31,324 nt of DNA, from IMG/VR virus record IMGVR_UViG_3300028559_000136, positions 1 to 31,324 of that record, one strand, 5' to 3'. Below the pieces are notes generated by a model. That model was not told where the DNA came from. It saw only the letters and a list, made by a program, of their open reading frames with translations, and made no database searches. Position numbers and translations under genes: made by a program. Positions 1-31,324 of the stretch are shown here, in pieces. How positions within the stretch are numbered: position 1 is the stretch's first letter; every line of letters starts with the position of its first letter. Origin of the DNA: a virus.

Positions 1-687
1 CAGATACTCGGCGCCCGGATAGCGCATGGTCGAGACGTTCCGGAGATCGACAGGCCCCAGGAGGGGCTCCATCGACAGGAAGGCGAAGGCCGGGTTCAGT
101 GCCGCCTTCGCTTCCAGGAGGACGGGGATATCCCGGTCGGCTTCATCCTGGTTGACGACAGTGCAACCGATGGCGGCGTTCCTTGGCCAGACGGACCTGA
201 TGCCCATTTCGTCGGCGTAGGGACCGAGATCGTCCTCGGCGAACGCCTTGAACAGCTTGACGATGTTGCCCGGTCTCTTCGTCAGAAGAAGCCAGGTCAG
301 GTTCGGGGTCCGGCGGATCAGATCGAAGAGGTCGCGCCGCCATTCGGTCGGAACGGCATTGTCGAATACGTCGGCGAGCGAGGCGCAAAAGACAAAGCAG
401 GGCCGAGGCTCCGGGCGGTCTGGGCGCGGGTCCTCGCTGGAGCAATGGGTCACCAGCGAGTGATATTCGGCCCAGAGGGCGGCCTGTTCCCGCTCCCACT
501 TCAGAGGCTTGCGCCAGTTCGCCGGAGCCGTCCGGCGCCGGAGAGCGCCTGGACCCCAATGGCCGCCGCCGAAGCGGTTGTCCATCGTCTCCGCATAGCA
601 GTTGTCGCACCCCGGACCGACCTTCTGACACCCTATCCAGGGGTTGAAGGTCCGGTCCGCCCATTCGATCTTGGTGACGTCCCCCAT
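1..687 (-). CDS. DUF5131 family protein (phage Gp37/Gp68-like), 3' end missing
   Basis: An open frame of 229 codons starts with ATG at 687 and continues off the left edge, so the C-terminus is missing. The N-terminus reads MGDVTKIEWADRTFNPWIGC and continues through GPGCDNCYAE. This is the hallmark of the DUF5131 (Gp37/Gp68) family, which is common in phages and mobile elements. Three cysteines at residues 20, 27 and 30 form a CX6CX2C cluster that could bind metal or an iron-sulphur cluster. LLLTKRPGN and AFLSMEPLLGPVDL, further along, are also typical of the family. The biochemical role of DUF5131 is not established. The start lies one base after the stop of the recT-like gene (TGA-C-ATG), so the two are probably translated together as the last genes of the left operon. 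Family assignment is firm; function is unknown. Confidence 0.88.
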   Translation of the reverse strand, partial: MGDVTKIEWADRTFNPWIGCQKVGPGCDNCYAETMDNRFGGGHWGPGALRRRTAPANWRKPLKWEREQAALWAEYHSLVTHCSSEDPRPDRPEPRPCFVFCASLADVFDNAVPTEWRRDLFDLIRRTPNLTWLLLTKRPGNIVKLFKAFAEDDLGPYADEMGIRSVWPRNAAIGCTVVNQDEADRDIPVLLEAKAALNPAFAFLSMEPLLGPVDLRNVSTMRYPGAEYL

Positions 688-688
688 G

Positions 689-2347
689 TCAGCGCCCCTT
701 GATCTTTGCGACGGCGGCCTGAACGCGGCGCTCCATGCCGAGTTTCTGGTCGTCGGTCAGGCGGGTCATGTAGGCCTTCGTGGCCTGAAGGGCCTGGAAC
801 GTCCCCTCGATCATGCTGGCCCGGTCGGGGTCGTTCCCGGCGGCCGTGTGGTCGAGCCAGAGGCCGAACGCGGCGGCGTCGGTCGCCCAATCGACCGGGT
901 CGCGGGTGCGGTCCTTCATTTCGAGCAGGGCACCGAACAGGTGCGCCCGGGTCGCGGCCTGATCCTCCGGCGACAGGCCCTGGAACATCGCCGACCCGTA
1001 AAGGGCGGAGAGTAGGGGCTTAATCTGGAGCCACGACTCCTTGGCGGCAAGCTCCTGATAAAGGCCGTTCGGCTTCAGGTCGTCCTGTGAGGCCTCCTGG
1101 GCGGCGTCATCGGCGACAGGGGCCGTTTCCTCGGGCGCATCGACTTCGGCCGCCTGCGGGGCCTCCTGGGGTGCGGGGTGGGCATCATACCGGGAGAACT
1201 TCCCGGCGGCCGACAGCGCCGGGACGCGGCTGAAGACTTCGCCGTTCTCATAGAGCGCGACCTTGCCGTCATTTGCAGGCTCGTCGGATGCCAGCAGATA
1301 CTTGACCCCGGCCGGGGCCGGACCGGCGATGTCGGCCGGTTCCTCCGTGACCGCCGCCTCGCTCGCGGCGTGTTCGGCGGCCTCCTTCTCGATCCGGTCC
1401 TGGTGGCCCTTTGCGTGGGCGGCGTGGGCGATCTCGGCCTCGCGCTCGTCCTCACACATGACCAGCACCGCGTCGATGGGCTCGCCCGCATAGCCGTCGT
1501 CGTATGCGTTCTGGCGGATCAGGTCGTCGGCGCCATCGACCGGGTCGGCCGTGACCGTCGCCTCCTGTTCCGGCTCGGGCTCTTGCACCGGGTCGGCCCG
1601 TACCTCCGGTTCGATGCTTTCGGCCTCGATCACCTCCTCGGCCGCCTGTTCAGTGGTCTCCCCGGTCTCGGCCGCGACGTGGGCCGGATCGAATCCCTGC
1701 TTTCCGGCCTGATCGGCCAGCTTGGCGCGCATCGACACCGGCGCCGGGGGCGAACGGTCAGGCCCCGGGGTGATCGGCTGATAGTCCTCGGTCTCCTCGG
1801 TGACCTGGAATCCGCGCAGGACGTCCGCTGCGCCGTCCCGGATCGCGAACGCCCGGGCGCGCATCTTCAGCATTCGCTTCGGGCTGGTTTGCCACGGCCC
1901 GGCCTTGGTCCAGAGGCCCGCCTTCTTCGCGTCGGCAACGCTGAACTCGCCCGGGATAACCTCCCTGTTATCGGGGCGCGTGACCTCGCAGCGGGCGATC
2001 ATTTCCTCGCCCTCGCCCTCATACCATTCCCGCATCTTGAAGCCCTGGTTTCGGATGACGGCCACGAGGGCGTCGCCCCACATCGACGGGCGGCCGTTGA
2101 TGATTGCGAAGGACTGAATGGCCTGGAACGGCGGCAGGCCGACCTCGGCCCCGGCCATGATGGCGACGAAACAGGCCTCCGGCTTATTGCCGAAGCTGCT
2201 CGGGACCATGCCGGACCCGGCGAAGGCGGAGGCGATACGATAGGCCTGTTCGATGTCCTGCGGAATCAGGGCGCCAACGGTCCCGCCGGTCGTGATCGGC
2301 GCTCGGGCCGGGCGTTCGGCGGGGAGGTTTGTGGCCTGGTTGATCAT
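689..2347 (-). CDS. recT: RecT-like single-strand annealing recombinase with long acidic C-terminal extension
   Basis: This 552-residue protein has a RecT-type core over about residues 25-200. Recognisable segments are IPQDIEQAYRIASAFAGSGM, PEACFVAIMAGAEVGLPPFQ, AIINGRPSMWGDALVAVI and SPKRMLKMRARAFAIRDG. RecT proteins anneal complementary single strands after a partner exonuclease has resected DNA ends, and the exonuclease gene lies two genes upstream. The core is followed by about 350 residues rich in Glu, Ala and Pro, which makes the protein much longer than typical RecT proteins (roughly 270-350 residues). A more ordered-looking region follows near residues 350-395 (VKYLLASDEP to FSRYDAHPAP), then a C-terminal block of about 120 residues. 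The start is supported by a GAGAGACC element about 7 nt upstream. The fold assignment is strong; the role of the tail is unknown. Confidence 0.85.
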   Translation of the reverse strand: MINQATNLPAERPARAPITTGGTVGALIPQDIEQAYRIASAFAGSGMVPSSFGNKPEACFVAIMAGAEVGLPPFQAIQSFAIINGRPSMWGDALVAVIRNQGFKMREWYEGEGEEMIARCEVTRPDNREVIPGEFSVADAKKAGLWTKAGPWQTSPKRMLKMRARAFAIRDGAADVLRGFQVTEETEDYQPITPGPDRSPPAPVSMRAKLADQAGKQGFDPAHVAAETGETTEQAAEEVIEAESIEPEVRADPVQEPEPEQEATVTADPVDGADDLIRQNAYDDGYAGEPIDAVLVMCEDEREAEIAHAAHAKGHQDRIEKEAAEHAASEAAVTEEPADIAGPAPAGVKYLLASDEPANDGKVALYENGEVFSRVPALSAAGKFSRYDAHPAPQEAPQAAEVDAPEETAPVADDAAQEASQDDLKPNGLYQELAAKESWLQIKPLLSALYGSAMFQGLSPEDQAATRAHLFGALLEMKDRTRDPVDWATDAAAFGLWLDHTAAGNDPDRASMIEGTFQALQATKAYMTRLTDDQKLGMERRVQAAVAKIKGR

Positions 2348-2371
2348 AGTCTGGTCTCTCGGTTTCAGGGG

Positions 2372-2548
2372 TTAGAAAGGGATGGGGTCTCTTCTGTGGG
2401 CCTCGACTTCGGCTAGGAACTCCGCCTGCTCCCGCTTGACCCGGAGGCCGTGACGCTCGGCGCCAAGGGAGGCCAGTTCGCCGTCGATCAGCCGCCGGAA
2501 AACGTGTTGCAACACGTCTAGGTTTGCTTTGCTTAACGGTTCCGGCAT
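2372..2548 (-). CDS. Small charged hypothetical protein (58 aa)
   Basis: A 58-codon frame runs from ATG at 2548 to TAA at 2372-2374. The product begins MPEPLSKANLDVLQHVFRRL and ends HRRDPIPF. It is rich in Arg and Glu and probably helical. Translation is supported by a good leader: CGCCAAG followed by GGGAGAGAG about 9 nt before the ATG, the same element seen before several other genes here. A shared 25-nt box lies 46 nt further upstream at 2594-2618. The gene sits between the exonuclease and recT genes in the same orientation, so it probably belongs to the recombination operon. I do not recognise the family. Confidence 0.6.
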   Translation of the reverse strand: MPEPLSKANLDVLQHVFRRLIDGELASLGAERHGLRVKREQAEFLAEVEAHRRDPIPF

Positions 2549-2593
2549 GGCGTTTTCTCTCTCCCGGGCTTGGCGTCCCGTGCGCCTGTTAAA

Positions 2594-2618
2594 CGCGACT
2601 ATAAGCGAAATGGCAAGG
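2594..2618 (-). promoter_or_regulatory. Shared 25-nt box, copy 1
   Basis: Read on the minus strand, the box begins CCTTGCCATTTCGCTTATAG and ends TCGCG. It lies in the gap just after the exonuclease gene and 46 nt before the 58-aa gene at 2548. Shared positions with the other two copies are CTTGC, then CGC seven to nine bases later, and GCG near the end. Its GCTTATAGTCGCGTTT part also resembles the GCTTATTGTCCCGTTT of the left-operon promoter near 6100. Confidence 0.45.
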
Positions 2619-2619
2619 G

Positions 2620-3630
2620 TTAGGACGGCAGCGTGGGATCGGGCAGGAGGCCCGCCTTGTGCTGCGCGTCGAGCCGGTCGCGGGTGTATTTCGGGAGACT
2701 GACCGGGACGCCGTCGTCAGACGGCCCGGGCCAGATGCCGGTCCTCAGCGCCTCAGCAATGCGGTTGATCGCCCGGCGGTTCTGCATCGCCCCATACTGG
2801 ATCGCCTCGCCCGCGATGGGCTTGACGTTGACTGACCAGGGCGCGGTCCATTTCTGGAAAACGAGGACATAGTCGGTGATCTCGATACTGGCCGTCTCCC
2901 GGATGCCTTCCCCGATCAGGGCTAGCTGCTGGTGATAGCCGGACTCGCAGAGGGCCTTCTCGATCATCCGATACGAGACGTCGCGAGCGCCCTTGTAATC
3001 GACAATCATGGCGCTGTCGGTCGGGATGACGTCGGGCCGGGCCTTCAGCCAGAGGCCGGTGACAGGGTCCTTCCAGAAGATCGAATGCTCGATCAGGCCG
3101 TTCAGGATGCCGCCGTCTCTGATCTCGGGGTGGGCGTTCAGCTTCTGGGCCGCGCCCTTGATGTCTTCCATCTCCTCGGTCGGGAGGATCGACCGCCCGG
3201 CCTCGCGCTGGGCCTCGCGCCAGGCTTTGCACCAGGCGGCGCCGTAGGTCCATTTCTTGTCCTCGGTCCCGTCCTTCGAGGGGTAGGTCGCCCCGGCCGG
3301 ATAGGTAGCGGGCCGCATGACGAACTCGGCCGCGAAGCCCGATTCCCCGAGGAACAGGGTGTGGCGCGCTCGGCCCCGGCTGAAGTGCTCCTTGTCACCC
3401 TCGTCCGGGCGGTCAGGGTTCCCGGGGAACTTCAGCCAGACCTCGTCCATCGACGTCTGCTCGGTCGCCCGGAGGATGCCTGACGACAGGCTCGGCCCGT
3501 CGCAAATCTCGAAGTCATGATAGCCGAGGCGGGTCCGGTTCCCGTCGTCGTCGTATTCCGACTGCATAGGGATGCCGGAATAGATGCCGGGCTGGGTGAT
3601 CGGCTGGCCGTCCCATTTGATGACGTGCAT
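2620..3630 (-). CDS. PD-(D/E)XK exonuclease, RecE/RecB-like (exodeoxyribonuclease VIII type)
   Basis: This 336-residue protein has the motifs of the RecB-like nuclease superfamily found in phage exodeoxyribonuclease VIII-type enzymes. An IEHSIFW segment carries Glu181. KARPDVIP carries Asp200, MIVDYKGARD carries Asp211 and Lys213 of the D-x-K signature, and GYHQQLALI at 231-239 is the usual motif IV. Such enzymes resect double-stranded ends and hand the single strand to a RecT-type annealing protein, which is encoded just downstream at 689-2347. The start at 3630 follows a CGCCAA...AGAGAGAC leader. The length fits the family. It is probably the nuclease of a two-component phage recombination system, and confidence in the fold is high. 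Confidence 0.85.
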   Translation of the reverse strand: MHVIKWDGQPITQPGIYSGIPMQSEYDDDGNRTRLGYHDFEICDGPSLSSGILRATEQTSMDEVWLKFPGNPDRPDEGDKEHFSRGRARHTLFLGESGFAAEFVMRPATYPAGATYPSKDGTEDKKWTYGAAWCKAWREAQREAGRSILPTEEMEDIKGAAQKLNAHPEIRDGGILNGLIEHSIFWKDPVTGLWLKARPDVIPTDSAMIVDYKGARDVSYRMIEKALCESGYHQQLALIGEGIRETASIEITDYVLVFQKWTAPWSVNVKPIAGEAIQYGAMQNRRAINRIAEALRTGIWPGPSDDGVPVSLPKYTRDRLDAQHKAGLLPDPTLPS

Positions 3631-3675
3631 GGCGGGTGTCTCTCTGTTGATGTGTTGGCGGTCGCGGGCCGGAAC

Positions 3676-3942
3676 CTAGACCGGCTCCAGGCTGTGTTCC
3701 AGCGGTTCGTCAGGGCCGTCCCGGAGGTGGGCGGCGTCTGTCGGGGCGCGGTGTTTCTTGACCGGGTTCCGGGTTGCCTCGACGAACGCCTCACCCTTGC
3801 GGCGGGCCTCGTCATAGGTCGGCGCCCGGGTGAACGAGCAGAGGTGCGGGCTGGTCCCCTTGAACCCGTCGTAATCGATCAGGGCCACGAAGCGGTGTTC
3901 CGGCCGGGCCTCGTCCCGGGCCTCGTAAACGGTGACGTTCAC
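3676..3942 (-). CDS. Hypothetical protein (88 aa)
   Basis: An 88-residue product from a GTG start at 3942, which overlaps the TGA of the upstream TetR-like gene (GTGA). The sequence begins MNVTVYEARDEARPEHRFVA and contains YDGFKGTSPHLCSFTRAPTY. The C-terminus is rich in His, Pro and Glu. Its N-terminal half looks like a small beta-rich domain, but I recognise no family. The start-stop overlap implies coupled translation with the TetR-like regulator. Confidence 0.6.
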   Translation of the reverse strand: MNVTVYEARDEARPEHRFVALIDYDGFKGTSPHLCSFTRAPTYDEARRKGEAFVEATRNPVKKHRAPTDAAHLRDGPDEPLEHSLEPV

Positions 3943-4328
3943 AGGCCTGTCTCCGGGTTCGGAAGCAAGCCGTGGTCATCCAGATACGCTTCGGCGGCCT
4001 GGGAGAAGGCGTTGCCCACGCCGTGTTCCAGAACGTCGAGAAGCAGGCTTCTAAACTTCCGCCCCTGTTCCGGCGTGATCGGCGGGTGACCATAGACGGC
4101 CCGATACATCGCGGCCTTGTCCTCGAAGCTGGCGAAGACCGCACCGGTCGACATACCGGCTGCGGCGGCGATGCTGCGGATCGTCGCGGCCTCATACCCG
4201 CCCGGCTTGCCAAACAGGTCGGCGGCGGCCTCCAGGACCTTCTGATAGGTCCGGGCCTTGGCTGCGGCCCGGGCGGTCCGGCGGGGGGCCTTGTCCGGCG
4301 CGCAGACGTTGGTGGGTTCGTCGGTCAT
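3939..4328 (-). CDS. Short TetR-type HTH regulator
   Basis: This 129-residue protein has a clear TetR DNA-binding region. Residues 28-80 include VLEAAADLFG and then ATIRSIAAAAGMSTGAVFAS, the tetracyclic HTH signature, followed by FEDKAAMYRAVYG. Residues 1-27 form a basic, Ala-rich extension that may add DNA contacts. Ordinary TetR proteins are about 190-220 residues; this one keeps only about 50 residues after the HTH (PPITPEQGRKFRSLLLDVLE and onward). It therefore lacks most of the ligand-binding and dimerisation domain. It starts at ATG 4328 after an AAAGGAAA ribosome-binding site and overlaps the next gene by 4 nt. It may regulate the left operon or host genes. The fold is confident and the target unknown. 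Confidence 0.8.
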   Translation of the reverse strand: MTDEPTNVCAPDKAPRRTARAAAKARTYQKVLEAAADLFGKPGGYEAATIRSIAAAAGMSTGAVFASFEDKAAMYRAVYGHPPITPEQGRKFRSLLLDVLEHGVGNAFSQAAEAYLDDHGLLPNPETGL

Positions 4329-4363
4329 GGTCGTGTTTCCTTTCGGGGCTCAAGGGCCTGAGG

Positions 4364-5488
4364 TTAGAACCGGATCGAGACGGCCGGGACCTCGCCCGCC
4401 GCGATTGCGAGGACGATAGCCCGGGCGGTGGTTTCGCCGACGCCGTGACCCATGACGGCCTGCTTGGCCGCCCCCATGATCCGGCCCCGGTGTTCCTGAT
4501 CGGCGGCTCGGGCCTCGTCGGCTTTGCGTTGCGCCTCGGCCTCTCGCTCTAACACCTGTCGATCAGCTTCGGCCTGCGCCTCCTGACGCTTGCGGGCGGC
4601 CTCGGCCTCCTCGGCGCGACGGCGGGCGACCGCCAGCTCCTCATCACGGGCGGCGATCTCGGCGTTCCGCCTGTCCTCGTCCTCGGACTTTGCCCGGCGA
4701 TACGCCTCCTCGGCGGCCTCGCGCTTGGCGGTCTCAATCCGAAGGGCCTCCGCATGTTCCGCCGCTGCCCGGGCGGCCTCCTTCTCGGCGGCCTCGCGCT
4801 GGGCGGCCTTGGCGGCCTCATAGGCGGCCTGCTTCGCGGCTTTAGCGGCCTCGCGTTCCTCCTCGGCGGCGCGCAGACGGGCGAGTTCGGCACGGTCGGC
4901 CTCCTCACGCTGGATGCGGACGAGCGCCGCCTCCAGCGTGAAAACGGCCTGTGCGTGAAGGTCGCTCGCGTCGTCGAACCGGTCAGCCAGAACCTCCCGG
5001 TCGAGAACGGCGCCGGTCACCCGGTCCAATCGCGCCTGTATATCGGCAGCGGTATCGAGGGCGCCGAAGACGGAGTCGGCCCGCAGGCCCTGAATGATGC
5101 CCTCGGCCTTCTCGATCCGCACCTGTTCGCGGACCTCCCATTCAGTCAGGGGCGCGCGGACCTCAACGGCGAGCGCCTCCAGCTTGTCCCGGATCGTCCG
5201 GCGGGCCGCATCGACGGTCTGAACCGTCTTCTGCGCCTCCTCCTTGAGCGTCTTCCCGGCGGCGTCGATGGCGGTCTTCGTCTTCGTCACCTTGAATGCC
5301 ATCGACTTGATCTCGTCGCGGCCTTTGGCGGTCGTCAGGTCCGGGACCAGCTTTGATGTCTCCTCCCGGACCGCGTCATAGAAGCGGTCGAACCGGGCCG
5401 CATCGAGCAGCACGATCGATGGGTTCTCATTGACCCGAAGGACAAGGGCGGACCCGGTTTCGGGGATCGGTGCGGCGACGTCGGTCAT
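4364..5488 (-). CDS. Phage coiled-coil protein of the recombination operon
   Basis: The start chosen is ATG 5488, which overlaps the upstream stop as ATGA and follows AGAGGAAACC; a longer frame to 5605 has no comparable support. The 374-residue product has an ordered N-terminal part (about residues 1-190). A long Ala/Glu/Arg coiled coil follows (about 190-330), with runs such as EEREAAKAAKQAAYEAAKAA. The compact C-terminal segment contains DQEHRGRIMGAAKQAVMGHG and ends EVPAVSIRF. This architecture, with a small C-terminal domain ending in a short hydrophobic strand, recurs in phage proteins encoded beside RecT and exonuclease genes. Its role there is not established; an accessory to recombination is inferred from context only. 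Confidence 0.75.
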   Translation of the reverse strand: MTDVAAPIPETGSALVLRVNENPSIVLLDAARFDRFYDAVREETSKLVPDLTTAKGRDEIKSMAFKVTKTKTAIDAAGKTLKEEAQKTVQTVDAARRTIRDKLEALAVEVRAPLTEWEVREQVRIEKAEGIIQGLRADSVFGALDTAADIQARLDRVTGAVLDREVLADRFDDASDLHAQAVFTLEAALVRIQREEADRAELARLRAAEEEREAAKAAKQAAYEAAKAAQREAAEKEAARAAAEHAEALRIETAKREAAEEAYRRAKSEDEDRRNAEIAARDEELAVARRRAEEAEAARKRQEAQAEADRQVLEREAEAQRKADEARAADQEHRGRIMGAAKQAVMGHGVGETTARAIVLAIAAGEVPAVSIRF

Positions 5489-5703
5489 CGAAGGGTTTCC
5501 TCTAGGGTGTCGAGAGCGGAGCGCATCTCGGCGATCTTGGCGCTGGTGACGGTGGCATAGGCGGCTCGAATCTGTTCCGGGTCGCCCTTGGCGATCTCGA
5601 CCCACGACTCATGCGCCCGGTGGGCCGCGACGGCCGTCGCGATCTGGGCGCCGATAAGCGCGAGCCCTTCGGACTGGACTAGCGCTTTCAGGAGGTCGGT
5701 CAT
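5485..5703 (-). CDS. Hypothetical protein (72 aa)
   Basis: A 72-residue, largely helical product beginning MTDLLKALVQSEGLALIGAQ and ending SALDTLEETLR. It overlaps both neighbours by 4 nt as ATGA (start at 5701-5703, stop at 5485-5487), which supports real, coupled translation in the left operon. No family is recognised. Confidence 0.6.
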   Translation of the reverse strand: MTDLLKALVQSEGLALIGAQIATAVAAHRAHESWVEIAKGDPEQIRAAYATVTSAKIAEMRSALDTLEETLR

Positions 5704-6062
5704 GCGCGGTTCCTCTCGATTGCGGCGTTACCGGCCGCGACGGCCGCCGCCTTGATGACGTGAACGGGAAGGGTCGGGGCGTGGGCCGACAGGGTCGCTA
5801 TGACTAGCGCGGTCGCGGCCGTTGCCCGGACTGCGAGGCCCGCCTGATCTTCAGGCGATTCCCGGCGCGGGCCGGATCGACGTGGCGTCTCGACGGCCTC
5901 GATAGCCCTGCGCGTGGCGGCCTCGGCCTCGACGACGACGGCATAGGCAACCGCGACTGTCGTCTTCTTGATCGCGTCCGGCTGGGTCATCATCACGAGC
6001 GCGGCGTGAGCCTGTCGCAACGCGGCGACCAGCGCCGGGTCCGGCGCAAATGGATCTTTCAT
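5700..6062 (-). CDS. Hypothetical protein, first gene of the left operon (120 aa)
   Basis: The start chosen is ATG 6062, preceded by CGCCAAGCGCAGGAGAGACA, a strong ribosome-binding site within the shared leader element. The frame is open to 6137 but has no ribosome-binding site there. The 120-residue protein begins MKDPFAPDPALVAALRQAHA. It is Ala-rich and helical, with a basic proline-containing linker around PRRSGPRRESPE. It is the first gene after the divergent promoter region and overlaps the next gene by ATGA. Function is unknown. Confidence 0.65.
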   Translation of the reverse strand: MKDPFAPDPALVAALRQAHAALVMMTQPDAIKKTTVAVAYAVVVEAEAATRRAIEAVETPRRSGPRRESPEDQAGLAVRATAATALVIATLSAHAPTLPVHVIKAAAVAAGNAAIERNRA

Positions 6063-6312
6063 TGTGTCTCTCCTGCGCTTGGCGGGGCGCGTCTGATTGG
6101 AAACGGGACAATAAGCCCTGGCCGCCCGAAAACGCAATAGACCGCCGTTTTATTTCTCATTGACCCCCCATGAGGGGTAGCTTACGGACGACGGGCCGCC
6201 AAGAGAGAGACCGCCCCCGCCCCTATACCTCGCGGCCCGGCGAGGGCTTCGATTATCCGCACCGAAAACGGGATGCTGGCCCCCGCCTTGCGCCAGCGGG
6301 AGAACCCACGTC
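6063..6312. promoter_or_regulatory. Divergent promoter and leader region between left and right operons
   Basis: These 250 bases separate the minus-strand recombination operon from the plus-strand DNA metabolism operon. On the minus strand, TTGCGTT, a 14-base spacer and GCTTATTG fit the Caulobacter housekeeping promoter pattern (TTGACGS, 10-14 bases, GCTANAWC). They place transcription before the leader of the 6062 gene. On the plus strand a TTGACC at 6160-6165 precedes TAGCTTACG, a weaker match. The plus leader holds two hairpins: CCTCGC/GCGAGG at 6228-6245 and GCTGGC/GCCAGC at 6275-6297. The second ends 15 nt before the ATG at 6313. A CGCCAAGAGAGAGACC element at 6197-6212 has no start codon just after it. 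Promoter calls are by eye. Confidence 0.5.
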
Positions 6313-7107
6313 ATGGCGCCACGCAAGCCGAAACCGCAGTCTCAATCCGATCAGATCAGGGCGCAGAACGCCCCGGCCAAGGTCGAGCGGAAGGACGACG
6401 GCATTCCGAAGAACAACCTTCAGGCCATCCTGGAAGCCGAGGAAAAGAGCCTCCACCGGCTGCTGTCCGACGTCCGAGGCCTACAGGGGCCGCTCGAAGA
6501 AGCCCTTGCCGTAGTGAAGACCCGGCGCGAGGCCGTGAACAAGCGCCTCGATCAGGGCGTCGCGGACGGTCACCCGAAGGGCCTGGTCCGCAAGATGCTG
6601 ACCGAGACGGCCGTGACCGGCGAGCGGAAGAGCCAGCGCGAGGAATGGGAGCGCGAGGTTCGGTATCGGCAATATCTCGGCCTCCCGGCGATGACCCAGA
6701 GCGACCTCGAAGCCCGGATGCCCGACGCGGCGAAGGACGAGCAGGACTGGATCGGCGCGGGTTACGGCGCGGGCCTTCGCGGTGATTCCTGTGACCCGAA
6801 AGCGGCTCACGTCCCGGACCGCTTCCACCAGAAATGGATGGAGGCCTGGGGCGAGGGCCAGACGAAGCTGGCGCTGTCCCTCGCCGACCCGGCGCGTCCG
6901 ACTCTGGGCGTGATCAAGGGCGGCAAGGGACAGGACCTCGGCGCGGAAATTCTGGACGCCGTGGCCGAGGTCGAGCCGGAGATTGTCGGTCAGGTCATCG
7001 AAGACTACGAGGGCGCCGACTCGGCTGATCCTGAAGACGAGGCCGAGGACGACAGCGCCGATGCCGACCTCGCTGGCGCGGAAACTGCCAACACCGAGCC
7101 CGTCTGA
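6313..7107 (+). CDS. Hypothetical protein with possible RMF-like segment (264 aa)
   Basis: This 264-residue protein is the first gene of the right operon. It starts at ATG 6313 after GGGAGAACCC. Residues 1-30 are basic. Residues about 38-85 look like a helical hairpin (AEEKSLHRLLSDVRGLQGPL onward). About residues 148-185 read DWIGAGYGAGLRGDSCDP and then WMEAWGEGQTKLA. The spacing of Gly and Trp there resembles ribosome modulation factor-like (Rmf/CrpP) modules, but this is a weak similarity. The C-terminal 40 residues are strongly acidic (Asp, Glu, Ala). The stop overlaps the next ATG (TGATG). A regulatory or DNA/ribosome-binding role is possible, but I would not assign one. Confidence 0.65.
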   Translation: MAPRKPKPQSQSDQIRAQNAPAKVERKDDGIPKNNLQAILEAEEKSLHRLLSDVRGLQGPLEEALAVVKTRREAVNKRLDQGVADGHPKGLVRKMLTETAVTGERKSQREEWEREVRYRQYLGLPAMTQSDLEARMPDAAKDEQDWIGAGYGAGLRGDSCDPKAAHVPDRFHQKWMEAWGEGQTKLALSLADPARPTLGVIKGGKGQDLGAEILDAVAEVEPEIVGQVIEDYEGADSADPEDEAEDDSADADLAGAETANTEPV

Positions 7108-7652
7108 TGGCAGGCCCGGTCCAGGTTTCGTTCTGGGACCTGAGCCCGGGCCTCGTCGGGTGGTGCAGCGGAACGGGCGAGGTTCGCCCCGTCTGTTCCG
7201 CGTTCCGCCTCGATGACCACGGCGACGACCTGGGGGTGATGGGCCTTCAGTTTTCGGACCGGGTCGAGCGACATATCGAGGAGTATCGGCCCGGCCTGAT
7301 CGGCTACGAAAGCCCCCTCCTCGTCAAACACGACACCCTCATGAAGCTGCGCCGGACCTACGGCCTGGGCGTCCTGCTGGAGACCATCGCGGCGCGTCAC
7401 GGTATCCCGACCTTCGAGCGCGACCCTAAGACGCTGAAGGGATACCTGACCGGCGGCGCCTATGCCTCGAAGGCTGAAATGGTTCAGGTCGCCCTCGGGT
7501 GCGGCATCAATCTGCCGCCGAAGAAGGTCGACGGCCAGGAGGACGCGGCCGACGCCTTCGCCGGGTGGGGCCTCGGGCTGAAGGAGGTCAACCCCCGAGA
7601 GGCCGCTAAGTGGGACAACATAATCCGAGCCAACCGGGGAGGCCTCCTGTGA
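7107..7652 (+). CDS. RuvC-like Holliday junction resolvase (RNase H fold)
   Basis: This 181-residue protein has the layout of phage RuvC-like nucleases. The first strand VSFWDLSPGLVGWC carries Asp11. IGYESPLL carries Glu68. A helix TLMKLRRTYGLGVLLETIAA follows, then the motif GYLTGGAYASKAEMV. QEDAADAFAGWG at the end carries Asp146 and Asp149. Four acidic residues at these positions match the metal-binding site expected for the fold. The likely role is to cut branched recombination or replication intermediates before packaging. The start overlaps the preceding stop (TGATG) and the stop overlaps the next start (GTGA). The assignment rests on motif order and is fairly confident. Confidence 0.8.
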   Translation: MAGPVQVSFWDLSPGLVGWCSGTGEVRPVCSAFRLDDHGDDLGVMGLQFSDRVERHIEEYRPGLIGYESPLLVKHDTLMKLRRTYGLGVLLETIAARHGIPTFERDPKTLKGYLTGGAYASKAEMVQVALGCGINLPPKKVDGQEDAADAFAGWGLGLKEVNPREAAKWDNIIRANRGGLL

Positions 7653-7924
7653 CCCGCAACGGGCTGATCGCCCAGCGCCGACGGGAGGCGGAGGCCGAGG
7701 ATGCGCGCCATACCCTTCGCCGGAAATACGTCTGGTGCTACGGCACCGAGGAGGGCGAGGCGCGGTTCAGCCTGCTGAATCAGGCCGCTATTGCTGACCT
7801 TGTCGCCTGGCACGGCATCGCCGCCCGAGGCTCGGCCGCCTTTAACCCGGGTGAACCCGACTGGTCCCGGACGGCGGTTCAGGCCGCTCGCGGGGCGCTG
7901 GCTGACCTCCGGGCCGACCGATGA
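7649..7924 (+). CDS. Hypothetical protein (91 aa)
   Basis: The start chosen is GTG 7649, which overlaps the upstream TGA (GTGA); an in-frame ATG at 7610 lies inside the RuvC-like gene and is unlikely. The 91-residue product begins MTRNGLIAQRRREAEAEDAR and contains VWCYGTEEGEARFSLLNQAA. It is mostly helical and basic at the N-terminus. The stop overlaps the MT-A70 start by 4 nt. No family is recognised. Confidence 0.6.
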   Translation: MTRNGLIAQRRREAEAEDARHTLRRKYVWCYGTEEGEARFSLLNQAAIADLVAWHGIAARGSAAFNPGEPDWSRTAVQAARGALADLRADR

Positions 7925-8580
7925 CCGCGCCTCTGCCTATAGGCCCGTTCCGGGTCATATCGGCTGACCCGCCGTGGCCCTTCGAGACCTTCTCTGACGC
8001 GGGTAAGGGCAAGAGCCCCGAACGCCACTACCCCACGATGGCGGTCGATGAACTCTGCGCCATGCCGGTCCGGGACGTTGCGGCCGACGACTGCGCCCTG
8101 TTCATCTGGACGACCTGGCCGAACATTTTCAACACCGAGAAGGTCATCAAGGCCTGGGGCTTCCGCTACAGCGGCCTCGCCTGGGAGTGGATCAAGCGGA
8201 ACCCGACCACCGGCAAGTATGCCTTCGGCGGCGGATACGGGACGCGGAAGAACCTGGAGCCATGCCTGCTGGCGACGCGCGGCTCGCCCCGGGTCCTGAA
8301 CCGATCCGTCAGGGACTTCCTCTATGCCCAGCGCCGGGAACACAGCCGGAAGCCTGACGAGCATTTCGAGAGGGTCGAGACGCTGTATCGAGGCCCGTAT
8401 CTGGAACTATTCAGCCGGGAGGCGCGGCCGGGCTGGGCTTCGTGGGGGAATGAGGTTGATCGCTTCAGCCCCGAAGGGGACCGGGGCAAGCCGCCAAGCA
8501 CCACCCCGGTCCTAAGCCCTGTCCACGTGAAGAACCGCGAGAGATCAGCGGGCGCGGAAACCCAGGGCCTGTTCGACTGA
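7921..8580 (+). CDS. MT-A70 family DNA N6-adenine methyltransferase
   Basis: This 219-residue protein shows the MT-A70 pattern. A short N-terminal strand FRVISADPPWPFET carries the catalytic DPPW at residues 16-19. LFIWTTWPN and GFRYSGLAWEWIKR follow, then GGGYGTRKNLEPCLLATRG, and PYLELFSREARPGWASWGNE near the end. Such enzymes transfer a methyl group from S-adenosylmethionine to adenine N6 in DNA, and phage versions often protect the genome from host restriction. The basic tail after residue 180 is probably disordered. The start overlaps the previous stop as ATGA. About 130 bases without a gene follow before the HNH gene. Confidence 0.92.
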   Translation: MTAPLPIGPFRVISADPPWPFETFSDAGKGKSPERHYPTMAVDELCAMPVRDVAADDCALFIWTTWPNIFNTEKVIKAWGFRYSGLAWEWIKRNPTTGKYAFGGGYGTRKNLEPCLLATRGSPRVLNRSVRDFLYAQRREHSRKPDEHFERVETLYRGPYLELFSREARPGWASWGNEVDRFSPEGDRGKPPSTTPVLSPVHVKNRERSAGAETQGLFD

Positions 8581-8611
8581 TAGCGGATCGCGCCTGCGTG
8601 CGACAACCCTG

Positions 8612-8642
8612 TTGACGTGTCGGGCGGCGCAGGGGCTATAAA
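8612..8642 (+). promoter_or_regulatory. Candidate promoter ahead of the HNH-DnaB-DUF1376 genes
   Basis: TTGACG at 8612-8617 is followed after 18-19 bases by CTATAAA at 8636-8642, inside the 129-base gap between the methyltransferase and HNH genes. The downstream GCTATAAA also resembles the Caulobacter -10 pattern GCTANAWC, with a spacer slightly longer than usual. It would give the replication genes their own transcript. Called by eye only. Confidence 0.5.
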
Positions 8643-8709
8643 GGAAGGCAGGCGGGTCGGTCACCACAACCGAGCCCGCCTATAACCACCGGCTGTTGAG
8701 GAGCCTGAC

Positions 8710-9231
8710 GTGATCGACCCTGAGAATACGTGCGCGCCGATTGCGTTGCAACACCCGCCAGCCCTTGCTCGCGCTAGGGACGTGCCGCTGGGTGACGCGG
8801 CGCTCCGGCTCTTGAAGCGGGTCGAGATCGACACCTCGACCGGCTGCTGGATTTTCACCGGTGGTGTGACCGCCAACGGCTACGGTCAGATCAGATTAGG
8901 GCGCATTGCGGAAGGGAACCGCCGCCTCGAATACGCGCACCGTCTGGCGTATGAGGTCTTTGTCGGGCCGATACCGGACGGCTATTGCCTCGACCACCTG
9001 TGCAGGCGTCCCTCGTGTGTTTTTCCAAACCATCTCCAGCCGGTGACCCAAGCCGAAAAGGTTCGGCGGGGCGATAGCGGCCTGCACCTAAAGGTTAAGA
9101 CCCATTGCCCTCAGGGCCACCCTTACAGCGAGGAAAATACGAGCATCTATCGTGGCGGGCGGTTCTGTCGTCATTGCCGCCGCGATAGATCAAAGGTGCG
9201 ATACCAGCGGATAAAGGGGAGCCGGCCATGA
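8710..9231 (+). CDS. HNH homing-type endonuclease
   Basis: This 173-residue product starts at GTG 8710, with GAGGAG about 8 nt before it. A central region with CWIFTGGVTANGYGQI and AHRLAYEVFVGPIPDGYCLD leads to the HNH core at about residues 77-115: DHLCRRPSCVFPNHLQPVT, with Asp95-His96 and Asn107-His108. A C-terminal module (Cys133, His137, Cys153, Cys156) resembles a zinc-binding element common in phage HNH proteins (CPQGHPYSEEN, then FCRHCRRDRSK). Free-standing HNH enzymes of this kind are often homing endonucleases. This one lies directly before dnaB and overlaps its start (ATGA), so it may be a mobile insertion or part of the replication unit. Confidence 0.88.
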   Translation: MIDPENTCAPIALQHPPALARARDVPLGDAALRLLKRVEIDTSTGCWIFTGGVTANGYGQIRLGRIAEGNRRLEYAHRLAYEVFVGPIPDGYCLDHLCRRPSCVFPNHLQPVTQAEKVRRGDSGLHLKVKTHCPQGHPYSEENTSIYRGGRFCRHCRRDRSKVRYQRIKGSRP

Positions 9232-10721
9232 TCGGCTTCGATCCTCGCGACGCTGACGTTCCGTCCCTTCCGATGTCGTTAGAAGCCGAGCAGGCGCTAC
9301 TTGGCGCGCTGATGTTTGACAACGCCATTTACGAGAGATTGCCGGACCGCCTTCGGGGCGCTCACTTCTATGAACCGTTTCACCATCGCCTATACGACGC
9401 CATTGAGACTAGCATCCGGTTGGGCATCCTAGCCGAGCCCACGCTTCTGGTGGGGAAGTTCAGTGCAGACCCGGCGTTCGCCGAGTTTGGCGGCCTTCGC
9501 TATCTCGCCGACTTGATGGACCGCGCCCCTCCGGCCTTCGCGGCACCGGACTACGCACGGGAGATTTTTGACCTTGCGCTGCGCCGGGAACTGATCCGGG
9601 TCGCGGGCGAGATCAAGGTGGCCGCCGCCGACCCGGACCGCACCGGGCTGGAGCATATCGAGACGGCCGAGGGGGCGCTGTATGCCCTCGTCGAGACCGG
9701 GGAGCAGGCCGGGGCCGTGCAGACGTTCCGGGACGCCCTACAGGGGGCGATGGATGCCGCCGCCGCCGCCTACGCCCGAGACGGCAAGCTGACCGGCATG
9801 GCGACCCTCCTGAACGATCTGGATTACAAGCTGGGGGGCCTGCACCCCTCCGACCTCCTGATCCTCGCCGGGCGGCCCTCTATGGGTAAGACGGCCCTCG
9901 CGACCAACATCGCATTCAACGTCGCGAAGACCTATCAGTGGGCGCCGGACCCGGGCGCACCGAACGGCCGGAAGACCGTCGCGGGCGGTCAGGTGCTTTT
10001 CTACAGCCTCGAAATGTCCGGCGAGCAGCTTGCAACCCGCATCCTTGCCGAGGCGTCCGGCGTCCCGTCCGAGAAGATCAGGCGCGGGGAGATCGAGGCC
10101 CACGAGTTTTCGAAGATGCGAGACGCGCAGGACCTGATCGCCGAGATACCGCTCCACATCGACGCGACCGGCGGCCAGAGCATCGCCAAGCTGCGAGCCC
10201 GGGCGCGACGCCAGAAACGGCGGACCGGCCTCGACCTGATCGTGGTCGACTATCTCCAACTTGTCACGGTCGACGGTCAGCGCGGCGGGAGCGCGAACCG
10301 GGTTCAGGAGGTGACAGCCATCACCGGGGGCCTGAAGGCTCTCGCGAAGGAACTGAACGTGCCGATCCTGGCCCTGTCCCAGCTATCCCGGAAGGTCGAG
10401 GAGCGGGACGATAAGCGGCCCCAGCTTGCGGACCTCCGGGAGTCAGGGTCGATTGAGCAGGACGCGGACGCGGTCATGTTCGTCTATCGGGAGGAATACT
10501 ATTTGAGCCGGACCGAGCCGGAGCCGGGGTCCGCAAAGCACCTCGAATGGACCGAGGAAATGTCCCGGGTCATGGGCCAGGCCGAGGTCATCATCGGGAA
10601 GCAGCGCCACGGCCCTATCGGGACCGTCCGGCTCGCGTTCGACGGCAAAATCACGAAGTTCGGCAACCTGGCCCGGACGTCCGACTATGGCAGCCAGCGC
10701 CTGCCCTACGGTGACGCATGA
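9228..10721 (+). CDS. dnaB: Replicative DNA helicase DnaB
   Basis: This 497-residue protein has both DnaB domains. The N-terminal helical domain begins SLPMSLEAEQALLGALMFDN and contains FYEPFHHRLYDAI. The C-terminal RecA-like domain carries Walker A at about residues 214-222 (AGRPSMGKT), the FYSLEMSGEQLATR segment, Walker B-like VVDYLQLV near residues 337-344, and LSQLSRKVEERDDKRPQLAD and LRESGSIEQDADAVMFVYRE. It would unwind the phage fork in a 5' to 3' direction and recruit primase. A longer loop (PDPGAPNGRKTVAGGQ) lies after the Walker A helix. It overlaps HNH upstream and DUF1376 downstream by ATGA. Length and motifs are normal. Confidence 0.97.
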   Translation: MIGFDPRDADVPSLPMSLEAEQALLGALMFDNAIYERLPDRLRGAHFYEPFHHRLYDAIETSIRLGILAEPTLLVGKFSADPAFAEFGGLRYLADLMDRAPPAFAAPDYAREIFDLALRRELIRVAGEIKVAAADPDRTGLEHIETAEGALYALVETGEQAGAVQTFRDALQGAMDAAAAAYARDGKLTGMATLLNDLDYKLGGLHPSDLLILAGRPSMGKTALATNIAFNVAKTYQWAPDPGAPNGRKTVAGGQVLFYSLEMSGEQLATRILAEASGVPSEKIRRGEIEAHEFSKMRDAQDLIAEIPLHIDATGGQSIAKLRARARRQKRRTGLDLIVVDYLQLVTVDGQRGGSANRVQEVTAITGGLKALAKELNVPILALSQLSRKVEERDDKRPQLADLRESGSIEQDADAVMFVYREEYYLSRTEPEPGSAKHLEWTEEMSRVMGQAEVIIGKQRHGPIGTVRLAFDGKITKFGNLARTSDYGSQRLPYGDA

Positions 10722-11719
10722 GCGCCCCCCCTTACATGAAGCTGTTCTGGGGCGACTATCACAAGGCGACCCGGCACCTAACCCGCGACCAGCACGGGGC
10801 ATATTTCCTGCTGATCGGTGAGGCCTGGCGGCTGGGCGGCGCGCTCCCCGACGACGACGCAAAGCTGGCCGCGTGGGCGCTCTGCACCCCTGCGGAATGG
10901 GCCTGTATCAAGCCCGTGATTCTGGACTTCTTCGCCCTCCGCCGGGGCAAGTGGTGGCACGGCCGGGTGCGCGAGGAACTGGCCGCTTACGAATCCACGT
11001 CGCGTAAACGGAAAGAGGCCGGAAAAAAGGGCGGCGCGGTATCTGTAGGAAACTCAAAGGGAAATCGGCAAGCATTTGCTTGGCTATTGCCCCCAAAACC
11101 AGAACCAGAACCAGAACCAGAAGAAAGAAAGGATGCTAACGCATCCTCTGCCGGATCGGCGCCGCCGATGCCGACCGGCCTTGACCTCGGAGAGCCACCG
11201 AAACCGGCAGCGAAGGTTGAGGCCTGGGAGACTGATTCGGAATTCGCCGCGATCTGGGCCGCGTCAACCGAACAGGGCCGCAAGCGGTCGAGCCAGTCAA
11301 AGGCCTGGCGGGAGTGGCGCAAGGCCCTGCGCTCCGCCCCGGGGCCGGTGCTGGCTGCCGCGATGGCCCGCTATGTCGCCGGGGACGAGGACTGTAAGCG
11401 CACCGGGGGGCCGGGGCTGCATACGTGGCTCAGCGACGGGCGTTTCGAGCATTGGCTGACGGCCGGGACGTCCGGCGCCGTGAAGGCCCCTGTCGCGTTC
11501 AACGGCCCGGCCGCCCTTCGTCAGGGTGTCGTCGACCTACTCGGGGAGCCGTTCGCCCGGTCATGGATCGACCCTTGCACCTGGGACGGTGACTCCCGCA
11601 CACTGGTCGCCGCGAACGCGTTCGGCCTCGCCAAGCTGAACGATGAACTCGGGCCGTGGATGCGGCGAATGAAGGTCCGGGCCGCGACGGCCGCAGAACA
11701 CCCCCAGGAGCCCGTCTGA
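10718..11719 (+). CDS. DUF1376 (YdaU-like) replication-associated protein
   Basis: This 333-residue protein has an N-terminal DUF1376 domain at about residues 1-105: PPYMKLFWGDYHKATRHLTR, QHGAYFLLIGEAWRLGG, and KWWHGRVREELAAYESTSRK followed by a basic EAGKKGG stretch. A low-complexity linker follows (KPEPEPEPEERK, about residues 127-138), then a C-terminal domain with RKRSSQSKAWREWRKALRSA and a Trp-rich segment GPGLHTWLSDGRFEHWL. DUF1376 proteins commonly sit beside helicase genes in phages and are thought to help start replication or load the helicase. The low-complexity linker coincides with an unusual repeat and palindrome cluster in the DNA at 11069-11147. The gene overlaps dnaB by ATGA. 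Confidence 0.82.
   Translation: MSAPPYMKLFWGDYHKATRHLTRDQHGAYFLLIGEAWRLGGALPDDDAKLAAWALCTPAEWACIKPVILDFFALRRGKWWHGRVREELAAYESTSRKRKEAGKKGGAVSVGNSKGNRQAFAWLLPPKPEPEPEPEERKDANASSAGSAPPMPTGLDLGEPPKPAAKVEAWETDSEFAAIWAASTEQGRKRSSQSKAWREWRKALRSAPGPVLAAAMARYVAGDEDCKRTGGPGLHTWLSDGRFEHWLTAGTSGAVKAPVAFNGPAALRQGVVDLLGEPFARSWIDPCTWDGDSRTLVAANAFGLAKLNDELGPWMRRMKVRAATAAEHPQEPV
11069..11147 (+). repeat. Hexamer repeats flanked by two inverted repeats (candidate replication origin)
   Basis: Four perfect tandem copies of CCAGAA occupy 11099-11122, preceded by a degenerate copy CCAAAA at 11093-11098. On the left is CAAGCA-TT-TGCTTG (11069-11082); on the right is AGGATGC-TAAC-GCATCCT (11130-11147). The stretch is far richer in A than its GC-rich surroundings. 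It lies inside the coding region of a replication-associated gene, next to dnaB, as in lambda-type phages whose origin lies in the initiator gene. Origin function is inferred. Confidence 0.5.
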
Positions 11720-11955
11720 TGCCGTTCCCGCCCCGTCCGGTCCTTTACATCAAAGCGGGGTCCGTTCCCGCTGATTGGCGCGCGTTTCGGGTCCTGTATG
11801 CAAACGGCCGCCCGATCCGGGACGTCGTCGAGGCGGACGCCCATAACGGCTGGTTTGTTCAGGCCGTCCGTCGAGAGGGAGAACTGCTCCGGGACGGCGC
11901 CGGTCGACTGCGGACCCGCCGGATCGAGGCGAAGATCAGGATCGAGCGCGCATGA
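11719..11955 (+). CDS. Hypothetical protein, last gene of right operon (78 aa)
   Basis: The start chosen is ATG 11719, overlapping the preceding stop (TGATG); an in-frame ATG at 11656 lies inside the DUF1376 gene. The 78-residue product begins MPFPPRPVLYIKAGSVPADW. It contains FRVLYANGRPIRDVVEADAH and ends in basic RRIEAKIRIERA. It looks like a small beta-rich domain. No family is recognised. A terminator follows at once. Confidence 0.62.
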   Translation: MPFPPRPVLYIKAGSVPADWRAFRVLYANGRPIRDVVEADAHNGWFVQAVRREGELLRDGAGRLRTRRIEAKIRIERA

Positions 11956-11958
11956 AAA

Positions 11959-11988
11959 AACCCCCTCCGGCGCGGGCCAGAGGGGGTT
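11959..11988. terminator. Bidirectional Rho-independent terminator between convergent operons
   Basis: A perfect 9-bp stem AACCCCCTC/GAGGGGGTT encloses a 12-nt loop. A run of six A on the plus strand before the stem reads as T6 after the stem on the minus strand. It is thus a strong terminator for the leftward operon ending at 12029 and probably also stops the rightward operon ending at 11955. Confidence 0.85.
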
Positions 11989-12028
11989 CAGACAAGCCAG
12001 GGACGGGGGGCGGGAAACCCCTGGCCCG

Positions 12029-12430
12029 CTATGTCTCGCGCGACGCGGCCCGGCCGTCAACCGGCGACCTGACCGGCGCATAGCCCGCCCGGTGGGCGAC
12101 CTGGAGGGCGGCGGCGGCACACTGCCCGGCAAGGAAGTCGAAATTGACAGAGCCTCGACCCTCGGCGGTCTTCTCCATGACCTCGACCACCGCCGCTCGC
12201 GCCTGATCAAGGATCGGCCCATCATTCCACCACAGGCGCGGCTCCGGGGGCGCGGCGGCCAGCAGGGCATCGACGACCAGGCCGAGGTCGACCGAGCCGT
12301 GGATATAGACCCGGCCGTCGCCCCTGTCGTTCACGCGGGGCTTGATGGCCCGGCCCTGCGTGGCGATGGTTTCAGCGATCAGGTAGGCGACCCGGAGGCG
12401 ACCGGGGATGTCGGCGGGGAAGGTGGTCAT
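12029..12430 (-). CDS. Hypothetical protein (133 aa)
   Basis: The start chosen is ATG 12430, with GAAAGG about 9 nt upstream. The alternative GTG 12469 overlaps the stop of the preceding mini-ORF (GTGA) and would add 13 residues, so the start is not settled. The product begins MTTFPADIPGRLRVAYLIAE. It includes GDGRVYIHGSVDLGLVVDAL and a helical region ILDQARAAVVEVMEKTAEGR. It looks like a compact alpha/beta domain. I do not recognise it. It is the last gene of the leftward accessory operon, just before the terminator. Confidence 0.6.
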   Translation of the reverse strand: MTTFPADIPGRLRVAYLIAETIATQGRAIKPRVNDRGDGRVYIHGSVDLGLVVDALLAAAPPEPRLWWNDGPILDQARAAVVEVMEKTAEGRGSVNFDFLAGQCAAAALQVAHRAGYAPVRSPVDGRAASRET

Positions 12431-12465
12431 CGTTAGGAGCCTTTCGTGAGGGCTTTCGTGGCCCG

Positions 12466-12585
12466 TCACTGTTTGCGGTTCTGGGGTTTTACGGCCCCGG
12501 CCTTAACGGCCGCAGCCGAGGCTTTGGTGAGCCGGGCTGGCGGTTTCCCGCCCGGGCTCCCTTGGTGGATGGTGATGTGGCTCAT
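12466..12585 (-). CDS. Mini-ORF between methyltransferase and 12029 gene (39 aa)
   Basis: A 39-codon frame starts at ATG 12585, three bases after the stop of the methyltransferase gene, with AAGGGGC as ribosome-binding site. It ends with TGA that overlaps a GTG (GTGA). The product begins MSHITIHQGSPGGKPPARLT. It is basic, Lys/Ala/Pro-rich and probably unstructured. Position and ribosome-binding site support translation; function is unknown. Confidence 0.5.
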   Translation of the reverse strand: MSHITIHQGSPGGKPPARLTKASAAAVKAGAVKPQNRKQ

Positions 12586-12588
12586 GAA

Positions 12589-14031
12589 TCAGGCCCCTTT
12601 CTTGAGAGTGAGGACGACGGTGTTGACGTTGGTGCCGGACTCGGCAAACGACCCCGGCGGGAGGTCCCGGAAGCGGCCGCCCATGCGCTCAACGAGGGAG
12701 CGGAAGGCGACGGTCTGGCGGTCTTCCCGATACTCGACACCGGCCGCCATGATGGCCGCCAGCTTCCCGCCGGGCTTCAGGAACTTCAGGGCGTGCAGGA
12801 CGTGGTCGACATCCCGACCACGGTCGAAGGGCGGGTTCATAGCCACCGCGTCGAACAGACCGAGGTCCGCCTGCGTCGTCTCCAGGAAGTCAGCCCGGCG
12901 GACGATGACGCGCGCCGTATGGGGGCCAACAGCGCGAACCGCATCCATAAGGCCGGAGGCGAGTTCAGGCTGGGCCTCGACGCAGAACACGTCGTGACCG
13001 GCGGCGACGGCGGGAAGGGCGATCCGGCCGCGACCGGCGCTCGGCTCCAGGACCCGGAGGCGCGGGTATCCCCGGCCGCTATAGGTGTCCGGCGTATAGA
13101 CCCCGGCGTCGTTCAGAAGGCGCAGGGCCAGCTTCTCGGGCGTCTCGAATAGGCCGAAGTTTTTCGCCGGGCCGACCGCGTTCCGGTGCTGTGGCTCGGC
13201 GGCGTCAGGGCCGACGCCAAGCCCGGCGCCGTAGTAGTCGGCCAGCAGGAGGTTGACCTTCGTCACGAGGTCCTTCCGCTTGAACCAGAGGTGGACGTTT
13301 CCATTCTTGAACGACCGGATCAGGAAATACTCGTCCTCGGCCTCGAAGGCCTGACGCGACAGGGTCCGCCCGGCGGCCCGGCGCTCGGTCTCCCAAGTCC
13401 CAATGATCCCGGCCGTCCGGTTCGGCTGCGGCTTGCCACCGTCTAGGGCATAGAACGCCCGCTCGACGTCCCGAAGGACCTCGTCCTGAGACCGGCTCCA
13501 GCCGCCCCAATCGGATATGGCCCCGGACAGGACGACCCGGCTCCCGATCTTGAACCCGTCGTGAGACCGGAACCGTCGGTCGAGGCCCGAGAAGGCGAGG
13601 GCGACGCCCCGCTGGAAGATCAGGCCCCGGTCCCCGATCAGCTTCGAGAACGTCGCGTAACAGGTCTCCGCCGTGGCCTCAGGCGGGTCCACGGCAAGCT
13701 GGGCGCGGAACTGATCCCGGGCGGTCCGGTCCATGATCCGCTCCAGCTCCATAAAGTCGATCAGGAAGGTCCAGACGGCGCGGTCGGTCGTCTTCCTGAC
13801 CGTCTCCAGATACCAGTCGCGAGGGTCGGCGCCGTGGGGCGGCCGGTCATTACGGTCCTGAAGTCGCTCCGCAGCCGCGTGGGGGCCGTTCCCGGCCTTT
13901 TGGGATACCGCAGCCGCCGACGCCTCGAAGGCCCCTGCAAGGGCGTCAAACGCGGCCGCGTGAAGGTCCAGCGCCCGTTGGCGTCGGCGCTCGACGTCGG
14001 CGATGGTCGCGCGGGAGATCAGGTCAGGCAT
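12589..14031 (-). CDS. DUF4942 and class I SAM-dependent DNA methyltransferase (N6-adenine type)
   Basis: This 480-residue protein joins an N-terminal DUF4942-type region to a C-terminal methyltransferase domain. The first includes VWTFLIDFMELERIMDRTAR and the signature NGNVHLWFKRKDLVTKVNLL near residues 245-270. The second, from about residue 300, carries the SAM-binding motif LRVLEPSAGRGRIALPAVAA, the acidic motif FCVEAQPEL, and catalytic DAVAMNPPFDRGRDVDHVLH. NPPF is typical of amino-methyltransferases acting on adenine N6 (or cytosine N4). HALKFLKPGGKLAAIMAAGV follows as expected. It probably modifies phage DNA against host restriction. The start follows a CGCCAA...GAGAGAACC leader. DUF4942 function is unknown. 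Confidence 0.87.
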   Translation of the reverse strand: MPDLISRATIADVERRRQRALDLHAAAFDALAGAFEASAAAVSQKAGNGPHAAAERLQDRNDRPPHGADPRDWYLETVRKTTDRAVWTFLIDFMELERIMDRTARDQFRAQLAVDPPEATAETCYATFSKLIGDRGLIFQRGVALAFSGLDRRFRSHDGFKIGSRVVLSGAISDWGGWSRSQDEVLRDVERAFYALDGGKPQPNRTAGIIGTWETERRAAGRTLSRQAFEAEDEYFLIRSFKNGNVHLWFKRKDLVTKVNLLLADYYGAGLGVGPDAAEPQHRNAVGPAKNFGLFETPEKLALRLLNDAGVYTPDTYSGRGYPRLRVLEPSAGRGRIALPAVAAGHDVFCVEAQPELASGLMDAVRAVGPHTARVIVRRADFLETTQADLGLFDAVAMNPPFDRGRDVDHVLHALKFLKPGGKLAAIMAAGVEYREDRQTVAFRSLVERMGGRFRDLPPGSFAESGTNVNTVVLTLKKGA

Positions 14032-14075
14032 GTGGGGTTCTCTCGATAGGGGCCGTTGGCGCGGCCGGTGAAGAT

Positions 14076-14261
14076 TTAAGCGGCGGTCGTCATCCGGGCG
14101 GCGGCTTCGACGCCCAAGCGCAACGCCTGACGCTTAGACGAGGCTCCGGCGATCAGCTTTGTCTGGCCGTTGACGTTGACGACGGCAGTCCAGGCCACCG
14201 GGTTCCGGCACAGACGGCCGTCGCGGCCGAAGTATGTAGGGTGGGCGTCAATCTCGGGCAT
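14076..14261 (-). CDS. Small hypothetical protein (61 aa)
   Basis: The start chosen is ATG 14261; a longer frame to 14318 would run through the leader hairpin described below and is less likely. The 61-residue product begins MPEIDAHPTYFGRDGRLCRN. It continues WTAVVNVNGQTKLIAGASSK and then a helix ending in RMTTAA, which suggests a small beta-sheet-plus-helix domain. Upstream it has the shared 25-nt box (14313-14337) and a GGGGC-GTC-GCCCC hairpin, so it may head its own transcript. No family is recognised. Confidence 0.6.
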   Translation of the reverse strand: MPEIDAHPTYFGRDGRLCRNPVAWTAVVNVNGQTKLIAGASSKRQALRLGVEAAARMTTAA

Positions 14262-14280
14262 GTCGGGCGGTCCTGGCTGG

Positions 14281-14297
14281 GTGGGGCGTCGCCCCGT
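14281..14297 (-). promoter_or_regulatory. Leader hairpin, copy 1 (GGGGC-NNN-GCCCC)
   Basis: On the minus strand the leader reads ACGGGGCGACGCCCCAC, a 5-bp stem with a 3-nt loop ending 19 nt before the start codon at 14261. It matches the two leader hairpins at 17024-17040 and 17153-17169 at 14 of 17 positions. Such placement suggests control of translation or mRNA stability, or a protein-binding site. Confidence 0.55.
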
Positions 14298-14312
14298 TGC
14301 CCGTCCCTTGAA

Positions 14313-14337
14313 TCGCACGTTTAGCGTATAGGCAAGC
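14313..14337 (-). promoter_or_regulatory. Shared 25-nt box, copy 2
   Basis: Read on the minus strand, the box starts GCTTGCCTATACGCTAAAC and ends GTGCGA. It resembles boxes at 2594-2618 (minus) and 17112-17136 (plus), each pointing toward the downstream gene. About 16 nt follow before the leader hairpin. It does not fit the usual two-part sigma-70 spacing, so it may be a phage-specific promoter or operator. Confidence 0.45.
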
Positions 14338-14339
14338 GG

Positions 14340-14750
14340 CTATTTGCGGCCCTTCGGGAAGCCCCGGCTTTCCAGCTTGCGGCCCTTCGGCCAGTTCGAC
14401 GGCCCGGCCTTGATCGTCGGCCCGTTCTTCATCCGCCGTGCATACTGACCCTTCTCTCCGGATCGGCGCTTCGCCTCGGCAATGTCGCCCAGGTCGTCGC
14501 CGGTCTTCGCCGCCGAGCAGGGCTTGCGCCAGATCGAGCGATTCTCAAGGTCGTTCGTCCCGGTCAGGCCGAGGGGGTTCAGGTGTTCGTCAATCGACCC
14601 CTCGACGGCATGGTTCACCTTGATCCCGCACCCGCACCCGCAGAACCCGTTCTGGGCCAGGAGCAGTTCGGCCCGCTGTTTCGGCGTCAGGGGCTTGCGC
14701 TTGACCACCGACCGATCCGGCTCCGGTATCAGCGAGAAGTCCGGCTTCAT
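14340..14750 (-). CDS. HNH endonuclease
   Basis: The start chosen is ATG 14750, which overlaps the preceding stop as ATGA; a GTG two codons upstream is possible. The 136-residue protein has a CXCXC cluster (NGFCGCGCGIKVNH, about residues 34-47). The HNH core follows: IDEHLNPLGLTGTNDLENRS, then a final cysteine and KT in WRKPCSAAKTGDD. The pattern is E-H, N-D-x2-N and a distal C-x3-KT, which matches small phage HNH nucleases. The C-terminus is very basic (KNGPTIKAGPSNWPKGRK). It could be a free-standing nicking or homing enzyme, or act in packaging. The neighbours give no strong hint. Confidence 0.82.
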   Translation of the reverse strand: MKPDFSLIPEPDRSVVKRKPLTPKQRAELLLAQNGFCGCGCGIKVNHAVEGSIDEHLNPLGLTGTNDLENRSIWRKPCSAAKTGDDLGDIAEAKRRSGEKGQYARRMKNGPTIKAGPSNWPKGRKLESRGFPKGRK

Positions 14751-14929
14751 GACCACTGCCTATCATTGCCGGTCCGGGGCTCCAGGCCCAGCCTGCGGCG
14801 GGTCGGCTGGATGCTGTTTCGGGCCAGGCCGGTCCGCTGACTTATGACCTCATGCGACAAGCCCTGATTCCACAGCTTCGTGAACAGGGCGTCTCTCTCG
14901 TCGCGGCCGGACTTTCGAAGGGCGGTCAT
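14747..14929 (-). CDS. Small HTH protein resembling the GcrA N-terminal domain
   Basis: This is a 60-residue protein. Residues 11-50, beginning ERDALFTKLWNQGLSHEVIS and ending RRRLGLEPR, follow the pattern of the GcrA DNA-binding region: LW, two residues, GLS, then an HTH with a conserved Arg-Asn, and a final RLGL. From general knowledge, GcrA is an alphaproteobacterial cell-cycle regulator that binds sigma-70 and prefers methylated GANTC sites. This protein would keep only the HTH and lack the C-terminal sigma-binding domain. It overlaps mini-ORF 14926-15024 at its start and the HNH gene at its end (ATGA both times). The HTH call is fairly firm; the GcrA kinship is tentative. Confidence 0.6.
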   Translation of the reverse strand: MTALRKSGRDERDALFTKLWNQGLSHEVISQRTGLARNSIQPTRRRLGLEPRTGNDRQWS

Positions 14930-15024
14930 TCCCCCACCCCATCGGTAAGGGGATCAGCGGGAAGGGGCGTCCATTCGGAAGCCCATGCAATCGCCTCCCC
15001 GACCCTCGGTTCTGTCGAGGTCAT
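14926..15024 (-). CDS. Mini-ORF (32 aa) with start-stop overlaps at both ends
   Basis: A 32-codon frame starts at ATG 15024, overlapping the previous TGA, and ends in TGA overlapping the next ATG at 14929. The product begins MTSTEPRVGEAIAWASEWTP. It is acidic, with two Trp residues. The double ATGA overlap is the same arrangement as between the larger genes here, which argues for real translation. Function is unknown. Confidence 0.5.
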   Translation of the reverse strand: MTSTEPRVGEAIAWASEWTPLPADPLTDGVGE

Positions 15025-15320
15025 TGGGGGGGCTCCATAGGCTGAATACTGGAAGCTTTTAGCCACGCCGGACGCCCCACCTCTGGTTTCACCAAGACCA
15101 GTTTTCGTTGCTCTTGGACGACGCCGGATTTCCCGCGATAAACGCCCGCGACAATCTTAACTTTCTGCCGGAAGACATAGCGTTCTGTCGCGCTCATCCC
15201 TTCGCCTCCGACGGGGTGACCCGCCGCTCGGAAGCGACGTGACTTGGCTCGCGCATCGAGGCCGTTCGACACCAATAAACAATCGCTCGCCAGCCCCTCC
15301 AGCACATCCAGATCAGTCAT
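15021..15320 (-). CDS. KOW-like motif protein (99 aa) with possible internal start
   Basis: The start chosen is ATG 15320, overlapping the upstream gene by 8 nt. The N-terminal part (MTDLDVLEGLASDCLLVSNG) is helical. The C-terminal half, RQKVKIVAGVYRGKSGVVQE to KLVLVKPEVG, resembles a KOW motif, a small beta module found in ribosomal and NusG-type proteins that often binds RNA. An in-frame ATG at 15197 has a textbook GGAGG seven bases upstream. It would make a separate 58-residue KOW protein, so two products are possible. The KOW call is by eye and moderate. Confidence 0.6.
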   Translation of the reverse strand: MTDLDVLEGLASDCLLVSNGLDARAKSRRFRAAGHPVGGEGMSATERYVFRQKVKIVAGVYRGKSGVVQEQRKLVLVKPEVGRPAWLKASSIQPMEPPQ

Positions 15321-15504
15321 CACAGGTCTCCTGAAAAAGGTCGGCTTGGTGAGCCGGTGGGGTGTCAAACGAAATGCCGTTCCGGGCGCAGAAGTCGTCC
15401 CAGTCGACGGGGGCGTGGGTCCAGCAGGCGAACCGGCCGCGCCAGGGTCGGAAGCCCTGTTCCTTCATCCGAAGGCAGGCGGCCTCGCAGTCAGGGCACG
15501 GCAC
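15313..15504 (-). CDS. Small Cys-rich hypothetical protein (63 aa)
   Basis: It starts at GTG 15504, sharing one base with the TAG stop of the upstream gene. The 63-residue product begins MPCPDCEAACLRMKEQGFRP and continues WRGRFACWTHAPVDWDDFCA. Cysteines at positions 3, 6 and 10, plus Cys27 and His30, could bind zinc. The rest is rich in Trp, Asp and Phe. No family is recognised. Confidence 0.55.
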   Translation of the reverse strand: MPCPDCEAACLRMKEQGFRPWRGRFACWTHAPVDWDDFCARNGISFDTPPAHQADLFQETCDD

Positions 15505-15764
15505 TAGACCGGCTCGCTCATCTGGCGCTTGACCACCGCCGCCAGGCCGTCGACCGGGTGCGCTCCGGCCAGGTATAGGTCCACAATCGCCGAGAGGGGG
15601 CCGCTGATCGGCGTCTTCCCCCGCTCGTAGTCACGAACGCTCTGGCCCGGGTCCTTCCCCGCCAGACGCAACGCGCGGCCCATCTCGGTCATCATGAGCG
15701 GGCGGCCCAGGCCCCAGAGGGCGCCCAGCTTGGCGCGGGCGTCTCGAAGTTCGGTCGGTGTCAT
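15504..15764 (-). CDS. XRE/Cro-like HTH protein (86 aa)
   Basis: This 86-residue protein begins MTPTELRDARAKLGALWGLG. It then has TEMGRALRLAGKDPGQSVRD followed by YERGKTPISGPLSAIVDLYL. The order of helices and the E-R-G-K-T-P-I-S-G-P segment match Cro/CI-type HTH domains. It may bind an operator or be a small accessory DNA-binding protein. It overlaps the upstream gene by ATGA and sits in the middle of the operon, not next to an obvious early promoter, so it is not clearly the lysogeny repressor. Confidence 0.65.
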   Translation of the reverse strand: MTPTELRDARAKLGALWGLGRPLMMTEMGRALRLAGKDPGQSVRDYERGKTPISGPLSAIVDLYLAGAHPVDGLAAVVKRQMSEPV

Positions 15765-15952
15765 CGGTCTCTCGGTTGCGGATACAGGAAGGCCTCGTGG
15801 GCCTGGTTAACGAAGACGCGGAACCCGAGGGCCTCCGCCGCCGGGACGAACGGCGCCACCGGGGAGCCGTCAAGGGTGCAGACCCGAAAGCTGGTCCAGC
15901 AGCGTTTCACCCGGACCGGCCCGAGAGCGGCCTTGATGTCGGCGCTGTTCAC
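15761..15952 (-). CDS. Hypothetical protein (63 aa)
   Basis: It starts at GTG 15952, overlapping the previous TGA (GTGA). An open frame continues to 16237, but that extension is out of frame with the better-supported neighbours and covers them. The product begins MNSADIKAALGPVRVKRCWT. It contains DGSPVAPFVPAAEALGFRVF and ends EAFLYPQPRDR. It looks like a small alpha/beta domain. No family is recognised. Confidence 0.55.
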   Translation of the reverse strand: MNSADIKAALGPVRVKRCWTSFRVCTLDGSPVAPFVPAAEALGFRVFVNQAHEAFLYPQPRDR

Positions 15953-16176
15953 GCCGTCACCGAGACAAGGGCGGTCAGGCCCGCGAAGGCCTTCAGGGCG
16001 CGCTCGACCCCGGCGAGGTCGTCGAACCAGCGGCACTGACCGAACCCGGCCGACCGCGTCGCAAGGCGGGTCGAGGCGACGCACCACCGGCCCGCGATCT
16101 TGCTGGCGTAATAGGCGGTGCCGCGATGATCGACCGAGAAGGCCGGGCCGCGCGGGGTGTCGTGCTGGACGATCAC
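15949..16176 (-). CDS. Hypothetical protein (75 aa)
   Basis: It starts at GTG 16176, overlapping the TGA of the C5-methyltransferase-like gene (GTGA). The in-frame extension to 16323 lies wholly within that gene. The product begins MIVQHDTPRGPAFSVDHRGT. It has a strand-rich first half (AYYASKIAGRWCVASTRLAT) and a helical end (GVERALKAFAGLTALVSVTA). No family is recognised. Confidence 0.55.
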   Translation of the reverse strand: MIVQHDTPRGPAFSVDHRGTAYYASKIAGRWCVASTRLATRSAGFGQCRWFDDLAGVERALKAFAGLTALVSVTA

Positions 16177-16931
16177 AGCGCCGCTCCCGCTCTGACGCGG
16201 CAGAACTGATAGATCGCCTCTGCCAAAGCCGCCGCAATTCCGGGATAGGTCTCGGAGCGGACTGACCAGCGGTCGTCCCCGGGGGTCTCCCGGTTCTGAC
16301 CGCCGTCGGTCTGATTTCCCCAACGCGGCCTCGGGCCGGTCGGGGTCTCCACCCAGCGCGGCGCTACATAGGCGGCTGGATCACGGGGTAGGTGAAGCGG
16401 GACCTTCCGGCCCTCGCGGTTGAACGCCCACAAGCACGTCGCCTTGCTGGCGTCGGCTCCGAACTCATAGGGCTGGACCACGTCACAGGGTCGGCCATAG
16501 CCGGGGAGACGTGTCGAGATAGTGCCCCGAGGGTTCTCGACTATCTTTAGAACCAGCGGCGCGAGCCGGATGCGCTCCAGATCGGCCTCGGCGGCGGCTC
16601 TGGCGGCCCGGCGCTCAGCACCGACCAGCGTACCGGGCTTCACCCTCTGATGATAGCCGCCCTTGTCCGGGTAGCGGTCAAGGTCCGGGTCCGCGAAGGC
16701 CCAAGCTGCCGCGACGACGTGATAGGTACAGGTCGGGTGAAAGAGCCCGGCCGCCCAAGGCCGTCCTGAGCGGTGGTCGCGCTGGAGATTGTGGAACAGG
16801 TCGCCCTCGATGTGGGGTCCGGGCGAAGCCGTCGCCAGGAGGTCACACGAGATAGCGTCAACGCCCCGGGCCAGTAGCGCGTCGCGCGTCCGGCCGCTGG
16901 ATTCCATGCCGACCAGAACGGGCCCGATCAT
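16173..16931 (-). CDS. C5-cytosine DNA methyltransferase-like phage protein
   Basis: This 252-residue protein follows the layout of a common phage family annotated as DNA cytosine methyltransferase. VLVGMESSGRTRDALLARGV is the SAM-binding loop, and VDAISCDLLAT and HIEGDLF come next. FHPTCTYHVVAAAW holds the candidate catalytic cysteine where many relatives have PPCTYL. LVLKIVENPRGTIS is the ENP/ENV-type motif; DVVQPYEFGADASKATCLWA and RWSVRSETYPGIAAALAEAI follow. In active C5-methyltransferases the Pro-Cys and ENV motifs perform catalysis. Here Pro-Thr-Cys replaces Pro-Pro-Cys, so activity is plausible but unproven. It may supply 5-methylcytosine to the glycosyltransferase system at 18473-22489. 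It overlaps both neighbours by 4 nt. Confidence 0.78.
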   Translation of the reverse strand: MIGPVLVGMESSGRTRDALLARGVDAISCDLLATASPGPHIEGDLFHNLQRDHRSGRPWAAGLFHPTCTYHVVAAAWAFADPDLDRYPDKGGYHQRVKPGTLVGAERRAARAAAEADLERIRLAPLVLKIVENPRGTISTRLPGYGRPCDVVQPYEFGADASKATCLWAFNREGRKVPLHLPRDPAAYVAPRWVETPTGPRPRWGNQTDGGQNRETPGDDRWSVRSETYPGIAAALAEAIYQFCRVRAGAAL

Positions 16932-17005
16932 TCTGCAATCTCGCCTTCAGCGATCAGCTGGACTTCGGCCACCCGGGCGTCCCGGAGCAGTTCGTCACGG
17001 GTCAT
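16928..17005 (-). CDS. Mini-ORF preceding the methyltransferase-like gene (25 aa)
   Basis: A 25-codon frame starts at ATG 17005 with GAGGA about 7 nt upstream, and ends with TGA overlapping the ATG of the methyltransferase-like gene (ATGA). The product begins MTRDELLRDARVAEVQLIAE. It is acidic and helical. The leader hairpin copy at 17024-17040 ends 18 nt before it. It may be a leader peptide coupling translation of the next gene. A longer frame to 17173 exists but has no ribosome-binding site. Confidence 0.5.
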   Translation of the reverse strand: MTRDELLRDARVAEVQLIAEGEIAE

Positions 17006-17023
17006 CGGCTTGTCCTCGATCAG

Positions 17024-17040
17024 GTGGGGCGCTGCCCCGG
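17024..17040 (-). promoter_or_regulatory. Leader hairpin, copy 2
   Basis: Minus-strand CCGGGGCAGCGCCCCAC, identical at all 17 bases to copy 3 (17153-17169) and lying 112 bases from it in inverted orientation. It ends 18 nt before the start at 17005. Confidence 0.6.
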
Positions 17041-17111
17041 TGAGAAGCCAAGCCTTAAAGTGAGCGAGAGCCGACCGCAACACAAAAAGCGGTATCCGGT
17101 GCGGAAAGATC

Positions 17112-17136
17112 GCTTGCGGATACGCAGAAACCGCGT
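17112..17136 (+). promoter_or_regulatory. Shared 25-nt box, copy 3
   Basis: The plus strand shows GCTTGCGGATACGCAGAAAC followed by CGCGT. Compared with copy 2 (14313-14337), GCTTGC and ATACGC are identical and equally spaced. The distance from the box start to the leader hairpin is also almost the same (41-42 nt), so box and hairpin look like one module used twice. Confidence 0.45.
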
Positions 17137-17152
17137 AAAAGGGATCATCAGC

Positions 17153-17169
17153 CCGGGGCAGCGCCCCAC
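17153..17169 (+). promoter_or_regulatory. Leader hairpin, copy 3
   Basis: Plus-strand CCGGGGCAGCGCCCCAC forms GGGGC-AGC-GCCCC. It ends 15 nt before the ATG at 17185 and just ahead of the GGAGAGAC ribosome-binding site. Confidence 0.6.
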
Positions 17170-17184
17170 TCACGGAGAGACAAG

Positions 17185-17484
17185 ATGACCACCGCCCTTG
17201 CCACTATCCCGGCCCTGCCCGCCGCCGCCAAGAGAGAACCCGCCATGACCTATCGCACCATTCCCGCCTTCGCGATTCTGGACGCCGACACCAACCTCGA
17301 CGCCAGCCTGCTCCTGCCCCCCGACGTTGACGCTGACACCACCGATCCCCGCGTCTTCATCCATGACCGCCACTATGGTGTCAGCATCGGGCTCAACCTG
17401 TCCGACCTCCGCCGCCTCATGGCCGCCGTCGACAAGGCGGCCGACCTGAACACCGACGCTCCCGCCCTGAAGGCCGCCGCATGA
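17185..17484 (+). CDS. Hypothetical protein with two candidate starts (99 or 79 aa)
   Basis: ATG 17185 follows GGAGAGACAAG and gives 99 residues. An in-frame ATG at 17245 follows CGCCAAGAGAGAACCCGCC, another copy of the shared leader, and gives 79 residues. The extra 20 residues (MTTALATIPALPAAAKREPA) look like an unstructured Ala/Pro tail. The main body contains YRTIPAFAILDADTNLDASL and FIHDRHYGVSIGLNLSDLRR, probably a small alpha/beta fold. The stop overlaps the next start (ATGA). It is the first gene of the rightward accessory operon. No family is recognised. Confidence 0.6.
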   Translation: MTTALATIPALPAAAKREPAMTYRTIPAFAILDADTNLDASLLLPPDVDADTTDPRVFIHDRHYGVSIGLNLSDLRRLMAAVDKAADLNTDAPALKAAA

Positions 17485-17720
17485 CCGTCTTCCCCATAAC
17501 CCCCGACGTCCTGACCCGCCTCGCAGGCCTGACGCCCCGGATCATCGCCCGGCGCGAACTCGCGCAGGCCGAACACTCGATCGCCCGCTGCATCAACGCC
17601 CTGACCCGGCCGTGGATCGGATACGGCGACGTCTGGTGGATGAACGTCATGGCCGAGGCCCTGATGCGCGCCGAGGCCGCCGCCGACGTCGCGCGGGCCA
17701 AGCTGGAGGCAATGTCGTGA
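17481..17720 (+). CDS. Hypothetical protein (79 aa)
   Basis: A 79-residue, mostly helical product beginning MTVFPITPDVLTRLAGLTPR. It contains HSIARCINALTRPWIGYGDV and ends DVARAKLEAMS. It overlaps the upstream gene by ATGA and the following mini-ORF by GTGA. No family is recognised; translation is supported by the overlaps. Confidence 0.58.
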   Translation: MTVFPITPDVLTRLAGLTPRIIARRELAQAEHSIARCINALTRPWIGYGDVWWMNVMAEALMRAEAAADVARAKLEAMS

Positions 17721-17818
17721 GCCTGTGCACACCGACCCCCCGCGCCCTCCGGGCCGACGCCCTGACCCATGCCGGGGCGTCCCGCCGTCACCCAGATCGA
17801 AATGTTCTAAGCCGATGA
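17717..17818 (+). CDS. Mini-ORF (33 aa) linking two small genes
   Basis: A 33-codon frame runs from GTG 17717 (GTGA overlap with the previous stop) to TGA at 17816-17818, which overlaps the ATG at 17815 (ATGA). The product begins MSLCTPTPRALRADALTHAG and is Arg-rich. It fills the gap exactly, with start-stop overlaps on both sides, like the mini-ORF at 14926-15024. Function is unknown. Confidence 0.45.
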   Translation: MSLCTPTPRALRADALTHAGASRRHPDRNVLSR

Positions 17819-18015
17819 CCCTCGCCCAAATCAAAACGATCCTGCTCGCCGCCGGGGTCAAGCCCTACGCCCTGACCGACCTGGTCGGGGAGAACGGCAT
17901 CCACGTCTCGTTCGCCGACCTCCCCTCGGACAAGGAAACCGAGGAGCGGCTGGGCGTCCAACTGGCGGGCCACCTCGACGTGACCGACAAGGGCGTCTGG
18001 TTCTTCGCCACCTAA
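17815..18015 (+). CDS. Hypothetical protein (66 aa)
   Basis: The start chosen is ATG 17815, overlapping the mini-ORF stop; an in-frame ATG at 17725 lies inside that mini-ORF. The product begins MTLAQIKTILLAAGVKPYAL. It ends GHLDVTDKGVWFFAT after a charged loop PSDKETEERLG. It resembles a small helix-plus-sheet domain. No family is recognised. Confidence 0.55.
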   Translation: MTLAQIKTILLAAGVKPYALTDLVGENGIHVSFADLPSDKETEERLGVQLAGHLDVTDKGVWFFAT

Positions 18016-18023
18016 CCCCGCGC

Positions 18024-18048
18024 CGCCAAGCGCAAACCGAGAGAGACC
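18024..18048 (+). promoter_or_regulatory. CGCCAA-GAGAGA leader element (clearest plus-strand copy)
   Basis: CGCCAAGCGCAAACC is followed by GAGAGAGACC and, four bases later, the ATG at 18052. The GAGAGA part serves as ribosome-binding site. The upstream CGCCAAGCGC part recurs before the genes starting at 2548 and 6062. Related copies precede 3630, 14031 and 17245. Confidence 0.5.
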
Positions 18049-18051
18049 GAC

Positions 18052-18276
18052 ATGACCGACACCGCCGCCCTGAACGCCTCCTACGATGTCTTCGCCCCCT
18101 CGGGCCTGAAGCTGGTCACGATCCACACCTGTATGCTGCTGACCGACCTCCTCGGCTGCCGCCGGGAAGCCGTGGCCCGCATCATCTTGGACGCCCCGAC
18201 CCGTGACGGCTGCACCCTGCACGGCAACGGCCGGATGATCCTCGGCTGCGACTTCGTCACCGTCCGGGCCGTCTGA
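18052..18276 (+). CDS. Hypothetical protein (74 aa)
   Basis: A 74-residue product beginning MTDTAALNASYDVFAPSGLK. It contains LVTIHTCMLLTDLLGCRREA and ends LHGNGRMILGCDFVTVRAV. Three cysteines are present but no clear metal motif. It has a strong CGCCAA...GAGAGA leader and overlaps the next gene (TGATG). No family is recognised. Confidence 0.58.
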   Translation: MTDTAALNASYDVFAPSGLKLVTIHTCMLLTDLLGCRREAVARIILDAPTRDGCTLHGNGRMILGCDFVTVRAV

Positions 18277-18476
18277 TGAAGAACAAACACCCCGGCCCCT
18301 GCCGCGCCTGTAACGAGACCGTCGAGGTCGGGGCCGGGGTCTATGAGAAGAACCCGGCCGGTGGTCGCGGCTGGAATCTCCATCGCCGCTGCGCCACGCG
18401 CGCCCGGCTCGCCTCCGGTGGTTCGTCCATCCTCTCGGCCGCCCAGCTGGCCTCCCTTCAGGACCTTAAGCCATGA
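18276..18476 (+). CDS. Small zinc-ribbon-like protein (66 aa)
   Basis: A 66-residue basic product beginning MKNKHPGPCRACNETVEVGA. Cys9-x2-Cys12 and a later His-x3-Cys (NLHRRCATRARLA) could form a single zinc site. The spacing and the GVYEKN segment resemble small treble-clef or ribbon proteins. The C-terminus (SSILSAAQLASLQDLKP) is helical. It overlaps both neighbours. A nucleic-acid-binding role is possible but not shown. Confidence 0.58.
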   Translation: MKNKHPGPCRACNETVEVGAGVYEKNPAGGRGWNLHRRCATRARLASGGSSILSAAQLASLQDLKP

Positions 18477-19429
18477 AAATCCTCGTGGCCGGTGGTGCCG
18501 GTTTCCTCGGCTCTCACCTCTGTGACCGGCTCACCCGGGAGGGGCACGACGTCACGGCCTTGGACAACCTGATGACGGGTCGGCTCCAGAACCTGACGAA
18601 CGCTGAAGCATCACTCAGCTTCAGTTTCTGGAGTCACGACGTGACCGAGCCCCTCCCCTCGTGGGTCCTGCGGGAGAGGTTCGACCGCATCTATAACCTC
18701 GCCTGCCCGGCCTCCCCGCCGGTCTATCAGCGGAACCCCGAGCACACGATGCTGACGTGTGTGGTCGGGGCCCAGCAGCTCCTGGCCTTGGCGGCCCAGC
18801 ACGGCGCCCGATACCTCCAGGCTTCGACCTCCGAGGTCTATGGAGACCCCGAGGAGCATCCGCAGCGGGAGAGTTACCTCGGGGCCGTGAACGTCACCGG
18901 ACCCCGGGCCTGCTACGACGAGGGCAAGCGGGCCGCCGAGTCGCTCTGCTTGGACTTTGACCGTCACCAGCGGTGCGAGGTCCGGATCGCCCGCATATTC
19001 AACACCTACGGCCCCCGGATGCGCCCGGACGATGGCCGCGTGGTCTCCAGCTTCATCGACCAAGCCCTGAGGGGCGAAGAACTGACGGTGTTCGGACCCG
19101 GTGACCAGACCCGCTCGCTCTGCTACGTTCAGGACACTATCGAGGGCCTCGTGGCTCTGATGGAGCACAACGGCCCTCAGCCCGGGCCGGTGAATATCGG
19201 CAACCCGGCGGAGCTCTCGGTAATGCAGCTGGCGGTCCAGATCATCATGATGACCGGATCACCCTCGATGATCGTCAACCAGCGGCTCCCGCAGGACGAC
19301 CCCCGGCGCCGTTGCCCGGACGTCAGCAAGGCCGCAGCCCTGCTCGGCTGGAAGCCCACCACCAACCTCCAGGACGGCCTGCTTCAGACCATCATCTGGT
19401 GCCAATCTCAACAGGAGACCTCCACATGA
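18473..19429 (+). CDS. NAD-dependent epimerase/dehydratase, UDP-glucuronate decarboxylase (UDP-xylose synthase)-like
   Basis: A 318-residue extended short-chain dehydrogenase. The Rossmann motif GGAGFLG is at residues 7-13. The catalytic region reads ASTSEVYGDPEEHP (Thr119, Glu121) and RACYDEGKRAAESL, with Tyr148 and Lys152. RIARIFNTYGPRMRPDDGRV follows. GPGDQTRSLCYVQD contains Arg214. TSEVYGDP, CYDEGKR and the QTR arginine are characteristic of UDP-xylose synthases, which oxidise and decarboxylate UDP-glucuronate to UDP-xylose. Related epimerases usually vary at these points. Its neighbours include a TAGT-type glycosyltransferase 1.7 kb downstream, for which it may make the sugar donor. It overlaps the gene on each side by 4 nt. 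Substrate is inferred from sequence. Confidence 0.87.
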   Translation: MKILVAGGAGFLGSHLCDRLTREGHDVTALDNLMTGRLQNLTNAEASLSFSFWSHDVTEPLPSWVLRERFDRIYNLACPASPPVYQRNPEHTMLTCVVGAQQLLALAAQHGARYLQASTSEVYGDPEEHPQRESYLGAVNVTGPRACYDEGKRAAESLCLDFDRHQRCEVRIARIFNTYGPRMRPDDGRVVSSFIDQALRGEELTVFGPGDQTRSLCYVQDTIEGLVALMEHNGPQPGPVNIGNPAELSVMQLAVQIIMMTGSPSMIVNQRLPQDDPRRRCPDVSKAAALLGWKPTTNLQDGLLQTIIWCQSQQETST

Positions 19430-19641
19430 ACGCTGCCGCCTATCGCGCCGCCCTTGCGACCCTGAACCTGACCCAGGAGGCCGCCGGGCGCTGGCTCGGG
19501 GTCTCCCGCAGGACGGCCCAGAAATACGCCGCAGACGGCCCTACGCCGCCCGCCGCCCGGGCCATCGACATGCTCCTCCGCATGGGTCCGGCCCTGTCGA
19601 CCAGCGCCCTGACGTGGCCCCACCCCGGCGAGAAAGCCTGA
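19426..19641 (+). CDS. Small Cro/XRE-type HTH protein (71 aa)
   Basis: It starts at ATG 19426 with AGGAGA upstream and overlaps the epimerase stop (ATGA). The 71-residue product reads ALATLNLTQEAAGRWLGVSR and then RTAQKYAADGPTPPAARAID. The TQ...LGVSRRTAQKY..DG.TPP pattern is typical of small phage and plasmid HTH proteins. It could autoregulate the operon. The DNA-binding fold is fairly confident; the target is unknown. Confidence 0.72.
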   Translation: MNAAAYRAALATLNLTQEAAGRWLGVSRRTAQKYAADGPTPPAARAIDMLLRMGPALSTSALTWPHPGEKA

Positions 19642-19644
19642 GCC

Positions 19645-20160
19645 ATGACCGAACCCCTCTGGACCGTTCACGACGCCGTCCTCGGCGTCACCATCGGCGA
19701 GCCCCGCAGCCGCGCCGAGGCCGAGGCTGACGCCACCGGCACCACTATCGAAGCAGGCCGCAACGGCCAGTGCGTCGCCCAGCCGGACGGCCGCGACCGC
19801 TTCCTCGTCCGCCGGGTTCCTCCCGCCCGCGCCCCGGAATCCGCCTACACGACCCTCCAGGTCGAGGCGGCCCTTTGCCTTTACGAGGCGATGATCGACG
19901 CCCGGATGGATTCGACGTCCCCGGCTTTCGAGGACGCGGGGTCGCTGACGATGCGCCACCACGCCATCGCGTTGGCGCCCTATGCCCTCGCCGTCTTCGA
20001 ACTGATCCCCGAGGAGACCCGGTTCGGCCATGCCTATGATTTCGGCATCATCCCGGCGATCCTCAACACCGTAATCTGGAACCACGCTGGGTATCTCCTG
20101 CCGGACGTTGAGACCGCCCGGGATGCGGTCGTCGAGGCCTTGGCGGCAGAGGTCGACTGA
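19645..20160 (+). CDS. Hypothetical protein (171 aa)
   Basis: A 171-residue acidic protein starting three bases after the HTH gene. The first 60 residues are strand-rich (MTEPLWTVHDAVLGVTIGEP). The remainder is helical, with LQVEAALCLYEAMIDARMDS, LTMRHHAIALAPYALAVFEL and AILNTVIWNHAGYLLPDVET. I looked for an iron/2-oxoglutarate oxygenase H-x-D...H pattern and saw none. The stop overlaps the next ATG (TGATG). No family is recognised. Confidence 0.58.
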   Translation: MTEPLWTVHDAVLGVTIGEPRSRAEAEADATGTTIEAGRNGQCVAQPDGRDRFLVRRVPPARAPESAYTTLQVEAALCLYEAMIDARMDSTSPAFEDAGSLTMRHHAIALAPYALAVFELIPEETRFGHAYDFGIIPAILNTVIWNHAGYLLPDVETARDAVVEALAAEVD

Positions 20161-20399
20161 TGCCGCTCTCGCTAAACCCTACTCACGAACAGCGGGAAAT
20201 GATTTTCGCCTCGACCGACTTCGAGGGTGACCTGTTCGAGGTCGAGACGTCGATGCGCGAGCCGGGCTGGTTCATGTATGTCGGCACGTCGAACCCCCAG
20301 GGCTCCTACCTGACGACCGAACAGGCCCGCAGCCTTGCGGCTGCCTTGTTACAGGCGGCGGACGTCATCGACGCCCGGAACGGGGAGGCCGGGGCGTGA
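20160..20399 (+). CDS. Hypothetical protein (79 aa)
   Basis: A 79-residue product beginning MPLSLNPTHEQREMIFASTD. It contains FEVETSMREPGWFMYVGTSN and ends with a helix around EQARSLAAALLQAADVIDAR, suggesting strands followed by a long helix. It overlaps the upstream gene by TGATG. Eighty-eight bases without a gene follow, holding the hairpin before the ParB-like gene. No family is recognised. Confidence 0.58.
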   Translation: MPLSLNPTHEQREMIFASTDFEGDLFEVETSMREPGWFMYVGTSNPQGSYLTTEQARSLAAALLQAADVIDARNGEAGA

Positions 20400-20454
20400 C
20401 CCGACTAGCCCGAGCAGTCGTCGCCCCGGCGTGACGCCCGGCCCGGCTCCTGCT

Positions 20455-20489
20455 ATCTGGGTTCTCCGCCACACGCAGAGAACCCAGAT
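20455..20489 (+). promoter_or_regulatory. Hairpin covering the ribosome-binding site and start codon of the ParB-like gene
   Basis: ATCTGGGTTCTC (20455-20466) and GAGAACCCAGAT (20478-20489) are perfect inverted repeats with an 11-nt loop. The right arm contains the GAGAA ribosome-binding site and the first two bases of the ATG at 20488. In mRNA this stem would hide the start; in DNA it could be an operator. Geometry is certain, function inferred. Confidence 0.6.
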
Positions 20490-21138
20490 GCAGATTGAAC
20501 CCCGGGCCGTCGCCTCCCTCGTCCCCTATGCCCGAAACAGCCGGACCCACAGCGAGGCCCAGGTCCAGCAGATCGCGGCCAGTATCACCGAGTTCGGCTT
20601 CACGAACCCCGTCCTGATCGACGCCGGGGGCGGTATTATCGCGGGCCACGGCCGCGTCCTCGCCGCGCAGGCCCTTGGGCTCCCCGAAGTCCCTGTGATC
20701 GTTCTAGCCCACCTGTCCGAGGCCCAGCGGCGTGCTTACGTCATCGCGGATAACCGGCTGGCGGAGAACAGCGGCTGGGACCTGGACCTCCTGCGGGTCG
20801 AACTGCTCGACCTCGGCAGCGAACTGGACCTGGACGTGCTGGGCTTCGGTGATAAACTCCAGAACTTCCTGCTTGAGCGGCAGGAAGGGGAGAACGACCC
20901 GGCCGAACATTGGCAGGGGATGCCCTCCTTCGAAAACGAGGACAAGACACCCTTTAGGTCAATCGTCGTCCACATGAAGGATCAGGCTTCGGTCGACGCC
21001 TTCGCCAAGCTGACCGGCCGGACCTTCACCGACAAGACGAAGTTCATGTGGTTCCCGGAAATCGAGATCGAGACCTATGCCGACAAGCGGTATGTCTCGG
21101 AGGGCGAGCCGGACGAGCCGGAAGACCTGGCCGGATAG
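20488..21138 (+). CDS. Stand-alone ParB/sulfiredoxin-like nuclease-domain protein
   Basis: This 216-residue protein has an N-terminal ParB-like domain at about residues 5-110. Segments are LVPYARNSRTHSEAQVQQIA, ITEFGFTNPVLIDAGGGIIA, GHGRVLAAQALG (the GHGR box at 53-56) and RRAYVIADNRLAENSGWDLD. In many phages such a domain is joined to a DNA methyltransferase, but here it is followed by a different C-terminal region. That region reads PFRSIVVHMKDQASVDAFAK, TFTDKTKFMWFP and a short acidic tail. ParB-like proteins of this type often lie next to DNA-modifying genes and are thought to recognise or nick DNA, or to couple NTP use to modification. It lies five bases before the TAGT gene. The start is set by the ATG at the hairpin. 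Confidence 0.83.
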   Translation: MQIEPRAVASLVPYARNSRTHSEAQVQQIAASITEFGFTNPVLIDAGGGIIAGHGRVLAAQALGLPEVPVIVLAHLSEAQRRAYVIADNRLAENSGWDLDLLRVELLDLGSELDLDVLGFGDKLQNFLLERQEGENDPAEHWQGMPSFENEDKTPFRSIVVHMKDQASVDAFAKLTGRTFTDKTKFMWFPEIEIETYADKRYVSEGEPDEPEDLAG

Positions 21139-21143
21139 CCGCC

Positions 21144-22040
21144 GTGCCTCAGCCTCAGTTTCCCATCTATATCCCCACCAAGGGCCGCCACGAGGGCCGA
21201 GTGACTATCCGGCTGCTGGAGCGGCTCGGGGTCCCATTCTTCGCGGTGGTCGAGGCCCAGGAACTGGAGGCGTATGCGGCCCACGTCGATCGCTCTCGGC
21301 TCCTCGTTCTGGACCCGGCTTTCCAGCGGGATTACGAGACGTGTGACGACCTTGGCGGCACTAAGAGCCGGGGCTCAGGTCCGGCCCGCAACTTCGCGTG
21401 GGCTCACGCCGAGGCCTCCGGCGCCGCCTTCCATTGGGTCATCGACGACAACATAAACAACTTCTATCGGCTGAACCGGAACACCAAGATCGCCTGCGGA
21501 GACGGGACGCCCCTGCGCGTCATGGAGGACTTCGTCCTGCGCTATCATAACGTCTCGATGGCCGGGCCTCAGTATGAAATGTTCGCCCCCCGCAAGTCCG
21601 GGAGACTCCCGCCCTTCAACGCCAACACCCGGCTGTTCTCCTGCAACCTGATCCGCACCGACGCCCCGTTCCGCTGGCGGGGGCGCTATAACGAAGACCT
21701 GGACCTGTCCCTGCGGATGCTGAAGGCCGGGTGGTGTACGATCCAGTTCAACGCCTTTCTTCAGGACAAGATCAGGACCCAGCACACCAAGGGCGGGAAC
21801 ACCGAGGAACTCTATGGCGAGGGGACGGAATCCAAGTCGGCCATGATCGTCCGCCTGCACCCGGACGTCGCCAAGCTGGCCTATCGGTTCAACCGCGCCC
21901 ATCACGTTGTCGACTTCCGGCCCTTCAAGGCGAACAAGCTGATCCTGAAGCCGGATGTCCAGATCACCCCTGGCGTCAACGAATACGGCATGGCCGTGAA
22001 GACCCTCCCCGGCGCCCGCACAATCAACAGGAGGGTCTGA
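21144..22040 (+). CDS. TET-associated-type glycosyltransferase (TAGT family)
   Basis: The start chosen is GTG 21144, five bases after the ParB stop; the frame upstream lies inside that gene. The 298-residue protein matches the TAGT pattern known from phage DNA hypermodification loci. It has FPIYIPTKGRHEGRVTIRLL and FAVVEAQELEAY, then GSGPARNFAWAHAEASGAAF. HWVIDDNINNFYRL carries a DxD-like DDN at 101-103. FNANTRLFSCNLIR and WRGRYNEDLDLSLRMLKAGW (Glu184, Asp185) follow, then KGGNTEELYGEGT and HPDVAKLAYRFNRAHHVVDF. Members are proposed to attach sugars to oxidised 5-methylcytosine made by TET/JBP enzymes. No TET/JBP gene is visible here. The donor could be UDP-xylose from the 18473 enzyme (inference). 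Confidence 0.87.
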   Translation: MPQPQFPIYIPTKGRHEGRVTIRLLERLGVPFFAVVEAQELEAYAAHVDRSRLLVLDPAFQRDYETCDDLGGTKSRGSGPARNFAWAHAEASGAAFHWVIDDNINNFYRLNRNTKIACGDGTPLRVMEDFVLRYHNVSMAGPQYEMFAPRKSGRLPPFNANTRLFSCNLIRTDAPFRWRGRYNEDLDLSLRMLKAGWCTIQFNAFLQDKIRTQHTKGGNTEELYGEGTESKSAMIVRLHPDVAKLAYRFNRAHHVVDFRPFKANKLILKPDVQITPGVNEYGMAVKTLPGARTINRRV

Positions 22041-22489
22041 TGCAGCCCCGGTTTCCCCTCTACATCGTCAGCAAGGGCCGCTCGGCCTATATGATAACCT
22101 CGAAGGTCCTGACCCGCATGGGCGTCCGGCACTTTGTCGTGGTCGAGCCAGAGCAGGCATCGGACTATAGCGCGGCCGTTGCGTCGATGGGCCTCCTGGC
22201 GGACGTGATCGAAATGGATATGGGCCTGAAGGCCTCGTACGAACTCTGCGACGACCTGGGCCTGACGAAGTCGACCGGCTCCGGCCCCGCCCGGAACTAT
22301 GCCCGCGTCCACCCTGACGTCGCCACTGTCGCCATGCGCTGGGGACGGGTTCACCACCACGTCGATTACTCCGGCTTCAAGCGCCAGAAGCTGATCCTGA
22401 AGCCCGACGCCAAAATACCCCTACAGAATAACGAATATGGTATGAGGCTGGTAACATTACCGCCGAAGGGCGGGCTGGAGCCGATATGA
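22040..22489 (+). CDS. Internally deleted TAGT paralogue (149 aa)
   Basis: This 149-residue product starts at ATG 22040, overlapping the stop of the full-length TAGT (TGATG). Residues 3-87 match residues 5-86 of the first copy (FPLYIVSKGRSAYMITSKVL, VVVEPEQASDY, CDDLGLTKSTGSGPARNYA). The next residues, VHPDVATVAMRWGRVHHHVD onward, match the first copy from residue 238. About 150 residues are missing, including DDN and the RYNED motif. The reading frame is kept, so this is a clean deletion and not a frameshift. Divergence from copy 1 is large enough to suggest long maintenance. It may be a non-catalytic partner, a DNA-binding subunit or a decaying duplicate. Confidence 0.82.
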   Translation: MQPRFPLYIVSKGRSAYMITSKVLTRMGVRHFVVVEPEQASDYSAAVASMGLLADVIEMDMGLKASYELCDDLGLTKSTGSGPARNYARVHPDVATVAMRWGRVHHHVDYSGFKRQKLILKPDAKIPLQNNEYGMRLVTLPPKGGLEPI

Positions 22490-23007
22490 CCGACGAGCCT
22501 GAACCTTTGAGCCCCTCCCCTATAAAAGGGGCCGGTGGTCGGCCACCTCTCCTGAAGGCTGACGAAAAGACTTTGGCGCAGCTTGCGGGCCTCGGCTCGA
22601 TCCAGGCGAGCGAGCGGGAGGTCCAGGCGGTGTTCCGCGTGAGCCAGCCGACCCTGACGAAGTTTTTCAAGGACAACCCGGCCGCCCGGGAGGCCTACGA
22701 GGACGGCAAGGGTCAGGGGAAGATGAGCCTGCGCCGTCGTCAGTGGGCGATGGCCGAGAAGAACGTCGCCATGCAAATCTGGCTCGGGAAGCAATGGCTG
22801 GGCCAATCCGACCGGCAGGCGCATGAACACACCGGCAAGGACGGACGGCCTATCGAGACCGTCGACCTGACCAAACTCTCGACCGAGGAACTCGACGCCT
22901 ATGAACGCCTCTGCATCCGCCTCGGCGCCGAACCTGTTTCAACCGGGGACGCTGGCCGCGATCCGGGCGGAGAGGCTCCGGCGGGAGACGATCCAGAACC
23001 AGTCTGA
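22486..23007 (+). CDS. Terminase small subunit (putative)
   Basis: A 173-residue protein upstream of, and overlapping, the large terminase gene. The N-terminal part has a Lys-Gly-Ala-Gly-Gly-Arg-Pro-Pro basic patch. An HTH-like section follows: QASEREVQAVFRVSQPTLTK, then FFKDNPAAREAYEDGKGQGK. A basic helix LRRRQWAMAEKNVAMQIWLG and QWLGQSDRQAHEHTG are frequent in small terminases and related DNA-binding proteins. The C-terminus is acidic and Gly/Pro-rich. Small terminases bind the packaging site and activate the large subunit. The assignment rests on position plus HTH character, so it is good but not certain. It overlaps the TAGT paralogue (ATGA). Confidence 0.75.
   Translation: MTDEPEPLSPSPIKGAGGRPPLLKADEKTLAQLAGLGSIQASEREVQAVFRVSQPTLTKFFKDNPAAREAYEDGKGQGKMSLRRRQWAMAEKNVAMQIWLGKQWLGQSDRQAHEHTGKDGRPIETVDLTKLSTEELDAYERLCIRLGAEPVSTGDAGRDPGGEAPAGDDPEPV
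22517..22531 (+). repeat. Short perfect inverted repeat CCCCT-ATAAA-AGGGG
   Basis: A 5-bp stem with a 5-base A/T loop, lying within codons 11-16 of the small terminase gene. It stands out as an AT-centred palindrome in GC-rich DNA. It could be part of a packaging recognition site, which in many phages lies in or near the small terminase gene. It could equally be chance. Confidence 0.3.
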
Positions 23008-24439
23008 CCTCGTCGCCCGGTCCGAGGCGATCCGGTTCCGTTGCCAGACCCTATCGGGCTTCGTCCGCGAGGCCTGGTACGTCCTGGAGCCGAGCAACCC
23101 CCTGAAGTGGTCCTGGCACCTGGACGCCATGTGCGACCATCTTCAGGCCGTATCGGAGGGCCGCCTGTCGCCCTGGGGCATCATCAACGTCCCGCCCGGG
23201 TCGTCGAAGTCGATGATCGTCTCGGTGCTGTGGCAGGCCTGGGAGTGGGGGCCGTTCGGAAAGCGGTCGAGCCGATTCCTGACCTCATCCTTCGAACAGG
23301 AGAACGTGAAGCGGGACACGCGGAAGACCCGGGACCTGATCCGGTCGGAATGGTTTCGGACTCTCTGGCCCGAGGTCGTCATGGAACGCGCCGGGGAGAC
23401 GTCGTTCGCGAACAGCGCGACCGGCACCCGGGAGGGCGTCCCCTTCGCCTCGATCACCGGCAAGCGGGGCGACCGCCTGATTATCGACGACCCCCACAGC
23501 CTGAAGGGAGCCGAATCCGAGGCCGAGCGGACCGAGGCCGTGCGTCTGTTCCTGGAGGGCGGCCTGAACCGCCTGAACGACCAGACGACGTCGGCCATCA
23601 TCATCGTCATGCAGCGCCTGCACGAGAAGGACCTGACCGGCGCCCTGCTCGCCCACGACCTCGGGTTCTGGCACCTAATGATCCCTATGGAGGCCGAGCC
23701 CGGCCGGGCCGAGCCGACCCCCCTCGGCTGGGTCGACCCCCGGAAGAACGACGGCGAACTGATGGACCCGGTCAGGATGCCCCGGGAGGCGGTCGACAAG
23801 CTGAAAAACGTCTCGGCCTTCTCCTGGGCCGGTCAATATCAGCAGCGCCCGGTCCCGCGCGAAGGCGGCCTGTTCAAGCGGCACTGGTTCGACGGGAAGA
23901 TCATCAAGGCGGCCCCGGCCGGGACTGTCTGGGTCCGGCATTGGGACCTCGCGGCGACCCGGAAGGCAACGGCCGCCCGCACGGCAGGCGTCAAGATGGG
24001 CCGCACCCCGGACGGGCGATACGTCGTCGGCCACGTCGTGAAGACCCAGGAGGAGGGGGCCGAGGTCCGCCGCCTTATCAGCGCGGTCGCGGCCATCGAC
24101 GGGGTCGAGACGATGATCTCCCTCCCCCAGGACCCGGGCCAGGCGGGCAAGGTCCAGAAGCAGGACTTCGTCGCGGGCCTCGCCGGTTACAACGTCCGGG
24201 CCGAGCCCGAGACCGGGGACAAGGTCACCCGGGCCGAACCGTTCTCGGCGCAGTGTCAGGCAGGCAATGTCACCCTGATCGAGGGGGCCTGGATTAACGA
24301 CTACCTCGACGAACTCTGCGTCTTCCCCTCCGGCACGTTCAAGGATCAGGTCGACGCCTCGTCCGGCGCATTCGGCCGCCTCGTGAAGCCGCAGGCGGCG
24401 GTCGCCCTGTTCGGGACCTACGGCAGCGCCACGCGATAG
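22901..24439 (+). CDS. terL: Terminase large subunit (ATPase and nuclease)
   Basis: A 512-residue protein with the ATPase centre NVPPGSSKSMIVSVLWQAWE (Walker A about residues 96-104). Walker B is DRLIIDDPHSL near 191-201, and a coupling segment TTSAIIIVMQRLHEKDLTGA follows. The C-terminal RNase H-like nuclease part includes VRHWDLAAT, MISLPQDPGQAGK and FKDQVDASSGAF with the expected acidic residues. This motor drives DNA into the procapsid and cuts it. The start at 22901 lies 107 bases inside the small subunit gene; the N-terminal region LFQPGTLAAIRAERLRRETI fits family members, so the overlap appears real. The next downstream start would remove conserved sequence. Confidence 0.95.
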   Translation: MNASASASAPNLFQPGTLAAIRAERLRRETIQNQSDLVARSEAIRFRCQTLSGFVREAWYVLEPSNPLKWSWHLDAMCDHLQAVSEGRLSPWGIINVPPGSSKSMIVSVLWQAWEWGPFGKRSSRFLTSSFEQENVKRDTRKTRDLIRSEWFRTLWPEVVMERAGETSFANSATGTREGVPFASITGKRGDRLIIDDPHSLKGAESEAERTEAVRLFLEGGLNRLNDQTTSAIIIVMQRLHEKDLTGALLAHDLGFWHLMIPMEAEPGRAEPTPLGWVDPRKNDGELMDPVRMPREAVDKLKNVSAFSWAGQYQQRPVPREGGLFKRHWFDGKIIKAAPAGTVWVRHWDLAATRKATAARTAGVKMGRTPDGRYVVGHVVKTQEEGAEVRRLISAVAAIDGVETMISLPQDPGQAGKVQKQDFVAGLAGYNVRAEPETGDKVTRAEPFSAQCQAGNVTLIEGAWINDYLDELCVFPSGTFKDQVDASSGAFGRLVKPQAAVALFGTYGSATR

Positions 24440-24450
24440 GTGACGAGAAG

Positions 24451-24477
24451 GGCGGCGCGGGTTACAACGGCGCCGCC
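24451..24477 (+). other. GC-rich hairpin between terminase and portal genes
   Basis: GGCGGCGC and GCGCCGCC form an 8-bp stem with an 11-nt loop in the 62-base gap. No T run follows, so it is not a typical terminator. It may slow RNA decay or attenuate transcription. Confidence 0.35.
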
Positions 24478-24501
24478 GCTCGCCCGTGCTAGGAACGCCC
24501 C

Positions 24502-26076
24502 ATGCCCACCGTCACCCCAGGCCCGAACCAACTCGCGGGCGATATTCAGGCCGCGAGGCCCTACCTCGACAAGGTGACGGCGGTCCTCGACGGGGCCGAG
24601 GCCATACGGAAGGCGGGTCAGGCCTATCTTCCGAAGATGGTCCAGGAGACCGACGTCGATTACAAATACCGGCTGAACAACGCGAAGTTCACGAACATCT
24701 TCCGCGACATCATCGAGAACCTCGCCAGCAAGCCCTTTGCCGAGGAGGTCCAGCTATCCGACGAGGGGGCGTCCGACCGAATCAAGGCCCTAGTCGAGGA
24801 CATCGACGGGCGTGGGAACAACCTTCACGTCTTCGCGGCCTCGACGTTCTTCTCCGGCCTCGCGAACGCGGTTGACTGGATTCTGGTCGACTACACCCAG
24901 GCCGTTAACACGACCGGCCGGGTCCTGACGGCGGCCGAGGAGCAGGCGCAGGGTCTTCGCCCGTATTGGGTTCACGTCCCCCAGACCCGGATGATCGCGG
25001 CCTATTCCGGCACGGTCGGCGGAAAGGAGGTCCCGGTCCATATCCGGTTCCGCGAGGACGTCACGGTGAGGTCGGGATACGGCGAGGTCACGAAAGAGCG
25101 GGTCCGCATCTTCGACCGGGCACCGATCATGATGGGCAACCGGGTCGTCGGCTACTCACCCGCCACGTGGTCCCTGATGCAGAAGAAGGAAAACGCGGCG
25201 GGCCTCGGCCTCCCTGATTGGGAGCAGATCGGCGGCGGCGCTGTCGACATCGGCATCATCCCGATGGTCCCGTTCGTCACCGGGCGCCGCAAGGGCTCGG
25301 GATACCGCTTCCAGCCGATGCTGAACGACGCCCTCGACATCCAGATCGAGCACTATCAGCAGGAAACCGGCCTCAAGAGCATCAAGGAACTCACGGCGTA
25401 TGCCATGCTCGCGGGCAACGGCGTCGCCCCGGCGATGGAGGGCGGCAAGGTCGCGCCGGTCCCGGTCGGCCCACGGTCGGTCCTGTATGCGCCCCCGTCC
25501 GGCGAAAGCGGGAACCACGGCGAGTGGGTCTGGATCGAGCCCTCGGCCGAAAATATCCGGTTCCTCGCCGAGGACGTGAAGAACACCGAGAAGCAGCTTC
25601 GAGAGATCGGCCGCCAGCCCCTGACCGCCGACAGCGGGAACCTGACCGTCATCACGACCGCCTTCGCCGCCCAGAAGGGGAACAGCGCGATTAAGGCCGC
25701 CGCCCTGAACCTGAAGGACGCCCTGGAGCAGGCGTTCGTCATGACGTCGAAATGGCTGAAGGAGGACGCAACCTCCGAGGTCCGCATCTATACCGACTTC
25801 GACGTCGGCAACGGCGACGCCGCGACCGACCAGGCCGCCCTCACGGCGATGCGCGAGAACGGCGACCTGTCCCGCGAAACCCTCTGGGAGGAGCGCAAGC
25901 GGCGCGGAACCCTGTCGGCCGACTTCGACCCCGAGCGCGAGCGCGAGCGGCTGATCGAGGAAATGCCGGACCCTGATTCGGGCGACGACCTGACCAGCGC
26001 CCTGCCTGACCCCCAGAATGATCCGGTCGACGACCCGGCAGATGATTCGGTCGACGACCCCGCCAATCCCGCCTAG
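24502..26076 (+). CDS. Portal protein (DUF4055 type)
   Basis: A 524-residue protein with the DUF4055 signature of siphophage portals. Segments include YLPKMVQETDVDYKYRLNNA, FRDIIENLASKPFAEEV, VDWILVDYTQA and VPFVTGRRKGSGYRFQPMLN. DIQIEHYQQETGLKSIKELT and LTVITTAFAAQKGNSAIKAA follow. The portal forms the dodecameric ring at one head vertex through which DNA passes. The last 60 residues (after about 465) are highly acidic with a repeated Asp-Asp-Pro pattern (PVDDPADDSVDDPANPA), also seen as a local DNA repeat around 26023-26062. AGGAAC precedes the ATG. Length is normal. Confidence 0.88.
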   Translation: MPTVTPGPNQLAGDIQAARPYLDKVTAVLDGAEAIRKAGQAYLPKMVQETDVDYKYRLNNAKFTNIFRDIIENLASKPFAEEVQLSDEGASDRIKALVEDIDGRGNNLHVFAASTFFSGLANAVDWILVDYTQAVNTTGRVLTAAEEQAQGLRPYWVHVPQTRMIAAYSGTVGGKEVPVHIRFREDVTVRSGYGEVTKERVRIFDRAPIMMGNRVVGYSPATWSLMQKKENAAGLGLPDWEQIGGGAVDIGIIPMVPFVTGRRKGSGYRFQPMLNDALDIQIEHYQQETGLKSIKELTAYAMLAGNGVAPAMEGGKVAPVPVGPRSVLYAPPSGESGNHGEWVWIEPSAENIRFLAEDVKNTEKQLREIGRQPLTADSGNLTVITTAFAAQKGNSAIKAAALNLKDALEQAFVMTSKWLKEDATSEVRIYTDFDVGNGDAATDQAALTAMRENGDLSRETLWEERKRRGTLSADFDPERERERLIEEMPDPDSGDDLTSALPDPQNDPVDDPADDSVDDPANPA

Positions 26077-26089
26077 AGCGGGTGACCCT

Positions 26090-26112
26090 GCCCCGACCGT
26101 AAAACGCGGGGC
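26090..26112 (+). other. Hairpin between portal and scaffold genes
   Basis: GCCCCG and CGGGGC pair around an 11-nt loop containing GTAAAAC. The same loop core and similar arms occur in the terminator at 26943-26971, but here no T run follows. It may be a weak attenuator or a relic of a terminator. Confidence 0.35.
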
Positions 26113-26147
26113 GCTAAGACCGGCGGATGCCGGAGAGAGACGCGACA

Positions 26148-26912
26148 ATGAAACTTCAGACCATCGAGATCGAAGGCGTCACCTATGCCCAGGTCCAGGA
26201 CGGCAAGCCCGTGTTTGTGGCCGACGACGGGAAGCAGATCGCTTTCGACGCCCCGGGGACGACCGCCACCATCGCCCGGCTGAACCGCGAGAACCAAGCC
26301 AACCGCGAGGCCAAGGACACGGCCGAGACCGCCCTGAAGGCTTTCGAGGGAATCACCGACCCGGCCGCCGCCAAGAAAGCCCTCGCGACCGTGTCCGCCC
26401 TCGACGAGAAGTCCCTGATCGCAGCCGGTGACCGCGACGCCGCCATCGCCGCCGCGATCAAGGCGAAGGAGGACGAGTTCAGGCCGTTCGTCGAGAAGGC
26501 GGACAAGCTGGAGAAGGCCCTGAACGCCGAACTGATCGGCGGCGGGTTCGCGCGCTCGAAGTTCGCGGCCGAGAAGCTGGCTATCCCCTCGGACATCGCC
26601 GAGGCCCGGTTCGGATCGGCGTTCAAGATCGAGGACGGCCGCCCGGTCGCATACGGCCCGGACGGAAACAAACTCTACAGCAAGGCACGCCCCGGCGAGG
26701 TGGCCTCCTTCGACGAGGCCTTCGAGATGCTGGTCGACCTCTACCCGAACAAGAACTCGATCCTGAAGGGGACCGGGAACAGCGGGACCGGCGCCGAGCA
26801 TAGCGGCCCGGGCGGCGGCGGCGGAAAGGTCCTGACGACTGCGCAGTTCGACGCCCTGAGCCCGGCCGAGCAGATGACGAAGATGGAGACGGGGTTCACC
26901 GTCGCCGACTAG
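26148..26912 (+). CDS. Scaffolding protein (DUF6651-like)
   Basis: The start chosen is ATG 26148 because CCGGAGAGAGAC lies about 8 nt upstream; an in-frame ATG at 26127 lies before that site. The 254-residue product begins MKLQTIEIEGVTYAQVQDGK, followed by a predicted coiled coil (ARLNRENQANREAKDTAETA and onward). A region with GGGFARSKFAAEKLAIPSDI and LYSKARPGEVASFDEAFEML follows. A Gly-rich linker then leads to a C-terminal helix AQFDALSPAEQMTKMETGFT. Helical proteins like this between portal and coat genes act as internal scaffolds during procapsid assembly. The position and fold fit; the family name is tentative. Confidence 0.75.
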   Translation: MKLQTIEIEGVTYAQVQDGKPVFVADDGKQIAFDAPGTTATIARLNRENQANREAKDTAETALKAFEGITDPAAAKKALATVSALDEKSLIAAGDRDAAIAAAIKAKEDEFRPFVEKADKLEKALNAELIGGGFARSKFAAEKLAIPSDIAEARFGSAFKIEDGRPVAYGPDGNKLYSKARPGEVASFDEAFEMLVDLYPNKNSILKGTGNSGTGAEHSGPGGGGGKVLTTAQFDALSPAEQMTKMETGFTVAD

Positions 26913-26942
26913 GCCCCCGACCCTCCCGAGCGTTTCGACTGC

Positions 26943-26971
26943 GGCCCCGGTGTAAAACCCGGGGCCTTTTT
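26943..26971 (+). terminator. Rho-independent terminator after the scaffold gene
   Basis: A perfect 8-bp stem GGCCCCGG/CCGGGGCC with loop TGTAAAAC is followed by TTTTT. It lies 31 bases after the scaffold stop and separates scaffold from coat transcription. Confidence 0.85.
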
Positions 26972-27159
26972 CGTCCTGGAAGGGGCCACTAGCGCAAACT
27001 CCCGCTTTTCCGTATGTTCCCGCCTGAACAGGGGTGTTGCCCTTGTGCGGCCTCCCAGGGGGCTTGAGCCGGACGCGTAGTGGCGGAAGGCGCTAAGGGG
27101 GTCGGATGACCCCGAGCATCGACTGAACCCTCCCCCCTCATCCTGAAGGAGCGCCCGCC
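26972..27159 (+). promoter_or_regulatory. Upstream region of the coat gene
   Basis: This 188-base gap must contain a promoter for the coat gene, since a terminator precedes it. I see no clear sigma-70 pair; the AT-richer CGCTTTTCCGTATGTTCCCG near 27002-27021 is the best candidate. A hairpin GGGGTC-GGAT-GACCCC lies at 27098-27113. The ribosome-binding site GAAGGAGC is about 8 bases before the GTG at 27160. Confidence 0.4.
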
Positions 27160-28308
27160 GTGGCAAACACCATCACCGCCGTTCTGCCGTCGATTTACGC
27201 GGGCCTCCGGGTCGTTTCGCGTGAAATGATCGGCCTCATCCCCGCCGTTCAGCGTGACGCCAACTATTCGCGCGTTGCCCTGAACCAAGTCCTCAACGTG
27301 CCGGTGGTCGGCCCGGCCACGTCCAACAACATCGTCCCGGGCTCGATCCCGCCCGATGACGGTGACACCGCGCCCACGACCATCCCGCTGACGATCAGCA
27401 AGTCGAAGTATTCGCCCGTCCGCTGGTCGGGTGAGGAGCAGCTGGCTATCGGCGCCAACGGCACTACCTACAACCTCGTTCTCGCCCAGCAGTTCGCCCA
27501 GGCCTTCCGTGTCCTGTCGAACGAGATCGAGGCTGACGGTGTGGCCGCCGCTGTGGCCGCCGCCTCGCGCGCTTACGGCACCGCCGGGACCGCGCCGTTC
27601 GGCACCGCCGACGACTTCACCGACTTCGCTGGCCTGAACCGCATCCTCGACCAGAACGGCTCGCCTATGTTCGGCCGCTCGCTGGTCGTCGGCTCGGACG
27701 CTCGCTTCAACCTCGAAGGCAAGCAGAAGATTCTGTTCAAGGTGAACGAGGCAGGCACCGACGCCCTGCTGCGCGACCGATCGATGGCGAATGTCTCCGG
27801 CTTCGGCATCGGCTACAGCGCGGGCGTCGTGGCCCGGGCGACCGGCACCGGCTCCGGCTACCTGGTGAACCACGCCTCGGGCTACCCGGTCGGCGCGACC
27901 GCCATCACGGTCGACACCGGCACCGGGACCTACCTGAACGGCGACACGATCACCTTCGCTGGCGATACGAACCAGTATGTGGTTGTCTCGCTCACCGGCA
28001 CCGCCCTGGTCATCGCCGGTCCCGGCCTGCGCCAGGCTGTCGCCGATAACGCGGCCATCACCAAGGACGCGGCCTACACGCCGAACCTGGGCTTCACGCA
28101 GGACGCCCTCCTGCTCGCCGCCCGCGCGCCTGCTGAACCGGACGGCGGCGACGCCGCGACCGACGCCCGTATGGTCACCGACCCTGTCTCGGGCCTGTCG
28201 TTCGAAATCCGGCACTACAAGGAATACCGTCGCGCCCGCTGGGAGGTCGGTGTCGCCTGGGGCTGGGGAGCCCCGAACGGCCAGAACATCGGCCTGCTGA
28301 AGGGCTAA
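27160..28308 (+). CDS. Major capsid protein, P22 coat-like
   Basis: The start is GTG 27160 with a good AGGAG site. The 382-residue protein matches the P22 gp5-like coat family. It has an N-terminal NTITAVLPSIYAGLRVVSRE and IPAVQRDANYSRVALNQVLN, a KSKYSPVRWSGEEQL segment and RSLVVGSDARFNLEGKQKIL. An inserted beta-rich section follows (SGYLVNHASGYPVGATAITV to GDTNQYVVVSLTG). The C-terminal LGFTQDALLLAARAPAEPDG and LSFEIRHYKEYRRARWEVGV are also typical. It adopts the HK97-type fold and builds the icosahedral head. It is flanked by terminators on both sides, so it is probably transcribed alone at high level. Confidence 0.9.
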   Translation: MANTITAVLPSIYAGLRVVSREMIGLIPAVQRDANYSRVALNQVLNVPVVGPATSNNIVPGSIPPDDGDTAPTTIPLTISKSKYSPVRWSGEEQLAIGANGTTYNLVLAQQFAQAFRVLSNEIEADGVAAAVAAASRAYGTAGTAPFGTADDFTDFAGLNRILDQNGSPMFGRSLVVGSDARFNLEGKQKILFKVNEAGTDALLRDRSMANVSGFGIGYSAGVVARATGTGSGYLVNHASGYPVGATAITVDTGTGTYLNGDTITFAGDTNQYVVVSLTGTALVIAGPGLRQAVADNAAITKDAAYTPNLGFTQDALLLAARAPAEPDGGDAATDARMVTDPVSGLSFEIRHYKEYRRARWEVGVAWGWGAPNGQNIGLLKG

Positions 28309-28327
28309 GCCCCACCCGACCCTATCG

Positions 28328-28368
28328 CCGCCCCCTCGGTTCATTTGCCGGGGGGGCGGTTTCGTTTT
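28328..28368 (+). terminator. Strong Rho-independent terminator after the coat gene
   Basis: A 12-bp stem, CCGCCCCCTCGG with CCGGGGGGGCGG (one T-G wobble), and an 8-nt loop are followed by TTTCGTTTT. It lies 19 bases after the coat stop. Confidence 0.88.
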
Positions 28369-28420
28369 AGGGTCCGGCCTTCGCTGAACCCCACAACCGC
28401 CTACTGAAGGACATGCCGCC

Positions 28421-28642
28421 ATGATCGACCCCGCCAACGAACGCTGCGAAACCGTCAAAGTGAAGGACGGCGAAGACTATCGGATCATCAACCGCGCCGA
28501 CTATGACGCCGCCCCCGAGGGAACCTATGAAATCCTCGACGAGGCCGCCGTCATGACCCTCGACGAGAAGAAGGCCGCATACGAAGCCGCCAAGGCCGCG
28601 AAGGCTGCGAAGGCCGCGCAGGCTGAAAAGCCCGCCGAGTAA
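28421..28642 (+). CDS. Hypothetical protein after the coat gene (73 aa)
   Basis: A 73-residue product beginning MIDPANERCETVKVKDGEDY. An ordered first half has YRIINRADYDAAPEGTYEIL. The second half is a Lys/Ala repeat helix (EAAKAAKAAKAAQ), encoded by a near-tandem 9-base DNA repeat at about 28581-28622. Small proteins with Lys/Ala tails often sit between coat and connector genes in related phages. Its role is unknown; a head accessory is a guess. Confidence 0.6.
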   Translation: MIDPANERCETVKVKDGEDYRIINRADYDAAPEGTYEILDEAAVMTLDEKKAAYEAAKAAKAAKAAQAEKPAE

Positions 28643-28676
28643 ACCCACCAACCCCACCGCAACCGGAGACGACGCC

Positions 28677-29048
28677 GTGAAGCTGATCTATGGCGAGAAC
28701 AACGAACGGGCTCCCGAGGGCGCTCGCTACCGCAACCCGGGCTTCTACTCCGGCCCGGAAGCCGACACGTCCGAGGTCTACCTCGACGGGGCCTATCCCC
28801 AGATCGAGGCGGAATATCTGGCGGCCGGTGTCCCCGTGTTTCAGGTCAGCCAGGGCGTCGAGGCGGCGCAACCCGCCCCGGCGCCCGCCCCTGCCAAGAG
28901 CGGTCGGAAGGCGAAGGCCCCGGTCGACCCTGACGTTCCGCTGGAGGAGGCGGGCGGCCTGACTCTCCGCGAGATCAACGCCGACCGCGAGAACGACCAC
29001 AAGCCGGTCTTCGCTCGCGGCGAGCCCGTCGTCCTCGACGAGGAATAG
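28677..29048 (+). CDS. Hypothetical structural-region protein (123 aa)
   Basis: It starts at GTG 28677 with CGGAGACGAC upstream. The 123-residue protein begins MKLIYGENNERAPEGARYRN and has YSGPEADTSEVYLDGAYPQI. It then has a Pro/Ala-rich linker (QPAPAPAPAKSGRKAKAPVD) and ends with a helix-loop of acidic character. Its place between coat and connector genes suggests a minor head component. No family is recognised. Confidence 0.6.
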   Translation: MKLIYGENNERAPEGARYRNPGFYSGPEADTSEVYLDGAYPQIEAEYLAAGVPVFQVSQGVEAAQPAPAPAPAKSGRKAKAPVDPDVPLEEAGGLTLREINADRENDHKPVFARGEPVVLDEE

Positions 29049-29051
29049 GTC

Positions 29052-29567
29052 GTGGCCCTGATCGTCACCCCGGGCGCTGCGACCGCCGACGCCTTTATCA
29101 GCGTGGCCTATTACAAGGGCTTCGCGAGCGCCCGGGGTGTGGCCGTGCCGTCCGATACCCTGATCGAGGCGGCCATTCGCCGGGCGACGCAGTTCGTCTC
29201 GCAGGGCTACACCTTCGCGGGATACCGGACGAACCGCCGGGCGCAGTCTCTTGCCTGGCCCCGTCACGACGTCGTCGACCGCGAGGGTGACGCTGTCGCG
29301 TTCGATACGATCCCGACCGAGATCGAGCAGGCGACGGCGGTCGTCACCCAGCTTGAGATTGCGACCCCCGGCGCGATGGCCCCGGTCGTCAACGCCACGC
29401 GTCAGGTCAAGTCGAAGGGCATCGGCTCCCTGCGGAAGGAGTTCTTCGCCCCGGGGGCCTCTCTCGCCGCCTACAGGCCCGCCCTGCTGGCTGTCGACGA
29501 TCTCCTGACCGGCCTGCTCGCGGTCGGCTCCAGCAACGGTCTGGTGGGCGAGGCGGTGCGACGTTGA
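29052..29567 (+). CDS. Head-tail connector, DnaT-like-domain type (putative)
   Basis: It starts at GTG 29052, three bases after the previous stop. The 171-residue protein begins MALIVTPGAATADAFISVAY. It contains LIEAAIRRATQFVSQGYTFA, RAQSLAWPRHDVVDREGDA and IPTEIEQATAVVTQLEIATP. RKEFFAPGASLAAYRPALLA follows. The 'W-P-R' and 'P-x-E-I-x-x-A' features are typical of phage head-tail adaptor proteins that databases often label DnaT-like ssDNA-binding. From position the adaptor role is more likely. The stop overlaps a TTG start (TTGA). Confidence 0.72.
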   Translation: MALIVTPGAATADAFISVAYYKGFASARGVAVPSDTLIEAAIRRATQFVSQGYTFAGYRTNRRAQSLAWPRHDVVDREGDAVAFDTIPTEIEQATAVVTQLEIATPGAMAPVVNATRQVKSKGIGSLRKEFFAPGASLAAYRPALLAVDDLLTGLLAVGSSNGLVGEAVRR

Positions 29568-29929
29568 CCGATAAGAACGACTATGCCGAGGACGCGGCCG
29601 ACGCGGCCGAACTGATCGCCGAGTTCGGCCAGGTCGGCAGCCTGTCGCGTCCCGTCATGACCGGCCCGGCCCACAACCCCACCCGGGGAACCCCGGACAC
29701 GTCCCCGGCCACCTTTGCGGTCCTCGACATCGACGCCCGACAGGTCGACGGGACGCGAATCAAGGCGACCGATAAGCGGGTGGTGCTGTCGGTCTCCGGC
29801 CTGACCCTGACCCCGGCCCTGACCGACACCCTGATCGAGGCGGACGGCTCCCGGTTCAGCATCGTCGTGGCGAACCCCTTCCGGCCCGCTGGCGTCACGG
29901 TCTATCACGACCTCGTCTGCCGCCGTTGA
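29564..29929 (+). CDS. Head closure/connector protein (putative)
   Basis: It starts at TTG 29564, overlapping the previous TGA. The 121-residue product has an acidic N-terminus (MTDKNDYAEDAADAAELIAE). A beta-rich body follows: GQVGSLSRPVMTGPAHNPTR, ATFAVLDIDARQVDGTRIKA and KRVVLSVSGLTLTPALTDTL. It ends RFSIVVANPFRPAGVTVYHD. This small beta-barrel layout and the gene order fit a head-closure protein. The stop overlaps another TTG start. The family is inferred from order and fold appearance. Confidence 0.65.
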   Translation: MTDKNDYAEDAADAAELIAEFGQVGSLSRPVMTGPAHNPTRGTPDTSPATFAVLDIDARQVDGTRIKATDKRVVLSVSGLTLTPALTDTLIEADGSRFSIVVANPFRPAGVTVYHDLVCRR

Positions 29930-30243
29930 CGGCTCCGAGCCCCCTCGTCCTCGCGTCGGCCTCCTGGCTCAAGCTGCTGTCAATCACGCACGCGGCGCAG
30001 GCCGCTTATCTGGCCGGGGACCTGGATGAGGCCGAGCGGCTCCGGGCCGAGGCGCATGGGGTCCTCGACCTGAACCTCGATCAGCGGGCCATCGTCGCGG
30101 CCGGGGTGCGGGACCGACCACGGGACCTGACGTCGAGGGGACGTCCTAGCCGCCAAGCCCTGCTCTGGGGAGTCCTCTCGATCCTGCGAGGGCGCGTTGA
30201 TCCGGAGCGGGGCTGGTTCGCGCTGGGGCCTTTTCGCTGGTAA
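29926..30243 (+). CDS. Hypothetical protein (105 aa)
   Basis: It starts at TTG 29926 (TTGA overlap). The 105-residue product begins MTAPSPLVLASASWLKLLSI. It has a helical section AAYLAGDLDEAERLRAEAHG and a basic C-terminal part ending GWFALGPFRW. It lies between connector genes and the gp7-like gene. No family is recognised. Confidence 0.58.
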   Translation: MTAPSPLVLASASWLKLLSITHAAQAAYLAGDLDEAERLRAEAHGVLDLNLDQRAIVAAGVRDRPRDLTSRGRPSRQALLWGVLSILRGRVDPERGWFALGPFRW

Positions 30244-30268
30244 GGATACCGGGCGCGAGGAGCCCCGG

Positions 30269-31324
30269 ATGAACGCCAGCCAGCAGCAAGCCGTCTTCGA
30301 CCGTCTCGAAGCGCAGTTCGGACCCCGGATCGCCGAGGCCTTCCGGTCGGCTATCGCGGACCTCCGGGCGGCGGCGCAGTTCGAACGGCTGGTGACGGCC
30401 ATCTTCGAGAACGACCTGAACGAGGCGATCCGGGCGCTGAACCTCGATCCGGCCGCGTTCAACGCAATGCTGGAGACGATCCGGGCCGCCTATATCGAGG
30501 GTGGTGTCGCGGCCGTGGGCTTCATGCCGCTCCGCCGCCCTGACGGGGTGGTGCTGGGCATCCGGTTCAACGGGCGCAACCCGGCCGCCGAGAGGTGGCT
30601 ACAGCGCGAATCATCCCGTCTGGTGACCGCCATCACCAACGACACCCGGGAGGGCGTCAGGGCGGCCCTCACGGCCGCTATGGCACGGGGTGACCACCCC
30701 CGGTCCGCCGCCATCGAGATTGTCGGCCGGGTCGACCGTGCGTCGGGGGCCAGGGTCGGCGGCCTGCTCGGCCTGACCGGCCCACAGGCCGCCTATGTCA
30801 CCAACGCCCGCCGGGAACTGGCCTCGGGCTCCCCGGCTGACCTGGAGGCCTACCTGACGCGAGCCCGGCGGAATAAGACGTTCGACCCGGCCGTGAAGCG
30901 TGCGCTGCGGGACGGGACGCCTATTCCGGCGGAGACCCAGCGGAAGGCCATCGTCGCCTATCAGACCCGCCTCGAAGCCCTGCGCGCCGAGACTATCGGC
31001 CGGGTCGAAGCGATGGGCGCGCTACAGGCCGCCAAGCGCCAGGCCTATAAGCAGGCCGTCGAGGACGGGAAGTTCACTGAGGACGAGATCACCCGGGTCT
31101 GGAACGCGAGCCGGGACTTCCGCGTGAGGCGGTCGCACGCGGTCCTCGACAGGAAGACGGCCCCGGGCCTGACCCAGCCGTTCCGGGCTATCACCGGGGC
31201 TCGGATGCTGCACCCTATGGACACGAGCCTTGGGGCGAGGGGCGAGGACGTCATCGGCTGCCGCTGCGACATGGAATACCGAATCAACTGGCTCGGCCGG
31301 ATCAAGCCCGGCCCGGCCCCGGGC
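30269..31324 (+). CDS. Phage head morphogenesis protein, SPP1 gp7/MuF-like, 3' end missing
   Basis: The frame opens at ATG 30269 with GAGGAGC upstream and continues off the right edge (352 codons visible). The N-terminal 150 residues are helical (MNASQQQAVFDRLEAQFGPR). A middle section has TNDTREGVRAALTAAMARGD. The MuF-type core follows: KQAVEDGKFTEDEITRVWNA, RVRRSHAVLDRKTAPG, MLHPMDTSLGARGEDVIGCR and CDMEYRINW. The Cys-Arg-Cys end and the H-P-x-D segment are hallmarks of the family. Such proteins enter the head with the portal and can carry toxin or effector domains after this point. The missing C-terminus is therefore of interest. Confidence 0.85.
   Translation, partial: MNASQQQAVFDRLEAQFGPRIAEAFRSAIADLRAAAQFERLVTAIFENDLNEAIRALNLDPAAFNAMLETIRAAYIEGGVAAVGFMPLRRPDGVVLGIRFNGRNPAAERWLQRESSRLVTAITNDTREGVRAALTAAMARGDHPRSAAIEIVGRVDRASGARVGGLLGLTGPQAAYVTNARRELASGSPADLEAYLTRARRNKTFDPAVKRALRDGTPIPAETQRKAIVAYQTRLEALRAETIGRVEAMGALQAAKRQAYKQAVEDGKFTEDEITRVWNASRDFRVRRSHAVLDRKTAPGLTQPFRAITGARMLHPMDTSLGARGEDVIGCRCDMEYRINWLGRIKPGPAPG

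What the first reader, a model, noticed from the sequence alone, without database searches (positions are those of the whole stretch)
16173..22489. Possible DNA hypermodification cassette: C5-methyltransferase-like, UDP-xylose synthase-like, ParB-like and TAGT genes together
Seen: a C5-methyltransferase-like protein (16173-16931), a UDP-xylose-synthase-like enzyme (18473-19429), a stand-alone ParB-like protein (20488-21138) and a TAGT-type glycosyltransferase (21144-22040) lie within 6.3 kb, directly upstream of the terminases. Known: TAGT proteins are linked to TET/JBP oxidation of 5-methylcytosine and later sugar addition in phages. Inferred: this phage may modify cytosine and attach a pentose from UDP-xylose. 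No TET/JBP gene is visible in the window, so either it lies elsewhere, another enzyme hydroxylates the base, or the sugar acceptor differs. A pentose donor in a TAGT locus would be a distinctive variation.
Basis: partly seen in the sequence, partly recalled or inferred. Interest (0 to 1): 0.82.

Follow-up and report, generated by a model that had tools for sequence, protein, structure and literature searches.

The report
Phage cassette predicted to sugar-coat DNA
This uncultured phage carries, just upstream of its DNA-packaging genes, a cassette that probably attaches a five-carbon sugar (xylose) to its own DNA, a likely shield against bacterial defences, although the enzyme that prepares the attachment point on the DNA is not visible.

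Summary
At the stated coordinates are a TAGT glycosyltransferase (PF20691, E=1e-41, GT-A motifs kept), a true UDP-glucuronate decarboxylase/UDP-xylose synthase (UXS), and a ParB-like protein, on one strand just upstream of the terminase genes. Two corrections. (1) The C5-methyltransferase-like gene is on the other strand and does not travel with the cassette: none of 26 whole records carrying its relatives has a TAGT above cut-off. (2) The ParB-like protein ends in an unnamed domain (WxGMPxF...TxKTxxxWxP) found beside or fused to TAGT in 94 of 98 TET-less TAGT loci. A second TAGT gene (22040-22489) has lost its catalytic core. The pentose link is not a one-off: UXS lies beside TAGT in 12 of 85 viral UXS loci, on at least six separate TAGT branches. 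One relative has UXS-ParB-TET-TAGT-terminase; a sister backbone with 77%-identical UXS carries UXS-ParB-TAGT-TAGT in that slot. Most likely TAGT, targeted by the ParB partner, puts xylose on phage DNA. The acceptor base is unproven: no TET or thymidylate-synthase homologue is in this 31-kb fragment or in most TAGT relatives. A new variant of TAGT-type DNA hypermodification. Nothing here tests the chemistry.

The parts
18473..19429 (+). UDP-glucuronate decarboxylase / UDP-xylose synthase (UXS)
   Evidence: PDB human UXS1 E about 1e-97; catalytic TSEVYG, YDEGK, QTR kept; next to TAGT in 12 of 85 viral UXS loci
19426..20399 (+). three small genes (HTH-like 19426-19641; 19645-20160; 20160-20399) linking UXS to ParB in one same-strand run
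   Evidence: ORFs, spacings of -4 to +88 bases; no family match for 19645-20160
20488..21138 (+). ParB-like CTPase-fold protein, TAGT partner
   Evidence: ParB/Noc fold, Foldseek E=8e-8; N-terminal 97 aa 58-70% identical to the ParB domain of phage DNA methyltransferases
20899..21108 (+). C-terminal WxGMPxF domain (unnamed TAGT-partner domain)
   Evidence: within 2.5 kb of TAGT in 94 of 98 TET-less loci; fused to the N-terminus of TAGT in cultured phages
21144..22040 (+). TAGT glycosyltransferase, intact, GT-A type (DDN and NED motifs kept)
   Evidence: PF20691 E=1.1e-41; invariant residues; GT-A UDP-sugar transferases by Foldseek on a relative's model
22040..22489 (+). second TAGT paralogue, in-frame internal deletion removes all catalytic residues; AGGAGG ribosome site kept
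   Evidence: N part 65% and C part 59% identical to the second TAGT of L251, with about 160 aa missing between; identical in L084; Shine-Dalgarno
22486..24439 (+). terminase small and large subunit genes that follow the cassette (context, not part of the modification step)
   Evidence: PHROG 309 and Terminase_6C
16173..16931 (-). C5-MTase-like protein: NOT judged part of the cassette
   Evidence: PHROG 757 only; PxCT and ENP conserved; no TAGT above cut-off in 26 records with relatives

Best explanation
A DNA-glycosylation cassette expressed with the packaging genes. The phage UXS converts host UDP-glucuronate to UDP-xylose. TAGT, a GT-A enzyme held on phage DNA by its ParB plus WxGMPxF partner, transfers the pentose from UDP-xylose (or a host-made epimer such as UDP-arabinose) to a hydroxyl-bearing base before packaging, shielding the DNA from nucleases. 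Shown by sequence: enzyme identities, gene order, recurrent association, absence of TET here. Inferred: that the acceptor is DNA, that the sugar is xylose, that the base is cytosine, and the protective role.
For: UXS identity and active site. TAGT identity and motifs. UXS within 6 kb of TAGT in 12 of 85 viral UXS loci against 0 of 64 control loci, p=0.001; at least 6 changes on the TAGT tree, 8 by parsimony. UXS often overlaps TAGT by 4 bases (L161, L165, L166, L113). L085: UXS-ParB-TET-TAGT-TerS-TerL. Sister backbone L168 (UXS 77%, TerL 71% identical) carries ParB-WxGMPxF and TAGT-TAGT in the same slot. DNA link of TAGT: ParB domain shared with DNA methyltransferases, TAGT-SNF2 helicase fusion L067, TET next to a TAGT in L266. 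T6 TAGT glucosylates glucosyl-hmC (PMC13216743). Phage DNA pentoses exist (PMC6024577, PMC12838424, PMC13390438).
Against: No enzyme that makes a hydroxyl-bearing base is seen in this record; the record is a fragment, but TET is absent in almost all TAGT relatives too, including 24 of 25 bacterial genomes with TAGT loci. Most viral UXS loci have no TAGT. Transfer was not tested; T6 TAGT acts on a sugar already on the base, so TAGT may be a second-step enzyme.
Confidence: 0.55

Rival explanations
1. Same cassette, but TAGT is a second-step enzyme (as in T6): a first sugar is put on hydroxymethyl- or hydroxy-cytosine by enzymes outside the fragment, and TAGT adds xylose to that sugar.
For: T6 TAGT adds the second glucose (PMC13216743); several relatives carry two TAGTs, a GT32-like domain or TAGT-TAGT fusions; the record is a 31-kb fragment.
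Against: No first-step glycosyltransferase is next to most TAGT loci; the TET-linked L085 cassette has one TAGT only.
Confidence: 0.2
2. UXS serves a host-surface or virion glycan and only happens to lie near TAGT; TAGT uses another host UDP-sugar such as UDP-glucose.
For: Most viral UXS loci lack TAGT; UXS is common in bacterial surface-polysaccharide loci and phage-labelled contigs; several TET-less TAGT loci have no sugar-nucleotide gene.
Against: UXS-TAGT adjacency with overlapping genes on at least six TAGT branches; UXS kept at 77% identity while the core beside it is swapped.
Confidence: 0.17
3. TAGT glycosylates a phage protein (terminase, portal or capsid) rather than DNA; its place upstream of the terminase reflects that.
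For: Conserved place next to TerS/TerL; protein glycosylation of phage virions is known (mentioned in PMC12619734).
Against: ParB domain shared with DNA methyltransferases, TAGT-SNF2 fusion, TET neighbours, T6 activity on DNA; diverse, unrelated terminases follow the module.
Confidence: 0.08

Closest known systems
T6-type TAGT (beta-glucosyl-HMC-alpha-glucosyltransferase, PF20691)
   Same: Same Pfam family and GT-A type; acts on phage DNA
   Different: T6 uses host UDP-glucose on already glucosylated hmC made through dCMP hydroxymethylase; the window has its own UXS and no PF00303 gene
TET/JBP-TAGT hypermodification clusters of phages (Iyer 2013; Pyle 2024; both from memory or citation, not held)
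   Same: TAGT, ParB, late-gene position; L085 is a full member that also has UXS
   Different: No TET in the window; the C5-MTase-like gene is not linked; extra WxGMPxF partner domain; pentose donor gene
RB69/Mosigvirus 5-arabinosyl-cytosine (PMC6024577, PMC13390438)
   Same: Pentose on phage DNA, phage-encoded sugar supply
   Different: Thymidylate-synthase homologue makes 5-hydroxy-dCMP; arabinosyltransferase predicted GT-B; no UXS, ParB or TAGT core
Shewanella phage Thanatos deoxypentose-cytosine (PMC12838424)
   Same: Pentose-type modification and UDP-xylose enzymology in a phage
   Different: UDP-xylose made by a pyrophosphorylase (TH1_063); T4-like dCMP hydroxymethylase-type gene; no TAGT reported
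CmoX/CmoY 5-carboxymethylcytosine system (PMC12783734)
   Same: Alternative, TET-free handle on cytosine, often with a ParB-domain gene nearby
   Different: Amide ligation rather than glycosylation; no CmoA seen among the window's annotated genes (not searched by profile)

Membership tests
TAGT (PF20691) | Profile match above the curated cut-off | tested here: met
   143.5 bits against 27.5
TAGT (PF20691) | GT-A metal/donor motifs (DD..., NED) | tested here: met
   D100, D101, E127 and D184 invariant in 46 sequences and present in the window
TAGT (PF20691) | Sugar transfer to DNA | not testable with these tools
   needs enzyme assay
UDP-xylose synthase (UXS) | Best match to UXS1 well above other SDRs, catalytic S/T-E, YxxxK, R | tested here: met
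TET/JBP-dependent phage hypermodification cluster | TET/JBP dioxygenase in the cluster | tested here: not met
   no PF12851 in the 31-kb record; the record is a fragment
TET/JBP-dependent phage hypermodification cluster | Linked C5-methyltransferase that makes 5mC | tested here: not met
   C5-MTase-like gene present but unlinked in relatives; no PF00145
T-even type (dCMP hydroxymethylase) modification | Thymidylate-synthase-family hydroxymethylase | tested here: not met
   no PF00303 in the record; the record is a fragment
ParB partition protein | ParB/Srx CTPase-type N-domain | tested here: met
   Foldseek to ParB/Noc, E=8e-8; Pfam match just under cut-off
ParB partition protein | Canonical C-terminal parts, and a ParA partner | tested here: inconclusive
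   C-terminus is the WxGMPxF domain instead; no ParA annotated, but not searched by profile
PHROG 757 C5-MTase-like protein | Catalytic Cys (PxC) and ENP/ENV | tested here: met
   61/61 relatives and the window; activity unknown

The most novel reading that the evidence does not exclude
The ParB-WxGMPxF/TAGT core, widespread in phages and prophages without TET or thymidylate-synthase genes, puts sugars on DNA through an acceptor chemistry not yet described (an unknown hydroxylase, or direct glycosylation of an unmodified base), and in this phage the sugar is xylose.
Probability: 0.25. Interest if true: 0.82.

Novelty: new variant of a known kind. Interest (0 to 1): 0.6.

Why it matters
It would add xylose to the sugars that phages put on DNA, explain why some phages carry UDP-xylose synthase genes, and give a defined two-component DNA glycosylation core (ParB-WxGMPxF plus TAGT) present in prophages of culturable bacteria such as Chryseobacterium and Pantoea, so the open question of what TET-less TAGTs do (288 of 753 GT-bearing phages have a solitary TAGT, PMC13216743) becomes directly testable.

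Tried and rejected
C5-MTase-like gene as part of the cassette: rejected. TET/JBP elsewhere in the record: none. Thymidylate-synthase or PF00145 genes as the acceptor maker: none in the record. A 2-oxoglutarate oxygenase in the two cultured Vibrio phages with WxGMPxF-TAGT: no TET and none among the 25 Pfam families shown of 30 matched (five not shown, so not a full exclusion). 'Human faecal phage' contigs with UXS (L096-L100): no ParB/TAGT near UXS, and at least one looks bacterial, so not used. Plasmids: no TAGT relative. NCBIfam: no TAGT or UXS-specific model above cut-off. The PDB has no sequence relative of TAGT. Iyer 2013 is not held, and Pyle 2024 was seen only as a citation, so earlier mention of UXS-TAGT there cannot be excluded; searches of the held library found none.

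Full report
WHAT IS THERE. The window is the whole of one IMG/VR record (31,324 bases, linear, probably a fragment). Its terminase is nearest to those of Erythrobacter and Rhizobium phages, so an alphaproteobacterial host is likely (inference). On the plus strand, UXS (18473-19429), three small genes, ParB-like (20488-21138), TAGT (21144-22040), a second short TAGT (22040-22489), TerS and TerL form one run with small gaps or overlaps (the HTH gene that follows UXS starts at the ATG at 19426, read from the ORF). The C5-MTase-like gene (16173-16931) is on the minus strand.

UXS. The best PDB relatives are human UDP-glucuronate decarboxylase 1 structures at E about 1e-97, with UDP-glucose epimerases far behind at 3e-35. 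The TSEVYG, YDEGK and QTR stretches are intact. No UDP-glucose dehydrogenase or second epimerase was found among the window proteins scanned, so UDP-glucuronate would come from the host and the product would be UDP-xylose (inference from pathway knowledge).

TAGT. PF20691 at 143 bits; residues invariant across 46 relatives (DD, E, NED) are present. A relative's model (pTM 0.86) resembles GT-A, UDP-sugar-using transferases. The second TAGT copy keeps the first 91 and last roughly 55 residues of a paralogue like the second TAGT of L251, but lacks the segment that holds every catalytic acidic residue; it still has an AGGAGG ribosome site and an open frame, and is identical in a second contig of the same phage, L084.

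ParB PARTNER. The N-terminal domain has the ParB/Noc CTPase fold and is 58-70% identical to the ParB domain of phage DNA methyltransferases. The C-terminal 70 residues are a separate domain, W-x-GMP-x-F ... T-x-KT-xxx-W-x-P, without a Pfam match here. In cultured Aeromonas, Tenacibaculum, Pectobacterium and Vibrio phages the same domain is fused to the N-terminus of TAGT; in L113 it stands alone. It lies within 2.5 kb of TAGT in 94 of 98 TET-less loci; three of the four exceptions (L004, L014, L064) have TAGT at a contig start and the fourth is L087. It is absent in the TET-bearing lineage L085/L088. Most TAGT loci of bacterial genomes have it too. The domain is therefore the regular TAGT partner; the ParB part is one of several ways of carrying it.

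IS THE PENTOSE LINK REAL? Starting from UXS alone, 12 of 85 viral UXS loci carry TAGT within the 6-10 kb flanks (window phage L084; L085/L088; L087; L113; L142; L143; L161; L165/L169; L166; L168), against 0 of 64 loci gathered with the C5-MTase-like gene (Fisher p=0.001; some loci are near-duplicates, and the nonredundant count, 10 of 76 against an approximate 0 of 60, gives p=0.002). On the TAGT tree the UXS label needs 8 changes and at least 6 by well-supported branches; on the UXS tree the TAGT label needs 8 and at least 4. In L085 the order is UXS, ParB, TET/JBP (PF12851), TAGT, TerS, TerL. L168 has the same backbone (SSB 63%, UXS 77%, TerS 58%, TerL 71% identical) but a different ParB with the WxGMPxF domain and a TAGT-TAGT fusion instead of TET-TAGT. 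UXS is kept while the core is swapped, which is what one expects if both cores use the UXS product. Other loci have other supply or extension genes: a cytidylyltransferase after TAGT (L070 and others), a different SDR (L048, L058, L065), a GT32-like domain fused to ParB (L161), an SNF2 helicase fused to TAGT (L067).

THE ACCEPTOR. TET was found in 2 of 68 virus or phage records searched (both the same lineage) and in 1 of 25 bacterial genomes holding TAGT loci. The one positive, a Winogradskyella MAG, has a TET/JBP gene within 2 kb of a TAGT that carries an N-terminal extension with a weak partner-domain match, and serves as a positive control for the genome search. Thymidylate-synthase-family genes were found in G022, phiAS5 and Kuja among the virus records and not in the window. 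So either the acceptor enzyme lies outside the fragment, or these phages use a chemistry not yet known. The C5-MTase-like protein keeps a plausible active site (PxCT, ENP in 61/61), but 0 of 26 records with its relatives have a TAGT above cut-off, so it is not evidence for cytosine.

LITERATURE. TAGT is the enzyme that adds a second glucose to glucosyl-hmC in T6, and 288 of 753 phages with such transferases have a solitary TAGT of unknown role (PMC13216743). Pentoses on phage cytosine are known in RB69-like phages and Thanatos through different enzymes (PMC6024577, PMC13390438, PMC12838424). A TET-free handle, 5-carboxymethylcytosine, often with ParB-domain genes nearby, is also known (PMC12783734). 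No held paper found by the searches describes UXS with TAGT, but the two most relevant studies (Iyer 2013; Pyle 2024) could not be read.

VERDICT. Real, recurrent, and most likely a DNA-glycosylation cassette with its own UDP-xylose supply; a new variant of a known kind. Enzyme identities and genomic association are shown; the acceptor, the sugar actually transferred and the protective role are inferred.

Noticed in passing
22040-22489: Second TAGT with an in-frame deletion of its catalytic core but a good ribosome site and open frame: a remnant, or a non-catalytic partner.
   Followed up: partly
L067:1901-4234: TAGT fused to an SNF2-type helicase, followed by a gene that reads like a DNA methyltransferase: an independent sign that TAGT works on DNA.
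   Followed up: partly
L161:3218-4525: GT32-like glycosyltransferase (PF04488) fused to ParB-WxGMPxF, followed by TAGT, UXS and terminase.
   Followed up: partly
L070:8780-9217 and similar loci: Cytidylyltransferase-like gene directly after TAGT in several loci (cluster of 12): another activated donor may be made.
   Followed up: no
L250:7190-9250 (Pantoea stewartii prophage): Genes that read like further glycosyltransferases and a methyltransferase lie just upstream of ParB-WxGMPxF and TAGT; not checked by profile.
   Followed up: no
L087:477-3236: ParB, divergent TAGT and UXS in a virus with very acidic proteins (haloarchaeal-like); ParB lacks the WxGMPxF domain.
   Followed up: partly
12589-14031 (-): DUF4942 fused to a methyltransferase-like domain, and an MT-A70 gene at 7921-8580: the phage also carries adenine-methylase-type genes.
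   Followed up: no
L096-L100: Records labelled faecal 'Bacteriophage sp.' with UXS but no ParB or TAGT near it; L096 reads like bacterial chromosome.
   Followed up: partly
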